From: an uncultured Spirochaetaceae bacterium
GTDB taxonomy: Bacteria > Spirochaetota > Spirochaetia > Sphaerochaetales > Sphaerochaetaceae
NCBI GenBank assembly: GCA_944389145.1
Contig: CALXLH010000032.1
Location: 1 to 64,000, forward strand
DNA: 64,000 nucleotides
Reading direction: 5' to 3'
Notes under the pieces: model-generated
What the model saw: the letters and a program-made list of their open reading frames with translations, nothing else
Told to the model about the DNA's origin: nothing
Databases searched by the model: none
In this document: one piece after another, positions 1-64,000 of the stretch
How the letters are laid out: every line of letters begins with the position of its first letter
How positions within the stretch are numbered: position 1 is the stretch's first letter
Made by a program: the position numbers and the translations under genes

Positions 1-433
1 TCCTGAGCAGCTCAAGTTCCTGCCTGAGCTCCATATCCGGATCGGCATCCTTTGGCCTTCTCCCTCGCGGCTGGCCTCCGGGGACCTTCTTCCCTCTCTT
101 CTCTTCCATGAATGCATTATCCCCCAATTCGAGGTACTCTGCATACCATGCCCGGGCAGAGCTTTTGTTGATGCCGTAGATTATCGATACGTTCCTCAGC
201 GAATCATGGCTCTCCAGTGCATACCGAACGACCTCAAGCTTGAATTCCCTTGAGTATGAATATTTCTGATACCCCTTGGACAATGATTCATATCCATGCC
301 TACGGGCCCTGGCGACAAGCAGATTGACTGTCTCCTTATTGAGACAGTATCGAGTGCATATCTCCGATACTGTGTGCCCGCCTTCAATGATGCTTTTCGC
401 TATTTCCAGCTTCTGTTCATCTGTAAGTTTCAT
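1..433 (-). CDS. IS3-family transposase OrfA (partial)
   Basis: The frame is open from an ATG at 433 to the left edge of the window, so 144 codons are visible and the C-terminus is missing. The N-terminus (MKLTDEQKLEIAKSIIEGG) begins a helix-turn-helix. A second one follows around residues 60-95 (YSREFKLEVVRYALE, then SLRNVSIIYGINKSSARAW). Two tandem HTH units followed by a basic, charged segment are typical of OrfA of the IS150 group of IS3. OrfB should lie outside the window. The transposon end directly upstream supports the assignment. Confidence 0.85.
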   Translation of the reverse strand, partial: MKLTDEQKLEIAKSIIEGGHTVSEICTRYCLNKETVNLLVARARRHGYESLSKGYQKYSYSREFKLEVVRYALESHDSLRNVSIIYGINKSSARAWYAEYLELGDNAFMEEKRGKKVPGGQPRGRRPKDADPDMELRQELELLR

Positions 434-480
434 GAATTTACCCCTTCCATTGAACTTCTGTCCAACAAAAGGGGTTCACA
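1..480 (-). mobile_element. IS3 family (IS150-like) insertion sequence, right-hand edge
   Basis: Reading the minus strand from 480, the sequence starts TGTGAACCCCTTTTGTTGG and is followed shortly by AATGGAAGGGG before the OrfA start codon. This closely resembles the left end of IS150 as I remember it (TGT...ACCC..TTTTGTTGGAC...AATGG). The outer boundary is therefore near 478-480. The other end, the OrfB gene and the target-site duplication are not visible, so I cannot say whether the element is intact. Confidence 0.75.
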
Positions 481-564
481 TCAAGCCCTAGGAAAAGCTT
501 ATTAGCGGTCTGCGCTTATAAAAGATTCCATGGGACGCCGCTTGCTACGGCACCCTTCGTATAT

Positions 565-593
565 ATTATCACCACATCCTGAGCATTAGTCAA
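565..593 (-). promoter_or_regulatory. Sigma-70 promoter reading leftward, no gene behind it
   Basis: On the minus strand there is TTGACT, a 17-nt spacer, then GATAAT. It lies just downstream of the FAD gene and points at the insertion sequence. Between the promoter and the element are about 85 nt with a GC-rich hairpin (around 520-555) but no open frame. The promoter may have served a gene or small RNA that the insertion cut off. Confidence 0.5.
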
Positions 594-599
594 TTTGTA

Positions 600-1883
600 T
601 CAGAGATACTCCACCATGCCTTCGGACGCCCTGATCCCAGAGGCCCATGCGCCTGTTATGCCGCGGCTCGTACCAGCGCCGTCTCCCGCGAAGAACACGC
701 CATCCACGACCTGGAAATGATCGTCCTTGTACTCCGGCTTGTTCGCGTAGAGCTTTATCTCAGGATAGTACATGATCGTCGAGGGATGGAGGATCCCCGG
801 AATGATCGTATCGAGCTTCTTCATCCCTGACCAGATATACCTGAGGATCTTCGAAGGCATGGCCAGCGAGATGTCAGAAGGACAGCAGTCCTTCAGCGAT
901 GGCTCGAAGTCGTAGAGATCGTCGTTGAACGTCGAGACCTTGGAGCGCTTGCCCATGCGGAAGTCCCCTACCCTCTGCATCAGAGGCTTGCCGCCACCCA
1001 TCAGCGCGGCCATCACGCCAAGGTGCTCCGCGAATTCCTGTCCGGAGGCAAGAGGCTCGGTGAACCGCACCGTCTTGAGTATGGCGAAGTTGACAAGTCC
1101 ATTGTTCCTAGTCTCGTCGGCCGCATATGCATGGCCATTGACGCTGTACCATACATCGCCGCGCGCCGTGACGTACTTCTCCTTCACGACATGCGCGTTG
1201 CCGCTGTTGGTGCAGAAGGTACGCACCTTCTCAGGAAAATAGAACTTCGGATCGTAGTAGTCTCGGACTATTGGATAATGCTCGATCCTCGTCTCCACGC
1301 GGATGCCTACGTCGAGGATATTATCCATATACCTAACGCCAAGCTGCTGCATCACATCCTGAAGGAAGTGGAAGCCGTGGCGGCCAGGGGCGATGAGGAT
1401 CGTCCTGTATCCGATCTCCCGGAGATCCGTGGTGATGAAGCGCTGATCGCCGTTGATGGAGAGCATCTCCTCCTTCAGGGAGATATCGACACCCTTATCA
1501 CGAAGCTCCGTCATCAGGCGCTGGATGAGGCGGAGTCCGCCATCGGTACCGAGATGGGTCTGCTGGATCTCAAGAAGCGAGCACCCTAGCTTCTCGGCCC
1601 TTGACTGATACGTCGAGATATTGGACTTCGGGAGGATATCGGGCTTAAGGAAGGCCTTTACCTCTTCCAGATACCTTTCTGCGACATCCTCGCGCCAGTA
1701 CTCGAACGGAAAGCCGATCGGGTATGTGAAGTTCATCTTGCAATCGTTCCTCATGCCCCCGGTAGAGACCGGAGCCTTATCGATCATGAGGATGGAGATA
1801 TCCTTCTTCTTCTCAAGCAGGGAGAATGCAGCTCCCATGCCGGCGGGGCCCGTTCCAACGATGACTACGTCGTATCTGTCCAT
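600..1883 (-). CDS. FAD-dependent protein (COG2509-like dehydrogenase)
   Basis: 427 residues. The N-terminus MDRYDVVIVGTGPAGMGAA is a Rossmann dinucleotide-binding fold (GxGPAG). Near the C-terminus, VFFAGDGAGTSRGITGAWASG is the second FAD contact typical of this oxidoreductase superfamily. The middle part (TGGMRNDCKMNFTYPIG) matches the uncharacterised FAD-dependent family common in Firmicutes and spirochaetes. The substrate is unknown. The start at 1883 was chosen because GGGAGG lies 5 nt upstream; an in-frame codon at 1928 has no such site. The gene is monocistronic and divergent from the acetyltransferase. Confidence 0.85.
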   Translation of the reverse strand: MDRYDVVIVGTGPAGMGAAFSLLEKKKDISILMIDKAPVSTGGMRNDCKMNFTYPIGFPFEYWREDVAERYLEEVKAFLKPDILPKSNISTYQSRAEKLGCSLLEIQQTHLGTDGGLRLIQRLMTELRDKGVDISLKEEMLSINGDQRFITTDLREIGYRTILIAPGRHGFHFLQDVMQQLGVRYMDNILDVGIRVETRIEHYPIVRDYYDPKFYFPEKVRTFCTNSGNAHVVKEKYVTARGDVWYSVNGHAYAADETRNNGLVNFAILKTVRFTEPLASGQEFAEHLGVMAALMGGGKPLMQRVGDFRMGKRSKVSTFNDDLYDFEPSLKDCCPSDISLAMPSKILRYIWSGMKKLDTIIPGILHPSTIMYYPEIKLYANKPEYKDDHFQVVDGVFFAGDGAGTSRGITGAWASGIRASEGMVEYL

Positions 1884-1899
1884 TAAGTCCTCCCTGCTG

Positions 1900-1928
1900 A
1901 TTATGAAGAAATGTCGCGATTGATGCAA
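1900..1928 (-). promoter_or_regulatory. Promoter of the FAD protein gene
   Basis: The minus strand carries TTGCAT, 17 nt, CATAAT, ending 16 nt before the start codon at 1883. Both boxes are close to sigma-70 consensus. Confidence 0.5.
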
Positions 1929-1967
1929 ATACTTTCTTGCTCTGTTATCATCAGGACGGAGAAAATG

Positions 1968-2453
1968 ATGGAAATAAGGGATGCAGCAGCCTCGGACATG
2001 GCACGGATTGCCTCTATATACTCGTATTACGTCACCAAGACCCCGATATCCTTCGAGGAGGAGGCTCCCACGGCAGAGGAGATGAAGCGCCGCTGGATGG
2101 ATATATCAAAGGAATACCCGTACCTCGTCGCGGCAGAGGGAGGAAGGATACTCGGATACGCATATGCGCACCGCTTCCACGAGAGGCCCGCATACAGGCG
2201 CAGCGCCGAAGTCACGATCTATCTAGACAAGAATGAGAAGGGACATGGCATAGGACGCAGGCTCTATCAGGAGCTTGAGAGGAGGCTTGAGGGAACAGGC
2301 ATCCATAACCTCTATGCGCTTGTGACATACCCTGGATTCGGCAGCGTGGAGTTCCATGAGAAGATGGGTTATTCGATCGCAGGCATCCTCACGGAGTGCG
2401 GTGAGAAGTTCGGCAGGCTCTGGTCAGTGTCATATCTGGAGAAGCGCATATGA
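1968..2453 (+). CDS. GNAT family N-acetyltransferase
   Basis: 161 residues, MEIRDAAASDMARIASIY at the N-terminus. The layout (SFEEEAPTAEEMKRR, then EVTIYLDKNEKGHGIGRRL with the acetyl-CoA pyrophosphate loop, then FHEKMGYS) matches the phosphinothricin acetyltransferase-like subgroup of GNAT enzymes, which N-acetylate small amines or amino acid analogues. The real substrate cannot be told from sequence. Two start codons lie side by side (1965 and 1968); 1968 sits 6 nt behind GGAG. The stop overlaps the next start as ATGA, so the gene is translated together with the TatD nuclease. Confidence 0.85.
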   Translation: MEIRDAAASDMARIASIYSYYVTKTPISFEEEAPTAEEMKRRWMDISKEYPYLVAAEGGRILGYAYAHRFHERPAYRRSAEVTIYLDKNEKGHGIGRRLYQELERRLEGTGIHNLYALVTYPGFGSVEFHEKMGYSIAGILTECGEKFGRLWSVSYLEKRI

Positions 2454-3241
2454 CGATAGACAGCCATTTCCACGCGCTATCCATGGCAAGGAAGGGAATC
2501 ACGTCACTGCCAGAGGATCTTATCGGGATCGATGTCGGGACAGATCCCGGGGACTATGCAGAAAGGCTAAAGGCGCTTCCATCTTCCCCTGCGATCTTCA
2601 TGTCGGCAGGCTCCGGCCCATGGCGGCTTGCAGATGATGATTACGCAGGGCCGGAGGCGGAAATAGAGCGCATGATGGCTGACATCCGGGCATATGGAGC
2701 AGATGCCATAGGTGAATGCGGATTCGATAACCACTGGAAGTATGGCGACAGGCAGGGCGCGATGGACCTGTTCATGGCGCAGGCAGGGCTTGCCGCAGCC
2801 ATGTCAGTGCCGCTCATCATCCACGCAAGGGAAGCCGATGAGGAGATCAGGCAGGTCCTCTCCTCCTCCGCATTCGGATGCCGGGCCATAATGCACTGCT
2901 TCTCCTCCGGCCCTGACATAGCCAGGGCAGCCCTCGATAAGGGACTCTACATATCATTTGCAGGGAATGTGACGTATAAGGGCAATGAGATCATCCGCGA
3001 AAGCGCGCGGATCGTGCCTGCAGACAGGATCCTTGTCGAGACAGATTCGCCATATCTTGCCCCGATACCCATGAGAGGCCGTCCGTCGAGCCCGGAATTC
3101 ACCGAATACACGCTGACATTCCTCGCAGAGCTGAGAAGGGAGGACAGGGAACGGCTAAAGGAGAGGATCAGGGAAAACCTCATCTCAGTCCTTGGCAGGG
3201 AAGAGAGCGTAACGAAGGGAGCGAGAGCCGGAAAGGAGTGA
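2450..3241 (+). CDS. tatD: TatD family metal-dependent hydrolase (DNase)
   Basis: 263 residues in a TIM-barrel amidohydrolase layout. Metal ligands are visible in order: HFH at the N-terminus, GECGFD with its glutamate near residue 87, IIHAR near 125, MHCFSSG near 150 and VETDSPYL near 200. These are the signature motifs of TatD/YcfH, a 3'-5' exonuclease/DNase family. Overall length is normal. It is translationally coupled to the acetyltransferase. Its last 57 nt overlap the end of the oppositely oriented gene at 3185. Confidence 0.9.
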   Translation: MTIDSHFHALSMARKGITSLPEDLIGIDVGTDPGDYAERLKALPSSPAIFMSAGSGPWRLADDDYAGPEAEIERMMADIRAYGADAIGECGFDNHWKYGDRQGAMDLFMAQAGLAAAMSVPLIIHAREADEEIRQVLSSSAFGCRAIMHCFSSGPDIARAALDKGLYISFAGNVTYKGNEIIRESARIVPADRILVETDSPYLAPIPMRGRPSSPEFTEYTLTFLAELRREDRERLKERIRENLISVLGREESVTKGARAGKE

Positions 3242-3880
3242 TTCCACAGTGGCATTCCAGTCAATGCCGACAGAAGCCGAGAAAGGAGTGCTCTCCAGCG
3301 CGGCTGCATGAAGGCCATCGAGGACAACAGGAGGAATCCCCTCCGACCTCAGTACCCTCATCGATGTAGACGGAGTGAGCGCCAGTATCCTGTCAGCGTT
3401 CCCTACCTCAGCAATCACCTGATCATAGTTCGCAACCGACACCCGGCCTGAATACCTGGCGGCATAGGCATTGCCATCAAGGGAGAGAAGATGATCTGCG
3501 ATCCTACGCGCATGCTGCACCGACTCATCATAGAGTATGCACTCCACGCCATCGGAAAGGGCAAGCTCCCACATGGCCTCATCATCAGGGATAAGCACGA
3601 GATCCGGCGTCTCGCCGTCCTCTGGATTCCTTCCGAACAGGACCGTAAGGCCTCCGCTCTCAGGCACGCTGTGCCACGGCATCACGATAACGAGATCTGC
3701 CGAGGATGCATTGCCAGACAGGCGGAATGACGATGTTATCGAAGAGGGGCCCGGAAGATTGAATCCATCAGGAAGATCAGCGGAGATGAATGCGACAGAA
3801 GGCCGCGAGAGAATCACGGCTAGCACAATCGCAATCAGCAGTATCATGGCCGCAGCTGCAGCCGCGATGATCTTCTTCAT
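3185..3880 (-). CDS. Membrane-anchored protein of unknown function, last gene of the thiamine operon
   Basis: 231 residues. MKKIIAAAAAAMILLIAIVL is a single hydrophobic N-terminal helix (uncleaved anchor or signal), followed by a soluble alternating alpha/beta domain outside the membrane (DLVIVMPWH, DRILALTPSTSMRVL, IPPVVLDGL). The pattern is reminiscent of a periplasmic-binding-protein lobe, but I do not recognise a family. It begins 15 nt after the HAD gene, so it belongs to the thi transcript. There is no clear ribosome binding site. Its 3' end overlaps tatD by 57 nt tail-to-tail. The signal-like N-terminus and operon position argue that it is a real gene. Confidence 0.65.
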   Translation of the reverse strand: MKKIIAAAAAAMILLIAIVLAVILSRPSVAFISADLPDGFNLPGPSSITSSFRLSGNASSADLVIVMPWHSVPESGGLTVLFGRNPEDGETPDLVLIPDDEAMWELALSDGVECILYDESVQHARRIADHLLSLDGNAYAARYSGRVSVANYDQVIAEVGNADRILALTPSTSMRVLRSEGIPPVVLDGLHAAALESTPFSASVGIDWNATVESLLSGSRSLRYALFPAKD

Positions 3881-3895
3881 ATGGCATTAGGATAG

Positions 3896-4492
3896 TCAGC
3901 GGACGGATGAAAGGCAATCCTCATGGAACCGGGAGGCCATCATCGTCAGGAATCCAGCCTGGCCGGCCACGCTGGCAGCACTCTCAAGATCCTCATAGAC
4001 CATGCATGAGGATGGGGAAAGAGAGAGCCGGGATGCGGCGAGCAGGAAGACATCCGCGCTCCGCTTATCACTGCCAGCCTCCCTCGTGGTGGCAACCGCG
4101 TCAAACAGCTCAAGGATGCCATTGGAACGCAGGGCAGAGATGGCAATCTCCCTCTCGAGATCCGTAGCGACGGCAAGCCTCACTCCTCCTGCCCTGAGAT
4201 TCCTCAGATACTCCCCAGCCCCCGGAAAGAGGCGGACGGACGTACCATAGGCCCTGCGGGACATATCATCCCACTCTGCCATCAGCGAACGTGTCTCGTC
4301 AGGAAGGGAGAAGCGCTCTATCGTATAGCAGGCAGCCTCCTCGAAGCTCATCGAGGAGACTGCGTCGATGTAATCGTCAGGGAACGGCAATCCCCTGCTC
4401 TCGAAGAACGCCCTGTCGATATCCTCCCAGAGAGAGGTCGTATCGAGAAGCGTCCCGTCGAGATCGAAGATCGCACCCCTTATTCCAGCCAT
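3896..4492 (-). CDS. HAD-superfamily phosphatase (beta-phosphoglucomutase-like) in thiamine operon
   Basis: 198 residues. IFDLDGTLLDT near residue 8 is HAD motif I with the nucleophilic aspartate. VATDLE is motif II, a lysine follows in the segment GSDKRSADVFLLAA, and MVYEDLESA holds the motif IV acids. A four-helix cap is inserted after motif I (subclass I). The gene overlaps the end of thiE by 13 nt. In this setting I infer a phosphatase acting on thiamine phosphate or another pathway phosphoester, since nothing in the window phosphorylates ThMP to ThDP. Substrate prediction for this family is weak. Confidence 0.8.
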   Translation of the reverse strand: MAGIRGAIFDLDGTLLDTTSLWEDIDRAFFESRGLPFPDDYIDAVSSMSFEEAACYTIERFSLPDETRSLMAEWDDMSRRAYGTSVRLFPGAGEYLRNLRAGGVRLAVATDLEREIAISALRSNGILELFDAVATTREAGSDKRSADVFLLAASRLSLSPSSCMVYEDLESAASVAGQAGFLTMMASRFHEDCLSSVR

Positions 4493-5103
4493 GCAGCCCT
4501 CAGGTCCCTTGCGGCAGCCTCGATGTCAGGAGCGGAGACGACGGCAGAGACAACGGCGATGCCATCGACACCCATTCCCTTATAGCGATCGATAGTCGAC
4601 ATGTTGATACCGCCTATTATGACGATGGGGATTGAGACAGCTGCCCTGATACGCCTCAGCTCATCGATCGTGACAGAGTCCGCATCGGTCTTGGTGGCCG
4701 TGGGATTCATCGCACCCACGCCAAGGTAATCAGCGCCATCCCTCTCCGCCTGCACGGCTTCCTCGACAGATGATGCAGAGACTCCGAGAAGGATATCAGG
4801 CCCGATGATGCACCTCACGGCTGGTGCCGGGATATCCTCCTGCCCGACATGGACTCCCTCGGCTCCGACAGCCAGCGCGATATCCACGCGGTCATTGATG
4901 ATAAGAGGCACGCCATATGAGCGCGTGATGGCATGGACACGCTCGGCGGTACGGTAGAAATCCGCACCGCTTATATCCTTCTCCCTGAGCTGTATCATGT
5001 CCGCACCGCCTCTGATCGCCTTCTCGACGCTCTCCTCGACGGTAGCGCAGCTCATGAGATGGCGGTCCGTACAGACATATAGCGTATAATCAAAGGATCT
5101 CAA
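4480..5103 (-). CDS. thiE: Thiamine-phosphate synthase ThiE
   Basis: 207 residues from a TTG at 5103. An ATG at 5133 in the same frame would give 217, but it has no ribosome binding site and a longer overlap with thiM; the TTG has AGAGGGG 5 nt upstream. Family motifs are MIQLREKD (pyrophosphate/pyrimidine site), PLIINDRVDIALAVGAEGVHVGQED, LLGVSASS, GADYLGVGAM and IVIIGGIN. The enzyme joins HMP-pyrophosphate and hydroxyethylthiazole phosphate to make thiamine monophosphate in the cytoplasm. It uses the products of thiD and thiM in the same operon. Confidence 0.93.
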   Translation of the reverse strand: MRSFDYTLYVCTDRHLMSCATVEESVEKAIRGGADMIQLREKDISGADFYRTAERVHAITRSYGVPLIINDRVDIALAVGAEGVHVGQEDIPAPAVRCIIGPDILLGVSASSVEEAVQAERDGADYLGVGAMNPTATKTDADSVTIDELRRIRAAVSIPIVIIGGINMSTIDRYKGMGVDGIAVVSAVVSAPDIEAAARDLRAAWLE

Positions 5104-5878
5104 GCTTACCCCTCTCCCTGATCGTCTCGTCATCCATCATGCTGAGGGCATCGATCAGCGCCACGCGGAAGCTTCCGGTCCCGACATTTCCGGCCTTCTC
5201 ATAAGCAATGAGACCGGCAGCCCCCATCGCGGCGATAGCCTCAGATGTAGCCATGAAGGGATCCTCGCCTGTTCCCACGAAGCCTCCGATGATGCCGGAA
5301 AGCATGCAACCCGTTCCTGTTATGCGGCCCATCTCGGCACAGCCTGACGAGATCCTCGCGATGCGTCCGTCCCTAGCCACGGTATCCACGCGGCCCGTTA
5401 TGGCGGCAACGGCTCCGGTACGCTCCGAGACCGACTCTGCGATAGCGGCAGGATCGGCATCCTTCTCTGTCATGGAGGAATCGACTCCCTTCGTTCCGGA
5501 GACCCGGCCATCGATATAGGCCATCTCGGAGAGATTGCCCCTGATGACCGTGAATGCTATGGCGTCAAGGAGCTTATCCGTCGTGCTGTTGCGGAATCCT
5601 GAGGCACCGGCGCCGACAGGATCCAGGACGACAGGAATCGAAAGCTCATTCGCCTTGCGTCCCGCTGCGATCATAGAGCGGATAGTCCTCTCATTGAGCG
5701 TCCCGATGTTTATCACCAGCGCCTGGCTGATCGAGACGATATCCTCCACATCCGAGATATCATCGGACATTATCGGAGAGGCTCCGATCGCAAGTATCGA
5801 ATTAGCGACATCATTCACGGTCACGTAGTTCGTGATCGCATGCACGAGAGGGCATCTCTCCCTTACGACAGCTATCAT
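5090..5878 (-). CDS. thiM: Hydroxyethylthiazole kinase ThiM
   Basis: 262 residues, the usual size. CPLVHAITNYVTVNDVANSIL at the start, SPIMSDDISD, VLDPVGAGASGFRN and the ribokinase-like GTGCMLSGIIGGF anion hole identify ThiM, which phosphorylates salvaged 4-methyl-5-hydroxyethylthiazole. The start overlaps the tenA stop as ATGA, with GGAGG upstream. Presence of thiM without any thiazole synthesis gene in the operon marks this as a salvage pathway. Confidence 0.95.
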   Translation of the reverse strand: MIAVVRERCPLVHAITNYVTVNDVANSILAIGASPIMSDDISDVEDIVSISQALVINIGTLNERTIRSMIAAGRKANELSIPVVLDPVGAGASGFRNSTTDKLLDAIAFTVIRGNLSEMAYIDGRVSGTKGVDSSMTEKDADPAAIAESVSERTGAVAAITGRVDTVARDGRIARISSGCAEMGRITGTGCMLSGIIGGFVGTGEDPFMATSEAIAAMGAAGLIAYEKAGNVGTGSFRVALIDALSMMDDETIRERGKLEIL

Positions 5879-6525
5879 ATATTACCTCCTGCCATCTTCC
5901 AGAACATCAGCTCATGCCTGCTTGCCTCGCGGAACACATCCGACAGATGCTTCCTGTCGGGATATGACGAGCAGATCCTGTCGCAGTAATCCTCCCACGC
6001 ACGGCAGCACTCGCCGTAGAACGGAGCGGTATAGTCCCTCACAAGCGGACCATAGTATGTGTCAACGACCTCAGGATGGCGCTTCAGCGTCTGGGCAAAT
6101 ACATACTCATATCCTGTCATGCAGGGCATCACGGCCATCAGGATCTCCTCAAGGCTGCCGTTCTCCGCCGTCTCGATGAGGAACGACGTATAATCCCTGC
6201 AAGCCTTCTTCTTCTCAACCTTCTCCACATCGTCATCGCTCAGGCCGCCATCCTTAAGATAGCCAAGCCGCGTCGCGTTCTCGCTGTCATTGACGAAGCC
6301 TAGCACCGAGTAGAAGAACTGCATATCCCGGAGCGTCGGAGAGCGGAACATGCCCATCGCGAAGGCCTTCATATAATCACGGAGATATATGCTGTCCTGC
6401 ACGATATAATCGAGGAACCTGTCACGAGGAAGCGTTCCCTTTCCCAGCTCTTCCAGGAACGGCTCATCGGCCGCTGCCTGCCAGAGATCCATAGAATCCC
6501 TTGTTATGTCATTCATCAGGCTCAT
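5875..6525 (-). CDS. tenA: TenA aminopyrimidine aminohydrolase (thiaminase II)
   Basis: 216 residues, all-helical TENA/THI-4 fold. Features include LDYIVQDSIYLRDYMKAFAMG, the active-site cysteine in MAVMPCMTGYEYVF near residue 130, and the C-terminal ASRHELMFWKMA. TenA releases HMP from breakdown products of thiamine such as aminomethyl-HMP, feeding ThiD. It follows thiD with an ATGA overlap and an upstream GGAAGG. Confidence 0.93.
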   Translation of the reverse strand: MSLMNDITRDSMDLWQAAADEPFLEELGKGTLPRDRFLDYIVQDSIYLRDYMKAFAMGMFRSPTLRDMQFFYSVLGFVNDSENATRLGYLKDGGLSDDDVEKVEKKKACRDYTSFLIETAENGSLEEILMAVMPCMTGYEYVFAQTLKRHPEVVDTYYGPLVRDYTAPFYGECCRAWEDYCDRICSSYPDRKHLSDVFREASRHELMFWKMAGGNI

Positions 6526-7319
6526 CCTTCCATAACCTCCCTGAACATGAAGAAATGATCCGTAGGTCCATTGCCATGTCCCAGCTCCAGAGCATGGGCT
6601 ATGGCACCCGTTACATAGTCCTTAGCCTTAGCGACAGCATCGGCAAGCCCGTATCCCTTCGCAAGATATGAGGCAATGGCACTGGAAAGCGTGCAGCCCG
6701 TGCCATGGGTGTTCTTCGTATCTATCCGGCTTCCTGGGAACACGATGAAATCAGAGCCGTCGAAGAGGAGATCATCAGCGTTGCCGATCCTGTGGCCTCC
6801 CTTCACCAGCACGGCGCCGCAGCCCATCGCCGCGATCTTCTCAGCGGCACGCTTCATGCCATCAAGATCCCTGATCTCCAGGCCTGCGATCTTCTCAGCC
6901 TCCGGTATGTTGGGCGTAAGGACGGTAGCCAGAGGAATGACCTCATCGATCAGCGTGCCTATCGAGCTCTCCTGCATCAGAGGAGCGCCGTTCTTAGCAT
7001 ACATGACCGGATCGATGACGACATGGCCAGGCCGGTATTCGCGAAGCTTGGCAGCCACGGTCCTCATGCACTCAGGTGTCGAAAGCATGCCGACCTTTAC
7101 CGCATCTGGCGGTATATCCTCGAAGACCGCATCTATCTGATCGGATATCACTTGGGGAGAGACATCCTCGATGGATATGACGCGGCTGGTATTCTCCGCG
7201 ACGACGGAGACGATCACCGACATGGCGAACACGCCCAATGCCGACATAGTCTTGATATCTGCCTGGATTCCTGCTCCGCCCGAAGCGTCGGAGCCCGCGA
7301 TGGTGAGAGCTGTCCTCAT
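6522..7319 (-). CDS. thiD: Hydroxymethylpyrimidine/phosphomethylpyrimidine kinase ThiD
   Basis: 265 residues. [20 protein letters not shown] is the HMP-binding start, [14 protein letters not shown] is the central motif, and [20 protein letters not shown] is the ribokinase-type GTGC catalytic segment. ThiD phosphorylates HMP twice to give HMP-pyrophosphate for ThiE. The start at 7319 follows GAGGAGG by 4 nt; that Shine-Dalgarno is embedded in a hairpin under the TPP riboswitch. First gene of the operon. Confidence 0.94.
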
Positions 7320-7322
7320 CCT

Positions 7323-7345
7323 GCCTCCTCTGATATGCAGGAGGC
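7323..7345 (-). promoter_or_regulatory. Hairpin hiding the thiD ribosome binding site
   Basis: On the minus strand GCCTCCT and AGGAGGC form a perfect 7-bp stem around a 9-nt loop. The right arm is the thiD Shine-Dalgarno itself, 4 nt before the ATG. It lies directly after the TPP aptamer, so it is the likely expression platform. This suggests translational control: ligand binding would favour the sequestering stem. Confidence 0.7.
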
Positions 7346-7353
7346 GAGGCGCC

Positions 7354-7430
7354 ATGCTCCCTACGCTGGTACTAACCAACAGGTTCTAAGGGTCAGGTTC
7401 TACCTTCTCAGCCTTGCGGCTCCCCTGCAT
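7354..7430 (-). promoter_or_regulatory. TPP riboswitch (THI element)
   Basis: The minus strand reads GGGGAGCC, a short hairpin, GGCTGAGA (the pyrimidine-sensing core), AACCTGACCC, then a short hairpin and ACCAGCGTAGGGAGCAT (the pyrophosphate-sensing arm). ATGC and GCAT close helix P1. These are the conserved blocks of the TPP aptamer in the right order and spacing. It heads thiD-tenA-thiM-thiE and should shut the operon down when thiamine pyrophosphate is plentiful. Confidence 0.95.
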
Positions 7431-7440
7431 CATCACCTAC

Positions 7441-7469
7441 CTTATAGCACATTCAGAGGGAGTTTTGAA
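7441..7469 (-). promoter_or_regulatory. Promoter of the thiamine operon
   Basis: TTCAAA, 17 nt, TATAAG on the minus strand, ending about 11 nt before the TPP aptamer, as expected for a transcript that starts with the riboswitch. Confidence 0.5.
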
Positions 7470-7560
7470 ATACAGGGCAGCGACCCGCGATATCTTTTTC
7501 GCGGAAACTGGGGACATCTATATCCCCAGCCTTGCCATTGCCGCGGATTTCCCTCAGAGT

Positions 7561-8415
7561 ATGCCCATGGAACCGATCCATCTTCTCGTTACCCTCGACA
7601 GCAGCTACGTGATGCAGCTGAAGGTGCTGCTCACATCCATACGCATCAACAACCCTGGAGAGCGCTTCACCCTGCATCTCATCCATAATGATATAGCAGA
7701 GGATGAGATCGACCGGCTCGGCTCATGGCTAGGAGAGGCAGGGTGGTCATTGCAAGAGAGCACGATCGACGCCTCGCTCTTCGACTCTGCGCCATCGACG
7801 AGGCAATACCCTAAGGAGATGTACTACCGCCTGCTCGCGCCGCACATCCTCATGGATGAGGAAAGGGTACTCTATCTCGACCCAGATATCCTCGTCATCA
7901 ATCCTCTACGTCCGCTATGGGATATGGATATGCAGGGCTTCATGCTCGCGGCAGCTTCCCATACCGGCATCACGGAGCTTGCGAACGGCGTCAACCGCAT
8001 ACGGCTCGGAACGGAACATGACTATTACAACTCGGGAGTGCTGCTGATGGATCTGCAGGCAGGACGGGAGACGATCGTGCCCGATGAGATATTCCGCTAT
8101 GTCCACGAGCATGAGAAGGAGCTGCTCCTGCCCGATCAGGACATCCTCAACGCACTGTACGGCAGCCGCATACTTTCCATAGATGACGCGATCTGGAACT
8201 ACGATGCGCGCAACTACACCAGCTACATGATGCGCTCCTCAGGGCTGTCCAATGAGGAATGGATCATGAGGAATACCGCGATCCTCCACTTCTGCGGCAA
8301 GGCAAAGCCTTGGAAGAAGAGCTACATCTACCGATTCGGAATGCTTTACAGGCATTATATGCAGCTTGCGAGGAGGATGTGGCAGACCGGCATGTTGACC
8401 GGTCTACCGCGTTAG
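7561..8415 (+). CDS. Glycosyltransferase family 8 (LgtC-like)
   Basis: 284 residues from MPMEPIHLLVTLDSSYVMQL. VLYLDPDILVINPL near residue 100 holds the DxD metal/nucleotide-sugar motif, YYNSGVLLMDL is the conserved acceptor-side segment, and HFCGKAKPWKK near the end is the HxxGxxKPW signature of GT8. These enzymes add glucose or galactose to lipid-linked or envelope glycans. The frame is open further upstream into the thi promoter region; the chosen start is where homology to the family begins, but no good ribosome binding site is seen (ATGs at 7561 and 7567). Confidence 0.85.
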   Translation: MPMEPIHLLVTLDSSYVMQLKVLLTSIRINNPGERFTLHLIHNDIAEDEIDRLGSWLGEAGWSLQESTIDASLFDSAPSTRQYPKEMYYRLLAPHILMDEERVLYLDPDILVINPLRPLWDMDMQGFMLAAASHTGITELANGVNRIRLGTEHDYYNSGVLLMDLQAGRETIVPDEIFRYVHEHEKELLLPDQDILNALYGSRILSIDDAIWNYDARNYTSYMMRSSGLSNEEWIMRNTAILHFCGKAKPWKKSYIYRFGMLYRHYMQLARRMWQTGMLTGLPR

Positions 8416-8455
8416 GGATAAAGTTATATCGACTTGATTAAGGAGGACGACTCAG

Positions 8456-9454
8456 ATGGTCAGCTACAAGGATCTCGGCCTGGTGAACACCAGGGACATA
8501 TTCGCCAAGGCAATGAAGGGAAAGTACGCGATTCCCGCCTATAACTTCAACAACATGGAGCAGATGCAGGCAATCATCCAGGCCTGTGTCGAGACAAAGA
8601 GCCCTGTGATCCTTCAGGTATCGAAGGGTGCAAGGGACTATGCCAACATCAACATACTCCGCAACATGGCACGTGGAGCCACGCAGTACGCCCATGAGCT
8701 TGGCTGCGATATCCCCATAGTGCTTCATCTCGACCACGGTGATTCCTTCCAGACCGCGAAGGACTGCATCGACAACGGATTCTCCTCCGTCATGATCGAT
8801 GGCTCCCACCTCCCCTATGAGGAGAATATCGCCCTTACCAGGCAGGTAGTCGAGTACGCCCATCAGTTCGACGTCACCGTCGAGGGAGAGCTTGGAGTGC
8901 TTGCAGGAATCGAGGATGAGGTATCATCGGCGGTATCCCATTACACGAGGCCGGAGGAAGTCGAGGACTTCTCATCACGCACCGGCGTCGATTCCCTCGC
9001 GATCTCCATCGGAACCAGCCATGGAGCATATAAGTTCACGCCTGACCAGTGCACAAGGAATGCAGAGGGCATCCTCGTACCGCCACCGCTCCGCTTCGAC
9101 ATCCTCGAGGAGATCGAGAAGAGGATCCCAGGATTCCCGATCGTCCTCCATGGCGCATCATCCGTGCCGCAGGAGTATGTGAAGATCATCAACCAGTTCG
9201 GCGGCAAGCTCACCGACAGCGTGGGAATCCCAGAGGAGCAGCTGAGGAAGGCTGCAGCCTCCGCCGTCTGCAAGATCAACATCGACTCTGATGGACGCCT
9301 TGCCATGACGGCTATGATCAGGAAGGTCTTTGCGGAGAAGCCCGCTGAGTTCGATCCTAGGAAGTACCTCGGACCGGCACGCGATGAGCTTAAGAAGATG
9401 TACATGAGGAAGAACATCGAGGTCCTTGGCTCTGCAGGCCACGCCCTTGACTGA
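8456..9454 (+). CDS. fba: Class II fructose-bisphosphate aldolase
   Basis: 332 residues. AIPAYNFNNMEQMQAII, VLHLDHGDSF (zinc histidine), SVMIDGSHLPYEENIALT, VEGELGVLAG, SIGTSHGAYKF (zinc histidine), IVLHGASSVP (zinc histidine) and INIDSDGRLA follow the class II aldolase order exactly. It cleaves fructose-1,6-bisphosphate in glycolysis. AGGAGG lies 9 nt before the ATG. The gene follows the glycosyltransferase by 40 nt and is closed by its own terminator, so both may be co-transcribed. Confidence 0.95.
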   Translation: MVSYKDLGLVNTRDIFAKAMKGKYAIPAYNFNNMEQMQAIIQACVETKSPVILQVSKGARDYANINILRNMARGATQYAHELGCDIPIVLHLDHGDSFQTAKDCIDNGFSSVMIDGSHLPYEENIALTRQVVEYAHQFDVTVEGELGVLAGIEDEVSSAVSHYTRPEEVEDFSSRTGVDSLAISIGTSHGAYKFTPDQCTRNAEGILVPPPLRFDILEEIEKRIPGFPIVLHGASSVPQEYVKIINQFGGKLTDSVGIPEEQLRKAAASAVCKINIDSDGRLAMTAMIRKVFAEKPAEFDPRKYLGPARDELKKMYMRKNIEVLGSAGHALD

Positions 9455-9478
9455 GTGCCTGGCTGAAGGCATATGAGA

Positions 9479-9508
9479 GGCGGATCGCAAGGTCCGCCTT
9501 ATATTTTT
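9479..9508 (+). terminator. Rho-independent terminator after fba
   Basis: GGCGGA, an 8-nt loop, TCCGCC, then TTATATTTTT. It separates fba from the convergent RNase Z gene. Confidence 0.8.
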
Positions 9509-9512
9509 CAGG

Positions 9513-10436
9513 TCAGTCCTTCAGAGGGATATCGAAGACCATGCGGTCACGGGTCAGCACGGTCTCAGGGAATACCTCGGCAGCCTCTTTCTGCAGCAGC
9601 TTCAGCTCCCGGTCTGAGTAACGGGGAGAATAGTGCTGCAGGCACAGCCTCAGGCTGTTGCTGTCCCTCGCGACGAGTCCAGCCTCATAGGCTGTCATAT
9701 GCTTCTTCTCCCTGGCCGTCTGGGCAAGGCATTTCTCGAACATGCCTTCGCAGAAGAGGATATCCGAATCATGCACATAGTCCGCGATCTCAGGAAAGTA
9801 CATCGTATCCGTAACATAGCTCAGCTTACGTCCATCCCTGCTTGAGCCCATGACCATATCGCTGGTGATGATGCGCCCATCGGAGAGCGTTACGCTCTCA
9901 CCGCGCTGGAGATCGCCCCAGAGCCTTCCCTTGGGAACGCCGAGCGCGAGGGCCTTGTCGGGGAAGAACTCCCCCTTCCTCCTCTCCTCTACCAGCGCGT
10001 AGCCATAGCAGGGCTTCGTGTGGCGGAGCGGAAACGCCTGTATGGAGAATCCATCTCCTGAATACACGATGCCGGTCTCCACCGGAATGAAGCGGATCTC
10101 ATAGTTGATGTACATATCGAGGATACGCCTCGAAGACTCGATGTAATCCCCTAGCTTCTGAGGCCCTATCACATACAGCGGCTCCGTCCTGTCTACCTGA
10201 GATGAGAGCATCAGCATTCCCGGCAGTCCCGTCACATGATCCGCATGCATGTGGGATATCATGATGGCGGAGATCTTCTTCCAGCGAAGATTGAGCATCT
10301 TCATCGATACCTGCGTTCCCTCTCCCGAATCGAAGAGGAACAGGTCACCGTCACGGCGCACGAGAACAGATGTCAGAAAGCGTCCGGGAAGCGGCATCAT
10401 GCCGCTCGTGCCGAGGGAAAATGCTTCGAGATTCAC
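9513..10436 (-). CDS. rnz: Ribonuclease Z
   Basis: 307 residues from a GTG at 10436, giving MNLEAFSLGTSGMMPLPGR, which matches the family start; a TTG at 10472 is also in frame. SHMHADHVTGLPG near residue 60 is the HxHxDH zinc motif, AFPLRHTKPCYGY is the downstream histidine, YVTDT carries the metal aspartate, and LCLQHYSPRY holds the final histidine. Beta-lactamase-fold endonuclease that trims tRNA 3' ends. This matters here because the tRNA-Pro in the window lacks an encoded CCA. Last gene of the long leftward unit. Confidence 0.93.
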   Translation of the reverse strand: MNLEAFSLGTSGMMPLPGRFLTSVLVRRDGDLFLFDSGEGTQVSMKMLNLRWKKISAIMISHMHADHVTGLPGMLMLSSQVDRTEPLYVIGPQKLGDYIESSRRILDMYINYEIRFIPVETGIVYSGDGFSIQAFPLRHTKPCYGYALVEERRKGEFFPDKALALGVPKGRLWGDLQRGESVTLSDGRIITSDMVMGSSRDGRKLSYVTDTMYFPEIADYVHDSDILFCEGMFEKCLAQTAREKKHMTAYEAGLVARDSNSLRLCLQHYSPRYSDRELKLLQKEAAEVFPETVLTRDRMVFDIPLKD

Positions 10437-10449
10437 GTGAATGATATTA

Positions 10450-11583
10450 TCAAGAGCCAAGGACGTTGGCAACAGTCACTCGGCGGAGCGAGAGGTACGC
10501 GGAAAGCGCCGACACGGCAAGAGACAGCACGATCATGGCAACGATCCTTGACACGGGAATGATCGGGGAGAACGAGCGGACATAGTAATCTAGGAAGGCT
10601 GGCTCAGCCGCTGCGACCGCCTCTATCGCAAGAGGCGACAGGAACGCCAGCACAGTCCCAAGACACGTACCGATCAGCAGGGCAACGAGGACATGAATGA
10701 GCGTCAAGGCCTCATACATCCACAGGATGCGCCTCCTATCGGCACCAAGCACCATCAGTTCAGCGATATCCTTCCTGTCGCGTTCCACATAGCCCTCCGC
10801 GGCATCGGAAGAGAAGAAGGATGCAAGGATGGCCACGAGGGCGAAGATAAGATAAAGCACGTTGATCGATGACTCCACGTTATCATAGGCATGGCGATTG
10901 AGTTCCCTGTAGGAGAAGGCAGGAATGCCATCATCCGCAAGCTGCATGGCCAGGGACTCTGCATCAGAGCCGGCAGGGAGCAGGATCTCAACGCCGTCAG
11001 GATGGGAGAAGAGAGACATGCAGGAGAAGGCAAGCCTGCTGTCAAGCTGCGGATAGACCGAATCGAAGACAGCGGCGACAGTAGCGAGATACGGCCGCGT
11101 CCTGTCCTTATCGGCCTCATAGAGCAGTATTGTCAGGCGGTCCCCGGGAGAAAGACCGAGCTCCTCGGAAAGCGACGAGGATATCATAAGGGGATTCAGC
11201 AGATCATCAGGAAGGGCCTCGACGCCAAGCTCCTCACCTCTCATTCCATCGAAATAGCCCTCTTCTACGCCCTTTATCATCACGGCGCGCTCGCCTTCAG
11301 CTGCATACAGCAGAGCCTCGGAGGAGGCCGTATGATGGCACTCCGCACCATCCGGCAGCAGGTCAGGCGGCACATCCTCATAGGAGAACACGCTTCCGGA
11401 GCCAAGGACCTCCAGCATGCGATCGATCCGTGCTGAGACAGAGAAGATGAAGATGATCGCGAAGACAAGGGCCGCGGTTATCAGGAGGATGACGAGAAGC
11501 GGCAGATACGAGGAGATGACATACCCAGCCCCCATGTTCCTTCCGCACTTACGTTCCAGCCAAAGGCGCTCAAATGCCCTCAT
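10450..11583 (-). CDS. FtsX/MacB-type ABC transporter permease
   Basis: 377 residues. One N-terminal membrane helix (around residues 25-50), a large extracytoplasmic domain of about 180 residues, then three C-terminal helices: the 4-helix FtsX topology. VLGADRRRILWMYEALTLI is the coupling segment typical of the family. The start at 11583 is preceded by GGAGGGAAGG and overlaps the ATPase gene by 14 nt. With the neighbouring ATPase and second permease it forms a LolCDE/MacB-like exporter, possibly moving lipoproteins or lipids from the inner membrane. Confidence 0.85.
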   Translation of the reverse strand: MRAFERLWLERKCGRNMGAGYVISSYLPLLVILLITAALVFAIIFIFSVSARIDRMLEVLGSGSVFSYEDVPPDLLPDGAECHHTASSEALLYAAEGERAVMIKGVEEGYFDGMRGEELGVEALPDDLLNPLMISSSLSEELGLSPGDRLTILLYEADKDRTRPYLATVAAVFDSVYPQLDSRLAFSCMSLFSHPDGVEILLPAGSDAESLAMQLADDGIPAFSYRELNRHAYDNVESSINVLYLIFALVAILASFFSSDAAEGYVERDRKDIAELMVLGADRRRILWMYEALTLIHVLVALLIGTCLGTVLAFLSPLAIEAVAAAEPAFLDYYVRSFSPIIPVSRIVAMIVLSLAVSALSAYLSLRRVTVANVLGS

Positions 11584-12256
11584 CGAAAAGCCTTCCCTCC
11601 GATAGCAGCAGCATCCTGTCTGCACGCAGCGCAAGATCCCTGTCATGGGTGACGATGATCATGCCGCGCCCTTCGCTGCGCACGGCATCCAGCATCAGTG
11701 TCTCTATATCAGCGGCACTTCGCTCATCGAGCGATCCCGTAGGCTCATCGGCGAAGACCACCGCAGGAGAGGATGAAAGCGCCCTTGCTATCGCTACCCT
11801 CTGCCTCTCTCCGCCTGACAGCTGCCGCGGCCTATAACCAATCCGTTCAGAAAGTCCCACCTTCTCCAGCAGCCTCTCAGCCACGGAGAAGGACTCCCTG
11901 CGGCTCCTGCCCTGTATCAGCAGCGGCATCGCCGCATTCTCCAGGGCCGAGAAATCCTCAAGCAGCACGGAGGACTGGAAGATGAAGCCCATCGACAATG
12001 AGCGGAGCGAGGACACCTCCTTCGCAGACAGCGACGAGGCATCCCTTCCGCCATACAGTATCCTGCCGCTATCAGGAGAAAGGAGGAGCGCGGCGATAGA
12101 CAGGAGCGTGCTCTTGCCAGAACCGCTCCTGCCTACTATCGAGACGACCTCACCCTCTCCAAGCGAGAGATCAAGGCCGGAGAGTATATGCACAAGGCTT
12201 CCATCCGGAGCAGGGAATGCCTTTGATATCCCTTCAAGACGCAGAAGCTCACTCAT
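11570..12256 (-). CDS. ABC transporter ATP-binding protein (LolD/MacB family)
   Basis: 228 residues. Walker A VGRSGSGKST near residue 40, Q-loop FIFQSSVLLEDFSALENAAMP, signature LSGGERQRVAIARAL, Walker B VVFADEPTGSLD and H-loop TVTHDRD-like VTHDRDLALRAD are all intact. The EPTGSLD form is characteristic of the LolD/MacB/FtsE group that drives FtsX-type permeases. Start chosen at 12256 behind AGGAGG. It overlaps both permease genes, so the three are translated together. Confidence 0.93.
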   Translation of the reverse strand: MSELLRLEGISKAFPAPDGSLVHILSGLDLSLGEGEVVSIVGRSGSGKSTLLSIAALLLSPDSGRILYGGRDASSLSAKEVSSLRSLSMGFIFQSSVLLEDFSALENAAMPLLIQGRSRRESFSVAERLLEKVGLSERIGYRPRQLSGGERQRVAIARALSSSPAVVFADEPTGSLDERSAADIETLMLDAVRSEGRGMIIVTHDRDLALRADRMLLLSEGRLFDEGI

Positions 12257-13301
12257 CGCGAAGCACCTCCTGTATATCCATATGGCCATCCCTTCTCCTC
12301 TCCAGCGCCACGATGGCAAAGGCCGACAGTATCAGGATGAGGGAGAGCAGGATGAAGGTCAGGAACGGGAATGAGAGCATGGCACCGCGGAATCCCAGGG
12401 CAGCCATGGCCCCCTCAGCGACAGGCAGCAGAAGCGATGCCAGCATGGCTCCAGCGGCAAGGCCGAGGAAAATGACGATAAGGAACGAGAGGATGAACGA
12501 GGCATCCACGCATATCCTCTCCATGCCAAGCAGCTCAAGGCCCGCGGCCTCCTTCCTCTTCGCCCTGTAGAACCGGCGGGCGGAAGACTTCTGAGAGACG
12601 AGTATGACGATGAAGAGAAGCGACAGCACGAGATACATCATCACCTTCTCCATCATGAGCGCCGAGTATAGGGCACTCTCGCTCTCCTTCCAGGATACGG
12701 CCTCATAACCCATTGCCTCAAGGACGGAGATATCATGATCGCTGATGCCCTTCACTCCTGTCATCAGATACGCTTCCCCCCTCTCTGATAGAGGAAGGAA
12801 CATATAAGAGCCATCGAACTCATAGCCCATATCGCTGTAGAACGCGCCAGAAGGGACATAACTGCGCTCCATAGGCATCACGACACCGCTTCTTCCACGT
12901 CCCATCATCACCAGCGTGACCTGTGCGGACGGCTCGGTGTATGGAACGACAAGGCCTGCAGCGCTCCCTGATACATGAATGCCTCCATCGTAATCCTCGT
13001 CGATGAAGCGCACTGTGACGGCATTGCCTGAGGAGAGGGCATCCGCTTCAGCGTAGAGGAACGCAGAGGCTGATGGAAACAGGCTATCGACGGCATCCCT
13101 TGCATCGCCCGCTATCACGGCATCGAACGAACGCACAGCCCTGATCGCATCAAGCCTTGAGCCCTGCATGTATTCCATAATGGATATAACGGTAAGAAGC
13201 ACGGCGACGGAAAAGGCCGTGGATACCAGGATCCGCAGGCTGCTTCTCCTATGGCGCATCGATGGCGAGAAGCTATAGCGCAGGGCAAGACGCAGGATCA
13301 T
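12249..13301 (-). CDS. FtsX-type ABC transporter permease (second subunit)
   Basis: 350 residues with the same architecture as the gene at 10450: helix at about 22-45, extracytoplasmic domain, then three helices (MMYLVLSLLFIVILV, ILSFLIVIFLGLAAGAML, FLTFILLSLILILSAFAIV) and a short cytoplasmic end HMDIQEVLRDE. Two different permeases flanking one ATPase suggests a heterodimeric LolCE-like complex rather than a MacB homodimer. Sequence similarity between the two permeases is low by eye. Confidence 0.82.
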   Translation of the reverse strand: MILRLALRYSFSPSMRHRRSSLRILVSTAFSVAVLLTVISIMEYMQGSRLDAIRAVRSFDAVIAGDARDAVDSLFPSASAFLYAEADALSSGNAVTVRFIDEDYDGGIHVSGSAAGLVVPYTEPSAQVTLVMMGRGRSGVVMPMERSYVPSGAFYSDMGYEFDGSYMFLPLSERGEAYLMTGVKGISDHDISVLEAMGYEAVSWKESESALYSALMMEKVMMYLVLSLLFIVILVSQKSSARRFYRAKRKEAAGLELLGMERICVDASFILSFLIVIFLGLAAGAMLASLLLPVAEGAMAALGFRGAMLSFPFLTFILLSLILILSAFAIVALERRRDGHMDIQEVLRDE

Positions 13302-14197
13302 CGATAGTTCTCCACCTCCTTGACCCTGAGGCCGTCGCTGTCGAAGAGTATCCTGCTGCGCCTGACGCCATCGCGGTAGCGGATCTCCTCTATCTCCCCG
13401 GAAGGAAGATAGTGACGCTCAGACTCAAGCGCCGGTCCGGAATATCTGTATTCGGCAAGGACCTCTCCCCTCTCATCGTATTCTGTTACGAGCGATGCGT
13501 TGCCCCGCCTCTCGATCGAAGAGGAAAGAAGGCCATCCTCCGTATAGCGATACTCCTCCCTTACCCCGCTTCCCTCCGTGCTCATGAGGCGGCCATCTGG
13601 CGAGTATATCCTGATGACGCTGCGGCCATCGACCTCAGCCTCCTCACGCCAGGAGCCATCCTCCAGAAGCGTATAGCCTGCAGGAGGAGTCCATGATGAG
13701 CCTGCCTCCGTAACATGTATCGCGCTCCCGTCCGACTCATAGACATAGAAGGACGGAAGGATGAAGCCCTGCGTATCTCCGGAAAGGCCGGCAAGCGTAC
13801 CGGAAGGGGTATTGAGATAGACGATCCTCCGCGTCAGAAGGCCATCTTCCGAGATGGATACGGAAGAGAGCACATCGCCATCATAGAAATACGTATATGT
13901 CGTCTCGACGCCCTGCTCCCTGACGGTGCGGCTTATCCTGCGGCCATCCTCATCAAGGACGATCTCCTCGGTACGGTCCGGTTCCGTGACCGTATAGCCG
14001 GAATCTGTCTCCACGCGCTCGCGCATGATGACGCCGTCCTCGTAGATGACGGTACGTCCATCCTCGCTCTCGCCTTCCCACCCCGTTCCATCAAGGCCAT
14101 CCTTAGGCTGGAGCACCTGGCCTATCGCATTGGATTCGAAGCAGGCCGCGCCGAGATGACCTGCGATGAGAAGAAGACAGAGGATGAGCCTTATCAT
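13298..14197 (-). CDS. Exported protein with YD/RHS-like beta repeats
   Basis: 299 residues. MIRLILCLLLIAGHLGAACF is a signal peptide that could be read as a lipobox (GAAC). The remainder is a ladder of short strands with recurring [DE]-[DE]-G-x-L/R and Y-[DE]-x-[DG]-G motifs (YEDGVIMRERV, LDEDGRRISRTV, YDERGEVLAEYRY, SPDGRLMSTEG, DSDGLRVKEV), like isolated YD repeats or MORN-like ladders. I do not recognise a family. It overlaps ftsY and the permease by 4 nt, so it may be the cargo or partner of the adjacent exporter. Confidence 0.7.
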   Translation of the reverse strand: MIRLILCLLLIAGHLGAACFESNAIGQVLQPKDGLDGTGWEGESEDGRTVIYEDGVIMRERVETDSGYTVTEPDRTEEIVLDEDGRRISRTVREQGVETTYTYFYDGDVLSSVSISEDGLLTRRIVYLNTPSGTLAGLSGDTQGFILPSFYVYESDGSAIHVTEAGSSWTPPAGYTLLEDGSWREEAEVDGRSVIRIYSPDGRLMSTEGSGVREEYRYTEDGLLSSSIERRGNASLVTEYDERGEVLAEYRYSGPALESERHYLPSGEIEEIRYRDGVRRSRILFDSDGLRVKEVENYR

Positions 14198-15075
14198 CGC
14201 TCTCCGAGTCCGAGAAGGCTGTCGAGGAACTCGTCCTTATCGAAGCGCCTTATATCATCATAGCCCTCGCCAACGCATACGAACACGACCGGTAGCGATA
14301 GCGTACGGCCGATCTGGACGAGCGCACCGCCCTTGGCCGCTGAATCATACTTGGTAAGGATGATGCCATCAAGAGGCACGGCCTCATTGAAGAGCGTCGC
14401 CTGCGACACGCCGTTCTGTCCGGTCGTCGCGTCGATCACGAGGAACTTCCTGTAGTTCTCTTCCTTGATGCCTCGGGCATGGATTACCTTATCCATCTTC
14501 TTCAGCTCGCGCATCAGGTTCTCCTTGTTATGCATACGCCCCGCGGTATCGGCAAGGATCAGATCATCGCCGTGGGACTGAGCGGATGTTATCGCATCGT
14601 ATATCACAGCACCGGGATCCGAGCCCATCTGCTGCTTCACTATCCTCATGCCAAGCCTCTGCGCATGGATATCGAGCTGATCGACAGCGGCAGCGCGGAA
14701 GGTATCGGCAGCGGCCAGCAGGACCTTATATCCCTTCCCCGTGAAGTACCTGGACATCTTGGCGATCGTCGTGGTCTTTCCGACTCCGTTGACGCCGAGG
14801 ATCATATAGACAGACAGCTCACCCTTCCTTGGCTCCTCCGTATACGGCTGGATATACTCCGAGAGGATATCCTTCATCCTCAGCTGCAGCTGGGATGCCT
14901 CTGTGATGGACTCCTTCCTGGCAATCTCGCGCAGCCTCTCCGATATCTCCTCCGTAAGGCGGGCACCGAGGTCCCCTTCTATCAGGGTATCCTCAAGCTC
15001 CTCGAAGAACGCCTCATCTATCTTCCTGCCTCCGAAGAGGCTTCTAAGCTTATCACCGAATTTCTTGAAGAACAT
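14194..15075 (-). CDS. ftsY: Signal recognition particle receptor FtsY
   Basis: 293 residues, a short form without the long acidic N-terminal A domain of E. coli. The N-domain helices (residues 1-80) are followed by the G-domain motifs GVNGVGKTTTIAKMS (G1), DTFRAAAVDQL, LILADTAGRMHN (G3), TKYDSAAKGGAL (TKxD) and VCVGEGYDDIRRF. It docks ribosome-SRP complexes at the membrane through GTP hydrolysis. It sits 3 nt downstream of the exported protein gene at 15079. Confidence 0.96.
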   Translation of the reverse strand: MFFKKFGDKLRSLFGGRKIDEAFFEELEDTLIEGDLGARLTEEISERLREIARKESITEASQLQLRMKDILSEYIQPYTEEPRKGELSVYMILGVNGVGKTTTIAKMSRYFTGKGYKVLLAAADTFRAAAVDQLDIHAQRLGMRIVKQQMGSDPGAVIYDAITSAQSHGDDLILADTAGRMHNKENLMRELKKMDKVIHARGIKEENYRKFLVIDATTGQNGVSQATLFNEAVPLDGIILTKYDSAAKGGALVQIGRTLSLPVVFVCVGEGYDDIRRFDKDEFLDSLLGLGER

Positions 15076-15078
15076 GCT

Positions 15079-16317
15079 TCAACCTCCCATCCGAGCCATC
15101 TGGAAGTAATCGAACATCGAATCCAGCAGCTCCACCAATTGTACAAGGCTGATACCGGTAAAGGCAACCGCGACAGGCGCAAGCCCGGCATCGGAATAGA
15201 TCGAATCAAGGGCTCCGGAGGCAACGTACGCCCCGAATGAGACAAGCGTCATCAGAAGATTGTCATAGAACCTCGTCTTGGCCCTGTCGATCGTATCCGC
15301 ATCCTCCATCCAGAGAGGACGAAGCTCTATGGAGATCGTATCCTCGATCGCTGTCGACTGCATGGAATAAGGAGCGAATCCGGAATGCTGCGCTGCTATC
15401 GAGAAAGGAACGGTACCTTCAGGAACGATATGATCCTCAACCCGTATCCCCTGATAATAAAGCGAGGCATCGAAAGGCATGGATGAGATGAATGCCGGAC
15501 CGGAGAAGAGAGGCACGAATACAGGCGAGAGCACCATCCCCTCCTCTGCGTATATCGTCTCGCGCACCGTCTCGAAGCGCGGAGATGTGTATACGGCCTC
15601 ATGCTCGCCCCTCTCAAGGGCTATGACGGAACGAAGCGGCGTCACCGCGCTTCCATCGATGGAGACCGATACTATGGGAGGAACGGCAACCCTGGCTATG
15701 ACGGTATCGGGACTCTTGATATACGGAAGCAGGACGTGGAGGATGTTCATGAACTCGCTATCCTCCTCGCTGGTAAGGTAAAGCGATGAATAGACCTCCT
15801 CCCCGTTGACAAGGAGCGAGAGGTCGGTCATCAGGCCTTCCTCCCTGGTGTATGCGGTTATGAGAAGGTCAAGATCATCGGAGAGCATGACATAGTCATA
15901 GGCCTCCCTGTCTCCTGCAGCAAGGAATGAGCCCTCCACGTCAGATATCGACGCGGAGACAACCTCAAGGATGATCTCCTCATCCGCCGTCGCCGCCTCA
16001 GCCTCATCTGCCTCGCCGCTGCGCAAGGCCGCAAGCGATTCAAAGTCCTCGGACGTTATATAGCCATTCTCCGTCCTCGCGCGGGCGATCTCAGCGTCCC
16101 TCTCTTCCCTTGCCCTGAACCCTGCCACTGCCTCGGGGGACGTCACATTCCCCGAAAGGACGGATAGGGCATCGAGTATGATCGCCATGCATCCCTCATC
16201 CTCGGCAACCACCGCAACGCGGAACGATGCGGCCCACAGCGCCGGGGCAAGGAGAAGCAGCATGAAAAGGAGGCTAAGCCTCCTTCTGGAAATGGAGGTA
16301 ACTCTCGATGAAGTCAT
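15079..16317 (-). CDS. Exported PEGA-like protein, unknown function
   Basis: 412 residues. The N-terminus has basic residues then LLFMLLLLAPALWA, a signal peptide ending AWA. A region rich in Glu/Ala follows (about 75-115), then segments such as VPPIVSVSIDGSAVTPLRSVIALERGEHEAVY that resemble PEGA surface repeats (PxGAxVxIDG...LxxGxHxV). Two hydrophobic stretches near the C-terminus (LLMTLVSFGAYVASGAL, APVAVAFTGISLVQLV) may be membrane-inserted. The start at 16317 (GGGGAG upstream) lies inside prfB by 44 nt; a second ATG at 16263 would lose the basic end of the signal. Confidence 0.7.
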   Translation of the reverse strand: MTSSRVTSISRRRLSLLFMLLLLAPALWAASFRVAVVAEDEGCMAIILDALSVLSGNVTSPEAVAGFRAREERDAEIARARTENGYITSEDFESLAALRSGEADEAEAATADEEIILEVVSASISDVEGSFLAAGDREAYDYVMLSDDLDLLITAYTREEGLMTDLSLLVNGEEVYSSLYLTSEEDSEFMNILHVLLPYIKSPDTVIARVAVPPIVSVSIDGSAVTPLRSVIALERGEHEAVYTSPRFETVRETIYAEEGMVLSPVFVPLFSGPAFISSMPFDASLYYQGIRVEDHIVPEGTVPFSIAAQHSGFAPYSMQSTAIEDTISIELRPLWMEDADTIDRAKTRFYDNLLMTLVSFGAYVASGALDSIYSDAGLAPVAVAFTGISLVQLVELLDSMFDYFQMARMGG

Positions 16318-17372
16318 CTATCTCCCCGTCCATCACCGCAGTTATATTGCCCGTCTGGCATCCGGTGCGATGATCCTTCACGAGGGTATAGGGCTGGAAG
16401 ACATAGCTCCTGATCTGGTTGCCCCAGGAGATATCCTTCTTGGCGATCGCATCCTTCTGATGCTCCTCCTCCCTCTTCTTCTGGTAATACTCATAGAGCC
16501 TGGAGCGGAGCATCTTGAACGCGACATCCTTGTTCATATACTGGCTGCGCTCATTCTGGCACTGCACGACGATACCGGTGGCATAATGGGTTATCCTGAC
16601 TGCGCTATCGGTCTTGTTGACGTGCTGTCCGCCGGCTCCTCCTGCGCGGTAGGTATCGAGCCTGTAATCCTCAGGCTTGATCTCTATCTCTATATCATCA
16701 TCAAGCTCCGGGGAAGCATAGACGGAAGCGAATGACGTGTGCCTCCTCTTCGCGGCATCGAACGGAGATATCCTGACCAGGCGATGCACGCCGGCCTCTC
16801 CCTTGAGATAGCCGAACGCATATGGGCCAGAGATCTTCATCGACACGCTCTTTATGCCGCCCTCATCCTCCTGCAGGTCAAGGACCTCGCACTTGAAGCC
16901 ATGGCGCTCTGCCCAGCGCGTGTACATGCGCGTAAGCATCTGCGTCCAGTCCGATGCCTCATTGCCGCCTGCGCCTGAATGGATGGAAAGATAGACATTG
17001 TTCTTATCGTTCTTGCCGTCGAGGAGCGTCTTGAGCCTCAGCGGGCGGAACTTCTCATCAAGCTTGTCGATCTGCCCCTGGAGCTCCTCCCTCAGGCTTT
17101 CATCATCCTCGGCGGAGTACAGCTCTATAAGCTCCTCAAGCTCATCGATCTCCTCGATAAGCTCCTTCCACGGATAGTATCCATCCTTGAGCAGGTTAAG
17201 CTCGGAGAATGTCTTTTCCGCCTTCTCCGGATCATTCCAGAAGTCAGGCGCGGCTGTCTTCTCCTCAAGGGATCTTATCTTATCGGCAGTCCCAGCCTGT
17301 TCAAAGACGCCTCCATACGGTGTAGGCTTCTTCCTTTATATCTTCGAACTTTGCTCTGTTTTCAATGAACAT
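16274..17372 (-). CDS. prfB: Peptide chain release factor 2, programmed +1 frameshift
   Basis: Codons 1-23 run from the ATG at 17372 (AAGGAG upstream). Codon 24 is an in-frame TGA at 17301-17303, preceded by CTT and, 3 nt earlier, an AGG Shine-Dalgarno-like triplet (GGAGGCGTCTTTGA). A +1 slip on CTT-T moves into the frame that gives EQAGTADKIRSLEEKT and runs on to 16274, a product of 365 residues, exactly normal for RF2. RISPFDAAKRRHTSF has the SPF tripeptide that reads UGA, and GGAGGQHVNKTDSAV has the catalytic GGQ. The spacing of the stimulator matches the classical autoregulatory RF2 site. Confidence 0.96.
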
Positions 17373-17376
17373 GGTC

Positions 17377-19188
17377 TCACTCCTTATCCTTCTTATTATC
17401 GCTCGTCCTGGCGACGATCCTGATGACCTTGGATTCCCCCCTGGCGATGGAAAGCGGGAAGCTCAGCACGATGCGCGTGTAAAGCTCGAACGTCTCCACC
17501 CCGAGCGAGGTGTTCTGGCTCTGCCTTGCCTTCTCCTCCGACAGCTTGAAGCCCTCGGTCGATGAGAATGAGAGCTGGAGCCCGGTCAGCGAATCAGTAT
17601 ACCTGACGGTCTTCACATCATCAAGCGAGCCAAGCATGAGCTTCTGCCTCTGCTCCAGCGAGGAGAGCGCGATGTCGGGAGATGAGAGATAGACAGGAAC
17701 GCCATAGCTTCCCTCGATATCCTCCACCGCGGTGATCACCGTCTCCAGCACGATCGTCTGCGAACGTATGCGGAAATGCTTGATGATGCTGAAGGGCTCC
17801 TCCTCCAGCATGAACTGATACTCGCAGCCCGTGCGTGAGATCACATCGCAGTCATAGATCCTGTCCGAAAGATCGATCTCCCTCCCGCCTATCGTCATGA
17901 TATCCGCAAATGATTTATTGAGCGCCACATGCGGGAACTCCCTGTCGAATGGCGTACGGGTGTCTATAACATTCAGGGCAAGCGGCTTGTAGCACAGCTC
18001 GGAGAGGGCTCCGCCCTTCGGAGAGAGGATCGCGGTATAGGTCTTGTTCCTGGCAACCTGGTCAGGGACACCGATCTCCTCATAATCATATTCACGCCCG
18101 AGCGCGAGAGGCTCTGCGTCATATATCTTCCGCTCTGCCTCTATCAAGGCCTTCCAGAAGGCCTTATGCTCTGCATAGCGGAGCGGCGTGCATTCGGCGT
18201 CATGGATGAAGAGAGGCCCCATCGAGATATGGAAAAGCTCGGACTCTGCCTCACGCCTGACGGTCTTATCCTTCTTGAAGGATGACAGGAACTCCACGAG
18301 GCATAGATACCTGTTCAGCATATACCTGAAGCTCTCGTTGCGGACGAATAGGTCATTGAATGACCTGAGGCCCCTGGCCCAGGCGTCACGGCCATACCAT
18401 CCGGAATCAAGATATCCAGGCCTCGATGCGGACAGGGACGAAAGAGGGATCGTGGAATCAGGATGAGACTCAAGCAGATCTATGATCAGCGAGGAGAGCC
18501 TCTCATCGCTTCCATCCCTCGCAGCCCCTTCGAGAAGCTGGTCGATATTAAGGAACAGGAAGCACTCGCCATCGCATCTATCAACGATGTCCTTGAGGCT
18601 CCAGTAGAGATCATCGAATCCGATCATCCCCTGGGCAAAGCGCGAGACGAGGGACGCAGCCTCATCGGATGGCACGTTGATCCTGACCCTGCGCCCCAGC
18701 TCGTTCATCATGAACGAATCCTTCTCGATAGTCTCCCTGGTCGTCGCCTTGTATGCGGATATGACGACGGATGAGAGTCCCAGGCTCTTCAGGGTATGGA
18801 TGAAGGTAGGCGACCATATCTGGCCGTAGAAGAAGCAGGACGAGGCCTTCACGCCATAGATCCTGCGTATCAGCGTCGTCATCTTCTCTATCTGGGAGCT
18901 CCTGTCCTTGGTAGGATTGAGAGAGAGGATGGCCTGGCTGTACGAGCCCGTTATGAGCTCAAGGTCGCCACGCTTCGAAAGCGAGGCGATCAGCATGTTG
19001 ACCTCAGGCGAGGAAGAGGAATCTATATGCCTTATCATGGCAGAGCTCTGATAGAGCGACATCTTCCTGCCCGGGTTGTTATAGAGATAGGAAAGCACCG
19101 GACGATACAGGAGAGACAGTGCCCGTCTGAAGGCGGGCACCGGCGTCGATGGAGACATCTCCGTATACATCCCAAGCGCGAATCTCAA
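17377..19188 (-). CDS. GH57-like protein with degenerate active site
   Basis: 603 residues. The N-terminal half follows the GH57 (4-alpha-glucanotransferase/amylase) layout: a body similar to KMSLYQSSAMIRHI, DLELITGSYSQAILSLNP, then SQIEKMTTLIRRIYGVK. The C-terminal half (SPKGGALSELCYKPLALNVIDT onward) looks like the DUF1926 beta-sandwich of that group. The HQP motif expected near the start is absent (GMYTEMSPSTP), and the segment that normally reads W-x-x-E-R-V-W-E-P is FFYGQIWSP, without the nucleophilic glutamate. Possibly non-catalytic or altered. TTG start with AGGAG 8 nt upstream; 4 nt after rnfB. Confidence 0.7.
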   Translation of the reverse strand: MRFALGMYTEMSPSTPVPAFRRALSLLYRPVLSYLYNNPGRKMSLYQSSAMIRHIDSSSSPEVNMLIASLSKRGDLELITGSYSQAILSLNPTKDRSSQIEKMTTLIRRIYGVKASSCFFYGQIWSPTFIHTLKSLGLSSVVISAYKATTRETIEKDSFMMNELGRRVRINVPSDEAASLVSRFAQGMIGFDDLYWSLKDIVDRCDGECFLFLNIDQLLEGAARDGSDERLSSLIIDLLESHPDSTIPLSSLSASRPGYLDSGWYGRDAWARGLRSFNDLFVRNESFRYMLNRYLCLVEFLSSFKKDKTVRREAESELFHISMGPLFIHDAECTPLRYAEHKAFWKALIEAERKIYDAEPLALGREYDYEEIGVPDQVARNKTYTAILSPKGGALSELCYKPLALNVIDTRTPFDREFPHVALNKSFADIMTIGGREIDLSDRIYDCDVISRTGCEYQFMLEEEPFSIIKHFRIRSQTIVLETVITAVEDIEGSYGVPVYLSSPDIALSSLEQRQKLMLGSLDDVKTVRYTDSLTGLQLSFSSTEGFKLSEEKARQSQNTSLGVETFELYTRIVLSFPLSIARGESKVIRIVARTSDNKKDKE

Positions 19189-19192
19189 ATCA

Positions 19193-19987
19193 TCAGCTCC
19201 TGTCGACTATGCACTTCTGCGGGCAGATGGCTGCGGCATCCGCGGCCTTGTCCTGCGGTGCATGATAGTCATTTACCGAAAGGAAGGACTCAACCTTGAA
19301 GGGCGATCCCTCTACCTTAAGTTCGCACATCTTACAGCCTATGCACCCGACCTGGCAAGTCTTGCGTACCTTTGCGCCGTTCTCATGGTTATTGCAGGCA
19401 CAGACGTACTGGGCGCTGTACGGGATAAGGCGGATCACATGGTTCGGGCAGACAGCGACGCATTTGCCGCAGGCAATGCACTTCTCCTTATCTACGACCA
19501 CGTTTCCCCTGCTATCCTTCGAGATAGCCCCGACAGGGCAGGCTGCTATGCATGAGCCGAGATGAAGGCAGCCTTCCTTGCAGCCTGAAGGACCACCCTG
19601 AAGGAGGGCCGCCGCATTGCAGTCAGACATCCCCTTATACTCATAGTCGGTCTTCGTGACCTCGCTGTTTCCGCGGCAGAAGACGAAGGCAACCTGCCTC
19701 TCTACCTCTCCTACCTCGATACCGAGGATCTCGCCCATCTTCTTGGCAAGGGCATCTCCTCCCGGCGAGCAGAGACCCGGCTTCGCCTCTCCGTTGAACA
19801 CCGCCTCGGCATAGGCCTGGCAGCCGGCGTAGCCGCAACCGCCGCAGTTGGCGCCGGGCATAGCCTCCTCAAGCGCCACGAGCTTCTCATCCTTCTCCAC
19901 AGCGAACTTCTTATCCGCGACAGCAAGCCCAAGGCCGAGGATGAGGCCAAGTATGCCTACGATAAGGAATGCAATAAGTACAGACAT
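19193..19987 (-). CDS. rnfB: Rnf complex subunit RnfB (ferredoxin-type)
   Basis: 264 residues. N-terminal membrane anchor (SVLIAFLIVGILGLILGLGLAVA), then the 4Fe-4S motif GANCGGCGYAGCQAYAEAV, two classical ferredoxin clusters (CLHLGSCIAACPVGAI and CIACGKCVAVCPNHVI) and an extra cysteine-rich block CQVGCIGCKMCELK ending AAICPQKC. RnfB takes electrons from reduced ferredoxin and passes them into the membrane complex. Start at 19987 because GAGGAG lies 4 nt upstream. Confidence 0.96.
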   Translation of the reverse strand: MSVLIAFLIVGILGLILGLGLAVADKKFAVEKDEKLVALEEAMPGANCGGCGYAGCQAYAEAVFNGEAKPGLCSPGGDALAKKMGEILGIEVGEVERQVAFVFCRGNSEVTKTDYEYKGMSDCNAAALLQGGPSGCKEGCLHLGSCIAACPVGAISKDSRGNVVVDKEKCIACGKCVAVCPNHVIRLIPYSAQYVCACNNHENGAKVRKTCQVGCIGCKMCELKVEGSPFKVESFLSVNDYHAPQDKAADAAAICPQKCIVDRS

Positions 19988-19998
19988 CGATCTCCTCC

Positions 19999-20592
19999 TC
20001 AAACAAGTCCAAGGTTCGTAAGAAGGCTCTTATCGAACATCATGAACGCGAGTGCCATCAGGCCGGCAGAGATGAATGCGATAGGCACACCCTGAAATAC
20101 CTTCCTGACAGGCGTCATCTCAAGCTTCTCGCGGATATTGCTCATCAGGATGATGGCCATCGTGAAGCCCAGCCCCGCGGCAAGTCCCGCGACGAAGCTC
20201 TCAAGGAGATTGTAGGCGTTATCGATATTGATGATAGCGATTCCAAGCACCGCGCAGTTGGTCGTGATGAGCGGCAGGTATATGCCCAGTGCCTTATAGA
20301 GACCGGGACTCATCTTCCTTATGACCATCTCGACAAGCTGCACGAGCGATGCGATGACGAGGATGAATGCGATCGTCCTCAGATACTCCAGGCCGAACGG
20401 GGCAAGGAGGAACTCATGCACAGCCCAGCAGACTACCGATGCGATAGCCGTGACGAATGTAACGGCAACGCCCATTCCGATAGCGCTCTCGCTGTTCTTC
20501 GAGACTCCGATGAACGGGCAGAGTCCCATGAACTGGACGAGGATGAAGTTCTGTATGAATACGTAAGTAAGCAGGATTCCGATATAGCTCAT
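19999..20592 (-). CDS. rnfA: Rnf complex subunit RnfA
   Basis: 197 residues with six membrane helices. NFILVQFMGLCPFIGVSK near the start, ITTNCAVLGIAIIN in the middle and LGFTMAIILMSNIREKLE are hallmark RnfA/NqrE segments; the cysteines in GLCPF and TNCAV are the conserved pair that binds an intramembrane iron-sulfur centre in this family. The start overlaps rnfE as ATGA. Confidence 0.96.
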   Translation of the reverse strand: MSYIGILLTYVFIQNFILVQFMGLCPFIGVSKNSESAIGMGVAVTFVTAIASVVCWAVHEFLLAPFGLEYLRTIAFILVIASLVQLVEMVIRKMSPGLYKALGIYLPLITTNCAVLGIAIINIDNAYNLLESFVAGLAAGLGFTMAIILMSNIREKLEMTPVRKVFQGVPIAFISAGLMALAFMMFDKSLLTNLGLV

Positions 20593-21221
20593 GCCTCAGC
20601 CCCCTTTCCCCTTGAGCTCTTCCACTGGAAGAACGCCTTGAGATAACCCATAAGGAGAAGGGCCCCGGCAGCAAGCGTCAGCACCCTCACCGGGGATGAT
20701 GAGATCCCAGGCAGGGTTATCACGCCGCTGAATGAGCCGACGGGGAACAGGGTTATCGTTCCGGCGCCGATCACCTCCCTTATCAGGGCGATGAGTGAGA
20801 GCGACATCGTAAAGCCGATCCCCATTCCGATACCGTCAAGCGCGCTGTCCAGCACGCCGTTCTTTCCGGCGAAGGCCTCTGCGCGGCCGAGGATGATGCA
20901 GTTCACGACAATCAGCGGCAGATAGACGCCGAGGGCATCATAGACTGCGGGCACATATGCATGGAGCACCATCTCCACTATCGTGACGAATGATGCGATT
21001 ATGACGATGTAGCACGGTATCCTGACGGCCTCCGGTATGATCTTCCTGCAAAGCGAGATGAACACGTTGGAACAGGTCAGGACGAATATGACGCTCAGCC
21101 CCATTCCTATCGCATTCGACACCTGAGTGGATACTCCGAGGGTCGGACACATGCCGAGCATTATTATGAACGTCGGGTTCTCCTTGAAGAGGCCCTTTGT
21201 AAGTTCCTTCATATGGCTCAT
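20589..21221 (-). CDS. rnfE: Rnf complex subunit RnfE
   Basis: 210 residues, six helices, paralogue of RnfA. NPTFIIMLGMCPTLGVSTQV and LIVVNCIILGRAEAFA carry the conserved cysteines opposite those of RnfA. GIGMGIGFTMSLSLIALIREV is the family's fifth-helix segment. It forms the ion-translocating core with RnfA and RnfD. Overlaps rnfG by 4 nt. Confidence 0.96.
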   Translation of the reverse strand: MSHMKELTKGLFKENPTFIIMLGMCPTLGVSTQVSNAIGMGLSVIFVLTCSNVFISLCRKIIPEAVRIPCYIVIIASFVTIVEMVLHAYVPAVYDALGVYLPLIVVNCIILGRAEAFAGKNGVLDSALDGIGMGIGFTMSLSLIALIREVIGAGTITLFPVGSFSGVITLPGISSSPVRVLTLAAGALLLMGYLKAFFQWKSSRGKGAEA

Positions 21222-21772
21222 ACAGCACCTCCAAGGCCCTTTACGTACTCAGAGCCTTCATGAAGGGCGGACGACACGCCGCCGAACGTGATAGATGCAC
21301 CGGATACGGCTGCCGCATCCTCGGTCGAGAGATCCGACTTCGAGAGCGGAAGCGGGGAATCGGAGCCGAGGCCGCGGAACTTATCCATGTATGAGGGATC
21401 CTCTGCCTTCTTGCCCAGTCCCGGAGTCTCCGAGTTAGCCATCAGCTGTGCCTCAAGCACCGCGCCTTCCGTATCATAGGATGCGATGACCGTCATCTCA
21501 CCGCCATAGCCGGATGTGAGAATCTCAACGATATACCCGGCGACGCTGCCATTATCGAGAAGAGGGATGACGTAGCTGATATTGCCTCCATCGCCAGCCT
21601 CCTGCTCGCCTATCTCATAGCCATGAGAGACGGAATCCAGCGCCTCCACCCTCTCACCTTCGACATTCAGGGCGATGGCCGGAGCCGTGACCTCGTTGAC
21701 AAGGGCGCAGAGCGCCGTACAGACCGCGCAGATGGCGAAGAGTATAAGACCTGTACGCATATATCTCATCAT
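21218..21772 (-). CDS. rnfG: Rnf complex subunit RnfG (FMN-binding)
   Basis: 184 residues. One N-terminal membrane helix (GLILFAICAVCTALCALVNEVTAP), then an extracytoplasmic FMN-binding domain. SGASITFGGV near residue 157 contains the threonine that is covalently flavinylated in RnfG/NqrC. SETPGLGKKAEDPSYMDKF is the other conserved block. The start at 21772 overlaps the rnfD stop and has GGAGG 7 nt upstream; the frame is open much further upstream, but that part is the shadow of rnfD. Confidence 0.95.
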   Translation of the reverse strand: MMRYMRTGLILFAICAVCTALCALVNEVTAPAIALNVEGERVEALDSVSHGYEIGEQEAGDGGNISYVIPLLDNGSVAGYIVEILTSGYGGEMTVIASYDTEGAVLEAQLMANSETPGLGKKAEDPSYMDKFRGLGSDSPLPLSKSDLSTEDAAAVSGASITFGGVSSALHEGSEYVKGLGGAV

Positions 21773-22818
21773 GCCTTCGCCTCCTTCTTCTTCCTTACAT
21801 AGCCGAAAGGCTTGACACGTACGAAGCGCTCGATCGTCGGGGAGACGATGTTCATGAGGATTATCGCGAGCGATACACCCTCGGGAAGAGACCCGAAGTA
21901 CCTGATCAGGAACGTGAAGAAGCCGCATCCGGCAGCGAAGATGATCTCACCCTTCGGCGTCGTCGGTGTCGTTACCCAGTCGGTCGCCATGAAGAACGCG
22001 CCAAGCATCAGGCCTCCGGTGAAGAGCGGAAGCAGCACCTCACCGTGGAATGCTCCAAGGCCATACGGTATGCCTCCGAACATCCATGAAAGCAATGCGA
22101 ACGATCCGATATAGACCACAGGGATACGCCATGTGATGATCTTCGCAGCAATGAGGAATATGCCCCCGACAAGAAGCAGGAGCGAGGATACCTCGCCTAT
22201 GCAGCCGCCTACATTGCCGAAGAAGGCATCGATCACATATGGGGATATGCCAAGCTTGTCCGAGAGCGATGAGGCGAAGTCAGTGACAGGAAGCGTCAGC
22301 AGCTCATAGCTGAGCCCGGTGCCTCCGGCAGTCATGGCCGTCTTCAGCGCTGAGAGCGGAGTCGCGGAAGCCACCGCATCGACGCCGAATGCTCGCGGAA
22401 GAGTGAACGCGCTCATCTCCGAGGTGAAGGAGAAGAATACGAAGGCCCTTCCTGCCAGGGCCGGATTCATCCAGTTGCATCCCAATCCGCCGAACGTCCA
22501 CTTGACGACGGCAATAGCGAATGCAGACGCTATCACAGGGATGAAGAGAGGAACAGCCGGCGGCATGTTCATTCCCACGAGAAGCCCCGTGACGAGCGCA
22601 GAGCCATCACGAAGCGTGGATTCCTTTGATACCAGCCCTAGGAGATACTCCACAAGGAGCGAAGAGGCGATCGATACGAGAAGGACTACGAGAGCCCTTA
22701 CGCCGAACGCCCATACGCCCCATAGGGCTGAAGGGATCAGAGCGGCGACTACGAAAAGCATCGCCTTATCAGTCCTCAGGTTACCATGGATATGAGGACT
22801 AGTGCGTACCGTCATCAT
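21769..22818 (-). CDS. rnfD: Rnf complex subunit RnfD
   Basis: 349 residues, about nine helices. SPHIHGNLRTDKAMLFVV begins the family pattern, NPALAGRAFVFFSF follows, and ATPLSALKTA near residue 155 includes the threonine expected to carry covalent FMN. EVLLPLFTGGLMLGAFFMATDWVTTPTTPKGEI is the conserved C-terminal signature. It couples electron flow to sodium or proton export with RnfA/E. Confidence 0.95.
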   Translation of the reverse strand: MMTVRTSPHIHGNLRTDKAMLFVVAALIPSALWGVWAFGVRALVVLLVSIASSLLVEYLLGLVSKESTLRDGSALVTGLLVGMNMPPAVPLFIPVIASAFAIAVVKWTFGGLGCNWMNPALAGRAFVFFSFTSEMSAFTLPRAFGVDAVASATPLSALKTAMTAGGTGLSYELLTLPVTDFASSLSDKLGISPYVIDAFFGNVGGCIGEVSSLLLLVGGIFLIAAKIITWRIPVVYIGSFALLSWMFGGIPYGLGAFHGEVLLPLFTGGLMLGAFFMATDWVTTPTTPKGEIIFAAGCGFFTFLIRYFGSLPEGVSLAIILMNIVSPTIERFVRVKPFGYVRKKKEAKA

Positions 22819-24122
22819 TTCGCCTGCCTCCCTAGCTTCTTACCAAGCTTGAAGCCCTGGACAAGGGGAAGATGGGAAGGACAGGTATAGGCGCAGCAGC
22901 CGCACTCCTTGCAATCCATGAGCCCCAGATCCATGGCAGCCTTGTAGTTGCCATACTTGATGTTGCGGAACATCTTGTTGGGCATGAGCCCCATCGGGCA
23001 GTGCTGCACGCATTTGCCGCACAGCACGCATGGGAACGATATATCATCGAGCATCCTTGGCAGCATCAGCACGCCGCCAGAGCCCTTGACCATAGGCGTA
23101 TCGGTATCGGCAACGGCGAATCCCATCATCGGGCCACCCGCGATAAGGGAAACAAGGTCCTCCCTGGCCCCTCCTGCGAATGCGATAAGATCCGAGAACT
23201 TCGTTCCGATCGGGGCAATGACGTTCTTCGGGTCGCAGACAGACTCTCCGGAGACCGTGCATACCCTCTCTATGAGAGGCTTATGGAAGCGCACGGCCTC
23301 ATAGATGGCATAGGTCGTACCTATGTTGCAGACGACGGCCCCCACATCCAGAGGGAGCTTGCCCGAAGGTACCTCACGGCCAAGCGTCGCCTTGATAAGC
23401 TGCTTCTCATCACCCTGAGGATACTTCATCTTCAGCAGCTGCACCCTGATAGGGTATCCCTTTGCCTCGATCCTAGAGGAAAGAAGCTGGGCAGCATCCT
23501 CCTTGTTCGCCTCTATGCCTATGATGATGTTATCTGGAGAGACGATGCGTGCGGCAGCCATCACGCCCTCAAGGACCTCATCGGGCCTCTCCATCATCAC
23601 GCGGTAATCGGAAGTGAGATAGGGCTCGCACTCGACGGCGTTGATGATGAGGGAATCGGCCTTCTTTCCCATCGGTATATTGAGCTTTACCGAGGTCGGG
23701 AATGTCGCGCCTCCCATTCCAACGATACCCATCTCCCTGATGGTCTCGAGAAGAGCCTCCGGACTCTCCTTCTTCCAGTCAAACTCCTCCTTAAACGGAT
23801 CGGACTGCGTCTCGTCGCACTTGATGACGAGCGCATCAGCGACTGCGCCGGAGGGAACGCGAACCTTACGGACATCGACGACAACACCATCTGCAGGGCT
23901 ATGCACAGGAGAGGAAACATATGAAGAGGCCGTTCCTATGACCTCTCCTCTCCTCACCGTATCGCCTTTCTTCTTCACAGGCGTGGCTGGGGCTCCAAGA
24001 TGCTGCGACATCGACACGATAAGCTCCGAAGGGAAAGGCAGCCTTTCTATCTTCCTGTCCTTCGAGAGCCTCTTCTTGTCGTCAGGATGCACTCCACCCC
24101 GCCTAAACGTGGCAAGTTTCAT
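22815..24122 (-). CDS. rnfC: Rnf complex subunit RnfC (NADH-binding)
   Basis: 435 residues. N-terminal barrel-sandwich (GGVHPDDKK, TPVKKKGDTVRRGEVIG), GMGGATFPTSVKL and INAVECEPYLTSDYR for FMN/NADH binding (as in Nqo1), and two C-terminal 4Fe-4S sites (CVLCGKCVQHCPMGLMP and CKECGCCAYTCPSHLPL). It exchanges electrons with NAD at the cytoplasmic face. Start ATG at 24122 behind AGGAG. First gene of the rnfCDGEAB order and of the long leftward unit. Confidence 0.96.
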   Translation of the reverse strand: MKLATFRRGGVHPDDKKRLSKDRKIERLPFPSELIVSMSQHLGAPATPVKKKGDTVRRGEVIGTASSYVSSPVHSPADGVVVDVRKVRVPSGAVADALVIKCDETQSDPFKEEFDWKKESPEALLETIREMGIVGMGGATFPTSVKLNIPMGKKADSLIINAVECEPYLTSDYRVMMERPDEVLEGVMAAARIVSPDNIIIGIEANKEDAAQLLSSRIEAKGYPIRVQLLKMKYPQGDEKQLIKATLGREVPSGKLPLDVGAVVCNIGTTYAIYEAVRFHKPLIERVCTVSGESVCDPKNVIAPIGTKFSDLIAFAGGAREDLVSLIAGGPMMGFAVADTDTPMVKGSGGVLMLPRMLDDISFPCVLCGKCVQHCPMGLMPNKMFRNIKYGNYKAAMDLGLMDCKECGCCAYTCPSHLPLVQGFKLGKKLGRQAK

Positions 24123-24150
24123 CACAATCTCCTATTTGAATATCAGGATG

Positions 24151-24179
24151 ATTCTACCGCAGAGAACGGTAGTAAACAA
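24151..24179 (-). promoter_or_regulatory. Promoter of the rnf operon
   Basis: TTGTTT, 17 nt, TAGAAT on the minus strand, about 30 nt before the rnfC start. The spacer contains a 6-bp inverted repeat (CTACCG and CGGTAG), which could bind a regulator. Confidence 0.5.
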
Positions 24180-24218
24180 CAGAGAAATCAAGGAAAGACC
24201 GAAAAATGAACCAGTGTT

Positions 24219-24833
24219 TCAATTCCTGTCGCCAGTTGCATTGTTGCATACGCATCCACTCTTCCTCATATAGAATGCTATCCATCTGCCGCCGCGCCCC
24301 AAGGCATCCTCGGAAACGACGCAGCCAAGGATGGACAGATCCGTTCCGGCAGCGTGCAGCAGCTGAAGCATCCTCTCCTCCGACATATCGGTATAATGCC
24401 TCCCGTCACGCTCACCCTCGAAAGCTCCATGCCTGAACGACGAGAAGAATACCCCGCCATCAACCAGCGCCCTATCAATCCGGCGAAGCACATCAGGAAG
24501 CTCGGAAGATGGCAGGTGAAGCAGCGAGGCCGAGGCCCAGACACCATCGAACTCACCGGCGTAATCAAGATCCTCGAAGCGTAGGCAACGCATCGGAACC
24601 GGAGCTATGCGGCATAGTCCTGCAGAGCCGTCGACCGATGTAACCTCGTATCCGCGGGAAAGGAAGAACAGGCTGTCGCGACCAGAGCCAGCCCCCAGAT
24701 CGAGTATACGCCCGCCAGGTCCCAGGAGAGACAGGAAGCGGCCGGTATATGCGCTCATGTCCGCAGAGGCCGTAAGAGCGGCATAGCCATATGCATTCCG
24801 ATCGTAATAAGAGAGCGTTCCTTCATCCATCAT
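24219..24833 (-). CDS. Class I SAM-dependent methyltransferase
   Basis: 204 residues. GGRILDLGAGSGRDSLFFLSRG (motif I, AdoMet glycine loop), VTSVDGS (acidic end of beta 2), FDGVWASASLLHLP (motif post-II) and LVDGGVFFSSFRHG follow the Rossmann methyltransferase plan of the UbiE/Tellurite-resistance-like small-molecule group. Substrate unknown. It starts MMDEG at 24833 or 24830; a -10-like TAGAAT lies 7 nt before the second ATG and there is no Shine-Dalgarno, suggesting a leaderless message. Divergent from the glycosylase gene. Confidence 0.85.
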   Translation of the reverse strand: MMDEGTLSYYDRNAYGYAALTASADMSAYTGRFLSLLGPGGRILDLGAGSGRDSLFFLSRGYEVTSVDGSAGLCRIAPVPMRCLRFEDLDYAGEFDGVWASASLLHLPSSELPDVLRRIDRALVDGGVFFSSFRHGAFEGERDGRHYTDMSEERMLQLLHAAGTDLSILGCVVSEDALGRGGRWIAFYMRKSGCVCNNATGDRN

Positions 24834-24868
24834 CGATATTCTACCTGCTGAATGATAGAATCAGAAGG

Positions 24869-25402
24869 ATGAATGAAACAATCACACATCCATTTCCCCC
24901 AGTTGCAGACGAGTCTTCAAGAATCCTTATCCTCGGATCATTCCCTTCCGTAAGGTCACGGGAGGAAGGCTTCTATTATGGACATCCGAGAAACAGGTTC
25001 TGGCCGCTGATGGAAGAGATATTCTCCACAAGCCTCCATACGATAGATGACAGAAGGTCATTCCTCCTGGAAAGGCATATCGCGCTGTGGGACACGATCG
25101 CATCCTGCCGCATCACAGGTTCCGCGGATAGCGCGATAACCGATGTCATCCCGAACGATATAGACAGCCTCATAAGAAGCAGCAGGATCGGCATGATAGT
25201 CACGAACGGACGCAAGGCAGACGAGATCTTCAGCAGATACATCCATCTCTCCGACGACGTGATGATGCCATCGCTCTGCCTGCCATCCACATCGCCGGCA
25301 AATGCAGCATGGTCATTCGACAGGCTTCTGGAAAAATGGAGAATAATAAACTTGCTATTGGATATGAAAGGCAGAAATAATGATCAGCCTATCTCAGACT
25401 GA
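24869..25402 (+). CDS. DNA glycosylase, uracil/hypoxanthine type (UDG superfamily)
   Basis: 177 residues. RILILGSFPSVRSREEGFYYGHPRNRFWPLMEEIF near the N-terminus is the GxFPS-type loop plus GHPxNxFW of the Mug/TDG/family-6 (DNA-deoxyinosine glycosylase) branch; IALWDTIASC and LPSTSPANA are further family motifs. It would remove deaminated bases from DNA. The start is an ATG preceded by TAGAAT 7 nt upstream and no ribosome binding site. The 3' end overlaps the GntR gene by 19 nt, tail-to-tail. Confidence 0.85.
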   Translation: MNETITHPFPPVADESSRILILGSFPSVRSREEGFYYGHPRNRFWPLMEEIFSTSLHTIDDRRSFLLERHIALWDTIASCRITGSADSAITDVIPNDIDSLIRSSRIGMIVTNGRKADEIFSRYIHLSDDVMMPSLCLPSTSPANAAWSFDRLLEKWRIINLLLDMKGRNNDQPISD

Positions 25403-25407
25403 TCATT
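25379..25407. terminator. Inverted repeat spanning two convergent stop codons
   Basis: AATGATCAG and CTGATCATT form a perfect 9-bp stem around an 11-nt loop, covering the stops of the glycosylase and GntR genes. It may serve as a bidirectional terminator, although there is no clear T tract on either side. Confidence 0.4.
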
Positions 25408-26094
25408 GGATATGACTGAATCCTTTAGCACCCAGCCTCGCTCCAGACTGCTTCGAACGCATTCTACAAAAACATCCTCACCCTTCTGTTCCTTCAGAGC
25501 AATCGCGATTTCCTTGTGATTATCGACAAATTCATCAATGGAAAAACCTCTATGGATCTTCTCATAGTATTGCAATAGCATCATCCGGGATTTTACTACA
25601 TTCCACATATCGATAAGCACCTTATTGCAAGCGCCACTCACGATAGTCTCATGAAAAAGCACATCATGGCATATGACTTCATATATATCATTCGAATGCT
25701 CATATGCCGTGACTGTATGCTCGATTATATCCATTAAGACAGATGGGTTATCATCGACAAGATTCTTGTATGCATGTGATGATGCATAGACCTCTACGAG
25801 GATACGCGCATCTGATACGTTACGGATCATCGTCTTATCAACTCTGACGACTGAATTGCCTGTATATGGAACGATATCAACCAATCCCTCTTCTGAGAGT
25901 CGCTGGATAGCCTGCCGAACCGGCGTTATGCTAACGCCAAGCTGCTTAGAAACCTCCCGTTCAACAAGCCTTTCACCTAAGCCTAGACGCCCTGTGATAA
26001 TTGCTTTCCTAAGCAGATTCTCAACATTTTCTGCAGTACTTTGCTTAATCGGCAACATATCGTACATCTTGTCACCATTAAGAAATGACTTCAT
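25384..26094 (-). CDS. GntR-family regulator (FadR/FCD type)
   Basis: 236 residues. Winged HTH at 15-75 (ENLLRKAIITGRLGLGERL, REVSKQLGVSITPVRQAIQRL, GLVDIVPYTGNSVV), then the all-helical FCD ligand-binding domain with metal-binding positions typical of the family (DARILVEVYA, HDVLFHETIV, HKEIAIAL). FCD regulators usually sense small carboxylic acids. It is downstream of, and in line with, the racemase and transporter genes, so it probably controls this locus. Start at 26094 behind GGAGG; an upstream in-frame extension was rejected. Confidence 0.9.
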   Translation of the reverse strand: MKSFLNGDKMYDMLPIKQSTAENVENLLRKAIITGRLGLGERLVEREVSKQLGVSITPVRQAIQRLSEEGLVDIVPYTGNSVVRVDKTMIRNVSDARILVEVYASSHAYKNLVDDNPSVLMDIIEHTVTAYEHSNDIYEVICHDVLFHETIVSGACNKVLIDMWNVVKSRMMLLQYYEKIHRGFSIDEFVDNHKEIAIALKEQKGEDVFVECVRSSLERGWVLKDSVISNDQSEIG

Positions 26095-26241
26095 TGAACT
26101 TCCTCCAGACTCTGACTCTATCGGATAAGAACAATAAAAGGAAGGGATAGAATACAAGTTGTCTCGGCATGCCTATAATCACTCACAACCTTTCTCCATG
26201 CTCTGCCTGCCCACGATCAGCAGGCAGGAAGATATATCCAA

Positions 26242-27543
26242 TCAGCTCCTTAATGCTCCGTCCTCATCAAAGATCATCTCATGAAGCTCTCCGATCTTCT
26301 CAAATAAGGGATTACCGTCTATCTCTTCAAGCATGGCTTCTGATATTTCTATTTCCCCTATATCAAGCGTATTCTTTATATGTATCAATCTAATCTGATT
26401 ACGATCGACTCCAACGCACATGCGTATGCATGCGGCTATCGCTTCCCTATCATTCCGCAACACCATTGGAATCTTGCATCCTGTGCAGACTAGAGATGTA
26501 AGTGCATTGACATAAGCATATTCAGGACATGATTTTCCAATAAGTCGCCTTGTTGTGGTATCTGCCATGCCTATGCCTATGCAATTTCCGTGGCTCTCAT
26601 CTGTAAGATCCAAGACAGCAAGCTTCTGTACTTTTATTCCGCCAGAAGCGAATTCCGTGGTATACCGGCCAGTAACATTGCAATCCATTCCACTGCCAGA
26701 GATATTCTTTCCCATCTGATCAACTACAAGCACATCGCACGAATCAAACAGCAAACGACCCATCTTCTGCTTTGAGATCGATAGAAGCTGGGGCTCCTGT
26801 TCCGGAATCTCTTCTGGAGTAAGCACCTTTATGTCATAGGTCTTGTCGTACGCATTCTCTATCGTGGCGATGCCCAGTAATACCGGAGAATACTTCAGTA
26901 TCGCCCTTCCGAACAACTCAATATTGCGAGACATCGTACCAAACCCTTCGTTATGGCATATCTGCGCACCATACTGCTTTCCAAGCCCTATAGTCATCAT
27001 CTTCATGAGACCGCTCTCGTATGGTCCATGGAAACAAGGATGCATCTTTATTCTATGAAAAACGATAATATGATCGGCTTCTGCTGCATTCCTATCAATA
27101 TAAACAGGATGGCCTTCTGAGGTCTCCCCGATATGAACGGTAGTCATATCAGAGAGAATAGGGACTCCTATGCTTTCCTCCGTAACCCCTAGGCTGGCAA
27201 GCAGAGCAAGCTGTCCTTCAGCAGTTGCCCCACCATGGCTTCCCATCGCAGGAACAATAAATGGCAATGCCCCCCTATCCTTTAAGGCATTCACTATAAA
27301 ACGGAGTATTGCCACCGAGTTAGCAACCTGCCTGCTACCTGCCGTTATAGCAACACGATGACCAGGCTTTATATTATTAAGCTGGGCAATCACCTCTGCT
27401 CGGGAGAATTCAAGGGAAAGCTTACCATCGATATCCTCAATGCAAGCAGAATCAAACTTCTGCCTAACCTTCTGCATTCTCGGGAATCTATAACCAGAAA
27501 GAAGATTGCTTATAAAATCCTCTGTTTTCTTATCTACAAGCAT
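26242..27543 (-). CDS. LarA-like (DUF2088) racemase/epimerase homologue
   Basis: 433 residues. The N-terminal part has ITAGSRQVANSVAILR, then VPAMGSHGGATAEGQLALL, VYIDRNAAEADHIIVFHRI, and KMMTIGLGKQYGAQICHNEG: the layout of the lactate racemase LarA N-terminal family (Pfam 09861), with histidines and lysine in the places used to hold the nickel-pincer cofactor. Known relatives racemise lactate, malate or phenyllactate or epimerise gluconate. No larB, larC or larE is in the window. Start at 27543 (AGGTGG upstream). With TctCBA and a lactonase next door, a hydroxy-acid or sugar-acid substrate is likely, but unproven. Confidence 0.72.
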   Translation of the reverse strand: MLVDKKTEDFISNLLSGYRFPRMQKVRQKFDSACIEDIDGKLSLEFSRAEVIAQLNNIKPGHRVAITAGSRQVANSVAILRFIVNALKDRGALPFIVPAMGSHGGATAEGQLALLASLGVTEESIGVPILSDMTTVHIGETSEGHPVYIDRNAAEADHIIVFHRIKMHPCFHGPYESGLMKMMTIGLGKQYGAQICHNEGFGTMSRNIELFGRAILKYSPVLLGIATIENAYDKTYDIKVLTPEEIPEQEPQLLSISKQKMGRLLFDSCDVLVVDQMGKNISGSGMDCNVTGRYTTEFASGGIKVQKLAVLDLTDESHGNCIGIGMADTTTRRLIGKSCPEYAYVNALTSLVCTGCKIPMVLRNDREAIAACIRMCVGVDRNQIRLIHIKNTLDIGEIEISEAMLEEIDGNPLFEKIGELHEMIFDEDGALRS

Positions 27544-27560
27544 GTAATCCACCTTTAAAT

Positions 27561-28973
27561 TTAATCTTTCCTGAGTGCACCGAGAATTCCAAGCTTCTCA
27601 TCGCTAAGGTATCCGTACCTATTTACCCACATGCCATCCTTGCTGTTATCCCAGCAGATATTGAAACGCCGCCGCACATCATCAAGTGGACCATAGCCAT
27701 GAGGAAATGAATAAACAGGAATAGAACCTCTTACTTCCCGCTCAGCTTCCCTTATCTTTCGGACAAGGGCCCCAGACCCAGCGATATGTGCCTCGTCCGG
27801 CTCTGGATACCTGTAATCCAGCAGAGATGCCTTCGTCGAATCCTCAAAGTCAAAGAGCAATGATACGAATCTGACAACATCGCTCTCCTTCAATCCTGGA
27901 TTCATCTTCATCAGCTGTTCAGCCCAGCATGTAACGATCATTGACCAGTGCATAGTGAAGAACTTGAGGTGAACAGCATCAACATACTTAGGCATAAATG
28001 AGAAATCAACACCCGTGAGCATGCTCATCATTGGTGGATACACCGTAGATATGAGCTTCAGTCCAGGATTCGCTGAATCAGCAGCCCTCCGAAGCTCCTC
28101 AAGATAAGTCTCTACCAGCTTCGATCTGAATGCCAGGATCTCAGCAATCAGAGGATCCCTGCGGAAGCACTCTCCGATGAACTCACACATATCCTGAGGC
28201 TCTCTGATAGCAGAAAGCACGGTAGGATCGACAGAAGCGATGCCTGAATAGATTTCCTGCGCCTTTCTACGCATATCCTCAAACGGGAATCCATATTCTA
28301 TAGCCTTCTTCCTAGCGGCCTCCCCGAAATCAAGGAACACATCATCCAACGTATAGAAGGACTGCTCGGATCTATCAAGTACAAATCCATCGATCATTGG
28401 ATATGCCGCATAGAGATCCCGAAGCTCCGAACAAGCATATGCACGTACATCATCGCTAGCAATCGATGCAAAGCTATATATACGGTTGCTAGCAACCGTC
28501 CCATCAGGCATCAAAGGCGTAGAATCACTGATTTCTGGAACAGAAGAGCTATTTGGATCGACCTCTGGAACATGACAGACCTGTACCTGCAGATATGCTC
28601 CCATCCCTCTTCTCTTCACCTCGGATAGGAAGTCTCCGATGATATGCCCCTTCTCCTTAGTAAGGTTACCGCCTGAATTAGGGGTATAACGCTGTCCCTT
28701 ATAGAAATGCGGATCGAACTGATAGCTTGGCTCGACATGGATGAACGCCTCATGCTTTCCCCATACGGGCCGATCAATCAGCCGGCCTCCCCCGCAATTG
28801 CCATCATCAGGGGGTTCCCGTCTTCCACTTGCTGCATCAGCAGCAGGCTCAGCAACCTGGGCAATGGCAGCTATATCGGTTACCCCTGCCTCTTCAAGAT
28901 TATCAAGTACCTTGCTTATCCCTTCATATATCAGATGCGGCGACCATACTATGACACCAAGTCTCTTGCTCAT
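27561..28973 (-). CDS. Unknown protein, probable TIM-barrel enzyme
   Basis: 470 residues. I do not recognise the family. MSKRLGVIVWSPHLIYEGI at the start, then regular strand-helix alternation (MGAYLQVQVCHVPEVDP, YPMIDGFVLDRSEQSFYTLDD, LKLISTVYPPMMSM, YVDAVHLKFFTMHW) as in glycosidase-like (beta/alpha)8 barrels. DGFVLDRSEQ and the carboxylates in the C-terminal region could be catalytic. A Gly/Pro/Asp-rich loop lies at about 45-70. No signal peptide, so cytoplasmic. Located between tctA and the LarA homologue, 17 nt from the latter, so part of the same pathway. GGGAG lies 8 nt before the ATG. Confidence 0.7.
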   Translation of the reverse strand: MSKRLGVIVWSPHLIYEGISKVLDNLEEAGVTDIAAIAQVAEPAADAASGRREPPDDGNCGGGRLIDRPVWGKHEAFIHVEPSYQFDPHFYKGQRYTPNSGGNLTKEKGHIIGDFLSEVKRRGMGAYLQVQVCHVPEVDPNSSSVPEISDSTPLMPDGTVASNRIYSFASIASDDVRAYACSELRDLYAAYPMIDGFVLDRSEQSFYTLDDVFLDFGEAARKKAIEYGFPFEDMRRKAQEIYSGIASVDPTVLSAIREPQDMCEFIGECFRRDPLIAEILAFRSKLVETYLEELRRAADSANPGLKLISTVYPPMMSMLTGVDFSFMPKYVDAVHLKFFTMHWSMIVTCWAEQLMKMNPGLKESDVVRFVSLLFDFEDSTKASLLDYRYPEPDEAHIAGSGALVRKIREAEREVRGSIPVYSFPHGYGPLDDVRRRFNICWDNSKDGMWVNRYGYLSDEKLGILGALRKD

Positions 28974-29015
28974 AATAAAAACTCCCTTTTTCTAAACGAA
29001 TCAATAAATATATCC

Positions 29016-30488
29016 TTATCCCTGCCTCTCCTGCTTGATTGTCTTTACGAACGTCGAGATCAGAAGCAGCGCAGAAACCAGCAGGAAAACGATGCTGATC
29101 GGACGGGTGAAGAATATTCCGAAGGATCCATTCGATATGACCAGGGACTGCCTCAGATTCCTTTCGGCGAGATTGCCAAGTACAATAGAGATAACGAGAG
29201 GAGTCAATGGATAATCAAGGCGATTGAGTACATAGCAGAGAATACCGAAAACGAGCATCACATATACATCGAATATCGAATTATTCGTTGCGAATGCACC
29301 TACTACACAGAGTATCATAAGCGTCCCTAGCAGGAGCTTCTGAGGAATCTTCGTAACATGCACAAAGAACCTTATGAACGCAGTTCCCTCAATATACATT
29401 ATGATGTTTATCACGAACATGCTGCCCATGATTATGTAAACCCACGGAGAGCTTCCATCAAAGAGATTCGGGCCTGGTATTATCCCCTGCATCATCAATG
29501 CACCGATAAGGATCGCAGTAACAGCATCGCCAGGAATACCTAGCGTAAGGAGAGGAATCATAGTTGCACCGGTAACTGCATTATTAGCGGTTTCAGAGGC
29601 AACTACGCCATCCATGTTTCCTGTACCAAATGTATCTGGTTCCTTCGAAGACCTCTTCGCCTCATTGTATGCAAGGAAGGAGGAAATCGCAGCTCCTGTG
29701 CCGGGAATTGCTCCGATTATCGTGCCGATGATGCTTGACTTAAGCATCGTCTTCCAATGCCTCATCAGATCCCTTGCCTTGATCGTCCTCTTCTTAAACG
29801 GAATAGTATCGCCCGTATCATCATCGATATGAGCCATCTTCTCGAAAAGCTCAGAAAGAGCAAATGCTCCCAAAAGAGCAGGCACAAGCTGGATTCCAGT
29901 CATAAGATTCACGTTACCGAACGTAAACCGCTGTACGCCTTCAATCGGGTCTATGCCGATAAGCGTGACGAACAAGCCAACGGAAGCCATCATCAATCCC
30001 TTAAAGGCATTCTTGCTTGTAGCGACAGCAATGACCACAAGGCCAAAGAAAGAAAGCGCGAAATACTCAGGAGGTCCGAATTTCAATGCAGCGCTTGCGA
30101 TAAGAGGGGCGAAGAACAGTAGCATGAAGCAACTGAACAATCCTCCAACCGTCGATGCGAACAGGGCAGAATAAAGCGCATCGCCACCTTTCCCTTGCTT
30201 TGCCAGAGGATAACCATCAAAGGCAGTGGCCGCAGATGCCGGAGTTCCCGGCGTATTAATAAGGATAGCCGTTATTGATCCCCCATATATGCCACCGCAG
30301 TAAACTGCAAGCAAAAGCACCATTCCTGTTATTGAAGGAAGACCAAATGTGAGAGGCAGAATGATTGCGACACCCATCACCGCGGTCAACCCAGGCAGAG
30401 CTCCTATTATCGTACCTATAGCCATGCCCATAACCATCATTATGAGATTTATCGGATCAATTAAAGTCGTGATTATTTCAAGAAACAT
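29016..30488 (-). CDS. tctA: Tripartite tricarboxylate transporter large membrane subunit TctA
   Basis: 490 residues, about 12 helices. IGTIIGALPGLTAVMGVAIILPLTF and IIGTIIGAIPGTGAAISSFLAYNEAKR are the duplicated GALPG/GAIPG signatures of TctA, and GGSITAILINTPGTPASAATAFDGYP is the substrate-site segment. It forms the translocation path for organic acids driven by an ion gradient. Normal length. Sits 12 nt from tctB. Confidence 0.94.
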   Translation of the reverse strand: MFLEIITTLIDPINLIMMVMGMAIGTIIGALPGLTAVMGVAIILPLTFGLPSITGMVLLLAVYCGGIYGGSITAILINTPGTPASAATAFDGYPLAKQGKGGDALYSALFASTVGGLFSCFMLLFFAPLIASAALKFGPPEYFALSFFGLVVIAVATSKNAFKGLMMASVGLFVTLIGIDPIEGVQRFTFGNVNLMTGIQLVPALLGAFALSELFEKMAHIDDDTGDTIPFKKRTIKARDLMRHWKTMLKSSIIGTIIGAIPGTGAAISSFLAYNEAKRSSKEPDTFGTGNMDGVVASETANNAVTGATMIPLLTLGIPGDAVTAILIGALMMQGIIPGPNLFDGSSPWVYIIMGSMFVINIIMYIEGTAFIRFFVHVTKIPQKLLLGTLMILCVVGAFATNNSIFDVYVMLVFGILCYVLNRLDYPLTPLVISIVLGNLAERNLRQSLVISNGSFGIFFTRPISIVFLLVSALLLISTFVKTIKQERQG

Positions 30489-30500
30489 AAAGACTCCCTA

Positions 30501-30983
30501 TCATATCTGAACGAAAAGCAGATATTTGAATACGAAATAGACAGCTACGGCGAATGCGGCATCGATGACGTAGTACCACCACACCTTTTCCCTCAGAACC
30601 AGCAGGAGAAGCACGCAGCATATTACGCTTGTCGGAATGAATCCTATGTATGGATAAAGCAATCCATAAAGCAGGAAATCTGCCATGTATGCGATAACCC
30701 TGATATTCTCCCCTTTCTTGAAGATCACCATATTAGGAAGTTCCTTGTTATTTTTCTTTGCATCACGTAGGTTCATAGCATTCAATACAATATTGATCAC
30801 GGATGAAACCCACATGATTCCGACTATGACCTTTGGCATGAAATGGCTGCTTAGCAATTCAGTATTCGTCATGCCTGAGTGCAGATTCGAATATGGTATG
30901 CAATACGGCGTAACGATAAGTATTGCGGCACCAAATAAAATCAATATTACTGAAACAAGGATGTTAACCTGATACTTATTCAT
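30501..30983 (-). CDS. tctB: Tripartite tricarboxylate transporter small membrane subunit TctB
   Basis: 160 residues with four predicted helices (VNILVSVILILFGAAILIV, PKVIVGIMWVSSVINIVL, MADFLLYGLLYPYIGFIPTSVI, YYVIDAAFAVAVYFVFKYLLF). Sequence conservation in TctB is low, and the call rests on topology and on the tctC-tctB-tctA order. The start at 30983 has GGAG 6 nt upstream; an ATG at 31019 is also in frame. Confidence 0.85.
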   Translation of the reverse strand: MNKYQVNILVSVILILFGAAILIVTPYCIPYSNLHSGMTNTELLSSHFMPKVIVGIMWVSSVINIVLNAMNLRDAKKNNKELPNMVIFKKGENIRVIAYMADFLLYGLLYPYIGFIPTSVICCVLLLLVLREKVWWYYVIDAAFAVAVYFVFKYLLFVQI

Positions 30984-31071
30984 AATCCACTCCGTTATCT
31001 GAAGAAAAACGTGATCCATAAGTGAATCGATAACACAGCCTTACAGACCACGCTTTACTACTCGAAAAACC

Positions 31072-32061
31072 TTAGTTCCCTGCGTTCATTTGCGCGATGA
31101 TGGAGCCAAACGCCTCGTTGCACTCTGCAATCTTCGCATTGATCTCCTCTTCGGTAAGGGTATAGGTGTCCAGACCATTAAGATCCTTTATGAATTTTGA
31201 ATACTCGGGTCCGACTACTGCTTCGTTTATCTTCTCCTTCAGATAATCAACGATCTCATCTGGCGTATCCTTAGGTACCTGAACCCATTTCCATGCAACG
31301 GCGTATCCTGTATTTTCATATCCAAGTTCCTTAAGGCAAGGAACGTCAGGGAGAGCGCCACACCTTTCATCACCTGTCACCGCGATGGCTCTGAGAGTTC
31401 CATTGGCAACCCTGCCGGTTACTTCAAGCAGATCTGCGATCGTTATATCTATATGATTTCCAAGCAATGCGGTAATGGCCTCTGCTGCGCCCTGGAACGG
31501 AACTATCGTCTTGTTTGCGTCCGCACCTATACGATTCATGATATCCGTCCAAGCGATATTCCCTACAGAACCTGGATTTGCCGTACCAATATTGACATTC
31601 TGATCTGTTGCCATCAACGCGAGGAAGTCATCCCAATCCTGAATAGGTGATTCAGGAGTCACGCATATCACCAGCTGCTCATCAGGCGAAAGTACGGCGA
31701 TGTTGCGGAATGAATCCATCGTATACGGTACCTCCTGGGTATGAGGAACGATATACGTCGCAGCAGGCATACCGATATTGAGCGTATACCCATCCGGCTT
31801 GGAACTAGCAAGCTCTGCAGCAGCAACAGTCCCACTGGCTCCTGTCCTATTTACGATATTGATTGCAACTCCTAAATCAAGAACCTCTGCAAGCGAACGC
31901 GCCATGATATCAGTACCGCCACCAGCAGCAGATCCAACAAGGATAGTTATAGGACGCCTAGGATAACCAGCGGCACCACCTCCTTCAGAAGCTCCTCCCG
32001 CCATAAGAACAGAAATCCCAATAATCAATACTGATAATATTGATAATACTCTTCGGATCAT
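31072..32061 (-). CDS. tctC: Tripartite tricarboxylate transporter solute-binding protein TctC
   Basis: 329 residues. Signal peptide IRRVLSILSVLIIGISVLMAGG; the lipobox-like position carries Gly instead of Cys, so the protein is probably soluble in the periplasm. YPRRPITILVGSAAGGGTDIMAR is the classic BugT start of the family, and GNHIDITIADLLEVTGRVANGTLRAIAVTG is the second-lobe signature. It captures a carboxylate substrate for TctBA. AGGAGG lies before the ATG at 32061. First gene of the leftward catabolic operon. Confidence 0.93.
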   Translation of the reverse strand: MIRRVLSILSVLIIGISVLMAGGASEGGGAAGYPRRPITILVGSAAGGGTDIMARSLAEVLDLGVAINIVNRTGASGTVAAAELASSKPDGYTLNIGMPAATYIVPHTQEVPYTMDSFRNIAVLSPDEQLVICVTPESPIQDWDDFLALMATDQNVNIGTANPGSVGNIAWTDIMNRIGADANKTIVPFQGAAEAITALLGNHIDITIADLLEVTGRVANGTLRAIAVTGDERCGALPDVPCLKELGYENTGYAVAWKWVQVPKDTPDEIVDYLKEKINEAVVGPEYSKFIKDLNGLDTYTLTEEEINAKIAECNEAFGSIIAQMNAGN

Positions 32062-32082
32062 GTATTTCCTCCTTTTTCCTAC

Positions 32083-32136
32083 ATGATACATGATGCATCA
32101 TACATCATATGATATAATTGATATCGAAGCTGTCAA
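32083..32136. promoter_or_regulatory. Divergent promoters with palindromic operators (tctC / lactonase)
   Basis: Leftward promoter for tctC: TTGACA (32131-32136), 16 nt, TATCAT (32109-32114) on the minus strand. Rightward promoter for the lactonase: extended -10 TGATATAAT (32110-32118). Two palindromes overlie them: ATCATATGAT at 32104-32113 and ATGATGCATCAT at 32090-32101, the latter within a 26-bp imperfect palindrome (32083-32108). They are good candidates for binding by the GntR regulator at 25384. Confidence 0.65.
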
Positions 32137-32158
32137 CAAAAAAGGAGATAATTCGCAC

Positions 32159-33178
32159 ATGAGCAAAAGTTATTACGCAATCGGAACATACAATACTGGA
32201 ATAACACCCTCGAATCATTTATCCCGAAACGGAATATGCATGATAGAGTTAGATGAACTAACAGGAAGTCTAAGGCTAATCAAAAAAAGCAGATTCCTAT
32301 GCAATCCGTCTTACCTATGCAAGCGAAATAATGAGAAAAAGCTATACGCAGTATCGGAGATGATGGATAGCGATGGCTTGATCACATGCTTCATAATCAC
32401 TGATGACATGGATCTAGTGAAAGTAAAAGAATTCGAAGGACCAGGGAGAGCGGCTTGTCATGTGGCCGTCCATGATAACCTGCCACTACTCTATTCTGCA
32501 TCATATCATGATGGGAAATTCGAAATTATCAATATGGATGAAGGCTGCAGGACTATAATACAATGCACCGGCAGTGGTCCGAATACCACCAGGCAAGAAC
32601 ATTCTCATGCACATCAGGTCATGCCAATTGGAGATTCCGTAATCCTAGTATCAGACCTAGGGAGTGATACGATATGGAAATATGATGAGCTTACTCACTC
32701 CCTAAGCTTATTTTGGAAGGCTCCATCGGGTTCGGGCCCCCGTCATATGGTAATGGATCCATCTGATGGAACAATATATCTTGCCTGTGAATTAACACCT
32801 TATATTTTCGCAATATCAAACGAGGGAAAAACATTACAGAAAATCGAATACCCTTTTGATGCAGATGCAGCAGCCATTAGAATGCATCCTTCAGGTAAGA
32901 CGCTTGCAGTATCCTACAGGAAGAATAACCATATCCTTATTCTCGATATAATGAGAGAAGAAGATGGCTCTAGGCTGAGAACCGCAGCAGAGATATCAAG
33001 TAAAGGAGAAGTTCCTAGGGACTTTGCATTCTCCTCATCCGGAGACTGGATTCTGATGCTGAATCAGGACTCTGATTCAATAATATCGCAAAGAATAAAT
33101 CATGACTCAGGCCTTCCTGAGGGGCATGAACAGGGATTCCTGCATATTACGACGCCGGTATCAATCATTGAATTATAA
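32159..33178 (+). CDS. Lactonase-type seven-bladed beta-propeller protein (YbhE-like)
   Basis: 339 residues. Repeated blade strands such as KKLYAVSEMMDSDGLITCF, LPLLYSASYHDGKFEIINM, SVILVSDLGSDTIWKYD and HPSGKTLAVSYRKNNHILIL, plus the AHQVMPIGD and GPRHMVMDPSDGTIYLACEL segments, are the hallmarks of the 6-phosphogluconolactonase/3-carboxymuconate cyclase (Pgl/YbhE) family. It would hydrolyse an aldonolactone to the acid. Cytoplasmic, no signal. AAAGGAG is 11 nt before the chosen start at 32159. Divergent from the tct operon and visibly A+T rich like it. Confidence 0.85.
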   Translation: MSKSYYAIGTYNTGITPSNHLSRNGICMIELDELTGSLRLIKKSRFLCNPSYLCKRNNEKKLYAVSEMMDSDGLITCFIITDDMDLVKVKEFEGPGRAACHVAVHDNLPLLYSASYHDGKFEIINMDEGCRTIIQCTGSGPNTTRQEHSHAHQVMPIGDSVILVSDLGSDTIWKYDELTHSLSLFWKAPSGSGPRHMVMDPSDGTIYLACELTPYIFAISNEGKTLQKIEYPFDADAAAIRMHPSGKTLAVSYRKNNHILILDIMREEDGSRLRTAAEISSKGEVPRDFAFSSSGDWILMLNQDSDSIISQRINHDSGLPEGHEQGFLHITTPVSIIEL

Positions 33179-33239
33179 ATCATATTAATACATCTGAATC
33201 CAGAATAAATATTGTAATATGATTTAAAAATCATAAAGA

Positions 33240-33268
33240 TTGCACGATATCATAACGATATATATAAT
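33240..33268 (+). promoter_or_regulatory. Promoter, leaderless arrangement
   Basis: TTGCAC, 17 nt, TATAAT, ending 6 nt before the ATG at 33275. Transcription should start at or within 1-2 nt of the start codon. Confidence 0.7.
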
Positions 33269-33274
33269 AGTCGC

Positions 33275-34129
33275 ATGAATCGCTTGTTCCAGTTCGCATT
33301 CTCAAAGCTCAAGGGAGTGACTGTATTCGCCCTTGTCGGACGTTCCGGTACCGGCAAGAGCTATCATTCGAAGCTGGTGGCGGCGAAGTATCATATTGAT
33401 CTCGTGATCGATGACGGCCTGCTGATAAAGGGCAACAGGATACTCGCAGGCCATTCAGCAAAGCAGGACTCGGATTTCCTCGCAGCGGTACGCACCGCGG
33501 TATTCGATGACGAAGAGCATCGCAACGAGGTCATGAGCGCCCTTCTGAAGGAACACTATCGCAAGATACTCATCATCGGAACATCCGAGAAGATGGTGAA
33601 CAAGATAGCAAAGAGGCTTGAGCTCCCACAGCCGGAGAGGATCATCCATATAGAGGATATCGCATCTCAGGATGAGATAGAGACTGCGATGAGGATAAGG
33701 TACACGGAAGGAAAGCATGTAATCCCGGTACCATCTATAGAGGTAACGCGCTCAGCCCCCCAGATCGTATATGACTCGATGAAGGTCTTCATGGGGAGGA
33801 AGGGGCCGATGAAGAAGCAGACCTACGAAAAGACCATCGTGAGGCCTGAGTTCTCCCGCCCAGACAAGGAAGAGCTGTCAGAGGCCGTGCTGACGCAGAT
33901 GGTCAAGCACGCCATAGGCGAATATGACCCGGTGATGAAGGTGAAGAAGGTACGGGGAACGAAGAATCAGGACTCTTCCTATTCCGTGGCAGTGATGCTC
34001 CAGCTTCCTGTACGCCACTACATGAGCACAACGATATCCGACCTGCAGGAATACATCACGGAATGCATCGAGAAATACGGAGGGGTCATGATCCATTCAG
34101 TCTCCGTGGAGATCGAGGAATGGGGCTAG
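33275..34129 (+). CDS. P-loop ATPase with Asp23-like C-terminal domain
   Basis: 284 residues. VTVFALVGRSGTGKSYHSK near residue 15 is a Walker A motif, and KILIIGTSEKMVNKIAKRL resembles the following strand-helix of a small kinase fold. The last 100 residues (EELSEAVLTQMVKHAIGEYDPVMKVKKVR, SYSVAVMLQLPV, LQEYITECIEKYGG, VHSVSVEIE-like end) look like the Asp23/DUF322 domain of envelope-stress proteins. Function unknown. No Shine-Dalgarno; the promoter -10 box is 6 nt upstream of the start. Overlaps the end of pcnB by 4 nt, tail-to-tail. Confidence 0.75.
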   Translation: MNRLFQFAFSKLKGVTVFALVGRSGTGKSYHSKLVAAKYHIDLVIDDGLLIKGNRILAGHSAKQDSDFLAAVRTAVFDDEEHRNEVMSALLKEHYRKILIIGTSEKMVNKIAKRLELPQPERIIHIEDIASQDEIETAMRIRYTEGKHVIPVPSIEVTRSAPQIVYDSMKVFMGRKGPMKKQTYEKTIVRPEFSRPDKEELSEAVLTQMVKHAIGEYDPVMKVKKVRGTKNQDSSYSVAVMLQLPVRHYMSTTISDLQEYITECIEKYGGVMIHSVSVEIEEWG

Positions 34130-35352
34130 AGGTCATGCTCTTCGGCTAGCGTCCGGGGTTGCTGGACCTTCTCGCCCCCGCTCTTCTTCCTGCGTCTTCT
34201 TGATTTCTTCGGTCCAGGAGAAAGCTCCTCATTCGCGGCGCTCTTGCGTCCAAGGTTATTCGGCTTCTTACGAAGCACGCGTGCTTCCGCCGCCTTCCTG
34301 CCGCGGCTGCGCCTGTATCCTGAATCCTCAAGTATCCTGTCAACGGCCTTCTCAATCTCATAGTTCGGAGGAGTCATGGGAGATATCAGGATCTTGGCCT
34401 GCCTGTAGCCTTCCCGGAAAAGCTCATCAGCACTCATTCCTTCGGGATCATCAAACACGACCAGTGGCTTTATAAGCAGATATACGATCTCATCCTTTGA
34501 GACAGGGCTTCCGCTCTCAAGTCCCTCACGCACGCGCCTGTCAAGCTCGGCAAGGGCGGCATCCATCTCCGGATAATCCAGATACACGGACATGAAAGGA
34601 AGGATGTAAGACAGCAATCCATACTTCTGCAGGTTGTGGAATATGGCATCGGCAGATCCGGAGGAAAGGATCTTCGAGACCTCCTCCGTAAGGCGGGACG
34701 TAGAGCACCCCTCTATCCTGGAGGCATTGCGCTTTATCGCATGACGCACGTCACGCCTGAGGGAAAAGCCCGTAGTGGCCTGATACTTCAGGGCCCTTAT
34801 CATCCTCACGGGGTCCTCGGAGAAGGAATAGCTCAGAGGAATTAGGGAACGTATCTGGCGGCGCCGGAAATCCTCCATCGCGCCGTTGAAGTCCAGAAGC
34901 TGTCCGTTCGACGGATCGTAATAGAGGCTGTTGATGGAAAAATCACGGCGCTTGGCATCCTGCTCGATGCTGCCATACATGTTATTGCGTCCATCCTCGA
35001 AATTCTCCTCATCGGAGCGGAAGGTCGTGACCTCGATGATCTTGCTGCCGAAGAAGAGATGGACGATGCGGAAACGGCGACCGATGATGCGGGAGTTCCA
35101 GAACATCCTCTGCACCTGCCGCGGAGAAAGGGATGTCGCTATATCGAAATCCTTAGGACGGCGGCCAAGCATCATGTCGCGGATCGCTCCTCCCACTATG
35201 TAGGCCTCGCCTCCCGCCGCCTGTATCTTCCTTATAGCCCAGAGCGCATCCTTATCGATCTGGCTGTTTCGTATCTCATGCTCTTTCTGAGTATATATCC
35301 TAGCGATAGGAACGCTCCTACCCCTTCCATCGTCCTTATATCTTATGAACAC
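34126..35352 (-). CDS. pcnB: Poly(A) polymerase / CCA-adding-type nucleotidyltransferase
   Basis: 408 residues. GGEAYIVGGAIRDMMLGRRPKDFDIATS near residue 45 is the class II nucleotidyltransferase GGxxRD...DxD motif, RRDFSINSLYYDPSNG and DPVMIRALKYQ-like DPVRMIRALKYQA are the neighbouring signatures. The last 60 residues are strongly basic (KKSRRRRKKSGGEK), as in bacterial PcnB, and would bind RNA. It could add poly(A) or repair CCA ends; the basic tail favours PcnB. GTG start with TATTGT 6 nt upstream and TTGCTA 17 nt before that; no ribosome binding site. Confidence 0.85.
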   Translation of the reverse strand: MFIRYKDDGRGRSVPIARIYTQKEHEIRNSQIDKDALWAIRKIQAAGGEAYIVGGAIRDMMLGRRPKDFDIATSLSPRQVQRMFWNSRIIGRRFRIVHLFFGSKIIEVTTFRSDEENFEDGRNNMYGSIEQDAKRRDFSINSLYYDPSNGQLLDFNGAMEDFRRRQIRSLIPLSYSFSEDPVRMIRALKYQATTGFSLRRDVRHAIKRNASRIEGCSTSRLTEEVSKILSSGSADAIFHNLQKYGLLSYILPFMSVYLDYPEMDAALAELDRRVREGLESGSPVSKDEIVYLLIKPLVVFDDPEGMSADELFREGYRQAKILISPMTPPNYEIEKAVDRILEDSGYRRSRGRKAAEARVLRKKPNNLGRKSAANEELSPGPKKSRRRRKKSGGEKVQQPRTLAEEHDL

Positions 35353-35388
35353 GCTTCAACAATATAGTTAATCGTCCTCATTAGCAAG

Positions 35389-35414
35389 AGAGAGCGGCAT
35401 GGAAACCGCCCTCT
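35389..35414 (-). terminator. Hairpin between the GlpO-type operon and pcnB
   Basis: AGAGGGCGG, an 8-nt loop and CCGCTCTCT form a 9-bp stem with one G-U pair on the minus strand. No strong T tract follows, so it is a weak terminator candidate. The rest of 35353-35483 shows no convincing gene; a 20-codon GTG frame after the DUF1667 stop is too short to support. Confidence 0.45.
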
Positions 35415-35483
35415 GGCAAGCCTGTTACAGCGACGCCTTCATGATGAACCAGTCGGAACCGCTGAATGGAGCAGCGAGCAAAG

Positions 35484-35846
35484 TCACTGCCTTGCCTCAA
35501 CGTTCCTGGTGGCTATGAGATCTGCGCCAGAGGATAGGATATCGTGGATGATGACATCCCCTATATGGACAGGAGCCGCTACATGAAGAGCCTTTATCAC
35601 ATCCATTATGGGAAAGATGAGGCTCTTTGATACGGCCTTGTCCAGGCGCACGCTCGCTATCTCCATCACGCCACCATCCACCAGGACCGAGGATGCTATG
35701 GTACGCTTAGGATCCGTTATCTCCTCATTGGCGTATTCCACGCCTCTTGGACAAAGATTTCCCGTCACCGAGATGGTCCCGCCATCGGCCTCCACCTCAA
35801 GCCTGCAGCCATTAGGGCAGATCACGCATGTAAAGCACTTCCTCAT
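35484..35846 (-). CDS. DUF1667 domain protein
   Basis: 120 residues. MRKCFTCVICPNGCRLEVE and VTGNLCPRGVEYANEEIT carry two CxxC-type pairs likely to bind iron or zinc, followed by the PKRTIASSVLV and IPIMDVIKALH-like SLIFPIMDVIKAL segments of the DUF1667 family. This family is nearly always encoded after a GlpO-type dehydrogenase and a NAD(P)/FAD oxidoreductase, as here, and probably acts as a third subunit in electron transfer. Overlaps the upstream gene by 4 nt. Confidence 0.9.
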   Translation of the reverse strand: MRKCFTCVICPNGCRLEVEADGGTISVTGNLCPRGVEYANEEITDPKRTIASSVLVDGGVMEIASVRLDKAVSKSLIFPIMDVIKALHVAAPVHIGDVIIHDILSSGADLIATRNVEARQ

Positions 35847-37078
35847 ACTACCTCCACCTCGACATTCCCTTCTTTCCCGATACTTCCTGCAGCGATATCG
35901 ACATTCACCATCTCCGCAGGATTCAGCCGGCGGTGGCGCTTCTCGACGATGACTCGATCCCCCTGCCTCACCCTCACGACAGAATCAGAGGAGAGAGATC
36001 TCACCCTGAATGACAGGGAGAAGGCCGATGATGAGCAGAGATGCTGCGGCACGACGTGGGCAACACCGTTCCCAGCAATGACCTGAAGGGTCCTGTCATG
36101 AGCAAGGCCGCCACCGATGAACGAAGCCACGCCTGCGGCAAGGCGCTCTGATTCGAGCGAGACGAAATCAACGAGATCATGAACGTGAAGCACGTTTCCT
36201 GAGCTGAATATTCCAGGAACAGATGTCATAAGGTTCTCATCCACGGCCGCACCGGACGTCTTCTCATCGATCTCGATGCCAGCATCCTTGATCAGGTCAT
36301 TCTCCGGTCGCAGCCCGACCGACAGGATCAGCGTATCGCATGGATGATATTCCTCCGTGCCGGGAATCGGAACCATATTCCCATCAACCTCGCTGACGGT
36401 GACACCCTCAAGCCTCTCGCGGCCATGGATATCGGTGACCGTATGCCTCAGATAGAGCGGGATGCCATAATCATCCAGGCATTGCGAGATGTTGCGGTCA
36501 AGTCCGTTCGGATGGTCCTGTATCTCGAACACAGCCTTCACGGAACAGCCCTCCAGCGTCAGCCTACGGGCCATTATCAGGCCTATGTCCCCGCTGCCCA
36601 GGATGATCACGCTACGTCCCGGCATCCTATTATAGATATTCATATATGCCTGTGCGGTCCCTGCAGTGAACACGCCTGCCGGACGCTCTCCAGGGATCAT
36701 GACCGAGCCGCGTGAACGTTCCTTGCATCCCATGGCCAGTATGACTGCCTTCGCCTTATAAATGTATAGGCCTGAAGGGGTGACCACCTTCACTATCCTC
36801 TCCGGAGACAATGACGTGACCGTGGAATCCGTATGGTACTCGATACCCCTTTCCCTCACCTCATCGATGAAGCGCTGGGCGTACTCGGGTCCAGAAAGGC
36901 TCTCGCCGAAGCGGCTGAGGCCGAATCCATCATGGATGCACTGCCTGAGTATACCGCCAAGCTCATGCTCCCTCTCCAGCAGCACGACATCATGGATACC
37001 ACGCTTATCAAGCTCGACAGCCGCCGCAAGGCCTGCTGGCCCTCCTCCGATAATTACGACATCCCTGCTCTCTATCAT
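35843..37078 (-). CDS. NAD(P)/FAD-dependent oxidoreductase (GlpO-operon partner)
   Basis: 411 residues. RDVVIIGGGPAGLAAAVEL at the start binds FAD; GRSVIILGSGDIGLIMARRL near residue 165 binds NAD(P); ILSVGLRPENDLI and VPGIFSSGNVLHVHDLVDFV close the FAD site. It lacks the CxxC redox pair of thioredoxin reductase (LRQCIHDGFGLSRFG holds a single Cys), as is usual for the oxidoreductase paired with GlpO. It would transfer electrons from the dehydrogenase subunit to NAD or another acceptor. Start at 37078 lies 2 nt after the upstream stop. Confidence 0.88.
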   Translation of the reverse strand: MIESRDVVIIGGGPAGLAAAVELDKRGIHDVVLLEREHELGGILRQCIHDGFGLSRFGESLSGPEYAQRFIDEVRERGIEYHTDSTVTSLSPERIVKVVTPSGLYIYKAKAVILAMGCKERSRGSVMIPGERPAGVFTAGTAQAYMNIYNRMPGRSVIILGSGDIGLIMARRLTLEGCSVKAVFEIQDHPNGLDRNISQCLDDYGIPLYLRHTVTDIHGRERLEGVTVSEVDGNMVPIPGTEEYHPCDTLILSVGLRPENDLIKDAGIEIDEKTSGAAVDENLMTSVPGIFSSGNVLHVHDLVDFVSLESERLAAGVASFIGGGLAHDRTLQVIAGNGVAHVVPQHLCSSSAFSLSFRVRSLSSDSVVRVRQGDRVIVEKRHRRLNPAEMVNVDIAAGSIGKEGNVEVEVV

Positions 37079-37080
37079 CC

Positions 37081-38535
37081 TCAGGCCTTCCTCATCTTCC
37101 CTGCAAGAAGCCATGATCCGCTCCGCATATAGCAGACATCCTCAGCCTTCTTGCCTGTCTCCTTCTCGATCAGCTGCTCTATCTTCATCTGGCAGAAGCC
37201 ACCCTGGCAGCCTCCCATCATAGCCCTTGTCCTGTACTTGATGCCCGTAATGGTAGAGACTCCGAGTGGATTATGTATCGCCGCGATGATATCGGCCTCG
37301 GTCACCTCCTCGCAGGAACAGACCATGTGCCCATGGAGCGGATCCTCCGCTATTGCCATCCCCCTCTCCTCATCGCTCATGGAGGCAAATCGCCTCGACG
37401 CCTTGCGTACAGGATCGAAGAGCTCCCGCAGATGCAGCTCCGTCCTCTCGCGCATCAGGGATATCACATGCCGCGCGATCGGTACGGCAGCGGTAAGCCC
37501 CGGCGACTCTATCCCGATGAGGTTCACTGCCTTCGGCGCGATATCATCCCTTATCTCTATGCGGAAGTCCTGTATGCGCCCCTCCGCATCGACCCACTTC
37601 GGCAATATCCCGGAGAAGGTCCTTATCACATCACGCCTGCGTATATGCGGCCATAGCACGGAGGCGCTCTCCTGCAGGAATGCCATCTTATCGGAAGGAA
37701 CTCCGTAATAGGAGAAATCATCGGTATTGATCGCATCAGGTCCCACGGTGACATTCCCGTCGACCGTCGGCGTGACGTGGATCCCCATATACGTATTAGA
37801 AGGGACAGGATATACAGGCATCGGAAGAAGAGAGCTCAGGCGCTTATCCAGGACCAGATAGTTCCCCTTGCTGCCGATCACGCGATAGCCCGTTATCCCC
37901 AGCATGTCAGAGATGCGTCTGGCGCCAAGGCCCGCCGCGTTGATGACCCATTCAGCAGAGAAGAGGTCATCGCCTGAGGCTATCAGATAGCGTCCATCCT
38001 CTCGTCCGATACGTTCCACCTCATGCTCAAGAAAGTACCGCACGCCGTTCTCAGCGGCATTCTCCGCAAGCCCTATCGTGAAGAGGAAAGGATCGAGGAT
38101 GCCTGACCTTGACGAGAACAGCGCGAATGCTCCGTTGACGGCAGGAACAAGCTCATGCAGCCTGCTTCCATCGATGATCTCAAGCCCTGAGGCCCCATTG
38201 CGGAAGCCCTGCGCCATCGTTCGCTCAAGCTGCTCCATATCCTCATCGGTATTGCCGACCAGCACCTTGCCGCAGCGGATGAACGGGAACCCAAGCTCCC
38301 TGGACAGCGTATCCATCATCTGGTTGCCCTCGACGCACAGCCTTGCCTTCAGGGTTCCCGTATCATAGGCAAAGCCCCCATGGACTACGGCGGAATTACG
38401 GCCGCTTGTCTCACAGACGACATCGGGATTACGTTCAAGCACGGAAACAGAGAGATCGTAACGAGAAAGCTCCCTTGCGATGGCGCTGCCGATGACGCCT
38501 CCTCCGATCACGGCCACATCCGTATAGTACAGCAC
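37081..38535 (-). CDS. FAD-dependent dehydrogenase, glycerol-3-phosphate dehydrogenase (GlpO/GlpA) type
   Basis: 484 residues. TDVAVIGGGVIGSAIAREL binds FAD; HGGFAYDTGTLKARLCVEG and WVINAAGLGARRISDMLG follow the DAO/GlpO fold. The C-terminal 100 residues form a BFD-like [2Fe-2S] domain: CSCEEVTEADIIAAI with a second pair in GGCQGGFC. This is the clostridial/spirochaetal anaerobic GlpA-like type. Glycerol-3-phosphate is the expected substrate, but no glycerol kinase or facilitator is nearby, so another 2-hydroxy acid is possible. GTG start at 38535 behind AGGAGG; a TTG at 38559 is less likely. Confidence 0.87.
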   Translation of the reverse strand: MLYYTDVAVIGGGVIGSAIARELSRYDLSVSVLERNPDVVCETSGRNSAVVHGGFAYDTGTLKARLCVEGNQMMDTLSRELGFPFIRCGKVLVGNTDEDMEQLERTMAQGFRNGASGLEIIDGSRLHELVPAVNGAFALFSSRSGILDPFLFTIGLAENAAENGVRYFLEHEVERIGREDGRYLIASGDDLFSAEWVINAAGLGARRISDMLGITGYRVIGSKGNYLVLDKRLSSLLPMPVYPVPSNTYMGIHVTPTVDGNVTVGPDAINTDDFSYYGVPSDKMAFLQESASVLWPHIRRRDVIRTFSGILPKWVDAEGRIQDFRIEIRDDIAPKAVNLIGIESPGLTAAVPIARHVISLMRERTELHLRELFDPVRKASRRFASMSDEERGMAIAEDPLHGHMVCSCEEVTEADIIAAIHNPLGVSTITGIKYRTRAMMGGCQGGFCQMKIEQLIEKETGKKAEDVCYMRSGSWLLAGKMRKA

Positions 38536-38549
38536 ATGCCCTCCTGTTA

Positions 38550-38578
38550 TATATTTCAACCTATATTGTATATTTCAA
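38550..38578 (-). promoter_or_regulatory. Promoter and direct repeat upstream of the GlpO-type operon
   Basis: TTGAAATATA occurs twice on the minus strand (38569-38578 and 38550-38559) with its starts 19 nt apart. The first TTGAAA followed 17-19 nt later by AATATA/TATATA makes a plausible promoter. The intervening ATACAATAT is a near-palindrome of the kind FCD-type GntR regulators bind. The adjacent regulator at 38618 is the obvious candidate. Confidence 0.5.
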
Positions 38579-38617
38579 TTCGCGGCTGTCAACTTCATTC
38601 ACGGGATGCGGTGGAAA

Positions 38618-39277
38618 TCACCTGATGAAATAGTCGGGATAGGCGGAGATGATATCAGGGATATTCTCGAAGTACCTTTCCATATGCCGCTTCGCTATCG
38701 ATGCAGCCTTATCGGCATCGCGGTCCTCGATCGCGTGGATCAGGCATTCGTGATCGGATATGATCCTATCCGTCGTACGGACGCGCAGGCTCAATATGGT
38801 GGTCCGGTCGAAAAGCGGGGCATAGCGCTCGGAAAGCTCATACCAGAATCCAAGCCCCACAGCCTTGTAGAAGACGGAATGGAACGCCTTGTCGTACTTC
38901 AGGATGCGCCTCTCATCCTTCTTCTCGATATACATGCGCCATAGAAGGAGGTTCTCATATAGCGCGTTGATATCATCGGACGTGAATACGCTGCATGCTA
39001 TCCTGGCAAGCTCACTCTCGAGCACGCTCCTCAGGTGCCTTACCTCCTCCACGAGATGGATGTCGATCAGGGAGACATACGTGCCCCGCTTAGGCCTGAT
39101 CTCCAGGAGCTTGCGGCTCTGCATCTCCAGCTCAGCCTCCCTGAACGGGGTGCGGCTGACGCCAAGCGCGGAGAGAAGCTCATCCTCCTCGATCTTCTCT
39201 CCAGGCTGCAGGCTGCAGTCGATGATATTCTCGATCATCACGCGCAGGACATAATCCTTCGCGCTCTCCTTATCCAT
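38618..39277 (-). CDS. GntR-family regulator (FadR/FCD type)
   Basis: 219 residues from MDKESAKDYVLRVMIENI. Winged HTH (GEKIEEDELLSALGVSRTPFREAELEMQSRKLLEIRPKRGTYV), then the helical FCD domain (HLRSVLESELARIACSVF, YDKAFHSVFYKAVG, SDHECLIHAIEDRDADKAASIAKRHM) with the usual His/Asp metal ligands. It lies immediately upstream of the GlpO-type operon in the same direction and likely represses it. The frame is open to an ATG at 39367; I chose 39277 because GGAG lies just upstream and the domain begins there, but the start is uncertain. Confidence 0.87.
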   Translation of the reverse strand: MDKESAKDYVLRVMIENIIDCSLQPGEKIEEDELLSALGVSRTPFREAELEMQSRKLLEIRPKRGTYVSLIDIHLVEEVRHLRSVLESELARIACSVFTSDDINALYENLLLWRMYIEKKDERRILKYDKAFHSVFYKAVGLGFWYELSERYAPLFDRTTILSLRVRTTDRIISDHECLIHAIEDRDADKAASIAKRHMERYFENIPDIISAYPDYFIR

Positions 39278-39368
39278 CCTCTCCAAGACAGTGAACACAT
39301 CCTGATGATATCCCATAAGCATGATGCTTGAAAGGCTGAACGTCATCCAGGAGAGATAATCGATCATA

Positions 39369-39397
39369 TAGACCCCAAGAGCGAGTTACGGTATCAT
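39369..39397 (+). promoter_or_regulatory. hisS promoter, leaderless arrangement
   Basis: TAGACC, 17 nt, TATCAT, then 6 nt to the hisS ATG at 39404. No Shine-Dalgarno is present in between. Confidence 0.6.
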
Positions 39398-39403
39398 CAG
39401 GCT

Positions 39404-40690
39404 ATGATCGAACCAGTAGTTCTAAAAGGGTTCAGGGACAGCCTTCCCAAGGATGAGATCCCCAAGAAGAGGATAATAAGGAAGCTTGAGGATGTTTTCT
39501 CCTCATATGGATTCGTGCCTATAGACACCCCGGTGCTTGAGTATACCAAGGTGCTTCTGGGCAAGGGCGGCGGCGAGACCGACAAGCAGATATTCCGCTT
39601 CCAGGACAACGGAGGAAGGGATGTGGCGATGCGCTTCGACCTCACGGTACCTTTCGCTCGCTTCCTTGCCGCGCATCACGACGAGGTAGGCATCCCGTTC
39701 AAGCGCTATCATATCAACAAGGTATGGCGCGGCGAGAATCCGCAGAAGGGCCGCTACAGGGAGTTCGTGCAGTGCGACTTCGACCTCGTCGGGGCAGACA
39801 ACGCAGAGTCGGACTATGAGATACTCTCGATGATGCACCGCTCGTTCGCGACGCTGGGAATAGAGGACTATACCTTCCATATCTCGCACCGCGGACTCTT
39901 CAGCTCATTCCTGGAGCGTCTTGGCGTCAAGGACCAGTCCATCGAGATACTCCGCGCCGTGGACAAGCTAAGGAAGATCGGAAAGGACGAGGTAAAGGCA
40001 ATGCTTCTGGAGATAACCAGGAGCGAGGAAGCCTCAGACGATATCATCAGCTACATCACCGCTGGAGAGGGATGCTCGTTCACTGAGACGCTGGACGAGC
40101 TCGTAAGGCTCTCAGGAGGAGAGAACGAATCCTCCGAGAGGATGAGGAAGATATACTCGCTCCTATGCGCAAGCGGCATCGCCTCATCCTTCGTCTTCGA
40201 TCCTTCGATAACCAGAGGCCTCGATTACTACACGGGAATCGTCTATGAGACATTCCTCGACAGGATCCCGTCCCTCGGCTCGGTATGCTCAGGCGGCCGA
40301 TACAATGACCTCGCATCGCTCTATACCAAGGAGAAGCTTCCGGGTGTCGGATCATCGATAGGCCTTGACCGGCTCATGGCAGGCCTGGAGGAGCTCGGGA
40401 GCCCGCTTCTCTCAAACGCCTCCTCCGCCGACGTCCTCATCGTCTATGGGGAAGGAGACTCCGAGAAGGCAGTCAGGAGCGCCGAAGCACTCAGGAACAA
40501 GGGTATCAGGACAGACATCTACCTTCAGCCTGATGCGAAGATGAAGAAGATATACGGCTATGCAGAGATGAAGGCGATCCCATATATGCTCACCATCTCC
40601 CCTTCGTTCCAGCTGAAGGATCTGAGGACAAGGGAGACGAAGGATGGAGAGACGATAGAGGAGATCGCAGAAGGAATACGCCTTGGTTGA
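39404..40690 (+). CDS. hisS: Histidyl-tRNA synthetase
   Basis: 428 residues. LKGFRDSLPKDE near the start, motif 2 at HINKVWRGENPQKGRYREFVQCDFD, the histidine-specific GLDYYTGIVYET segment, CSGGRYNDLASLYTKEKLPGVGSSIGLDRLM (motif 3), and a C-terminal anticodon-binding domain (VLIVYGEGDSEKAVRSAEALR). Charges tRNA-His. The -10 box sits 6 nt before the start, so the message is probably leaderless. Overlaps the helicase gene by 8 nt. Confidence 0.95.
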   Translation: MIEPVVLKGFRDSLPKDEIPKKRIIRKLEDVFSSYGFVPIDTPVLEYTKVLLGKGGGETDKQIFRFQDNGGRDVAMRFDLTVPFARFLAAHHDEVGIPFKRYHINKVWRGENPQKGRYREFVQCDFDLVGADNAESDYEILSMMHRSFATLGIEDYTFHISHRGLFSSFLERLGVKDQSIEILRAVDKLRKIGKDEVKAMLLEITRSEEASDDIISYITAGEGCSFTETLDELVRLSGGENESSERMRKIYSLLCASGIASSFVFDPSITRGLDYYTGIVYETFLDRIPSLGSVCSGGRYNDLASLYTKEKLPGVGSSIGLDRLMAGLEELGSPLLSNASSADVLIVYGEGDSEKAVRSAEALRNKGIRTDIYLQPDAKMKKIYGYAEMKAIPYMLTISPSFQLKDLRTRETKDGETIEEIAEGIRLG

Positions 40691-43121
40691 TTTCGCATCA
40701 CTCCCTGTCTACCGGCACCGCCAGGATATACTGGACGCGCTTGACAGGAACCAGACGATAATCGTCGAAAGCCCTACTGGATCCGGGAAGACCACCCAGA
40801 TCCCACTGATCCTCCGCGAGGCAGGATACGATAAGAACGGCATCATCGGCATCACGCAGCCAAGGCGCATAGCGGCGCTCTCGGTCTCTGAGTTCATCAA
40901 GAGGCAGATCGGGGATGAGGGATCATACTGCGCATACAAGATGCGCTTCAACGACACATCCACGAAGGATACCAGGATCAAGATCATGACCGATGGCATC
41001 CTCCTGCAGGAGGTGAAGCTAGACAAGACGCTCTCACGCTACTCCGTGATCATGGTTGATGAGGCTCACGAGAGAAGCCTCAACATAGACTTCATACTGG
41101 GACTGCTGAAGGAGATATCGGAGGCAAGGAAGGATCTGAAGATCATCATAAGCTCGGCGACGATCAACGCCGCCTCCTTTTCAGCCTTCTTCGATTCGGC
41201 ACCGGTCATATCGATCGACAGCCGTCCCTTCCCCGTGACCGTCCACTACGATCCTGCGATCCTTTCTCGCGACACCGAGGATTATTACTATCAGAAGATC
41301 CAGATGCGCGTCTGGCAGGCGCTGGAGGAGGACAAGGGCGATGTCCTTATATTCCTGCCCGGAGAGATCGATATAAAGAACTGCATATCATTCCTATCGC
41401 TCGCGCCATTTGCCGGCAGGCTTGAGATATATCCCCTCTATGGCAGGCTCTCGAAGGAGGAGCAGGAAAGGGTGTTCACGCCTACGGGAGAGGGAAAGAT
41501 GAAGGTCGTCATATCCACGAACATCGCCGAGACCTCCCTCACGATAGACGGCATACGCACCGTGATCGACTCAGGAATCGCCAAGATAAACATATACAAC
41601 CAGCGCAACTTCACCTCAGCCCTCCTTCCGATGCCTATATCCCGCGCATCAGCCGATCAGAGGAAGGGAAGAGCCGGCAGGACCGCCCCCGGAGAGTGCT
41701 GGAGGCTATACAGCGAGACGAACTACGAGCACCGTCCTGAATACTCAGAGGAGGAGATCCTGCACTCCGACCTTGCGGAGGTGGTGCTGCGCATGAGCGA
41801 GCTGGAGATATACAACACAGACTCCTTCCCGTTCATCACCCCGCCGAAGAAGAGCGCGCTCTCATCCGCAGAGGAGACGCTGATGCTCATCGGGGCTATA
41901 GAGAAGGACCATCATCTTACGCACATAGGCGAGATGATGATCCAGTTCCCTCTCCTGCCTCGCCTCTCCCGCGTAATCGTTGAGGCAATCCTCAACTATC
42001 CTGACGTGATGTCTGACGTGCTGACCGCCGTGGCATTCCTTTCTGCCAAGACCCCTTATATCCTCCCTCCAGGAGAGGAACTGCAGGCAAGGGACGCTCA
42101 TCAGGCGATGGCAGACAAGGTATATGGGGACTTCATGACAATGCAGAAGCTCTATGGCCGCTATCGTGACATCACGTCAAGGAAGGACCGGGAGGCCTAC
42201 TGCAAGAGCCATTTCCTCGATTTCGAGTCGATGGAGGAGATCGTCCATATAAAGGATCAGCTCGCACAGATCGTATCGGACATGGGAATACCCATCTCGG
42301 AAGGACACAATACCGCGGAGTACTTCTCCTGCCTCACATCAGGGCTAAGGCAGTATGTCTGCATGAAGATAGACCGCTTCTCCTACCGCTCGCTTACGGC
42401 GAATAAGATACTCATACATCCAGGATCCGCATGGTTCCGCGTCAATCCGGAGTACATACTCGCGGGAGAGATCGTGCAGACGACCAAGATGTATGCGCGA
42501 ACGGTCTCTCCGCTGAGGAAGGAATGGATAAGCGCCGTCGATCCAGGCCTCATTCCCGCGCTGAGAAGCAGTGGAGGAAGGAAGGACAGGAAGGATGCCC
42601 GCATCCATGAGACTGAAGATTCGATCGAACGCTATGCAGCCACCATCGGAGGAAAGAAGACATATATCGTGCCTCTCAAGGAGCTGCGCACGCTACCCTC
42701 GCGCTCTGACAGCCTAAAGCTTTACATAAAGATCGGGGCATATCTCTCCAAGCGCAAGGTCAAGGCTTCGCGCATCGATAAGGAGCTTTCCCTGATTCCG
42801 CTCGTAGGCTTTCCTGCAAAGAGCCGCAAGACGGGCAAGTACAGCGTGCAGGACAAGCAGTTCGGTGAGCTCGATGCCCTACTGGGCTCCGTATTCACCC
42901 CGATAGCAATGGGAAAGAAGGAGTTTGGATTCATCGCCCTCACAGAGAGGAAGGGGCGCTACTCCGTCATGCCTATGGACACGATCGGAGGCGCGGCAAG
43001 GGAGACGGCCTATGCCCTATCGGAGCTTATCGATACGCTGCCCAAGCACAACGCCTCACTGAGGAAGAAGGCGCTATCGATGCTGCAGAGGATAGCCGCT
43101 GCCCTCGATATGGAGGATTAG
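40683..43121 (+). CDS. hrpA: DEAH-box RNA helicase HrpA
   Basis: 812 residues. ESPTGSGKTTQIP (motif I), TQPRRIAA (Ia), TDGILLQE (Ib), VDEAHERS (DEAH, II), SSATINA (III), STNIAETSLTIDGI (V) and QRKGRAGRTAPGECWRLY (VI), then the helicase-associated and OB-fold C-terminal domains. Shorter than the 1300-residue E. coli HrpA, as in many other phyla. ATP-dependent RNA remodelling, possibly on ribosomes or mRNA. TTG start with AAGGA upstream, translated together with hisS. Confidence 0.92.
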   Translation: MVDFASLPVYRHRQDILDALDRNQTIIVESPTGSGKTTQIPLILREAGYDKNGIIGITQPRRIAALSVSEFIKRQIGDEGSYCAYKMRFNDTSTKDTRIKIMTDGILLQEVKLDKTLSRYSVIMVDEAHERSLNIDFILGLLKEISEARKDLKIIISSATINAASFSAFFDSAPVISIDSRPFPVTVHYDPAILSRDTEDYYYQKIQMRVWQALEEDKGDVLIFLPGEIDIKNCISFLSLAPFAGRLEIYPLYGRLSKEEQERVFTPTGEGKMKVVISTNIAETSLTIDGIRTVIDSGIAKINIYNQRNFTSALLPMPISRASADQRKGRAGRTAPGECWRLYSETNYEHRPEYSEEEILHSDLAEVVLRMSELEIYNTDSFPFITPPKKSALSSAEETLMLIGAIEKDHHLTHIGEMMIQFPLLPRLSRVIVEAILNYPDVMSDVLTAVAFLSAKTPYILPPGEELQARDAHQAMADKVYGDFMTMQKLYGRYRDITSRKDREAYCKSHFLDFESMEEIVHIKDQLAQIVSDMGIPISEGHNTAEYFSCLTSGLRQYVCMKIDRFSYRSLTANKILIHPGSAWFRVNPEYILAGEIVQTTKMYARTVSPLRKEWISAVDPGLIPALRSSGGRKDRKDARIHETEDSIERYAATIGGKKTYIVPLKELRTLPSRSDSLKLYIKIGAYLSKRKVKASRIDKELSLIPLVGFPAKSRKTGKYSVQDKQFGELDALLGSVFTPIAMGKKEFGFIALTERKGRYSVMPMDTIGGAARETAYALSELIDTLPKHNASLRKKALSMLQRIAAALDMED

Positions 43122-44158
43122 ACGACAGCGCTCCTCACCTCATCGGTAGAGAGGGCCATCGCTACAGGGCTCCCCTGCCCCTCCATTAGTATGAAGCGCA
43201 CCGCTCCGCCCTTCTTCTTCTTATCCTTGGCTACTGCGTCCATGTATCCGGGGAAAAGCTCCTCAGGCACGCGGTAGCTTCCGTCGTAGCCATAGAGGGA
43301 GAACAGCTCCAGTCCCCTCGCCGCAAGCTCAGGAGGCGTCACTGAGAGCCTACGACCAAGGTCAAGCGCCCTCTGCACGCCCCATGCCACGGCCTCCCCG
43401 TGAGATACCCTGTAATCCGAAAGCGCCTCAAGCGCGTGGCCGAAGGTGTGGCCGAGATTGAGCGCGGACCGTATGCCCTTCGTCTCCTCCGGGTCTCTCG
43501 TTATATATGAGATCTTCACCTCAAGCGACAGCCTGATCATCTCCATCACCGTTCCATCCTCACGGGCAAGGACCTTATCCCTGCTATCGATGAGAAAGCG
43601 CATGAGAGCGTCATCAGAGGAGAGGATCGCGTGCTTCAGCACCTCCCCCAGCCCAGAACGGTACTCCTTCTCCGGAAGGGTGCGGAGAAGCTGAGGGACG
43701 ATCAGGACCTTATCTGCGGGAAAGAACGTTCCCACGATGTTCTTAGCCCCGCCATAGTCTATCCCCGTCTTCCCTCCAAGGGTCGCATCGACTGCGGAGA
43801 GAAGCGTCGTCGGAACCAGGATGCAGCGGGCTCCACGCATATAGATGGAAGCAGCGAATGCAGTCATATCGAGGATGACGCCTCCCCCTATTCCGATAAG
43901 CATGGAATCCCTGGCAAGGCCCAGCCTGAGGGCATTCTGCAGTATCATGTCGATCGAGGACCAGTTCTTATGCTCCTCGCCAGGAGGGAGGATCATCGAA
44001 GATGGCGGAGCGCCTTCATAGGCAGCTCGGGAATTGTCATCGAAGACAGCAAGCGCTGAGGGATAGGATTCGATCTCGCCCTCCAGCTCGGAGAGCGAGC
44101 ATCTATATACATCTGTCAGCTTGCCGCCCTTGAGCGGCACGGAGAAAAGCCTTTCCAT
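43118..44158 (-). CDS. aroB: 3-dehydroquinate synthase
   Basis: 346 residues. LIGIGGGVILDMTAFAASIYMRG (NAD-binding), VPTTLLSAVDATLGGKTGIDYGGAKNIVGTF, SGLGEVLKHAIL and LNLGHTFGHALEAL with zinc histidines match AroB throughout. Second step of the shikimate pathway. TAGAAT lies 6 nt before the ATG and there is no ribosome binding site, suggesting its own leaderless transcript. Its end overlaps the helicase gene by 4 nt, tail-to-tail. Confidence 0.94.
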   Translation of the reverse strand: MERLFSVPLKGGKLTDVYRCSLSELEGEIESYPSALAVFDDNSRAAYEGAPPSSMILPPGEEHKNWSSIDMILQNALRLGLARDSMLIGIGGGVILDMTAFAASIYMRGARCILVPTTLLSAVDATLGGKTGIDYGGAKNIVGTFFPADKVLIVPQLLRTLPEKEYRSGLGEVLKHAILSSDDALMRFLIDSRDKVLAREDGTVMEMIRLSLEVKISYITRDPEETKGIRSALNLGHTFGHALEALSDYRVSHGEAVAWGVQRALDLGRRLSVTPPELAARGLELFSLYGYDGSYRVPEELFPGYMDAVAKDKKKKGGAVRFILMEGQGSPVAMALSTDEVRSAVV

Positions 44159-44190
44159 GGCCCTATTCTAGCGATAGGCGGGAGAAAGTC

Positions 44191-45450
44191 CTAGATGATC
44201 CTCTGCCCCTTCACGAACTTAGCGGATATGAACTCCTCGGGATGCCTGTAGGCATAGAACTCAAGCCTCTCAGGTACCGACAGCTCGCTGCGAAGCACCG
44301 TTGAGCCCTTCCAGTCATCGATCACGAGGATGTCAGCATCATAGCCAGGCTCGAAAGATCCCACCTTACCGAAGAATGAGCCTCCACCCTTGGAAGCAAG
44401 ATAGAACGCCTCCGGGAAGCGCAAGGGCTTCCTTGTATCATCGACAAGGCGCCATCTGAGCTTCGAGACCTGGATGGAATCGGTGATCATGCGGAACATC
44501 GAGAGCGAGGAGCCTCCGGCCACATCCGTGGCAAGGCCAACGTTCACGCCCTCCTCAAGGAAGGTACGCACAGGGGCGATGCCGGAGGAGAGGTTGCCGT
44601 TCGATGATGGAGAATGGGCAACATAGGTACCTGTAGAGGCAAGGAGCCCGATCTCCTTCTCCGTCGGCCATACGCAATGGGCCATTATCGTCCGGGGACC
44701 AAGCGCGGAGAAGCGGTCATAGGCCGATGCATAGCTATCAGCCCACGGGCATAGAGCGCGTACCCACTCGACCTCTGAAGGATTCTCATCAAGGTGGGAC
44801 TGCAGCGGAAGATCCCTCTCCCCTGCTATCTTCCCCAGCGCTTCCATCAGCTCATCGCTGCAGCTTGGGATGAAGCGAGGAGTGACTATCGGGCGGACGC
44901 GGCTGAATGAGGAAGCCTCATCAATGAAGAGGATCTCCTCCTCCACCGCCTCATGGGTATCTTCAGACAACTCCTTCGGGGAATTGCGGTCCATAGAGAC
45001 CTTTCCCACATACCCGGAAAGCCCAGCATCCTCTAAGAGGCGCATCAGCAGGAGCGAGGCCTCCCTGTGGATCGTCGCGAACGCCGAGAAGCGCGTGGTA
45101 GAGCCCTTCGTCAGGTCAGAGACGAAGGCACCATAGGCCTTGGCCGCATACCCCGTATCGGCAAACCTAGCCTCTTCCGGGAATGTATGATGCTCAAGCC
45201 ACTCCAGAAGCTCCTCATCCATGAAGAGCCCGGCATAGGAATACTGTGGAGCATGCAGATGCAGGTCCGACAAGCCTGGGATTATCAACGAGCCAGAGTA
45301 ATCGAGGATCGTTCCTTCCCTTGGAGGCTCTGCCGAGACTCCCTTGATGATGCCACCCTCCATAGAGAGGTAGCCGCCTTCAATATACCTGAAACGATCG
45401 GGGCCTTCAGTCCAGATAAGGTCGCCCCTGAGTACGATGCCATTCTTCAT
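44191..45450 (-). CDS. guaD: Guanine deaminase
   Basis: 419 residues. LIIPGLSDLHLHAPQYSYAGLFMDEELLEWLEHHTFPEE near residue 55 contains the HxH zinc site and the PQY segment specific to guanine deaminase; RFIPSCSDELMEALG, LPLQSHLDEN, TIMAHCVWPTEKE, VAHSPSSNGNLSSG and VGLATDVAGGSSLSMF supply the remaining His and Asp ligands. It converts guanine to xanthine. It is directly behind a guanine-class riboswitch, an independent hint of substrate. AGGAGG precedes the ATG. Confidence 0.93.
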   Translation of the reverse strand: MKNGIVLRGDLIWTEGPDRFRYIEGGYLSMEGGIIKGVSAEPPREGTILDYSGSLIIPGLSDLHLHAPQYSYAGLFMDEELLEWLEHHTFPEEARFADTGYAAKAYGAFVSDLTKGSTTRFSAFATIHREASLLLMRLLEDAGLSGYVGKVSMDRNSPKELSEDTHEAVEEEILFIDEASSFSRVRPIVTPRFIPSCSDELMEALGKIAGERDLPLQSHLDENPSEVEWVRALCPWADSYASAYDRFSALGPRTIMAHCVWPTEKEIGLLASTGTYVAHSPSSNGNLSSGIAPVRTFLEEGVNVGLATDVAGGSSLSMFRMITDSIQVSKLRWRLVDDTRKPLRFPEAFYLASKGGGSFFGKVGSFEPGYDADILVIDDWKGSTVLRSELSVPERLEFYAYRHPEEFISAKFVKGQRII

Positions 45451-45465
45451 CCGTCCTCCTTAGGA

Positions 45466-45530
45466 GACCGTAGCAGGCTGTTTACGGCAGCCAGTAGAGA
45501 CGCCCGACCGTATTACGGGCTTATACTGTC
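45466..45530 (-). promoter_or_regulatory. Purine riboswitch, guanine class
   Basis: Minus strand: P1 GACAGT pairs with ACGGTC (one A-G mismatch); P2 GCCCG/CGGGC with loop TAATACGGT; J2/3 reads GTCTCTAC; P3 GGCTG/CAGCC with loop CCGTAAA; J3/1 is GCT. The loops and J2/3 match the purine aptamer consensus. The specificity base (position 74 of the xpt numbering) is C, as in guanine sensors; position 73 is G instead of A and the 54-72 pair is U-U. It ends 6 nt before the guaD Shine-Dalgarno, which could pair with CTCC just upstream of it. Confidence 0.88.
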
Positions 45531-45562
45531 ATCGCACCTTGATGATAGCACACTATGGCGTA

Positions 45563-45958
45563 TCAATCATTCATCAACTCAGAACTTAAGAGGGAAACGG
45601 CCCTCTTCCTGTCCTCATCAACCTGCTCACGCACCTTCAAGAGGCTCTCCATCCTGCGTATGGGACGCAGGAAGCACATGATGCGCAGCTCGATGCGGAC
45701 GCCGTAGATATCGCGGAAGAAGTCGATGATATTCGTCTCGATCGTGCGCCGCTCCTCGGTATCGACGGTAGGACGACGCCCGATGTTCGTCACCCCTATA
45801 TACCTCTCATTTCCTATCATCACGATCGAGGCATAGACACCGTCGGCAGGAATCATGGAATCCTTCTCAGGGGCAAGGTTCGCGGTATACATGCCCACGG
45901 TACGGCCAAGGCCCTTACCGTGGACGACGGTGCCCCTTATGACGGCTATCGGTTCCAT
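45563..45958 (-). CDS. Stand-alone riboflavin kinase
   Basis: 131 residues. RGTVVHGKGLGRTVGMYTANL near the start is the flavin/ATP binding segment of the RFK domain, followed by GVYASIVMIGNERYIGVTNIGRRPTV and TIETNIIDF with the catalytic glutamate, and VRIELRIMCFLRPIRRMESL. It corresponds to only the C-terminal kinase half of bifunctional RibF; no FAD synthetase half is attached. Makes FMN, consistent with the flavoprotein-rich gene set (Rnf, GlpO). Encoded 3 nt after thrC. Confidence 0.88.
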   Translation of the reverse strand: MEPIAVIRGTVVHGKGLGRTVGMYTANLAPEKDSMIPADGVYASIVMIGNERYIGVTNIGRRPTVDTEERRTIETNIIDFFRDIYGVRIELRIMCFLRPIRRMESLLKVREQVDEDRKRAVSLLSSELMND

Positions 45959-45961
45959 GTA

Positions 45962-47218
45962 TCACTCGAAGAGGAGATTGTAGTCCGGCGCGATCTCCCT
46001 GGCCTTCGATTCCTTATGCATGATATCGTAGAGCGAACGAGGGATCGGGAGGGTCTTGCCGATAAGAGGCTCGACTATCGTATCGAACTTGGCAGGATGC
46101 GCGGTCGCGACGACTATCGTGGGATCGGAGGGGAAATGATCGCGGCGAACCCGCTCACCGCAGGCGGTATGCGGGCAGATCACATGGCGGTTCTCCTCCC
46201 ACTCCTCCTTGATGGTGGCCCTTATCTCATCATCGGATACAGACCACGAAGAAACATTCGGCCTGAACTCCTCATAGCTTGGGAATAGCGCAAAGAGCCG
46301 CTCCATATTGGAAGGAGCGCCTACATCCATGGCATTGGCGAGGGTCTCAACAGACGGCCTTGGCTCATAGCTTCCGCTCTCAAGGTAATCGGGAATCGTC
46401 CTGTTGGCATTGACAGCAAGCACGATGCGCTCGATCGGAGCCCCAACGGCCTTCGCCCAGAAGGCCCCTGTAGAATTGCCGACATTGCCGGAGGGGATTA
46501 TGATGATGGGCTTCACGCCATAGCGCTCATAGTAGAGATTTGAGGCCCAGACGTAGTAGGCATACTGAGGCAGGAGGCGCCCGAGGTTGATGGAATTAGC
46601 GCTGGAAAGGCCTGTGTAGCGGCTATCCATAAAGGCATCCTTGACCATCTTCTGGCAGTCGTCGAAGCTGCCTTCGACCTCATAGCTGGAGACATTGCCA
46701 TCCCATCCGGTAAGCTGTCTCCTCTGTCTTTCAGCGACCCTTCCCTTAGGGAAGAGGACCTTGACGGAGAGATGCTCACGGTCATGGAAGGCTGACGCGA
46801 CAGCACCGCCGGTGTCCCCTGAGGTGGCGACGAGTATCGTCAGATCCTCACCTCGCCTGGCAAGGAGCCTCTCCATGGAGAAAGCGAGGAAGCGAGCGCC
46901 GAAGTCCTTGAACGCGGCAGTCGGCCCGTAGAACAGCTCAAGCGTGTCCTTCCCGTCATTGCTGTGGAAGGCGATGGGAAAGTCGAAGGCAGAGCGGCAG
47001 ATATCCTCAAGATCATCCTCCAGCTCATCGCCTTCGAAGAACGGCCTGATCGCCGTATACATCGCATACCATGCGCCACGTGACAGCGTGAAGCCGGGAA
47101 GCGACGATGGCATCTCGGCAGGGATGAAGAGCCCTCCATCCAGGCAGAGCCCCTTAAGTATCGCATCGGAAGCGGTAAAACCCTCTCCATCCTTAGCCCT
47201 GGTAGAAACGAACCTCAT
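45962..47218 (-). CDS. thrC: Threonine synthase
   Basis: 418 residues. GLCLDGGLFIPAEMP, ELFYGPTAAFKDFGARFLA (PLP lysine), VATSGDTGGAVASAF, IIIPSGNVGNSTGAFWAKAVG and HTACGERV follow the bacterial ThrC pattern. Converts O-phosphohomoserine to threonine. AAGGAGG precedes the start at 47218, 10 nt after thrA. No homoserine kinase (thrB) lies between thrA and thrC. Confidence 0.94.
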   Translation of the reverse strand: MRFVSTRAKDGEGFTASDAILKGLCLDGGLFIPAEMPSSLPGFTLSRGAWYAMYTAIRPFFEGDELEDDLEDICRSAFDFPIAFHSNDGKDTLELFYGPTAAFKDFGARFLAFSMERLLARRGEDLTILVATSGDTGGAVASAFHDREHLSVKVLFPKGRVAERQRRQLTGWDGNVSSYEVEGSFDDCQKMVKDAFMDSRYTGLSSANSINLGRLLPQYAYYVWASNLYYERYGVKPIIIIPSGNVGNSTGAFWAKAVGAPIERIVLAVNANRTIPDYLESGSYEPRPSVETLANAMDVGAPSNMERLFALFPSYEEFRPNVSSWSVSDDEIRATIKEEWEENRHVICPHTACGERVRRDHFPSDPTIVVATAHPAKFDTIVEPLIGKTLPIPRSLYDIMHKESKAREIAPDYNLLFE

Positions 47219-47228
47219 AGAGTCCTCC

Positions 47229-49640
47229 TTAAACCTTCGATCCAAGATATGCGCTCAGGCGCAGGATATCGGCAAAGACACCGGCAGCAGTCACCTCAGG
47301 GCCGGCCCCCGGTCCCTTTATGACCAGCGGCTGGCTATGGTAGCGCTGCGTGGTGAACGAGATGACGTTATCCGTTCCTCTGGCCTGCGAGAACGGATGA
47401 TCCTCAGGATACTCCGAAAGCGACACGGAGCATCTGCCATCCTCGACCTTGCCGACATAGCGCAGCCTCATTCCACGGCTCCTGGCATCATCATAGCGCC
47501 TCTTCATCTCCTCATCCATCTCTCCAAGCCGCTTCAGGAACTCCTCCTTCGACGCATCGCGGAGGCTCTCCGGGACGAGCGACTGGACCGCAAGCTCCGA
47601 GACCTCGACCCTGTATCCAAGCTCACGGGCAAGTATCACGGTCTTCCTAGCGACATCCATGCCGGAAAGATCATCGCGCGGATCAGGCTCGGTGTACCCA
47701 AGCTCCTTGGCCTTGAGGACAAGGGAGGAGAACGGAACGGTCCCGTCGTACTCCGAGAGAAGCCAGCATAGCGTTCCGGAGACCATACCCTCGACCTTCT
47801 CCACCGAATCCCCGGTTTCCCTGAGGTCCTTGAGCGTGCAGATGATCGGCAGGCCTGCCCCTACGGTCGTCTCATAGAGGAACTTGCGTCCGGTACGGCT
47901 TGACTCTTCCATCAGCGCCTCATACTCCTCATATGGTCCCGATCCCGCCTTCTTGTTCGGCGTGACGATATGGAAGCCCTGGCGTATGAGCGAGGCATAC
48001 TGCTTGGCCCTGGCCTCGCTGGAGGTGCAGTCCACGATGACAGAGTGGGGATAATATGAAGCGTTCACATGGGAGAGGAAGACCTCGTCGTTGTATGCGA
48101 CGCCATGTTCCTTAAGCTCCTCCCTCCACTTCGAGAGGTCGATTCCCTCCTCGGAGAGCAGCATCCTCTTGGAGGTCGCGATTCCTCTTATGCGGATATC
48201 GAGATCGAACTCACGGCGCAGCCTGTCGCTCTCCGCGGCGATCTGGTCCAGAAGCGTCCCTCCGATATTCCCCGGTCCGAAGAGCCCGATCGAAAGCGTC
48301 TGAGCAGAGAGGAAGAACGAGGAATGGAGGGCCCTGAGGGCCTTGCCGCTCTCCTCGCTCCTGATCACCACGCTGATGTTCCTCTCGCTGGATCCCTGGG
48401 CTATCGCGCGGATATTGACGCCTGCCCTGGCAAGCGATGAGAAGAACTTACCAGCCACTCCCACGCGACCCGGCATGTTCTCGCCGACCGCGGCGAGGAT
48501 GGCGGAGTCCGTCTCTGCCTCTATGCCCTTTATGCCGCCTTCGGCTATCTCGGTCTGGAACTCCTTGCGTATCGTACGTACCGCGGCGTTGATCTCCTTC
48601 TGCGGCACGGCGAAGCAGATCGAGTATTCAGAGGATGCCTGGGAGATGAGTATGACGGATATCCCCTCCCTTCGGAGCGCGGTGAAGAGACGGGATGAGA
48701 CGCCCGGCACGCCGGACATTCCTGATCCCTCAACGTTCAGCAGCGCCACATGGCGCACCACCGAGAAGGCCTTTACCGTCGTACGGCTATCATTGTCTAT
48801 GCCCTTCGCGGTGATGAGCGTTCCCTCATTCTCTATATCCCCCCAGTAGCGGAGCGAGATCGGAAGGCCTGCCGCAGCTGCCGGCTGGAATGCATGCGGA
48901 TGGATGATCGGAGCGCCGAAGAAGGAAAGCTCCGTCGCTTCATCATATGTGAGATTCCTTATGACATGCGCAGATGGGACGTCGCGGCGTGATGCAGAGC
49001 ACAGGAGCGAACGGCTGTTCCAGAACGTCAGAGGTGCCTTATGGCCAGATGCGATCAGCGCTGCGGTATACTCGCTTGCCCCCTCGGTCCGTACCTTTCC
49101 TGACGCATCAGCGGAATTCAGCACCGAATAGAGATTGCCCGATACGAATACCACGCCGGAAGGGAACTCCTGGCATCTCACGGCTTCCTCGGGCGTCATC
49201 ATCACGCTCTCCATCCCTTCTTCCCTGAACCTCGCGTCAAGGATCATGGAGATGAATGAGCTTGTAAGCTCAGCAAGGTATCTGGCAGCTGAATCAGGAG
49301 CATCCTTGAGGAGCCACACCGCATCCAGGATCTCCTCAATCTGGGAGAATGATGCATTTATGCTGTTATCGATACGCTCCGCGTTCTCCGCGCTGAGCGT
49401 GCTATCCACTGTCTCGATCCAGGCATTCTGACTGCGTTCGAAGCGGCTCCAGAGCCTTTCATCGTTCTCTGCGGCTGCAGATAGCAGCGACACCATCGAA
49501 AGCTCCGGCGAATCTACAGGTGAAAGCACGAATACCTGCGTGCTTTCCTTTCCCTCGCCGGCTATTGCCATCAGCTTCGAAATTCCCGGCTTTGAAGAGA
49601 GCATCGAGCCCTCGAGTGCATGGATTCGGATTCCAGACAT
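47229..49640 (-). CDS. thrA: ThrA-type fusion: degenerate aspartokinase + homoserine dehydrogenase
   Basis: 803 residues aligned end to end with ThrA. The C-terminal homoserine dehydrogenase looks intact: IGLFGPGNIGGTLLDQI near 455, VIVDCTSS, HIVTPNKKAGSG, FLYETTVGAGLP and LGYTEPDPRDDLSGMDVARK. Both ACT units are present (SGMSGVPGVSSRLFTAL..ISQASSEYSICFAV and GVAGKFFSSLARAGVNI..AQGSSERNISVV). The kinase part lacks the N-terminal KFGGTS (HALEGSMLSS instead), has TEGASEYTA for GRNGSDYSA, and has FWNSRSLLCSASRRD where TDVDGVYTCDPR is expected. So the kinase is probably dead and serves as structural or regulatory scaffold. Start at 49640, AGGAG 5 nt upstream. Confidence 0.9.
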   Translation of the reverse strand: MSGIRIHALEGSMLSSKPGISKLMAIAGEGKESTQVFVLSPVDSPELSMVSLLSAAAENDERLWSRFERSQNAWIETVDSTLSAENAERIDNSINASFSQIEEILDAVWLLKDAPDSAARYLAELTSSFISMILDARFREEGMESVMMTPEEAVRCQEFPSGVVFVSGNLYSVLNSADASGKVRTEGASEYTAALIASGHKAPLTFWNSRSLLCSASRRDVPSAHVIRNLTYDEATELSFFGAPIIHPHAFQPAAAAGLPISLRYWGDIENEGTLITAKGIDNDSRTTVKAFSVVRHVALLNVEGSGMSGVPGVSSRLFTALRREGISVILISQASSEYSICFAVPQKEINAAVRTIRKEFQTEIAEGGIKGIEAETDSAILAAVGENMPGRVGVAGKFFSSLARAGVNIRAIAQGSSERNISVVIRSEESGKALRALHSSFFLSAQTLSIGLFGPGNIGGTLLDQIAAESDRLRREFDLDIRIRGIATSKRMLLSEEGIDLSKWREELKEHGVAYNDEVFLSHVNASYYPHSVIVDCTSSEARAKQYASLIRQGFHIVTPNKKAGSGPYEEYEALMEESSRTGRKFLYETTVGAGLPIICTLKDLRETGDSVEKVEGMVSGTLCWLLSEYDGTVPFSSLVLKAKELGYTEPDPRDDLSGMDVARKTVILARELGYRVEVSELAVQSLVPESLRDASKEEFLKRLGEMDEEMKRRYDDARSRGMRLRYVGKVEDGRCSVSLSEYPEDHPFSQARGTDNVISFTTQRYHSQPLVIKGPGAGPEVTAAGVFADILRLSAYLGSKV

Positions 49641-49660
49641 CATCTCTCCTTATTTATCGC

Positions 49661-49687
49661 AAAAAAGCTCCCGTCTGAGGGAGCTTT
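49661..49687 (-). terminator. Terminator between rpmB and thrA
   Basis: AAAGCTCCC, a 6-nt loop, GGGAGCTTT, then a run of T on the minus strand. It follows rpmB by about 20 nt and ends only 20 nt before the thrA start codon, so it could also act as an attenuator for the thr genes. Confidence 0.85.
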
Positions 49688-49706
49688 GCTAACTGGACTC
49701 TGCCGC

Positions 49707-49937
49707 TTATACGACCTTTACGATCTTTCCGCTTCTCAGGCAGCGTGTGCAGACCTTGATAGTCCTCGGCGTGCCATTGATGAGAGCCTTGACAGATACG
49801 ATATTGGGCTTGAATGTGCGCTTCTTGGTCACTCCGATATGCTGACCGACACCGCCCTTCTTCTTAGCCTGTCCTTTGCGCGGTACAATCGAACCCGAAA
49901 TCGTCCCCTTGCCGCAGATTTCACATCTTCTTGCCAT
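49707..49937 (-). CDS. rpmB: 50S ribosomal protein L28
   Basis: 76 residues. MARRCEICGKGTISGS at the start, KKRTFKPNIVSV and VCTRCLRSGKIVKV are diagnostic of L28; the two CxxC pairs make it a zinc-binding form. Start at 49937 with AAGGTGG upstream; a longer frame upstream is not coding. Has its own promoter and structured leader. Confidence 0.95.
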   Translation of the reverse strand: MARRCEICGKGTISGSIVPRKGQAKKKGGVGQHIGVTKKRTFKPNIVSVKALINGTPRTIKVCTRCLRSGKIVKVV

Positions 49938-49975
49938 GTTATCATCCACCTTATACTGAATTATCAAAAAGGAGA

Positions 49976-50004
49976 GGCATCCTGCCAGGAGCATGGCAAA
50001 TGCC
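49976..50004 (-). promoter_or_regulatory. Structured leader of rpmB
   Basis: On the minus strand GGCAT and ATGCC enclose an inner stem TGCCA/TGGCA with loop TGCTCC, about 40 nt before the rpmB start. A nested hairpin in the leader of a ribosomal protein gene is a reasonable candidate for autoregulation. Confidence 0.4.
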
Positions 50005-50019
50005 AGTCACAACTCTGAG

Positions 50020-50048
50020 ACTATACCCAATGCGGGGATTTTTGTAAA
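50020..50048 (-). promoter_or_regulatory. rpmB promoter
   Basis: TTTACA, 17 nt, TATAGT on the minus strand. The predicted start near 50013 gives a leader of about 75 nt that contains the nested hairpin. Confidence 0.65.
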
Positions 50049-50088
50049 TAGCTTTATACGCCAAGGGGTTTCATGCCATACTCACTGC

Positions 50089-50493
50089 ATGGAAAGGATC
50101 GTGGCATTGGCACTTGCGGAGCATGACAGGCTCATATGGAGGCGTCGCCTGACTTCCTGCTATAGGGAGACAGGGGACTGGACGGCCTACCTGATGCCTC
50201 CCTCGGTGATCCTTCCGGGCCCTGATTCCATAGATTTCTTCCTGGACGCAGGAAACGGCGTGTTCCGCCACAAGGGAAGACCATCATGGAATGGGAAGGC
50301 ATCGGTCCTGGCAATCAACGATGAGCGCCTCTCAGCCTTCCCCGGTGCGGGACTCTTTGTCTCAGCGTTACCCGATCCACCGCCTTATGATTTCAACGAA
50401 GGAGAGGTGAAGGTATCTGACCTTCTCCTGATAGAGCGTGATGAAAGGTCATTCAAGGTAATACAGCGTCGACCATTACGTCTTAAAGGCTGA
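50089..50493 (+). CDS. Small protein of unknown function
   Basis: 134 residues, no family recognised. MERIVALALAEHDRLIWRRRLTS begins it; a hydrophilic, proline-rich middle (LPGPDSIDFFLDAGNG, VSALPDPPPYDFNEGE) and the end LLLIERDERSFKVIQRRPL suggest a compact alpha/beta cytoplasmic protein. No ribosome binding site; CATACT lies 6 nt before the ATG, in line with other leaderless starts in the window. Its end overlaps nth by 18 nt. Codon use resembles neighbours. Confidence 0.55.
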   Translation: MERIVALALAEHDRLIWRRRLTSCYRETGDWTAYLMPPSVILPGPDSIDFFLDAGNGVFRHKGRPSWNGKASVLAINDERLSAFPGAGLFVSALPDPPPYDFNEGEVKVSDLLLIERDERSFKVIQRRPLRLKG

Positions 50494-51117
50494 GGGACAT
50501 ATTCCGGAGAGGAAGCATTCAGTGCATCTTGGACGCGGGGAGCATACGGTACGGCCATGAAGGTTCACCGTCATGCTGAGCCTGGCCCAGAGGGATGGAT
50601 CGAAGCGCTCCCTTATCTCCCTTGCGCTCCTGATCCTGTCATCGGTATCTGTAAGGCCGAGCCTCTTGGCAACCCGTACGAAATGGGTGTCCGCAATGAC
50701 GCCGGGACGGCCCAGGACGGAGACGAGATAGCAAGCCGCGGTCTTTTCCCCTACTCCAGGAAACCGAACGAGCTCCTCCTCGTCCTCAGGCAGCCCATGC
50801 TCGCTGACATAGGAGGCCACCTTGCGTATATTCCTAGCCTTCGACCGTGAAAGCCCTGCGGAATGGATAAGGACCTCTATCTCATCCTCGCTGGCAGCTG
50901 CGATATCAGATGGGAATGGGAAGGAAGAGAACAGCCTCTCCGCCGCGGCCTCTGCCTGCCTGTCCGTGGTGGATGCGGAGAGCATCACCGTGACAAGGAA
51001 CCTGAATGGCGAGATGACCGGCAGGAATGATATCTCCTCGGGATAATGCTCCGAAAGGAGCCTGGCTATCTCCGCTCCCCTACCTCTCTCTTCCTCGCTC
51101 CAGATCTTTCCGCTCAT
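50476..51117 (-). CDS. nth: Endonuclease III
   Basis: 213 residues. FLVTVMLSASTTDRQ, then helix-hairpin-helix FPGVGEKTAACYLVSV with the catalytic lysine, VIADTHFVRVAKRLGL with the catalytic aspartate, and a C-terminal cluster loop TVCSPRPRCTECFLSGIC. Bifunctional glycosylase/AP lyase for oxidised pyrimidines. The cluster spacing is C-x5-C-x2-C-x5-C, one residue shorter in the first gap than the usual C-x6-C. TATAAT ends 6 nt before the ATG, no Shine-Dalgarno. Confidence 0.92.
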   Translation of the reverse strand: MSGKIWSEEERGRGAEIARLLSEHYPEEISFLPVISPFRFLVTVMLSASTTDRQAEAAAERLFSSFPFPSDIAAASEDEIEVLIHSAGLSRSKARNIRKVASYVSEHGLPEDEEELVRFPGVGEKTAACYLVSVLGRPGVIADTHFVRVAKRLGLTDTDDRIRSAREIRERFDPSLWARLSMTVNLHGRTVCSPRPRCTECFLSGICPSAFKT

Positions 51118-51123
51118 GTAATC

Positions 51124-51151
51124 ATTATAACATTCCTGCGACTATTGACCA
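51124..51151 (-). promoter_or_regulatory. nth promoter, leaderless arrangement
   Basis: TGGTCA (51146-51151), 16 nt, TATAAT (51124-51129) on the minus strand, then 6 nt to the nth ATG. The -35 box overlaps the -35 box of the tRNA-Pro promoter on the other strand. Confidence 0.65.
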
Positions 51152-51173
51152 CGCTTCAGCTTTCTCCTATACT
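51145..51173 (+). promoter_or_regulatory. tRNA-Pro promoter
   Basis: TTGACC, 17 nt, TATACT, ending 10 nt before the first base of the tRNA. Confidence 0.8.
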
Positions 51174-51183
51174 CGGCAATGTT

Positions 51184-51256
51184 CGGGACGTCGCCTAGCG
51201 GCTATGGCGCCTGCTTTGGGAGCAGGATATCGCTGGTTCGAGTCCAGTCGTCCCGA
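51184..51256 (+). tRNA. tRNA-Pro (TGG)
   Basis: Acceptor stem CGGGACG pairs with CGTCCCG; anticodon stem CCTGC/GCAGG encloses TTTGGGA with anticodon TGG; the T-arm holds GGTTCGAGTCC. The discriminator base is A and no CCA is encoded, so the 3' end depends on RNase Z and a CCA-adding enzyme. 73 nt. Confidence 0.96.
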
Positions 51257-51262
51257 CTAAGG

Positions 51263-51284
51263 CCGGCTCTAGAAGCCGGTTTTT
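51263..51284 (+). terminator. Terminator after tRNA-Pro
   Basis: CCGGCT, a 5-nt loop, AGCCGG and TTTTT, starting 7 nt after the tRNA. The remainder of 51285-51426 is A+T rich and shows no gene. Confidence 0.85.
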
Positions 51285-51426
51285 CCATTTCGGTATATCT
51301 GTATTCGATTCAGGCAGGAGCGTAATACACATTCCCGATAATCCAGCTTACATACAAATATGTACCAGACATAAATTCCTAGATAGGAATTATATTATTG
51401 TCAAGTATTAAAAGAAAAAGAGAGAA

Positions 51427-51503
51427 TATCGCGTTCTGAAAACCCAGAATCCATGATTTATCGCGTTCTGAAAATCAAGAATCTATGATTTATCGCATTC
51501 TAA
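51427..51503. repeat. Tandem 32-bp repeat, two full copies and a partial third
   Basis: Copies begin at 51427, 51459 and 51491, each with TATCGC[GA]TTCTGA. Copies 1 and 2 match at 28 of 32 positions by eye; the third stops after about 13 nt. Each full copy contains a small stem (TTCTG/CAGAA in copy 1). Function unknown. It lies between the tRNA-Pro and the terminator of the fructan operon. Confidence 0.75.
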
Positions 51504-51547
51504 GGCATTGCCTGCATACAGGAACACCTTACTGTATCAGGAGTTAT

Positions 51548-51577
51548 AATAGCCGGCATCCTAAGATACCGGCTATT
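51548..51577 (-). terminator. Terminator of the fructan operon
   Basis: AATAGCCGG, a 12-nt loop and CCGGCTATT, starting 7 nt beyond the GH3 stop codon. The following bases are A+T rich but not a pure T run. Confidence 0.6.
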
Positions 51578-51584
51578 CTGCAGC

Positions 51585-53993
51585 TCACTCCAGCTCAATC
51601 ATCCTCGATATGATCCGAAGCGCATTGTGCCTAAGGTCCTCCATGGTTATGAGCCCATCATCATAGGCCTTGTGAAGCCTGTCGGAGAAGCTTGTAGGCA
51701 TCTTCACGTTGACTCCCGCAAGAAGCTCAAGATAATCCTCCCCATGCGTCCACCAGTCAGATACTACGATACCCTTATACCCCCATTCCTCACGGAGTAT
51801 CCCAGTAAGAAGATCATGGTTTTCTGACACTCGCGTTCCATTGAGCATGTTGTAGGAACACATCACCGAGAAAGGATCAGATTCGCGGATGATGATCTCG
51901 AACTGCCTTAGGTATATCTCCCTCAAGGCCCTTGCAGATACCCTTGAATCACTGTCCTTGCGGTTCGTTTCCTTATTGTTGCAGGCAAAGTGCTTCAACG
52001 AGACCCCTATACCGTTCTGCTGGACTCCTCTGACAAATGCGCTTCCGATAAATCCGGAAAGAAGCGGATCCTCAGAGTAATACTCGAAGTTCCTGCCGCA
52101 GAGCGGGCTCCTGTGGATATTCACCGCCGGGCATAGCCATACCCCGATATTATTCTCCTTGACCTCGAGGGCTCCGGCATTTCCGACCTCGCCCACAAGG
52201 GCTGTATCCCAGGTAGAAGCAAGCATGGTCTCAATAGGCCAGGCTGTGGTGGTTATACCACATCTTGGAAGGATGCGGAGGCCGGCAGGGCCATCGGCTG
52301 TAAGGAGATTGAATATCCCATATTCCTCATGACCGCCTATCCCATAGGTATTGGCCACTCCGCGGTTGGGCTTGCCTCCGCAGAGATCGATAAGAACATC
52401 GACAGGGAGGGAATCCACGAATCCCTCAGCACTTATCCTGCCATCAGCAACATCATCAAGCTGAGGAAGCTCAACGGACTCAGGTATCCGCTCAAGCGCC
52501 ATGATCCCTGGCTTTATGAAATCCATCTCCTCAGGGGTACGCCGACCAAAAGCTGACTCAGATCCAGACGCATCATCCTGCACCAACTCCTTCCAGCTTC
52601 CGTCAGCTTCCATCACCCTGCTGAGACGATGAGGCGCGCAGTATGGCTTATGCTTAGATACGATCACATCATCAGCAAGATCAACGGACAAGCCAGCCTC
52701 AACGAAGGAGATGCCATCATCCGAGATAAGGAATGAGTATTTCCCCTTCTCAAGGATGAATGAATCCTTGGAGATTGTCCCATACTCATCATATGTAGCT
52801 ATGTCAGCAAGGGAGAATGAGATAGACAGGCTTTCCTTTCCTCTGGGCTCAAGCCTTCCGGTCTTCCCAAACCCGCAGAGAACCCTCTTAGGCTTTCCGA
52901 TGCGACCGACAGGGGGAACGGCATAGATCTCCACTACATCCCGGCCAGCATGGCTTCCCTTGTTTTCGACATCCACTGAAATGGTAACATCGAGATCCTT
53001 ATTACTTCCCTCTGTCTTTCCGATGCTGAACGAGGTATATGAAAGGCCATAGCCGAATGGATAGACCACCTTTTCCGCGGCTCCAGGTATCGTAGAGAAG
53101 TACCTGTATCCCACATAGACATCTTCCCTATACTCGACATAGTCGAGGCTCTCATGGAAGCCATCCGTCGAAGGATAGTCCTCAAGCCTTCGCGCATACG
53201 TATCGGTAAGGCGTCCTGATGGAGAGTCATATCCAAGAAGGATATCCGCAACCGCAGGACCACCCTCCATTCCTCCCTGGAAGACATGCATCGCTCCCTG
53301 TATGCGCGGATCATCAGCGATCCAGGAGACATCCATGACGCCTCCGGCATTCAGCAGCACGATAACACGAGGGAAGGCCGATACGACCTTATCGACCATA
53401 GCTCTCTCAGCATCGCTGAGGTAGAAGTCCCCATGCTCGAAAACAGCAGCCTGCATCTCAAGAAGCGCCTTAGTCCCCTCCTCTGTCGAGAATATCGGAG
53501 CCCCTTCGGCAATCCTGTCCCAGTTCTCTCCTGAATAACGGCTTATCACTATGACCGCTGTATCCGTGAAGGAGCGGGCCTCTTCCACCATCGCAGGATC
53601 AAGCTCCGGCTCCTTTACCAGCCCAGGGCTCGCTCCTCCTGCATATTCAGATGTGACATAGTCGCGGTAGAAATCAATCGTAGGATGGAAGAGCCTTATG
53701 ACACCTTTCTTCTCCCTCTCCTCAAGGCCATCAATTATGTTCCAGCAGGAGGATATGAAGACATCGCCGCTTCCCCCACCGCCTTTGACATAATCAGCGC
53801 ACCCCTTGCCAAAAAGAGCCAATGAGGTCCCTTTTACAAGAGGCAGGACCGAATCATCATTCTTCAGAAGTACGATTCCCTCTCTCGCGGCCCTGCGCGA
53901 AAGCGTCTTATGCTCATCCGATGCAGTCACGCGCCTGCCATCAGAACCAAGCGGAATCGACGGAAGATACCTCCATCTCTGCCATCTGCTCAT
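51585..53993 (-). CDS. GH3 beta-glycosidase with swapped domain order
   Basis: 802 residues. The alpha/beta-sandwich that is normally C-terminal comes first (AAREGIVLLKNDDSVLPL, DTAVIVISRYSGE, VIVLLNAGGVMDVSW, about 25-270), then a fibronectin-III-like part (YPFGYGLSYTSFSIG to SLADIATYDEYG, about 310-400), and then the (beta/alpha)8 barrel (LTADGPAGLRI, GRNFEYYSEDP, VSLKHFACNNKETNR, VVSDWW with the nucleophilic Asp near 745). This inverted order is known for some rumen-bacterial GH3 beta-glucosidases. No signal peptide, so it acts on imported oligosaccharides. Last gene of the fructan operon, GGAGG before the ATG. Confidence 0.9.
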   Translation of the reverse strand: MSRWQRWRYLPSIPLGSDGRRVTASDEHKTLSRRAAREGIVLLKNDDSVLPLVKGTSLALFGKGCADYVKGGGGSGDVFISSCWNIIDGLEEREKKGVIRLFHPTIDFYRDYVTSEYAGGASPGLVKEPELDPAMVEEARSFTDTAVIVISRYSGENWDRIAEGAPIFSTEEGTKALLEMQAAVFEHGDFYLSDAERAMVDKVVSAFPRVIVLLNAGGVMDVSWIADDPRIQGAMHVFQGGMEGGPAVADILLGYDSPSGRLTDTYARRLEDYPSTDGFHESLDYVEYREDVYVGYRYFSTIPGAAEKVVYPFGYGLSYTSFSIGKTEGSNKDLDVTISVDVENKGSHAGRDVVEIYAVPPVGRIGKPKRVLCGFGKTGRLEPRGKESLSISFSLADIATYDEYGTISKDSFILEKGKYSFLISDDGISFVEAGLSVDLADDVIVSKHKPYCAPHRLSRVMEADGSWKELVQDDASGSESAFGRRTPEEMDFIKPGIMALERIPESVELPQLDDVADGRISAEGFVDSLPVDVLIDLCGGKPNRGVANTYGIGGHEEYGIFNLLTADGPAGLRILPRCGITTTAWPIETMLASTWDTALVGEVGNAGALEVKENNIGVWLCPAVNIHRSPLCGRNFEYYSEDPLLSGFIGSAFVRGVQQNGIGVSLKHFACNNKETNRKDSDSRVSARALREIYLRQFEIIIRESDPFSVMCSYNMLNGTRVSENHDLLTGILREEWGYKGIVVSDWWTHGEDYLELLAGVNVKMPTSFSDRLHKAYDDGLITMEDLRHNALRIISRMIELE

Positions 53994-55354
53994 TTCTTCC
54001 TCCCTGATACCGTAAATGAGGAGATCTTCGTGGATCTCCCTATGGAACGGCAGCCGATGGATCTTTTTCCATCTGCGTATATATTGAATGAGGTAGTACT
54101 TAAGCCCCCTCCCACGAATATCTCCGCAGAATCCTCATCGATGATCATATCCACGCGCATATCGGAGGCATCAGATGGAACGCTGAGGCAGGCCGCGCGG
54201 TCTACAGAACCGTCCTTCCATATCGTTACCGCAACAGAGGATGAATTGCCGTCCGCGATCACGACCATCCTCTCTCTTCCCTGCTCTATATCCACCTCTG
54301 CCGGCGCGTTCGGAACATCCCTCCTGATAGCGATGGAAACAGCAGTTGCCCCTGATTGAGGAGAGGGACAGATACTCATTTCTCCGGACAGTTCTCCATC
54401 AAGCTTATAGAAATCATGGCTGAAGGTATCCCATACTGACTTCACAGGATATGATGAGAGACGGCCGCCGATGCATCTTATCTCGCGAGGAAGCGTCATG
54501 AAGCCGCACCATGGAGACTCGGGATCGGGTGAGAATCCCTTGAAGGTCCCCATCCACTGCCAGCCATTGGCCCATGCCATGGCGAGCCTAGATCCATCAG
54601 GGCCTATGAAGCTCTGCAGCGCATAGAAATCCGAGCCGTAGTCAAATGGCTGTGAATACCGTGGCACGAAGCGGCATCTATCCAGATCGGCATCTCCGAT
54701 GACCGCCATCACGGGAGCGCCTTCCCTCACGTAGTCCACAGGCGAGAACGTCAGCACCCAGTGGCCATCCACCTCGAAGAGATCAGGGCACTCAGGCATC
54801 CTTCCCTGCTCTGCAGGCAGCTCATAGATATGGCCCATCGCCTCCCAGCCGATCATATCCTCTGACCTGTAGAGATCGATGAAGCCATGCGTTCCATCAG
54901 AGGCGCCGATGACCATGTATATCCAGCCGCCATGGCGGAATATCCTGGGATCACGGAAATCAGTATAGCCAGAAGGCATGTCGATGAGTGGATTCGCAGG
55001 ATGCTTCTCGAAGACCTCTCCATCATGGCTTATGGCCAGACACTGGCGCTGCTTACCTCCGGCAACGGCCGTATAGACAAGATACATCACGCCATCCTCG
55101 ATGAGCGCAGAACCGGAGAAGCAACCCCCCTGCTCATCATCCTCATACCACCTGTCAGGATAGAGGGCTATCGGCAGCTCTTCCCAATCAACCAGGTCAT
55201 CGCTCACGGCATGACCCCAATGCATCTTCCCCCAGGAGGAGGAATAGGGATTGTGCTGGTAGAAGATATGGTATCTTCCATTGAAGAAGCACAATCCGTT
55301 CGGATCGTTGATCCATCCCTTCCGAGGGGAGAAATGAAGCGCCGGGCGTCTCAT
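53990..55354 (-). CDS. GH32 beta-fructofuranosidase (sucrose/fructan hydrolase)
   Basis: 454 residues. HFSPRKGWINDPNGLCFF (nucleophile Asp in NDPNG), GCFSGSAL, YTDFRDPRIF (RDP transition-state Asp) and MPECPDLF (acid/base Glu in ECP) are the complete GH32 set on a five-bladed propeller; a beta-sandwich (from about 320) follows. No signal peptide, so intracellular hydrolysis of sucrose, inulin or levan fragments. Overlaps neighbours by 4 nt on both sides. Confidence 0.95.
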   Translation of the reverse strand: MRRPALHFSPRKGWINDPNGLCFFNGRYHIFYQHNPYSSSWGKMHWGHAVSDDLVDWEELPIALYPDRWYEDDEQGGCFSGSALIEDGVMYLVYTAVAGGKQRQCLAISHDGEVFEKHPANPLIDMPSGYTDFRDPRIFRHGGWIYMVIGASDGTHGFIDLYRSEDMIGWEAMGHIYELPAEQGRMPECPDLFEVDGHWVLTFSPVDYVREGAPVMAVIGDADLDRCRFVPRYSQPFDYGSDFYALQSFIGPDGSRLAMAWANGWQWMGTFKGFSPDPESPWCGFMTLPREIRCIGGRLSSYPVKSVWDTFSHDFYKLDGELSGEMSICPSPQSGATAVSIAIRRDVPNAPAEVDIEQGRERMVVIADGNSSSVAVTIWKDGSVDRAACLSVPSDASDMRVDMIIDEDSAEIFVGGGLSTTSFNIYADGKRSIGCRSIGRSTKISSFTVSGRKK

Positions 55355-56439
55355 CTCGGATGCCTCTCGGTAGCCTCAGGCAACCTTGAGAACGGTACAT
55401 GAGGCTCCGTCTGGTACCAGTACGCCACCGAGGAGATATCATCCTGACGCTCGAAGAGCCCGCCATGGCTCACGCCGATCTGCTGGATCGTCACGCTCAG
55501 GCTCTCCTTGAAGAAGATCGGATCCTGCACATGCCATCTATAGAAGGCGCGCATCGGCGGGCAATCATCCTCATGGTAGGGGTTATAGACGCGCCTATCA
55601 TGCGTGCTATGGAATGGATATCCTAGATACGGCGTGCAGTAGGTCTGTTCCACAGTCCGGCCTTCCACATGCCGGGCAAAGCTCCATGAGCCGCCGAAGT
55701 AATCCTCCATACCCGTGCCGCAGATCGTAGGATACGCCTCATCCCCGTCGATGAAGAACTTTACCTCGCCCTCCCCGTACCAGTATCTGGAAAGGGTCGA
55801 CAAGGCGATGAACGTGCCGAGATACGCTCCCTCGCCCTTGATGGAATCGATGATGCGATAATCCTTTCCGATGGCAGTAGGGTTCTCTCTTCTCCAGGAG
55901 GCATGGAAATGCAGCAGATCGCTATCCATCTCGCCAAGCGCATAGTCTATCTGATAGAAGAACGCGGGAATCGGAGAGGGATGCTGATTCTCAAGGGTTA
56001 CTACCGCCCTTGAGAAGAAAGGCATCCTGATATAGCAGTTGAGCCCGCGCGACGGAACGACGGAGATAAGCGCGGAGTTGACATCATAGGTCTCTCCGAA
56101 GCCATTGCAGAAGAAATCCCCCAGAGGAACCTCGACCGATGGCTCCGTCTCTCCGTCCCAGTACATGCGAAGCACAAGATCCCGAAGCACAAAGCAATCC
56201 GCCTCGGAGGTCTTATCCGTCACGGTCATCCAGATATGGTTTATGCATCCAGATCCCTTTATATCGGCAAGCGTCACCGTCGCGCCTGGAGCGATATCCT
56301 TCAGGCATGGCGATCCCTTGCGTCCGACGCCAAGCACCGAGGCGCACTTACCGCCCTCACCCTTCGCGCCCGTAGGATTCTCCGCGGTTATGGCGAATGA
56401 CCTAAGGCCACTCCTTCTCATCGGATCGATAATCATCAT
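55351..56439 (-). CDS. GH172 (DUF2961) family protein
   Basis: 362 residues. GKGEGGKCASVLG, GSGCINHIWMTV, LRMYWDGETEPSVEVPLGDFFCNGFG, and GTGMEDYFGGSWSF are typical DUF2961 blocks. That family is now GH172, whose characterised members act on difructose dianhydrides and alpha-fructo- or arabinofuranosides; active-site acids are expected in the PLGDFF and MEDYF segments. In an operon with two GH32 enzymes an alpha-D-fructofuranoside or difructose anhydride is the likely substrate. The start is one of three adjacent codons at 56436-56442. Confidence 0.85.
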   Translation of the reverse strand: MMIIDPMRRSGLRSFAITAENPTGAKGEGGKCASVLGVGRKGSPCLKDIAPGATVTLADIKGSGCINHIWMTVTDKTSEADCFVLRDLVLRMYWDGETEPSVEVPLGDFFCNGFGETYDVNSALISVVPSRGLNCYIRMPFFSRAVVTLENQHPSPIPAFFYQIDYALGEMDSDLLHFHASWRRENPTAIGKDYRIIDSIKGEGAYLGTFIALSTLSRYWYGEGEVKFFIDGDEAYPTICGTGMEDYFGGSWSFARHVEGRTVEQTYCTPYLGYPFHSTHDRRVYNPYHEDDCPPMRAFYRWHVQDPIFFKESLSVTIQQIGVSHGGLFERQDDISSVAYWYQTEPHVPFSRLPEATERHPR

Positions 56440-57290
56440 CACCCCTTCGTCGCGCCGATCGTCATACCGGCCGTAACCTGCTTGTTGAGCGCGAAATACA
56501 CGATCATCGGCGGCAGGATAGATATAGCGATGGCCGCGAACGTAAGCCCCCAGTCGACATTGCCGAACGCGCCCACGTAATCCTTAAGCCCCATAGCGAC
56601 CGTCTTCGCGGAATTCCTGCTGATGAAGGTGTTTGCGAAGATAAAGTCATTCCAGATCAGGATGCTGTACATCGACGCAATCGTAACGAACGTGTTTTTC
56701 GCGAGAGGAAGCATTATCTTCGTGAATATCGAGTATGGCGTGCACCCATCGATGGTCGCAGCCTCGATAAGCTCATCAGGCACGAACGTAAAGAAGTTCA
56801 CGAACATCATCGTCGACAGCGGTATCGCGAATCCAACCTGAGGAAGGATAAGCGAGAACGTCGTGTTGAGGATACCCATGCGGCTATAGAATATGAAGAG
56901 CGGGATAAGCGTTATCTGCACAGGTATCATGATCCCGAACGTCAGGAAGCTATAGAGCTTGCTATTTAGCCTGCAGCGGAACTTCGAAAGCGCGAAGCCG
57001 AGGGTCGAGCTGAAGATCATTATCAGGATCAGCGAGCCACCTGTGACCTTTATGCTATTCCACATGTATCTCCAGATGTTTCCTTCCCTTATGACGCTGA
57101 TGTAGTTCTCGAACGTCGGGTTAGCGGGGAGAGAGAACGGCGTGGATGAAAGCTCCACGGTAGGCTTGATGCTTGCCATGAAGACCCACAGCACCGGGTA
57201 TATCTGGATCAGCAGGAAGAATAGGATGACAATAGCGAAGATAACCTTCTTGACCATCTTCCTAGCAGCATATCCATCATTCGTCATCAT
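56439..57290 (-). CDS. ABC sugar importer permease (MalG type)
   Basis: 283 residues, six helices. SLILIMIFSSTLGFALSKFRCRLNS opens the permease core and DGCTPYSIFTKIMLPLAKNTFVTIASMYSILIWNDFIFA has the EAA loop (EAATIDGCTPYSIFTKIMLP) that docks the ATPase. Carbohydrate uptake CUT1 family. GGGAGG upstream of the ATG; overlaps the companion permease as ATGA. Confidence 0.94.
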   Translation of the reverse strand: MMTNDGYAARKMVKKVIFAIVILFFLLIQIYPVLWVFMASIKPTVELSSTPFSLPANPTFENYISVIREGNIWRYMWNSIKVTGGSLILIMIFSSTLGFALSKFRCRLNSKLYSFLTFGIMIPVQITLIPLFIFYSRMGILNTTFSLILPQVGFAIPLSTMMFVNFFTFVPDELIEAATIDGCTPYSIFTKIMLPLAKNTFVTIASMYSILIWNDFIFANTFISRNSAKTVAMGLKDYVGAFGNVDWGLTFAAIAISILPPMIVYFALNKQVTAGMTIGATKG

Positions 57291-58168
57291 ATCGCCTCCC
57301 TGTTCCTGGTAATCATCCTCAGGATGAATACCGCGAGTATGCTTTCCACGATTATAAACACGGCAATGGCGCTGCCATACCCGAACTGATTGCTCGAGAA
57401 CGCCTGCTTATACATATATGTCGAGAGAAGCTCGCTCTCGTTTCCCGGGCCTCCATTGGTAAGGAGGAACGGGACATCGAAGCCTCGGAGGGCTCCGGTG
57501 ATGCACATCGTGAGGGAAAGGATTATCACAGGCCTTATCATCGGCAGCTTGATCTTCCACAGCGTCTGCCAGGCGTTGGCGCCATCGATCTCGGCGGCCT
57601 CGCTGACCTGTGGATCCAGCGATATCAGGGCCGCGTAGTATATGACCATATACATTCCGGTGAATCGCCATCCCTCAGGGATGGAGACAGCGGCAAGCAC
57701 CGTATTTATATCCGCGAGCCAGCTGCGGGCCAGGGACTCAAGCCCCACGGAATCGAGGATTATATTGAAAAGCCCCATCGGCTCAGTCGCGTACATGCTC
57801 CTGAACATCTGCCCCACGGCAACCGTCGTGATGATGCAAGGGACGTAATAAAGCGTCTTTACAAGCGAGACATGCTTCTTCATATAGGTCAGCAGGACAG
57901 CGAAAAGCAGTCCGATGAGAAGCTGCATGCCAACGACTATCACAAGATAGACAAGGTTATTGAAGAACGACTTATAGAAGACGTGATCTGTGAAGAGCTT
58001 GGTATAGTTCGCCAGCCCTATGAACTTCATCGGCCCGATACCGCCCCACTTCATGAAGCTGATACGAACTGAATCTATTATCGGATAGAAGACTGCGAAA
58101 AGATAGAACAGCAGTCCTGGAAGGAGAAAGACCAGATAGGCCTTCCTGTTTCTTATCACACCACTCAT
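57287..58168 (-). CDS. ABC sugar importer permease (MalF type)
   Basis: 293 residues, six helices (AYLVFLLPGLLFYLFAVFYP first). SEAAEIDGANAWQTLWKIKLPMIRPVI is the EAA motif. Together with the following permease it forms the CUT1 translocation channel. AGGAGG lies 6 nt before the start. No ATP-binding subunit is encoded in the operon; a shared MsmK/MalK-type ATPase elsewhere is needed. Confidence 0.94.
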   Translation of the reverse strand: MSGVIRNRKAYLVFLLPGLLFYLFAVFYPIIDSVRISFMKWGGIGPMKFIGLANYTKLFTDHVFYKSFFNNLVYLVIVVGMQLLIGLLFAVLLTYMKKHVSLVKTLYYVPCIITTVAVGQMFRSMYATEPMGLFNIILDSVGLESLARSWLADINTVLAAVSIPEGWRFTGMYMVIYYAALISLDPQVSEAAEIDGANAWQTLWKIKLPMIRPVIILSLTMCITGALRGFDVPFLLTNGGPGNESELLSTYMYKQAFSSNQFGYGSAIAVFIIVESILAVFILRMITRNREAI

Positions 58169-58189
58169 CCATGACCTCCTGGGGATATC

Positions 58190-58214
58190 CCGAAGGCGGG
58201 ATCACCGCCTCCGG
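58190..58214 (-). promoter_or_regulatory. Intercistronic stem-loop between binding protein and permease genes
   Basis: CCGGAGGCGG and CCGCCTTCGG form a 10-bp stem (one G-U) with a 5-nt loop on the minus strand. It begins 11 nt after the binding-protein stop, lacks a T tract, and could protect the upstream mRNA so that more binding protein than permease is made. Confidence 0.55.
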
Positions 58215-58224
58215 GTAGCTTAGA

Positions 58225-59496
58225 TCAGGTATTCTCCGCGATAGACTGGTCAACAAGCTGGATGAACGTCTCAGCGTCCATGTCGCCAGAGGCGAGAAGC
58301 AGCAGGTTGTCCTGGAGTATCGTATTGGTAGCAGGATCGAGATAGGTATCCCATGGCTTCATGAATGCGGAGCCATAGTTGCCCATATCCTCTGCGATGC
58401 GATGATAGAGCGGCGTGAACTCGACATCAGCAGGAAGCTCGCCCTTCATCGGGGACATCTGCATCTTGGAAGCATAGACGTCGCCATAATGCTCGATCAG
58501 ATACATGATGAATCCCTTGGTCTTCTCATCGAAGGTCTCGACGTTGAAGGCCATTCCGATTCCGGAGTTGGCGCAGTACTCATTAGGTCCGGTGACAGCG
58601 CCATCGACCATCGGCAGCAGGAAGTAATCGATCTCGCCTGCGAGGTACTTCTCAAGCATCGGGTTCTGCTCCCAGTCGCCGATGTAGTACATGGCGGACT
58701 TGCCATCGAGGAACATGCTCTGGGCGGTAGCGTAATCGGTAGCCGCGAATCCATCATTGAAGTACTGTCCGATCTCCTGCACGAACTCTATGGCCTTTCT
58801 TCCAAGGTCATCGCCCATGGATGCCTTGCCATCGCGAAGATCTATGATGTACTGATTCCCTGAATACCTGAACGGGATCATCGCCATGTAGCGAAGGACC
58901 GGCCATCTGTCGACGCCATCGACCGAGATCGGGGTGATGCCGTTCTCATCAAGCACGCGGCAGATCTCAAGCCACTCATCCATCGTCTCAGGAGCCTCAA
59001 GCCCGTACTGCTCGAAGATCGTCTTGTTGTACCAGATCATCTCGATGTGGTACTCAAGAGGAAGGGTGTACATCGTTCCATCGACGAATTCCTGATAGCG
59101 GAGCGCTACCTCATGGTAATCATCGTAGAGCCCCTCATCCTCAAGGAACTGCTTTACGTTGACGAGCATCCCCGCGTCAACGAGTTCCTGGCAATACGGA
59201 TCCGCGTCGATATCGATGATATCAGGCATGTTGCCACCAGCGATAAGGGTCTTGAGCTTCTGCAGGTATGATGGCCTGTCTGCGGTCGTCTCGACCTCAA
59301 GCTTCCACTTGCCGCCCATCTCCTGGCTATAATCCTCTGCGATCTCCCTTATCGCGGTATCTATCTCTCCGCCAAGCGGACGTGAGGCATACCAGGTAAC
59401 GGTAACCACATCATCAGCGCTCTCCGATGAGCCACCGGCCATCAGGAACGGCATGGAAATAAAAAAGACCAGCATCGCTATAACGACTTTCTTCAT
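58225..59496 (-). CDS. ABC sugar-binding protein (CUT1, extracellular)
   Basis: 423 residues. Signal peptide KKVVIAMLVFFISMPFLMAGG; as in the TctC protein the lipobox position is Gly rather than Cys. VTVTWYASRPLGGEIDTAIREIAEDYSQE, PDIIDIDADPYCQELVDAGMLV, YTLPLEYHIEMIWYNKTIFEQYGL and MFLDGKSAMYYIGDWEQNPML are standard segments of cluster 1 sugar-binding proteins. Binds the imported oligosaccharide, likely a fructoside. GGAGGAGAAT precedes the ATG. Confidence 0.93.
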   Translation of the reverse strand: MKKVVIAMLVFFISMPFLMAGGSSESADDVVTVTWYASRPLGGEIDTAIREIAEDYSQEMGGKWKLEVETTADRPSYLQKLKTLIAGGNMPDIIDIDADPYCQELVDAGMLVNVKQFLEDEGLYDDYHEVALRYQEFVDGTMYTLPLEYHIEMIWYNKTIFEQYGLEAPETMDEWLEICRVLDENGITPISVDGVDRWPVLRYMAMIPFRYSGNQYIIDLRDGKASMGDDLGRKAIEFVQEIGQYFNDGFAATDYATAQSMFLDGKSAMYYIGDWEQNPMLEKYLAGEIDYFLLPMVDGAVTGPNEYCANSGIGMAFNVETFDEKTKGFIMYLIEHYGDVYASKMQMSPMKGELPADVEFTPLYHRIAEDMGNYGSAFMKPWDTYLDPATNTILQDNLLLLASGDMDAETFIQLVDQSIAENT

Positions 59497-59510
59497 ATTC
59501 TCCTCCTTTA

Positions 59511-60980
59511 TCATCTCTTCTGCGCAAGGCAGTCGAATCGTTCAATATCTATCTTACCGGAAACCACATAGGCTCCCATGAGTCCCTCTTGGAAGTCATA
59601 TGCCCGAGTAGAGAGGACAACCTCATCATTGACATATACGAAGAGGATCTCACCGCAGCGGAATATGCGGACATCCCACAGGCCGTCACCGCTTCCGATG
59701 AACCTCAGGCACTCCGCGGCAAAGGGCACATCCCCCTTGATCTGCCACTGGTATATCCCCTCTCCTCCCTTCGGGATGCGCGGCCATCTGTCGATTGCGA
59801 CAAGGCCGTTAAGGAACCTTATCTGATACCCATTCTCAAGCTTCTCATCCGTGCCGATGAAGAATCCGAACTCCGCGGCATCGGACCGGATCCTTGCGGA
59901 GAGCGCGAAGTCATCGCATCGTACCCCATCGAAGAGAAGCGCTCCCATGCCATCGGAGGAAAGGCATCCATCCTTGCACGACGCATTGACAAGCAGATCC
60001 TTACCCGGTTCGATCCTGTCTGAATAGAGGTCGGTAAGGGCATCTACAGGGTGGACGAGAAGGCGGCCCGTGGCCTTATCCGCGGTAATGGAATGGGCAA
60101 CGAGGGTACCGCCCCACTCCCATGGGCCGAAGTCATTGCCGCCCTTCTTCGTGGATATCCATCCGAAGGCAAGGCGCGAGCTTTCCGTTCCTGCTGTCTT
60201 GATGGCATAGTCGCAGCGGCAGTCGAGGGTATCCTCGCCTACGATCCTCCATGGTCCCTGCAAGGAATCCGATACGCGATAATGCGTCATGAACCTGTCG
60301 GAGAAGGTGGAGAAGACAAGATACCAGCGGCCTTCCATGCGGAATACCTCCGGACATTCCATCGTTATGTACATATTCGGCGTATAGAACGGCCTCTCAT
60401 AGCTCCAGCTGATGAGATCGGGTGACTTGCAGAGGGCGATGCACCCTCCCCTATGATATCCGGAGCCCTTCTCCCTCGCGCAGAGAAGCATCCAGTATAG
60501 GCCTTCCTCCTCATTGTAGAAGACATAAGGATCACGCCAGTCATATACCTCATAGATATCATTGTCGGCAATGAACCGGAAGTCCTTGACGACATCCAGG
60601 CTGTCGGGGGCGCTGCCTCTGGCCATCATCACAGACTGGATAGCCTTGCCATCTATCCTTATCTCATCGTTGAATCCGGTGAAGAACGCATAATACAGCC
60701 CATCGTTTCCCTTAATGACAGAGCCAGTGTAGCTATTCTTGTTCTGCGACCCCTCATCCCCTAGAGGAAGGATGATCTTATCGTCGGAATATGAAAGCCC
60801 GTCACGTGTTCGGACCATGTACCATGTCGTATCCTCAGCATAGATCCCCTCGCCATGGCAGCGTGGATCATGAAGATAGTACACGAAATACTCACCATTC
60901 TCGTAATACGGGATGGCATCACCAACATACGCACCTTCAGGCTTATATGAGATATTCTTGATAGTTACATCGCCATTCAT
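59511..60980 (-). CDS. GH32-like five-bladed propeller glycosidase
   Basis: 489 residues. VGDAIPYYENGEYFVYYLHDP near the start replaces the usual WMNDPNG, with Asp as the possible nucleophile; YDWRDPYVFYNEEEG contains RDP, and MECPEVFRMEG contains the ECP acid/base motif. A C-terminal beta-sandwich (from about 345, GVRCDDFALSARIRSD, LENGYQIRFLNG) completes the GH32 architecture. So a divergent GH32 (or GH43-clan) enzyme, intracellular. Start at 60980 behind AGGTG. First gene of the operon, under a LacI-type operator. Confidence 0.83.
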   Translation of the reverse strand: MNGDVTIKNISYKPEGAYVGDAIPYYENGEYFVYYLHDPRCHGEGIYAEDTTWYMVRTRDGLSYSDDKIILPLGDEGSQNKNSYTGSVIKGNDGLYYAFFTGFNDEIRIDGKAIQSVMMARGSAPDSLDVVKDFRFIADNDIYEVYDWRDPYVFYNEEEGLYWMLLCAREKGSGYHRGGCIALCKSPDLISWSYERPFYTPNMYITMECPEVFRMEGRWYLVFSTFSDRFMTHYRVSDSLQGPWRIVGEDTLDCRCDYAIKTAGTESSRLAFGWISTKKGGNDFGPWEWGGTLVAHSITADKATGRLLVHPVDALTDLYSDRIEPGKDLLVNASCKDGCLSSDGMGALLFDGVRCDDFALSARIRSDAAEFGFFIGTDEKLENGYQIRFLNGLVAIDRWPRIPKGGEGIYQWQIKGDVPFAAECLRFIGSGDGLWDVRIFRCGEILFVYVNDEVVLSTRAYDFQEGLMGAYVVSGKIDIERFDCLAQKR

Positions 60981-60996
60981 ATCGCACCTATTTCCA

Positions 60997-61010
60997 TGTG
61001 CATTTGCACA
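60997..61010. promoter_or_regulatory. LacI-type operator at the fructan promoter
   Basis: TGTGCATTTGCACA has matching 6-nt arms and lies 10-25 nt downstream of the predicted transcription start, a normal position for a repressor site. Confidence 0.6.
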
Positions 61011-61027
61011 CAAGATTAACAACTAGA

Positions 61028-61055
61028 ATTATATGTCAAATGCTCCAGTTAGCAA
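61028..61055 (-). promoter_or_regulatory. Promoter of the fructan operon
   Basis: TTGCTA (61050-61055), 16 nt, TATAAT (61028-61033) on the minus strand. The predicted start is near 61021, just before the palindrome at 60997-61010. Confidence 0.6.
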
Positions 61056-61173
61056 CAAAAATCGTGCATCAAAATATCAATTCACGGAAATGCTCCAATT
61101 AAATCGTAGTTATCTAACTAGAATACAAATAATTACAAATAGAGGTATTATTTATGGCTATCTCAGATGCATG

Positions 61174-61207
61174 TATGCATATGCAAGCATTATGCACAAA
61201 ATGCACA
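61174..61207. promoter_or_regulatory. Cluster of TGCA-centred sites before the LacI gene
   Basis: TATGCATATGCA, then TGCACA at 61193-61198 and again at 61202-61207. These share the TGCACA half-site of the operator at 60997, so they may allow autoregulation or looping. The rest of 61056-61262 is A+T rich with no gene. Confidence 0.45.
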
Positions 61208-61262
61208 CATTTTCCTTGCGAGATGTAAAACCATGAGATATCCTTATTACATCGAGGTAACG

Positions 61263-62306
61263 ATGAACTGCTCTATAAATGACATCGCAAGGCATCTGAA
61301 TCTGTCGCGCAACACGATATCGAAGGCGCTTAATGGCAAGCCCGGGGTTTCCCCCGAGACACGTCGCCTGATATTGGAGACGGCAAGCGAGATGAGATAC
61401 CGGAATGTCCTTGATTACCCTGGCAATGATGAGAGGCAGTCAAAGGGAACGATACTATTCCTGACGAAGGCGACGCGCCATACGAGTTTCTGGCTATGCG
61501 TCATGGAAGGCATCAAGAGGCAGCTTGAGAATACAGGCTATAAGCTCGCCCTCTCGATAATGTCAGAGGAAGAGCTGAGGAACAAGGAGCTGCCAAACCT
61601 GTCCCTGACGGAGGATGTGAAGGGGATAATCATAGTTGAGATATGCAACCTCGAGATGTGCAGGAAGATACTCGGGCTGGGGCTTCCGACAGTCACTGTT
61701 GATATGCCGCGCAATCCAGAGGAGATCCTTGATTCGATCGATGTGGTCACAATGGAGAACAAGAGGCATATCTCTCACCTTATAGATATGCTTGTGAAGC
61801 AAGGCAAGAGGAGATTCTCATTCGCTGGCGACCTTTTCTCTGACAATGTAAGCCAAGGATTCATGGACAGATATGAGGCATTTACCGAAGCGCTTGCGCG
61901 CAACGGCCTTTCCGAGGACAAGGATTCATCCTTCACGACGGACGGGCAGGACCAATTCCTCAACCTTCCATATCTCATCGGCCGTATCAAGAAGATGAGG
62001 AAGCTTCCTGAGGTATACTTCTGCGGCAATGACTGGACGGCGCTACAGCTCATGCACGCCCTTACCTACTCAGGTTACTCAGTACCCGACGACGTATACA
62101 TAGTAGGGTTCGACAACACCACCGAGTCCTCCGAGTCCATCCCTGCCCTTACCACGATAAACACCCCGAAGGAACAGCTGGGAAAGACCACGATAGACTG
62201 CATCGTAGGCAAGATAGAAAGCCCCGAACGCGCCCCTATGTTCATACAGGTTGCTACGAATCTCATAATCCGTGATTCAACGGGCGATCTGAAGGAAATG
62301 ATGTAA
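61263..62306 (+). CDS. LacI-family transcriptional regulator
   Basis: 347 residues. SINDIARHLNLSRNTISKALNGKPGVSPETRRLI is the LacI helix-turn-helix with hinge (VLDYPGN), followed by a periplasmic-binding-protein fold effector domain (GTILFLTKATRHTSFWLCVMEGI, VKGIIIVEICN, EVYFCGNDWTALQLMHAL, VYIVGFDNTTES, LTTINTPKEQLGKTTIDCI). Divergent from the fructan operon, which it presumably represses until a fructoside or its phosphate is present. Start at 61263 behind GAGG; a longer frame upstream was rejected. Confidence 0.92.
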   Translation: MNCSINDIARHLNLSRNTISKALNGKPGVSPETRRLILETASEMRYRNVLDYPGNDERQSKGTILFLTKATRHTSFWLCVMEGIKRQLENTGYKLALSIMSEEELRNKELPNLSLTEDVKGIIIVEICNLEMCRKILGLGLPTVTVDMPRNPEEILDSIDVVTMENKRHISHLIDMLVKQGKRRFSFAGDLFSDNVSQGFMDRYEAFTEALARNGLSEDKDSSFTTDGQDQFLNLPYLIGRIKKMRKLPEVYFCGNDWTALQLMHALTYSGYSVPDDVYIVGFDNTTESSESIPALTTINTPKEQLGKTTIDCIVGKIESPERAPMFIQVATNLIIRDSTGDLKEMM

Positions 62307-62313
62307 GACGGAA

Positions 62314-62338
62314 GATGGCGGAGCCATGCCCCGCCATC
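62314..62338. terminator. Hairpin between LacI and the surface protein gene
   Basis: GATGGCGG, a 9-nt loop, CCGCCATC. It sits 8 nt after the LacI stop and 16 nt from the convergent gene's stop; it lacks a strong T tract on either side but may terminate both. Confidence 0.5.
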
Positions 62339-62353
62339 GTACTCTTAAAAATA

Positions 62354-64000
62354 TTACCTTGATAGTGTCAGTTTTATTGGACCAAGATCAGCATTTTCTA
62401 TTATATGGATCGTTGCCCTATCTAGATACCGCTTGTCACTGAATGAGATTTCATATGAAGGCTCTTGGGATCGAGGGAGAGAATATTGTGAGTAACCAAT
62501 CTTACCAACAGGACCTCCAACAATATGCATCCAGACTAAATCAGATAGCCCTTCAGCACTTACCGTAAGACCTGTCCTTGCCTCTATCGATCCCTTGAAG
62601 ACTAGCGATATAAAATCATAGCCTGGATTGAGAATATCCTTATAATTGTTCAAGTTGGTTTCATATGGATCTGATAATCCATTATTGATATCGACCTCAA
62701 TCATATGATTCTTATCTTCATCGTTAATCGCACGAATCACCATAGAACCTTTATCCGGTTCTGTTTCTTTTTCATCAAACATATCAAAGTTAAAGATAAT
62801 ATCCTCATCGATCTGACCAAGATAATAGACAATCTTTCTCTTGTTATCTGATTCATCAACATAACACCTTAGCGGAATCAAGCAATGCTCTTTCCAATAA
62901 CCGTTCTTTGCACTACGCGGGTTCATGATGTTTGCGGTCAGAAGATAATCATTAGGAGAGAGATTACTTCCAACGGTTAGCTCAAGAACCAAATCCTCAG
63001 ACTTTTCCTTTATATCCTCTGGCTTTATCCGATATACTGCAGGAGACTTCTCGATTTCTGCTGTCTTTTCATATCCAAGATCGATAGGATTATCTATCTT
63101 CACTTCGAACTTATAGTCTTCGGATGAATCCTCTCCGATCTTTATCTGCTGAAAAACAGTAACAGTGCCTTTCCCTTCAAGATCCAAGACACCCCAGCCC
63201 CTATCCATACCATCTTCCGAAACGATGCCATAATCCGTGCTGACATTACGCCCTTGCCCTGAACGTAATTCATAAACAACTATATCAGATAGAGTTAATT
63301 CATCATTGTTCAGTTTGACTTCGTAGACCTTCTCATATACCATCTGCCCTTCATCATTTTTGAATAAACATTCATCAACTCCACGTTGGATGACCATATC
63401 ATCGCCAAGATTGATTGGATCAGGTTCCAGCTTCGCAAGTTCGAAAGAACTCACACCATCTCCTAGCTCATCACCTCCGAATTGGAATGATGTGGAATCG
63501 GCATATATGATATATGTTCCACCATTGGTAGAAATCAATCTTGAATCAGCAGTCGCCCTAACCGCAGTACCGGCAGATTTATGGTACATTCCTTTTGCAT
63601 TAGGAGTAGCCCCCTTAGGAAGCACAGTATAGACCTCGCCCTTTTCCAATCCTGACAAAGTGACAAGGGTTTCTGCATTTATTGAATATTCCTTAGGTGT
63701 CTCTGCAAGACTATCCTCAACCGTTATCGTCTCGACCTTTGAATAGCTAGGCGCGCTCCCACCGCCACCACCACCTGCGGTAGCAGCTTCAACGGTTACC
63801 GTGCATGTGGCCTTAACCGTAGTGTTCGATACGCTTGATACTGTTATCGTGTATTCACCTGCCGTGGCCGTACTGCTGACTGTCACGACTCCAGCCTCCA
63901 CGGTTATGGATTCACTGTCGCTTGCCCATAGGAGGGATTTATCGGTGGCGTCCTCGGGGCTGACGGTAGCATTAAGCGTTGCTGTCTCCCCTGCCTTAAG
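62354..64000 (-). CDS. Surface protein with bacterial Ig-like domain (partial)
   Basis: The frame is open to the window's right edge: 548 C-terminal residues are visible, and the start is beyond 64000. The visible N-terminal end (GETATLNATVSPEDATDKSL, SITVEAGVVTVSSTATAGEY, TVSSVSNTTVKATCTVTVEA) is a BacIg/Big_2-type domain. A glycine linker (GGGGGGSAP) follows, then about 450 residues of beta-rich sequence with no family I recognise. No C-terminal anchor motif is visible. Probably exported and surface-located. More A+T rich than its neighbours, which hints at a different origin. Confidence 0.75.
   Translation of the reverse strand, partial: LKAGETATLNATVSPEDATDKSLLWASDSESITVEAGVVTVSSTATAGEYTITVSSVSNTTVKATCTVTVEAATAGGGGGGSAPSYSKVETITVEDSLAETPKEYSINAETLVTLSGLEKGEVYTVLPKGATPNAKGMYHKSAGTAVRATADSRLISTNGGTYIIYADSTSFQFGGDELGDGVSSFELAKLEPDPINLGDDMVIQRGVDECLFKNDEGQMVYEKVYEVKLNNDELTLSDIVVYELRSGQGRNVSTDYGIVSEDGMDRGWGVLDLEGKGTVTVFQQIKIGEDSSEDYKFEVKIDNPIDLGYEKTAEIEKSPAVYRIKPEDIKEKSEDLVLELTVGSNLSPNDYLLTANIMNPRSAKNGYWKEHCLIPLRCYVDESDNKRKIVYYLGQIDEDIIFNFDMFDEKETEPDKGSMVIRAINDEDKNHMIEVDINNGLSDPYETNLNNYKDILNPGYDFISLVFKGSIEARTGLTVSAEGLSDLVWMHIVGGPVGKIGYSQYSLPRSQEPSYEISFSDKRYLDRATIHIIENADLGPIKLTLSR

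Follow-up and report, generated by a model that had tools for sequence, protein, structure and literature searches.

A candidate sugar-acid catabolic operon combining a tripartite tricarboxylate transporter, a group-22 nickel-pincer isomerase and a predicted barrel enzyme in a spirochaete genome

The stretch of DNA analysed here (the window, 64,000 nucleotides from an uncultured Spirochaetaceae bacterium) carries at 25384-33178 a block of seven genes, all of them intact open reading frames, assigned where possible to families by Pfam and NCBIfam profiles (Table 1). Six lie on the minus strand, their listed ends 8-84 bp apart, in the order tctC, tctB, tctA, the gene for a 470-aa protein, a LarA-superfamily gene and a gntR/FCD gene, 5' to 3' of the transcript, while the seventh, encoding a lactonase-family protein, is divergent from them. 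A sequence-only reading of this DNA had named five parts, a tripartite tricarboxylate (TTT) transporter, a lactonase propeller, a LarA-type homologue, the 470-residue protein and an FCD regulator, and all are found as intact open reading frames, with family matches for all but the 470-residue protein; the A+T-richness it claimed is also borne out, with a G+C content of 44.8% in 25403-33274 versus 54.7% in the remaining window. The block encodes no dehydratase, kinase or aldolase and no sulfatase or lyase. Nor is it a uronate/altronate (UxaCBA) locus, the isomerase, reductase and dehydratase genes being located elsewhere in the genome.

Table 1. Genes and candidate control sites of the block, with positions in the window
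Feature	Position	Strand	Evidence
GntR-family transcription factor with FCD ligand-binding domain, probable local regulator	25384..26157	-	PF00392 E=2.1e-15, PF07729 E=2.4e-9
LarA-superfamily nickel-pincer-nucleotide isomerase, group 22	26242..27552	-	Lar_N PF09861 E=2.7e-10; NF052515 523.7 bits
470-aa protein, unnamed family, predicted glycoside-hydrolase-like (beta/alpha)8 barrel	27561..28973	-	no Pfam/NCBIfam family
TctA, large membrane subunit of TTT transporter	29016..30488	-	PF01970 E=2.2e-155
TctB, small membrane subunit of TTT transporter	30501..31019	-	PF07331 E=4.3e-15
TctC, substrate-binding protein; start (probable) corrected from 32091	31072..32061	-	PF03401 E=6.9e-44; RBS
Imperfect palindrome ATGATACATGATG/CATCATACATCAT, candidate operator	32083..32108	.	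inverted repeat, 85% complementary, no spacer
Promoter-like site TTGACA-16-TATCAT for tctC..gntR	32109..32136	-	11/12 consensus bases
Seven-bladed beta-propeller lactonase-family protein; start (probable) corrected from 32090	32160..33178	+	PF10282 E=7.2e-58; RBS

The genes for TctA, TctB and TctC are adjacent and all score above their Pfam cutoffs, as members of the TTT transporter family. The regulator combines an N-terminal winged helix-turn-helix with an FCD domain, both above their cutoffs, and belongs to the GntR/FCD family. The lactonase scores 196.9 bits against PF10282 (cutoff 21.7 bits) and is a member of the seven-bladed propeller family, without an apparent signal peptide; its PDB relatives are 3hfq, 4qrj and 6igb, a gluconolactonase, and it falls below both NCBIfam cutoffs for Pgl (6-phosphogluconolactonase), with 94.4 against 500 and 70.8 against 370 bits. 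The two divergent genes probably start at the corrected positions, because AGGAGG lies upstream of 32061 and AAAGGAG upstream of 32160, leaving 98 bp between them as the divergent promoter region. The best of 15 promoter-like sites in this region, TTGACA-16-TATCAT, is weak evidence, since the number of such sites is not above that in shuffled sequences; the 26-bp palindrome that lies immediately downstream of its hexamers is a candidate repressor operator.

The site of the block can be compared with its equivalents in the genus. In the genome G209 the genes for PcnB, a 284-aa protein, a UDG-family protein, RnfC and RnfD are collinear with the flanks in the window, and these flanks are adjacent, with at most about 70 bp where the window has 7.9 kb, and with no Ttt, LarA or barrel genes between them. 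The 7.9-kb block is an insertion, probably recent and horizontally acquired, since it is A+T-rich and missing from the equivalent site in this sister genome; its base composition makes gain a simpler explanation than repeated loss. Within the genus (48 genomes, counting that of the window) the closest group-22 isomerases reach no more than 50% identity and occupy other loci, no orthologous isomerase was found in the other members searched, and those members that the class searches sampled all lack the 470-aa protein. Four loci of the genus (L177, L178, L179, L181) were compared with the flank at window position 33275: three of these relatives (G233, G210 and G212) carry different genes next to the 284-aa gene and G209 has nothing, which makes this a variable chromosomal site. 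The block might be a chance mosaic, of unrelated genes collected at an insertion hot spot and sharing no pathway, and both the uniqueness of the full set and the other inserts that relatives bear at the equivalent site would fit such an origin. However, six tightly spaced genes share one strand, their divergent start is marked by a promoter-like site and a palindrome, and subsets of these genes recur across distant phyla; all this speaks for a functional unit, and we consider a mosaic quite improbable.

Targeted searches of the contigs of the host genome located further genes relevant to the block. One example is a contiguous larE-larB-larC operon for nickel-pincer (NPN) cofactor synthesis on contig C12 (L195:8779-11679), and the host is therefore able to make the NPN cofactor. 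Another is the tandem of uxaC, a uxaA-type dehydratase gene and the tagaturonate reductase gene uxaB on contig C17 (L196:6797-11190), a locus of hexuronate catabolism. The genome also encodes two more LarA homologs, on contig C14 at about 98.3 and 128.5 kb (L015 and L016; Lar_N E=2e-42 and 6e-61), apparently belonging to groups other than 22.

The isomerase of the block scores 523.7 bits against NF052515 ('NPN-dependent isomerase, group 22'; cutoff 400 bits, E=2.8e-157) and is a member of that group. Its residues R74, H106, H171, K184 and H200 are invariant among 40 aligned sequences and, matched by spacing and conservation rather than by superposition, correspond to R75, H108, H174, K184 and H200 of lactate racemase, where they serve as the NPN-binding Arg, Lys and His and the two catalytic His (PMC11770544). 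The isomerase sequence matched no chain in the PDB, and a profile of its family reached LarA at E=0.55 only, so that a fold search was required. Foldseek placed LarA-family structures at all of ranks 1-19 (E 3e-11 to 5e-9, TM about 0.4-0.56), predicting the two-domain fold of LarA. The isomerase is thus like the LarA superfamily in its score above the NF052515 cutoff, in its NPN-binding residues, in both catalytic histidines and in the predicted fold, but the substrate-pocket residues of group 22 are unlike those of the lactate, gluconate and 2-hydroxyglutarate groups: the two positions after H171 are T/V/P/S and then mostly A/S/D, whereas the equivalent pair is F,F in lactate racemases, E,V in gluconate epimerases and Y,F in 2-hydroxyglutarate racemases (PMC11770544). 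Neither PMC7583248 nor PMC11770544 reports an activity or reaction for group 22, which occurs in Spirochaetia, Bacillota, roseobacters and haloarchaea.

Group 22 is matched in 40 of the 198 Spirochaetia genomes sampled, above the cutoff in 32 of them, and TctA is encoded within 5 kb of the isomerase at 13 of the 44 loci of the class, the window included. With the window left out, TctA is near at 12 of 43 loci, where about 0.9-2.9 would be expected (p 4e-11 to 2e-5 by the binomial distribution); the expectation assumes 7 to 20 TctA genes per genome, recorded counts of 8 being lower bounds (at least 8), and the p-values are rough because loci of one genome are not independent. Further neighbours in Spirochaetia are TRAP transporters, 2-hydroxyacid and alcohol dehydrogenases, an HpcH aldolase, PdxA, a four-carbon-acid-sugar kinase and MR/MLE dehydratases; UxaA/GarD and uxaC occur at one locus each of the 44, the 2-hydroxyacid and alcohol dehydrogenases being commoner. 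In the window's own genus, one group-22 copy (L184) lies downstream of a UxaA/GarD-type dehydratase gene. Plasmids present more examples: a Paenibacillus plasmid, on which the group-22 gene adjoins uxaC, an SDR gene and larEBC; a Sporomusa termitida plasmid (NZ_CP036260), with the order MR/MLE-tctCBA-larAH22-UxaA(small, large)-GntR, the split UxaA genes of which best match galactarate dehydratase, though far under its cutoff; roseobacter plasmids, encoding altronate/arabinonate-type dehydratases and LarC with group 22; and a Roseicitreum plasmid, with IlvD/Edd. In haloarchaea, PdxA and four-carbon-acid-sugar kinase genes are near group 22 on a Haladaptatus plasmid, sugar ABC transporter genes adjoin it on a Halocatena plasmid, and DUF4147 is next to it on a Haloarcula plasmid, in a locus that also encodes LUD proteins. 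Judged by these gene neighbourhoods, the shared theme is sugar acids. Group-22 genes adjoin UxaA/GarD-type dehydratase genes at L184, L188, L189, L190 and L191 (Spirochaetia, Sporomusa, roseobacters). Such arrangements hint that group-22 enzymes make the substrate of the adjoining dehydratase.

Some of the same neighbourhoods could be read differently, with the substrate a small non-sugar 2-hydroxy acid, glycerate-, malate- or 2-hydroxyglutarate-like, imported by the Ttt system and racemised for a host dehydrogenase, and with the barrel protein and the lactonase in a side role or acting on a glycosylated or esterified precursor. A 2-hydroxyacid dehydrogenase, Fe-ADH or HpcH aldolase is encoded near many of the Spirochaetia group-22 loci, the DUF4147 and LUD proteins of Haloarcula would suit such an acid, and known LarA homologs include racemases of malate, 2-hydroxyglutarate and glycerate (PMC7583248, PMC11770544). 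However, the residues that follow the second catalytic His in group 22 are not the F,F or Y,F of the racemases for such acids (PMC11770544), and a simple hydroxy acid would call for neither a glycosidase-like barrel enzyme nor a lactonase, so that we regard this alternative as unlikely, if deserving of attention.

The 470-aa protein matches no Pfam or NCBIfam family, and neither its sequence nor its family profile found anything credible in the PDB. It had been called TIM-barrel-like by the sequence-only reading, and the AlphaFold model (mean pLDDT 93.8, pTM 0.93) together with the Foldseek matches, to Cwp19 (E=5e-9), PgaB, GH156 and GH42, at about 10% identity and a TM of at most 0.66, agrees: it is confidently modelled as a glycoside-hydrolase-like (beta/alpha)8 TIM barrel. 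The protein is presumably cytoplasmic, as it has no apparent signal peptide. Ten residues are invariant in 63 family sequences (E17, R64, R68, D200, E203, Y207, K337, Y427, W449 and Y453), and D200 and E203 come after the presumed beta-4 strand (196-200). Glycoside hydrolase barrels have acidic residues at the end of beta-4. The family is thus like Cwp19, the C-terminal domain of PgaB, GH156 and GH42 in its predicted fold and in the acidic D..E pair that ends the presumed fourth strand, but unlike them it has no invariant acidic residue past the presumed seventh strand, nor does it belong to a common sequence family with them; the window protein has no GH or GHL match in Pfam, and among 63 relatives one matches GHL6 weakly and one GHL10. 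An anionic ligand would fit the basic residues among the invariant ones.

A scan of 84,980 species genomes for this family, from which 80 loci were kept, places it in at least eight phyla, Chloroflexota, Acidobacteriota, Planctomycetota, Latescibacterota, Gemmatimonadota, Pseudomonadota and Spirochaetota among them; the plasmids searched gave no match. Within 4 kb of the barrel gene, in 82 loci, the neighbours are sulfatase (29), TctC (15), MR/MLE (9), SGL lactonase (7) and GntR (6). Sulfatases of the SGSH_C type adjoin the family at L060, L068, L079, L088 and about 25 more loci. Their frequency suggests that the family acts in other phyla on substrates that are sulfated or otherwise anionic. 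Seven loci of Burkholderiales have tctC and the barrel gene transcribed away from each other and an SGL lactonase gene after the barrel gene; a GntR gene separates the barrel and lactonase genes in five of the seven (FCD confirmed in two), and in an actinobacterial locus (L050) the barrel gene adjoins one for a PF10282 lactonase. On the barrel tree the TTT link is limited to Pseudomonadota (16 of 17 rows) and the window and needs three changes, and it thus lies in two distant parts. A recoded TAG codon was considered in the barrel relatives of other spirochaetes and rejected, the TAG in the one checked (L198, genome G261) being the normal terminal stop.

The sulfatases beside the barrel family also invite a reading in which a sulfonated or sulfated sugar acid (e.g., sulfolactate-like) is taken up by the Ttt system as the substrate, racemised and cleaved by a UxaA-family (SuyAB-like) lyase. 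Split small and large UxaA-family genes are the SuyAB arrangement, and genes so split stand beside group 22 in Sporomusa. Yet their best match is the galactarate dehydratase named above, far under its cutoff as it is, and the block in the window is without a sulfatase or lyase; this reading appears to us improbable.

As to the transporter, the nearest solved relative of the window TctC is 25HK (phmmer E=5.3e-36), followed by BugD (E=9.3e-34). The structure 25HK is that of the alginate-specific TTT receptor of Vibrio sp. C42, reported to be specific for unsaturated alginate oligosaccharides (PMC13390454). In the printed alignment the two receptors have the pocket residues G24, T25, D26 and E165 in common, but F19, P104, G183 and T225 of 25HK are not found in the window TctC, and, unlike the Vibrio system, the block includes no alginate lyase. 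A sugar acid larger than citrate is thus a plausible ligand, and no more than plausible because the nearest relative shares its pocket in part.

Two of the gene arrangements above come close to the block. The Sporomusa termitida cluster, known from annotation, no study of it having been found, likewise combines a TTT transporter, a group-22 isomerase and a GntR regulator, but has two dehydratase-type enzymes in place of the barrel protein and the lactonase. The Comamonadaceae loci with tctC, barrel, FCD regulator and SGL lactonase genes (L087, L091, L093-L095) have four functional parts of the window, and L096 and L097 have tctC, the barrel and the SGL lactonase, no FCD gene being detected; their barrel proteins are 30-32% identical to that of the window, their lactonase is of another family (PF08450), and neither adjacent TctA/TctB nor a LarA homolog was detected. 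The sequence-only reading had looked to co-occurrence of the five families elsewhere, and this is found in part. The transporter recurs with group 22 at 12 other Spirochaetia loci and in Sporomusa, and receptor, barrel and lactonase, usually with an FCD regulator, recur in Burkholderiales, with the lactonase the non-homologous SGL; the complete set occurs only here, and no group-22 isomerase is encoded beside a barrel gene outside the window in the data searched. The remark that no described pathway has exactly this set still stands, as the literature searched does not describe the complete set and the genomes searched have it nowhere else, and the open-licence literature yielded no paper treating LarA homologs jointly with TTT transporters or altronate dehydratase.

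Overall, we read the block as a whole as a catabolic operon for a carboxylated carbohydrate or sugar acid, with a probability of roughly 0.55. By analogy with their families, TctCBA would import a carboxylated sugar or glycoside, from which the barrel enzyme and the propeller lactonase would release or open an aldonic (sugar) acid in the cytoplasm; the group-22 isomerase would then invert the C2 stereocentre of this acid by hidden-redox hydride transfer, a chemistry established for the family, and the epimer may feed the sugar-acid enzymes of the host, such as UxaA of the uxaC-uxaA-uxaB operon. The FCD regulator would control the divergent promoter in response to a ligand. This reading is favoured because the neighbours of group 22 are sugar-acid genes, because group 22 and the barrel family both recur near TTT genes, because the nearest solved relative of TctC binds uronic-acid oligosaccharides, and because the host has both larE-larB-larC and the hexuronate operon. 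The acid import and epimerisation proposed earlier are in this way backed in their sugar- or hydroxy-acid direction by the neighbours of the isomerase and the barrel elsewhere, while the lactone step derives from a family name. Several points count against the sugar-acid reading. The isomerase and the barrel protein are together only here, and the block has no dehydratase, kinase or aldolase; the sulfatase, commonest neighbour of the barrel family (29/82), is missing from it; and UxaA/GarD and uxaC are rare near group 22 in Spirochaetia (one locus each of 44). In addition, TTT receptors bind many acids (citrate, malate and terephthalate, for example), and the 25HK pocket is only partly common to the window TctC.

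Every component of the block belongs to a known superfamily or fold, and two belong to families without a known reaction. For these two we offer, tentatively and with more doubt than confidence, a testable function: that the 470-aa proteins form a new family of glycosidase-like enzymes that act on carboxylated or sulfated sugars in the cytoplasm, and that group 22 are aldonate C2-epimerases feeding UxaA/GarD-type dehydratases. If true, the two families together would make up a nickel-dependent branch of sugar-acid catabolism not described before, and the compact locus in the window, which puts both beside one transporter, provides a receptor open to ligand screening.

Two further features of the window lie outside the block. 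A second GntR-family regulator, similar to that of the block, is encoded about 5.5 kb past it (38621-39367, minus strand), and 61001-64000 is also A+T-rich (43-46% G+C) and may be another acquired segment.
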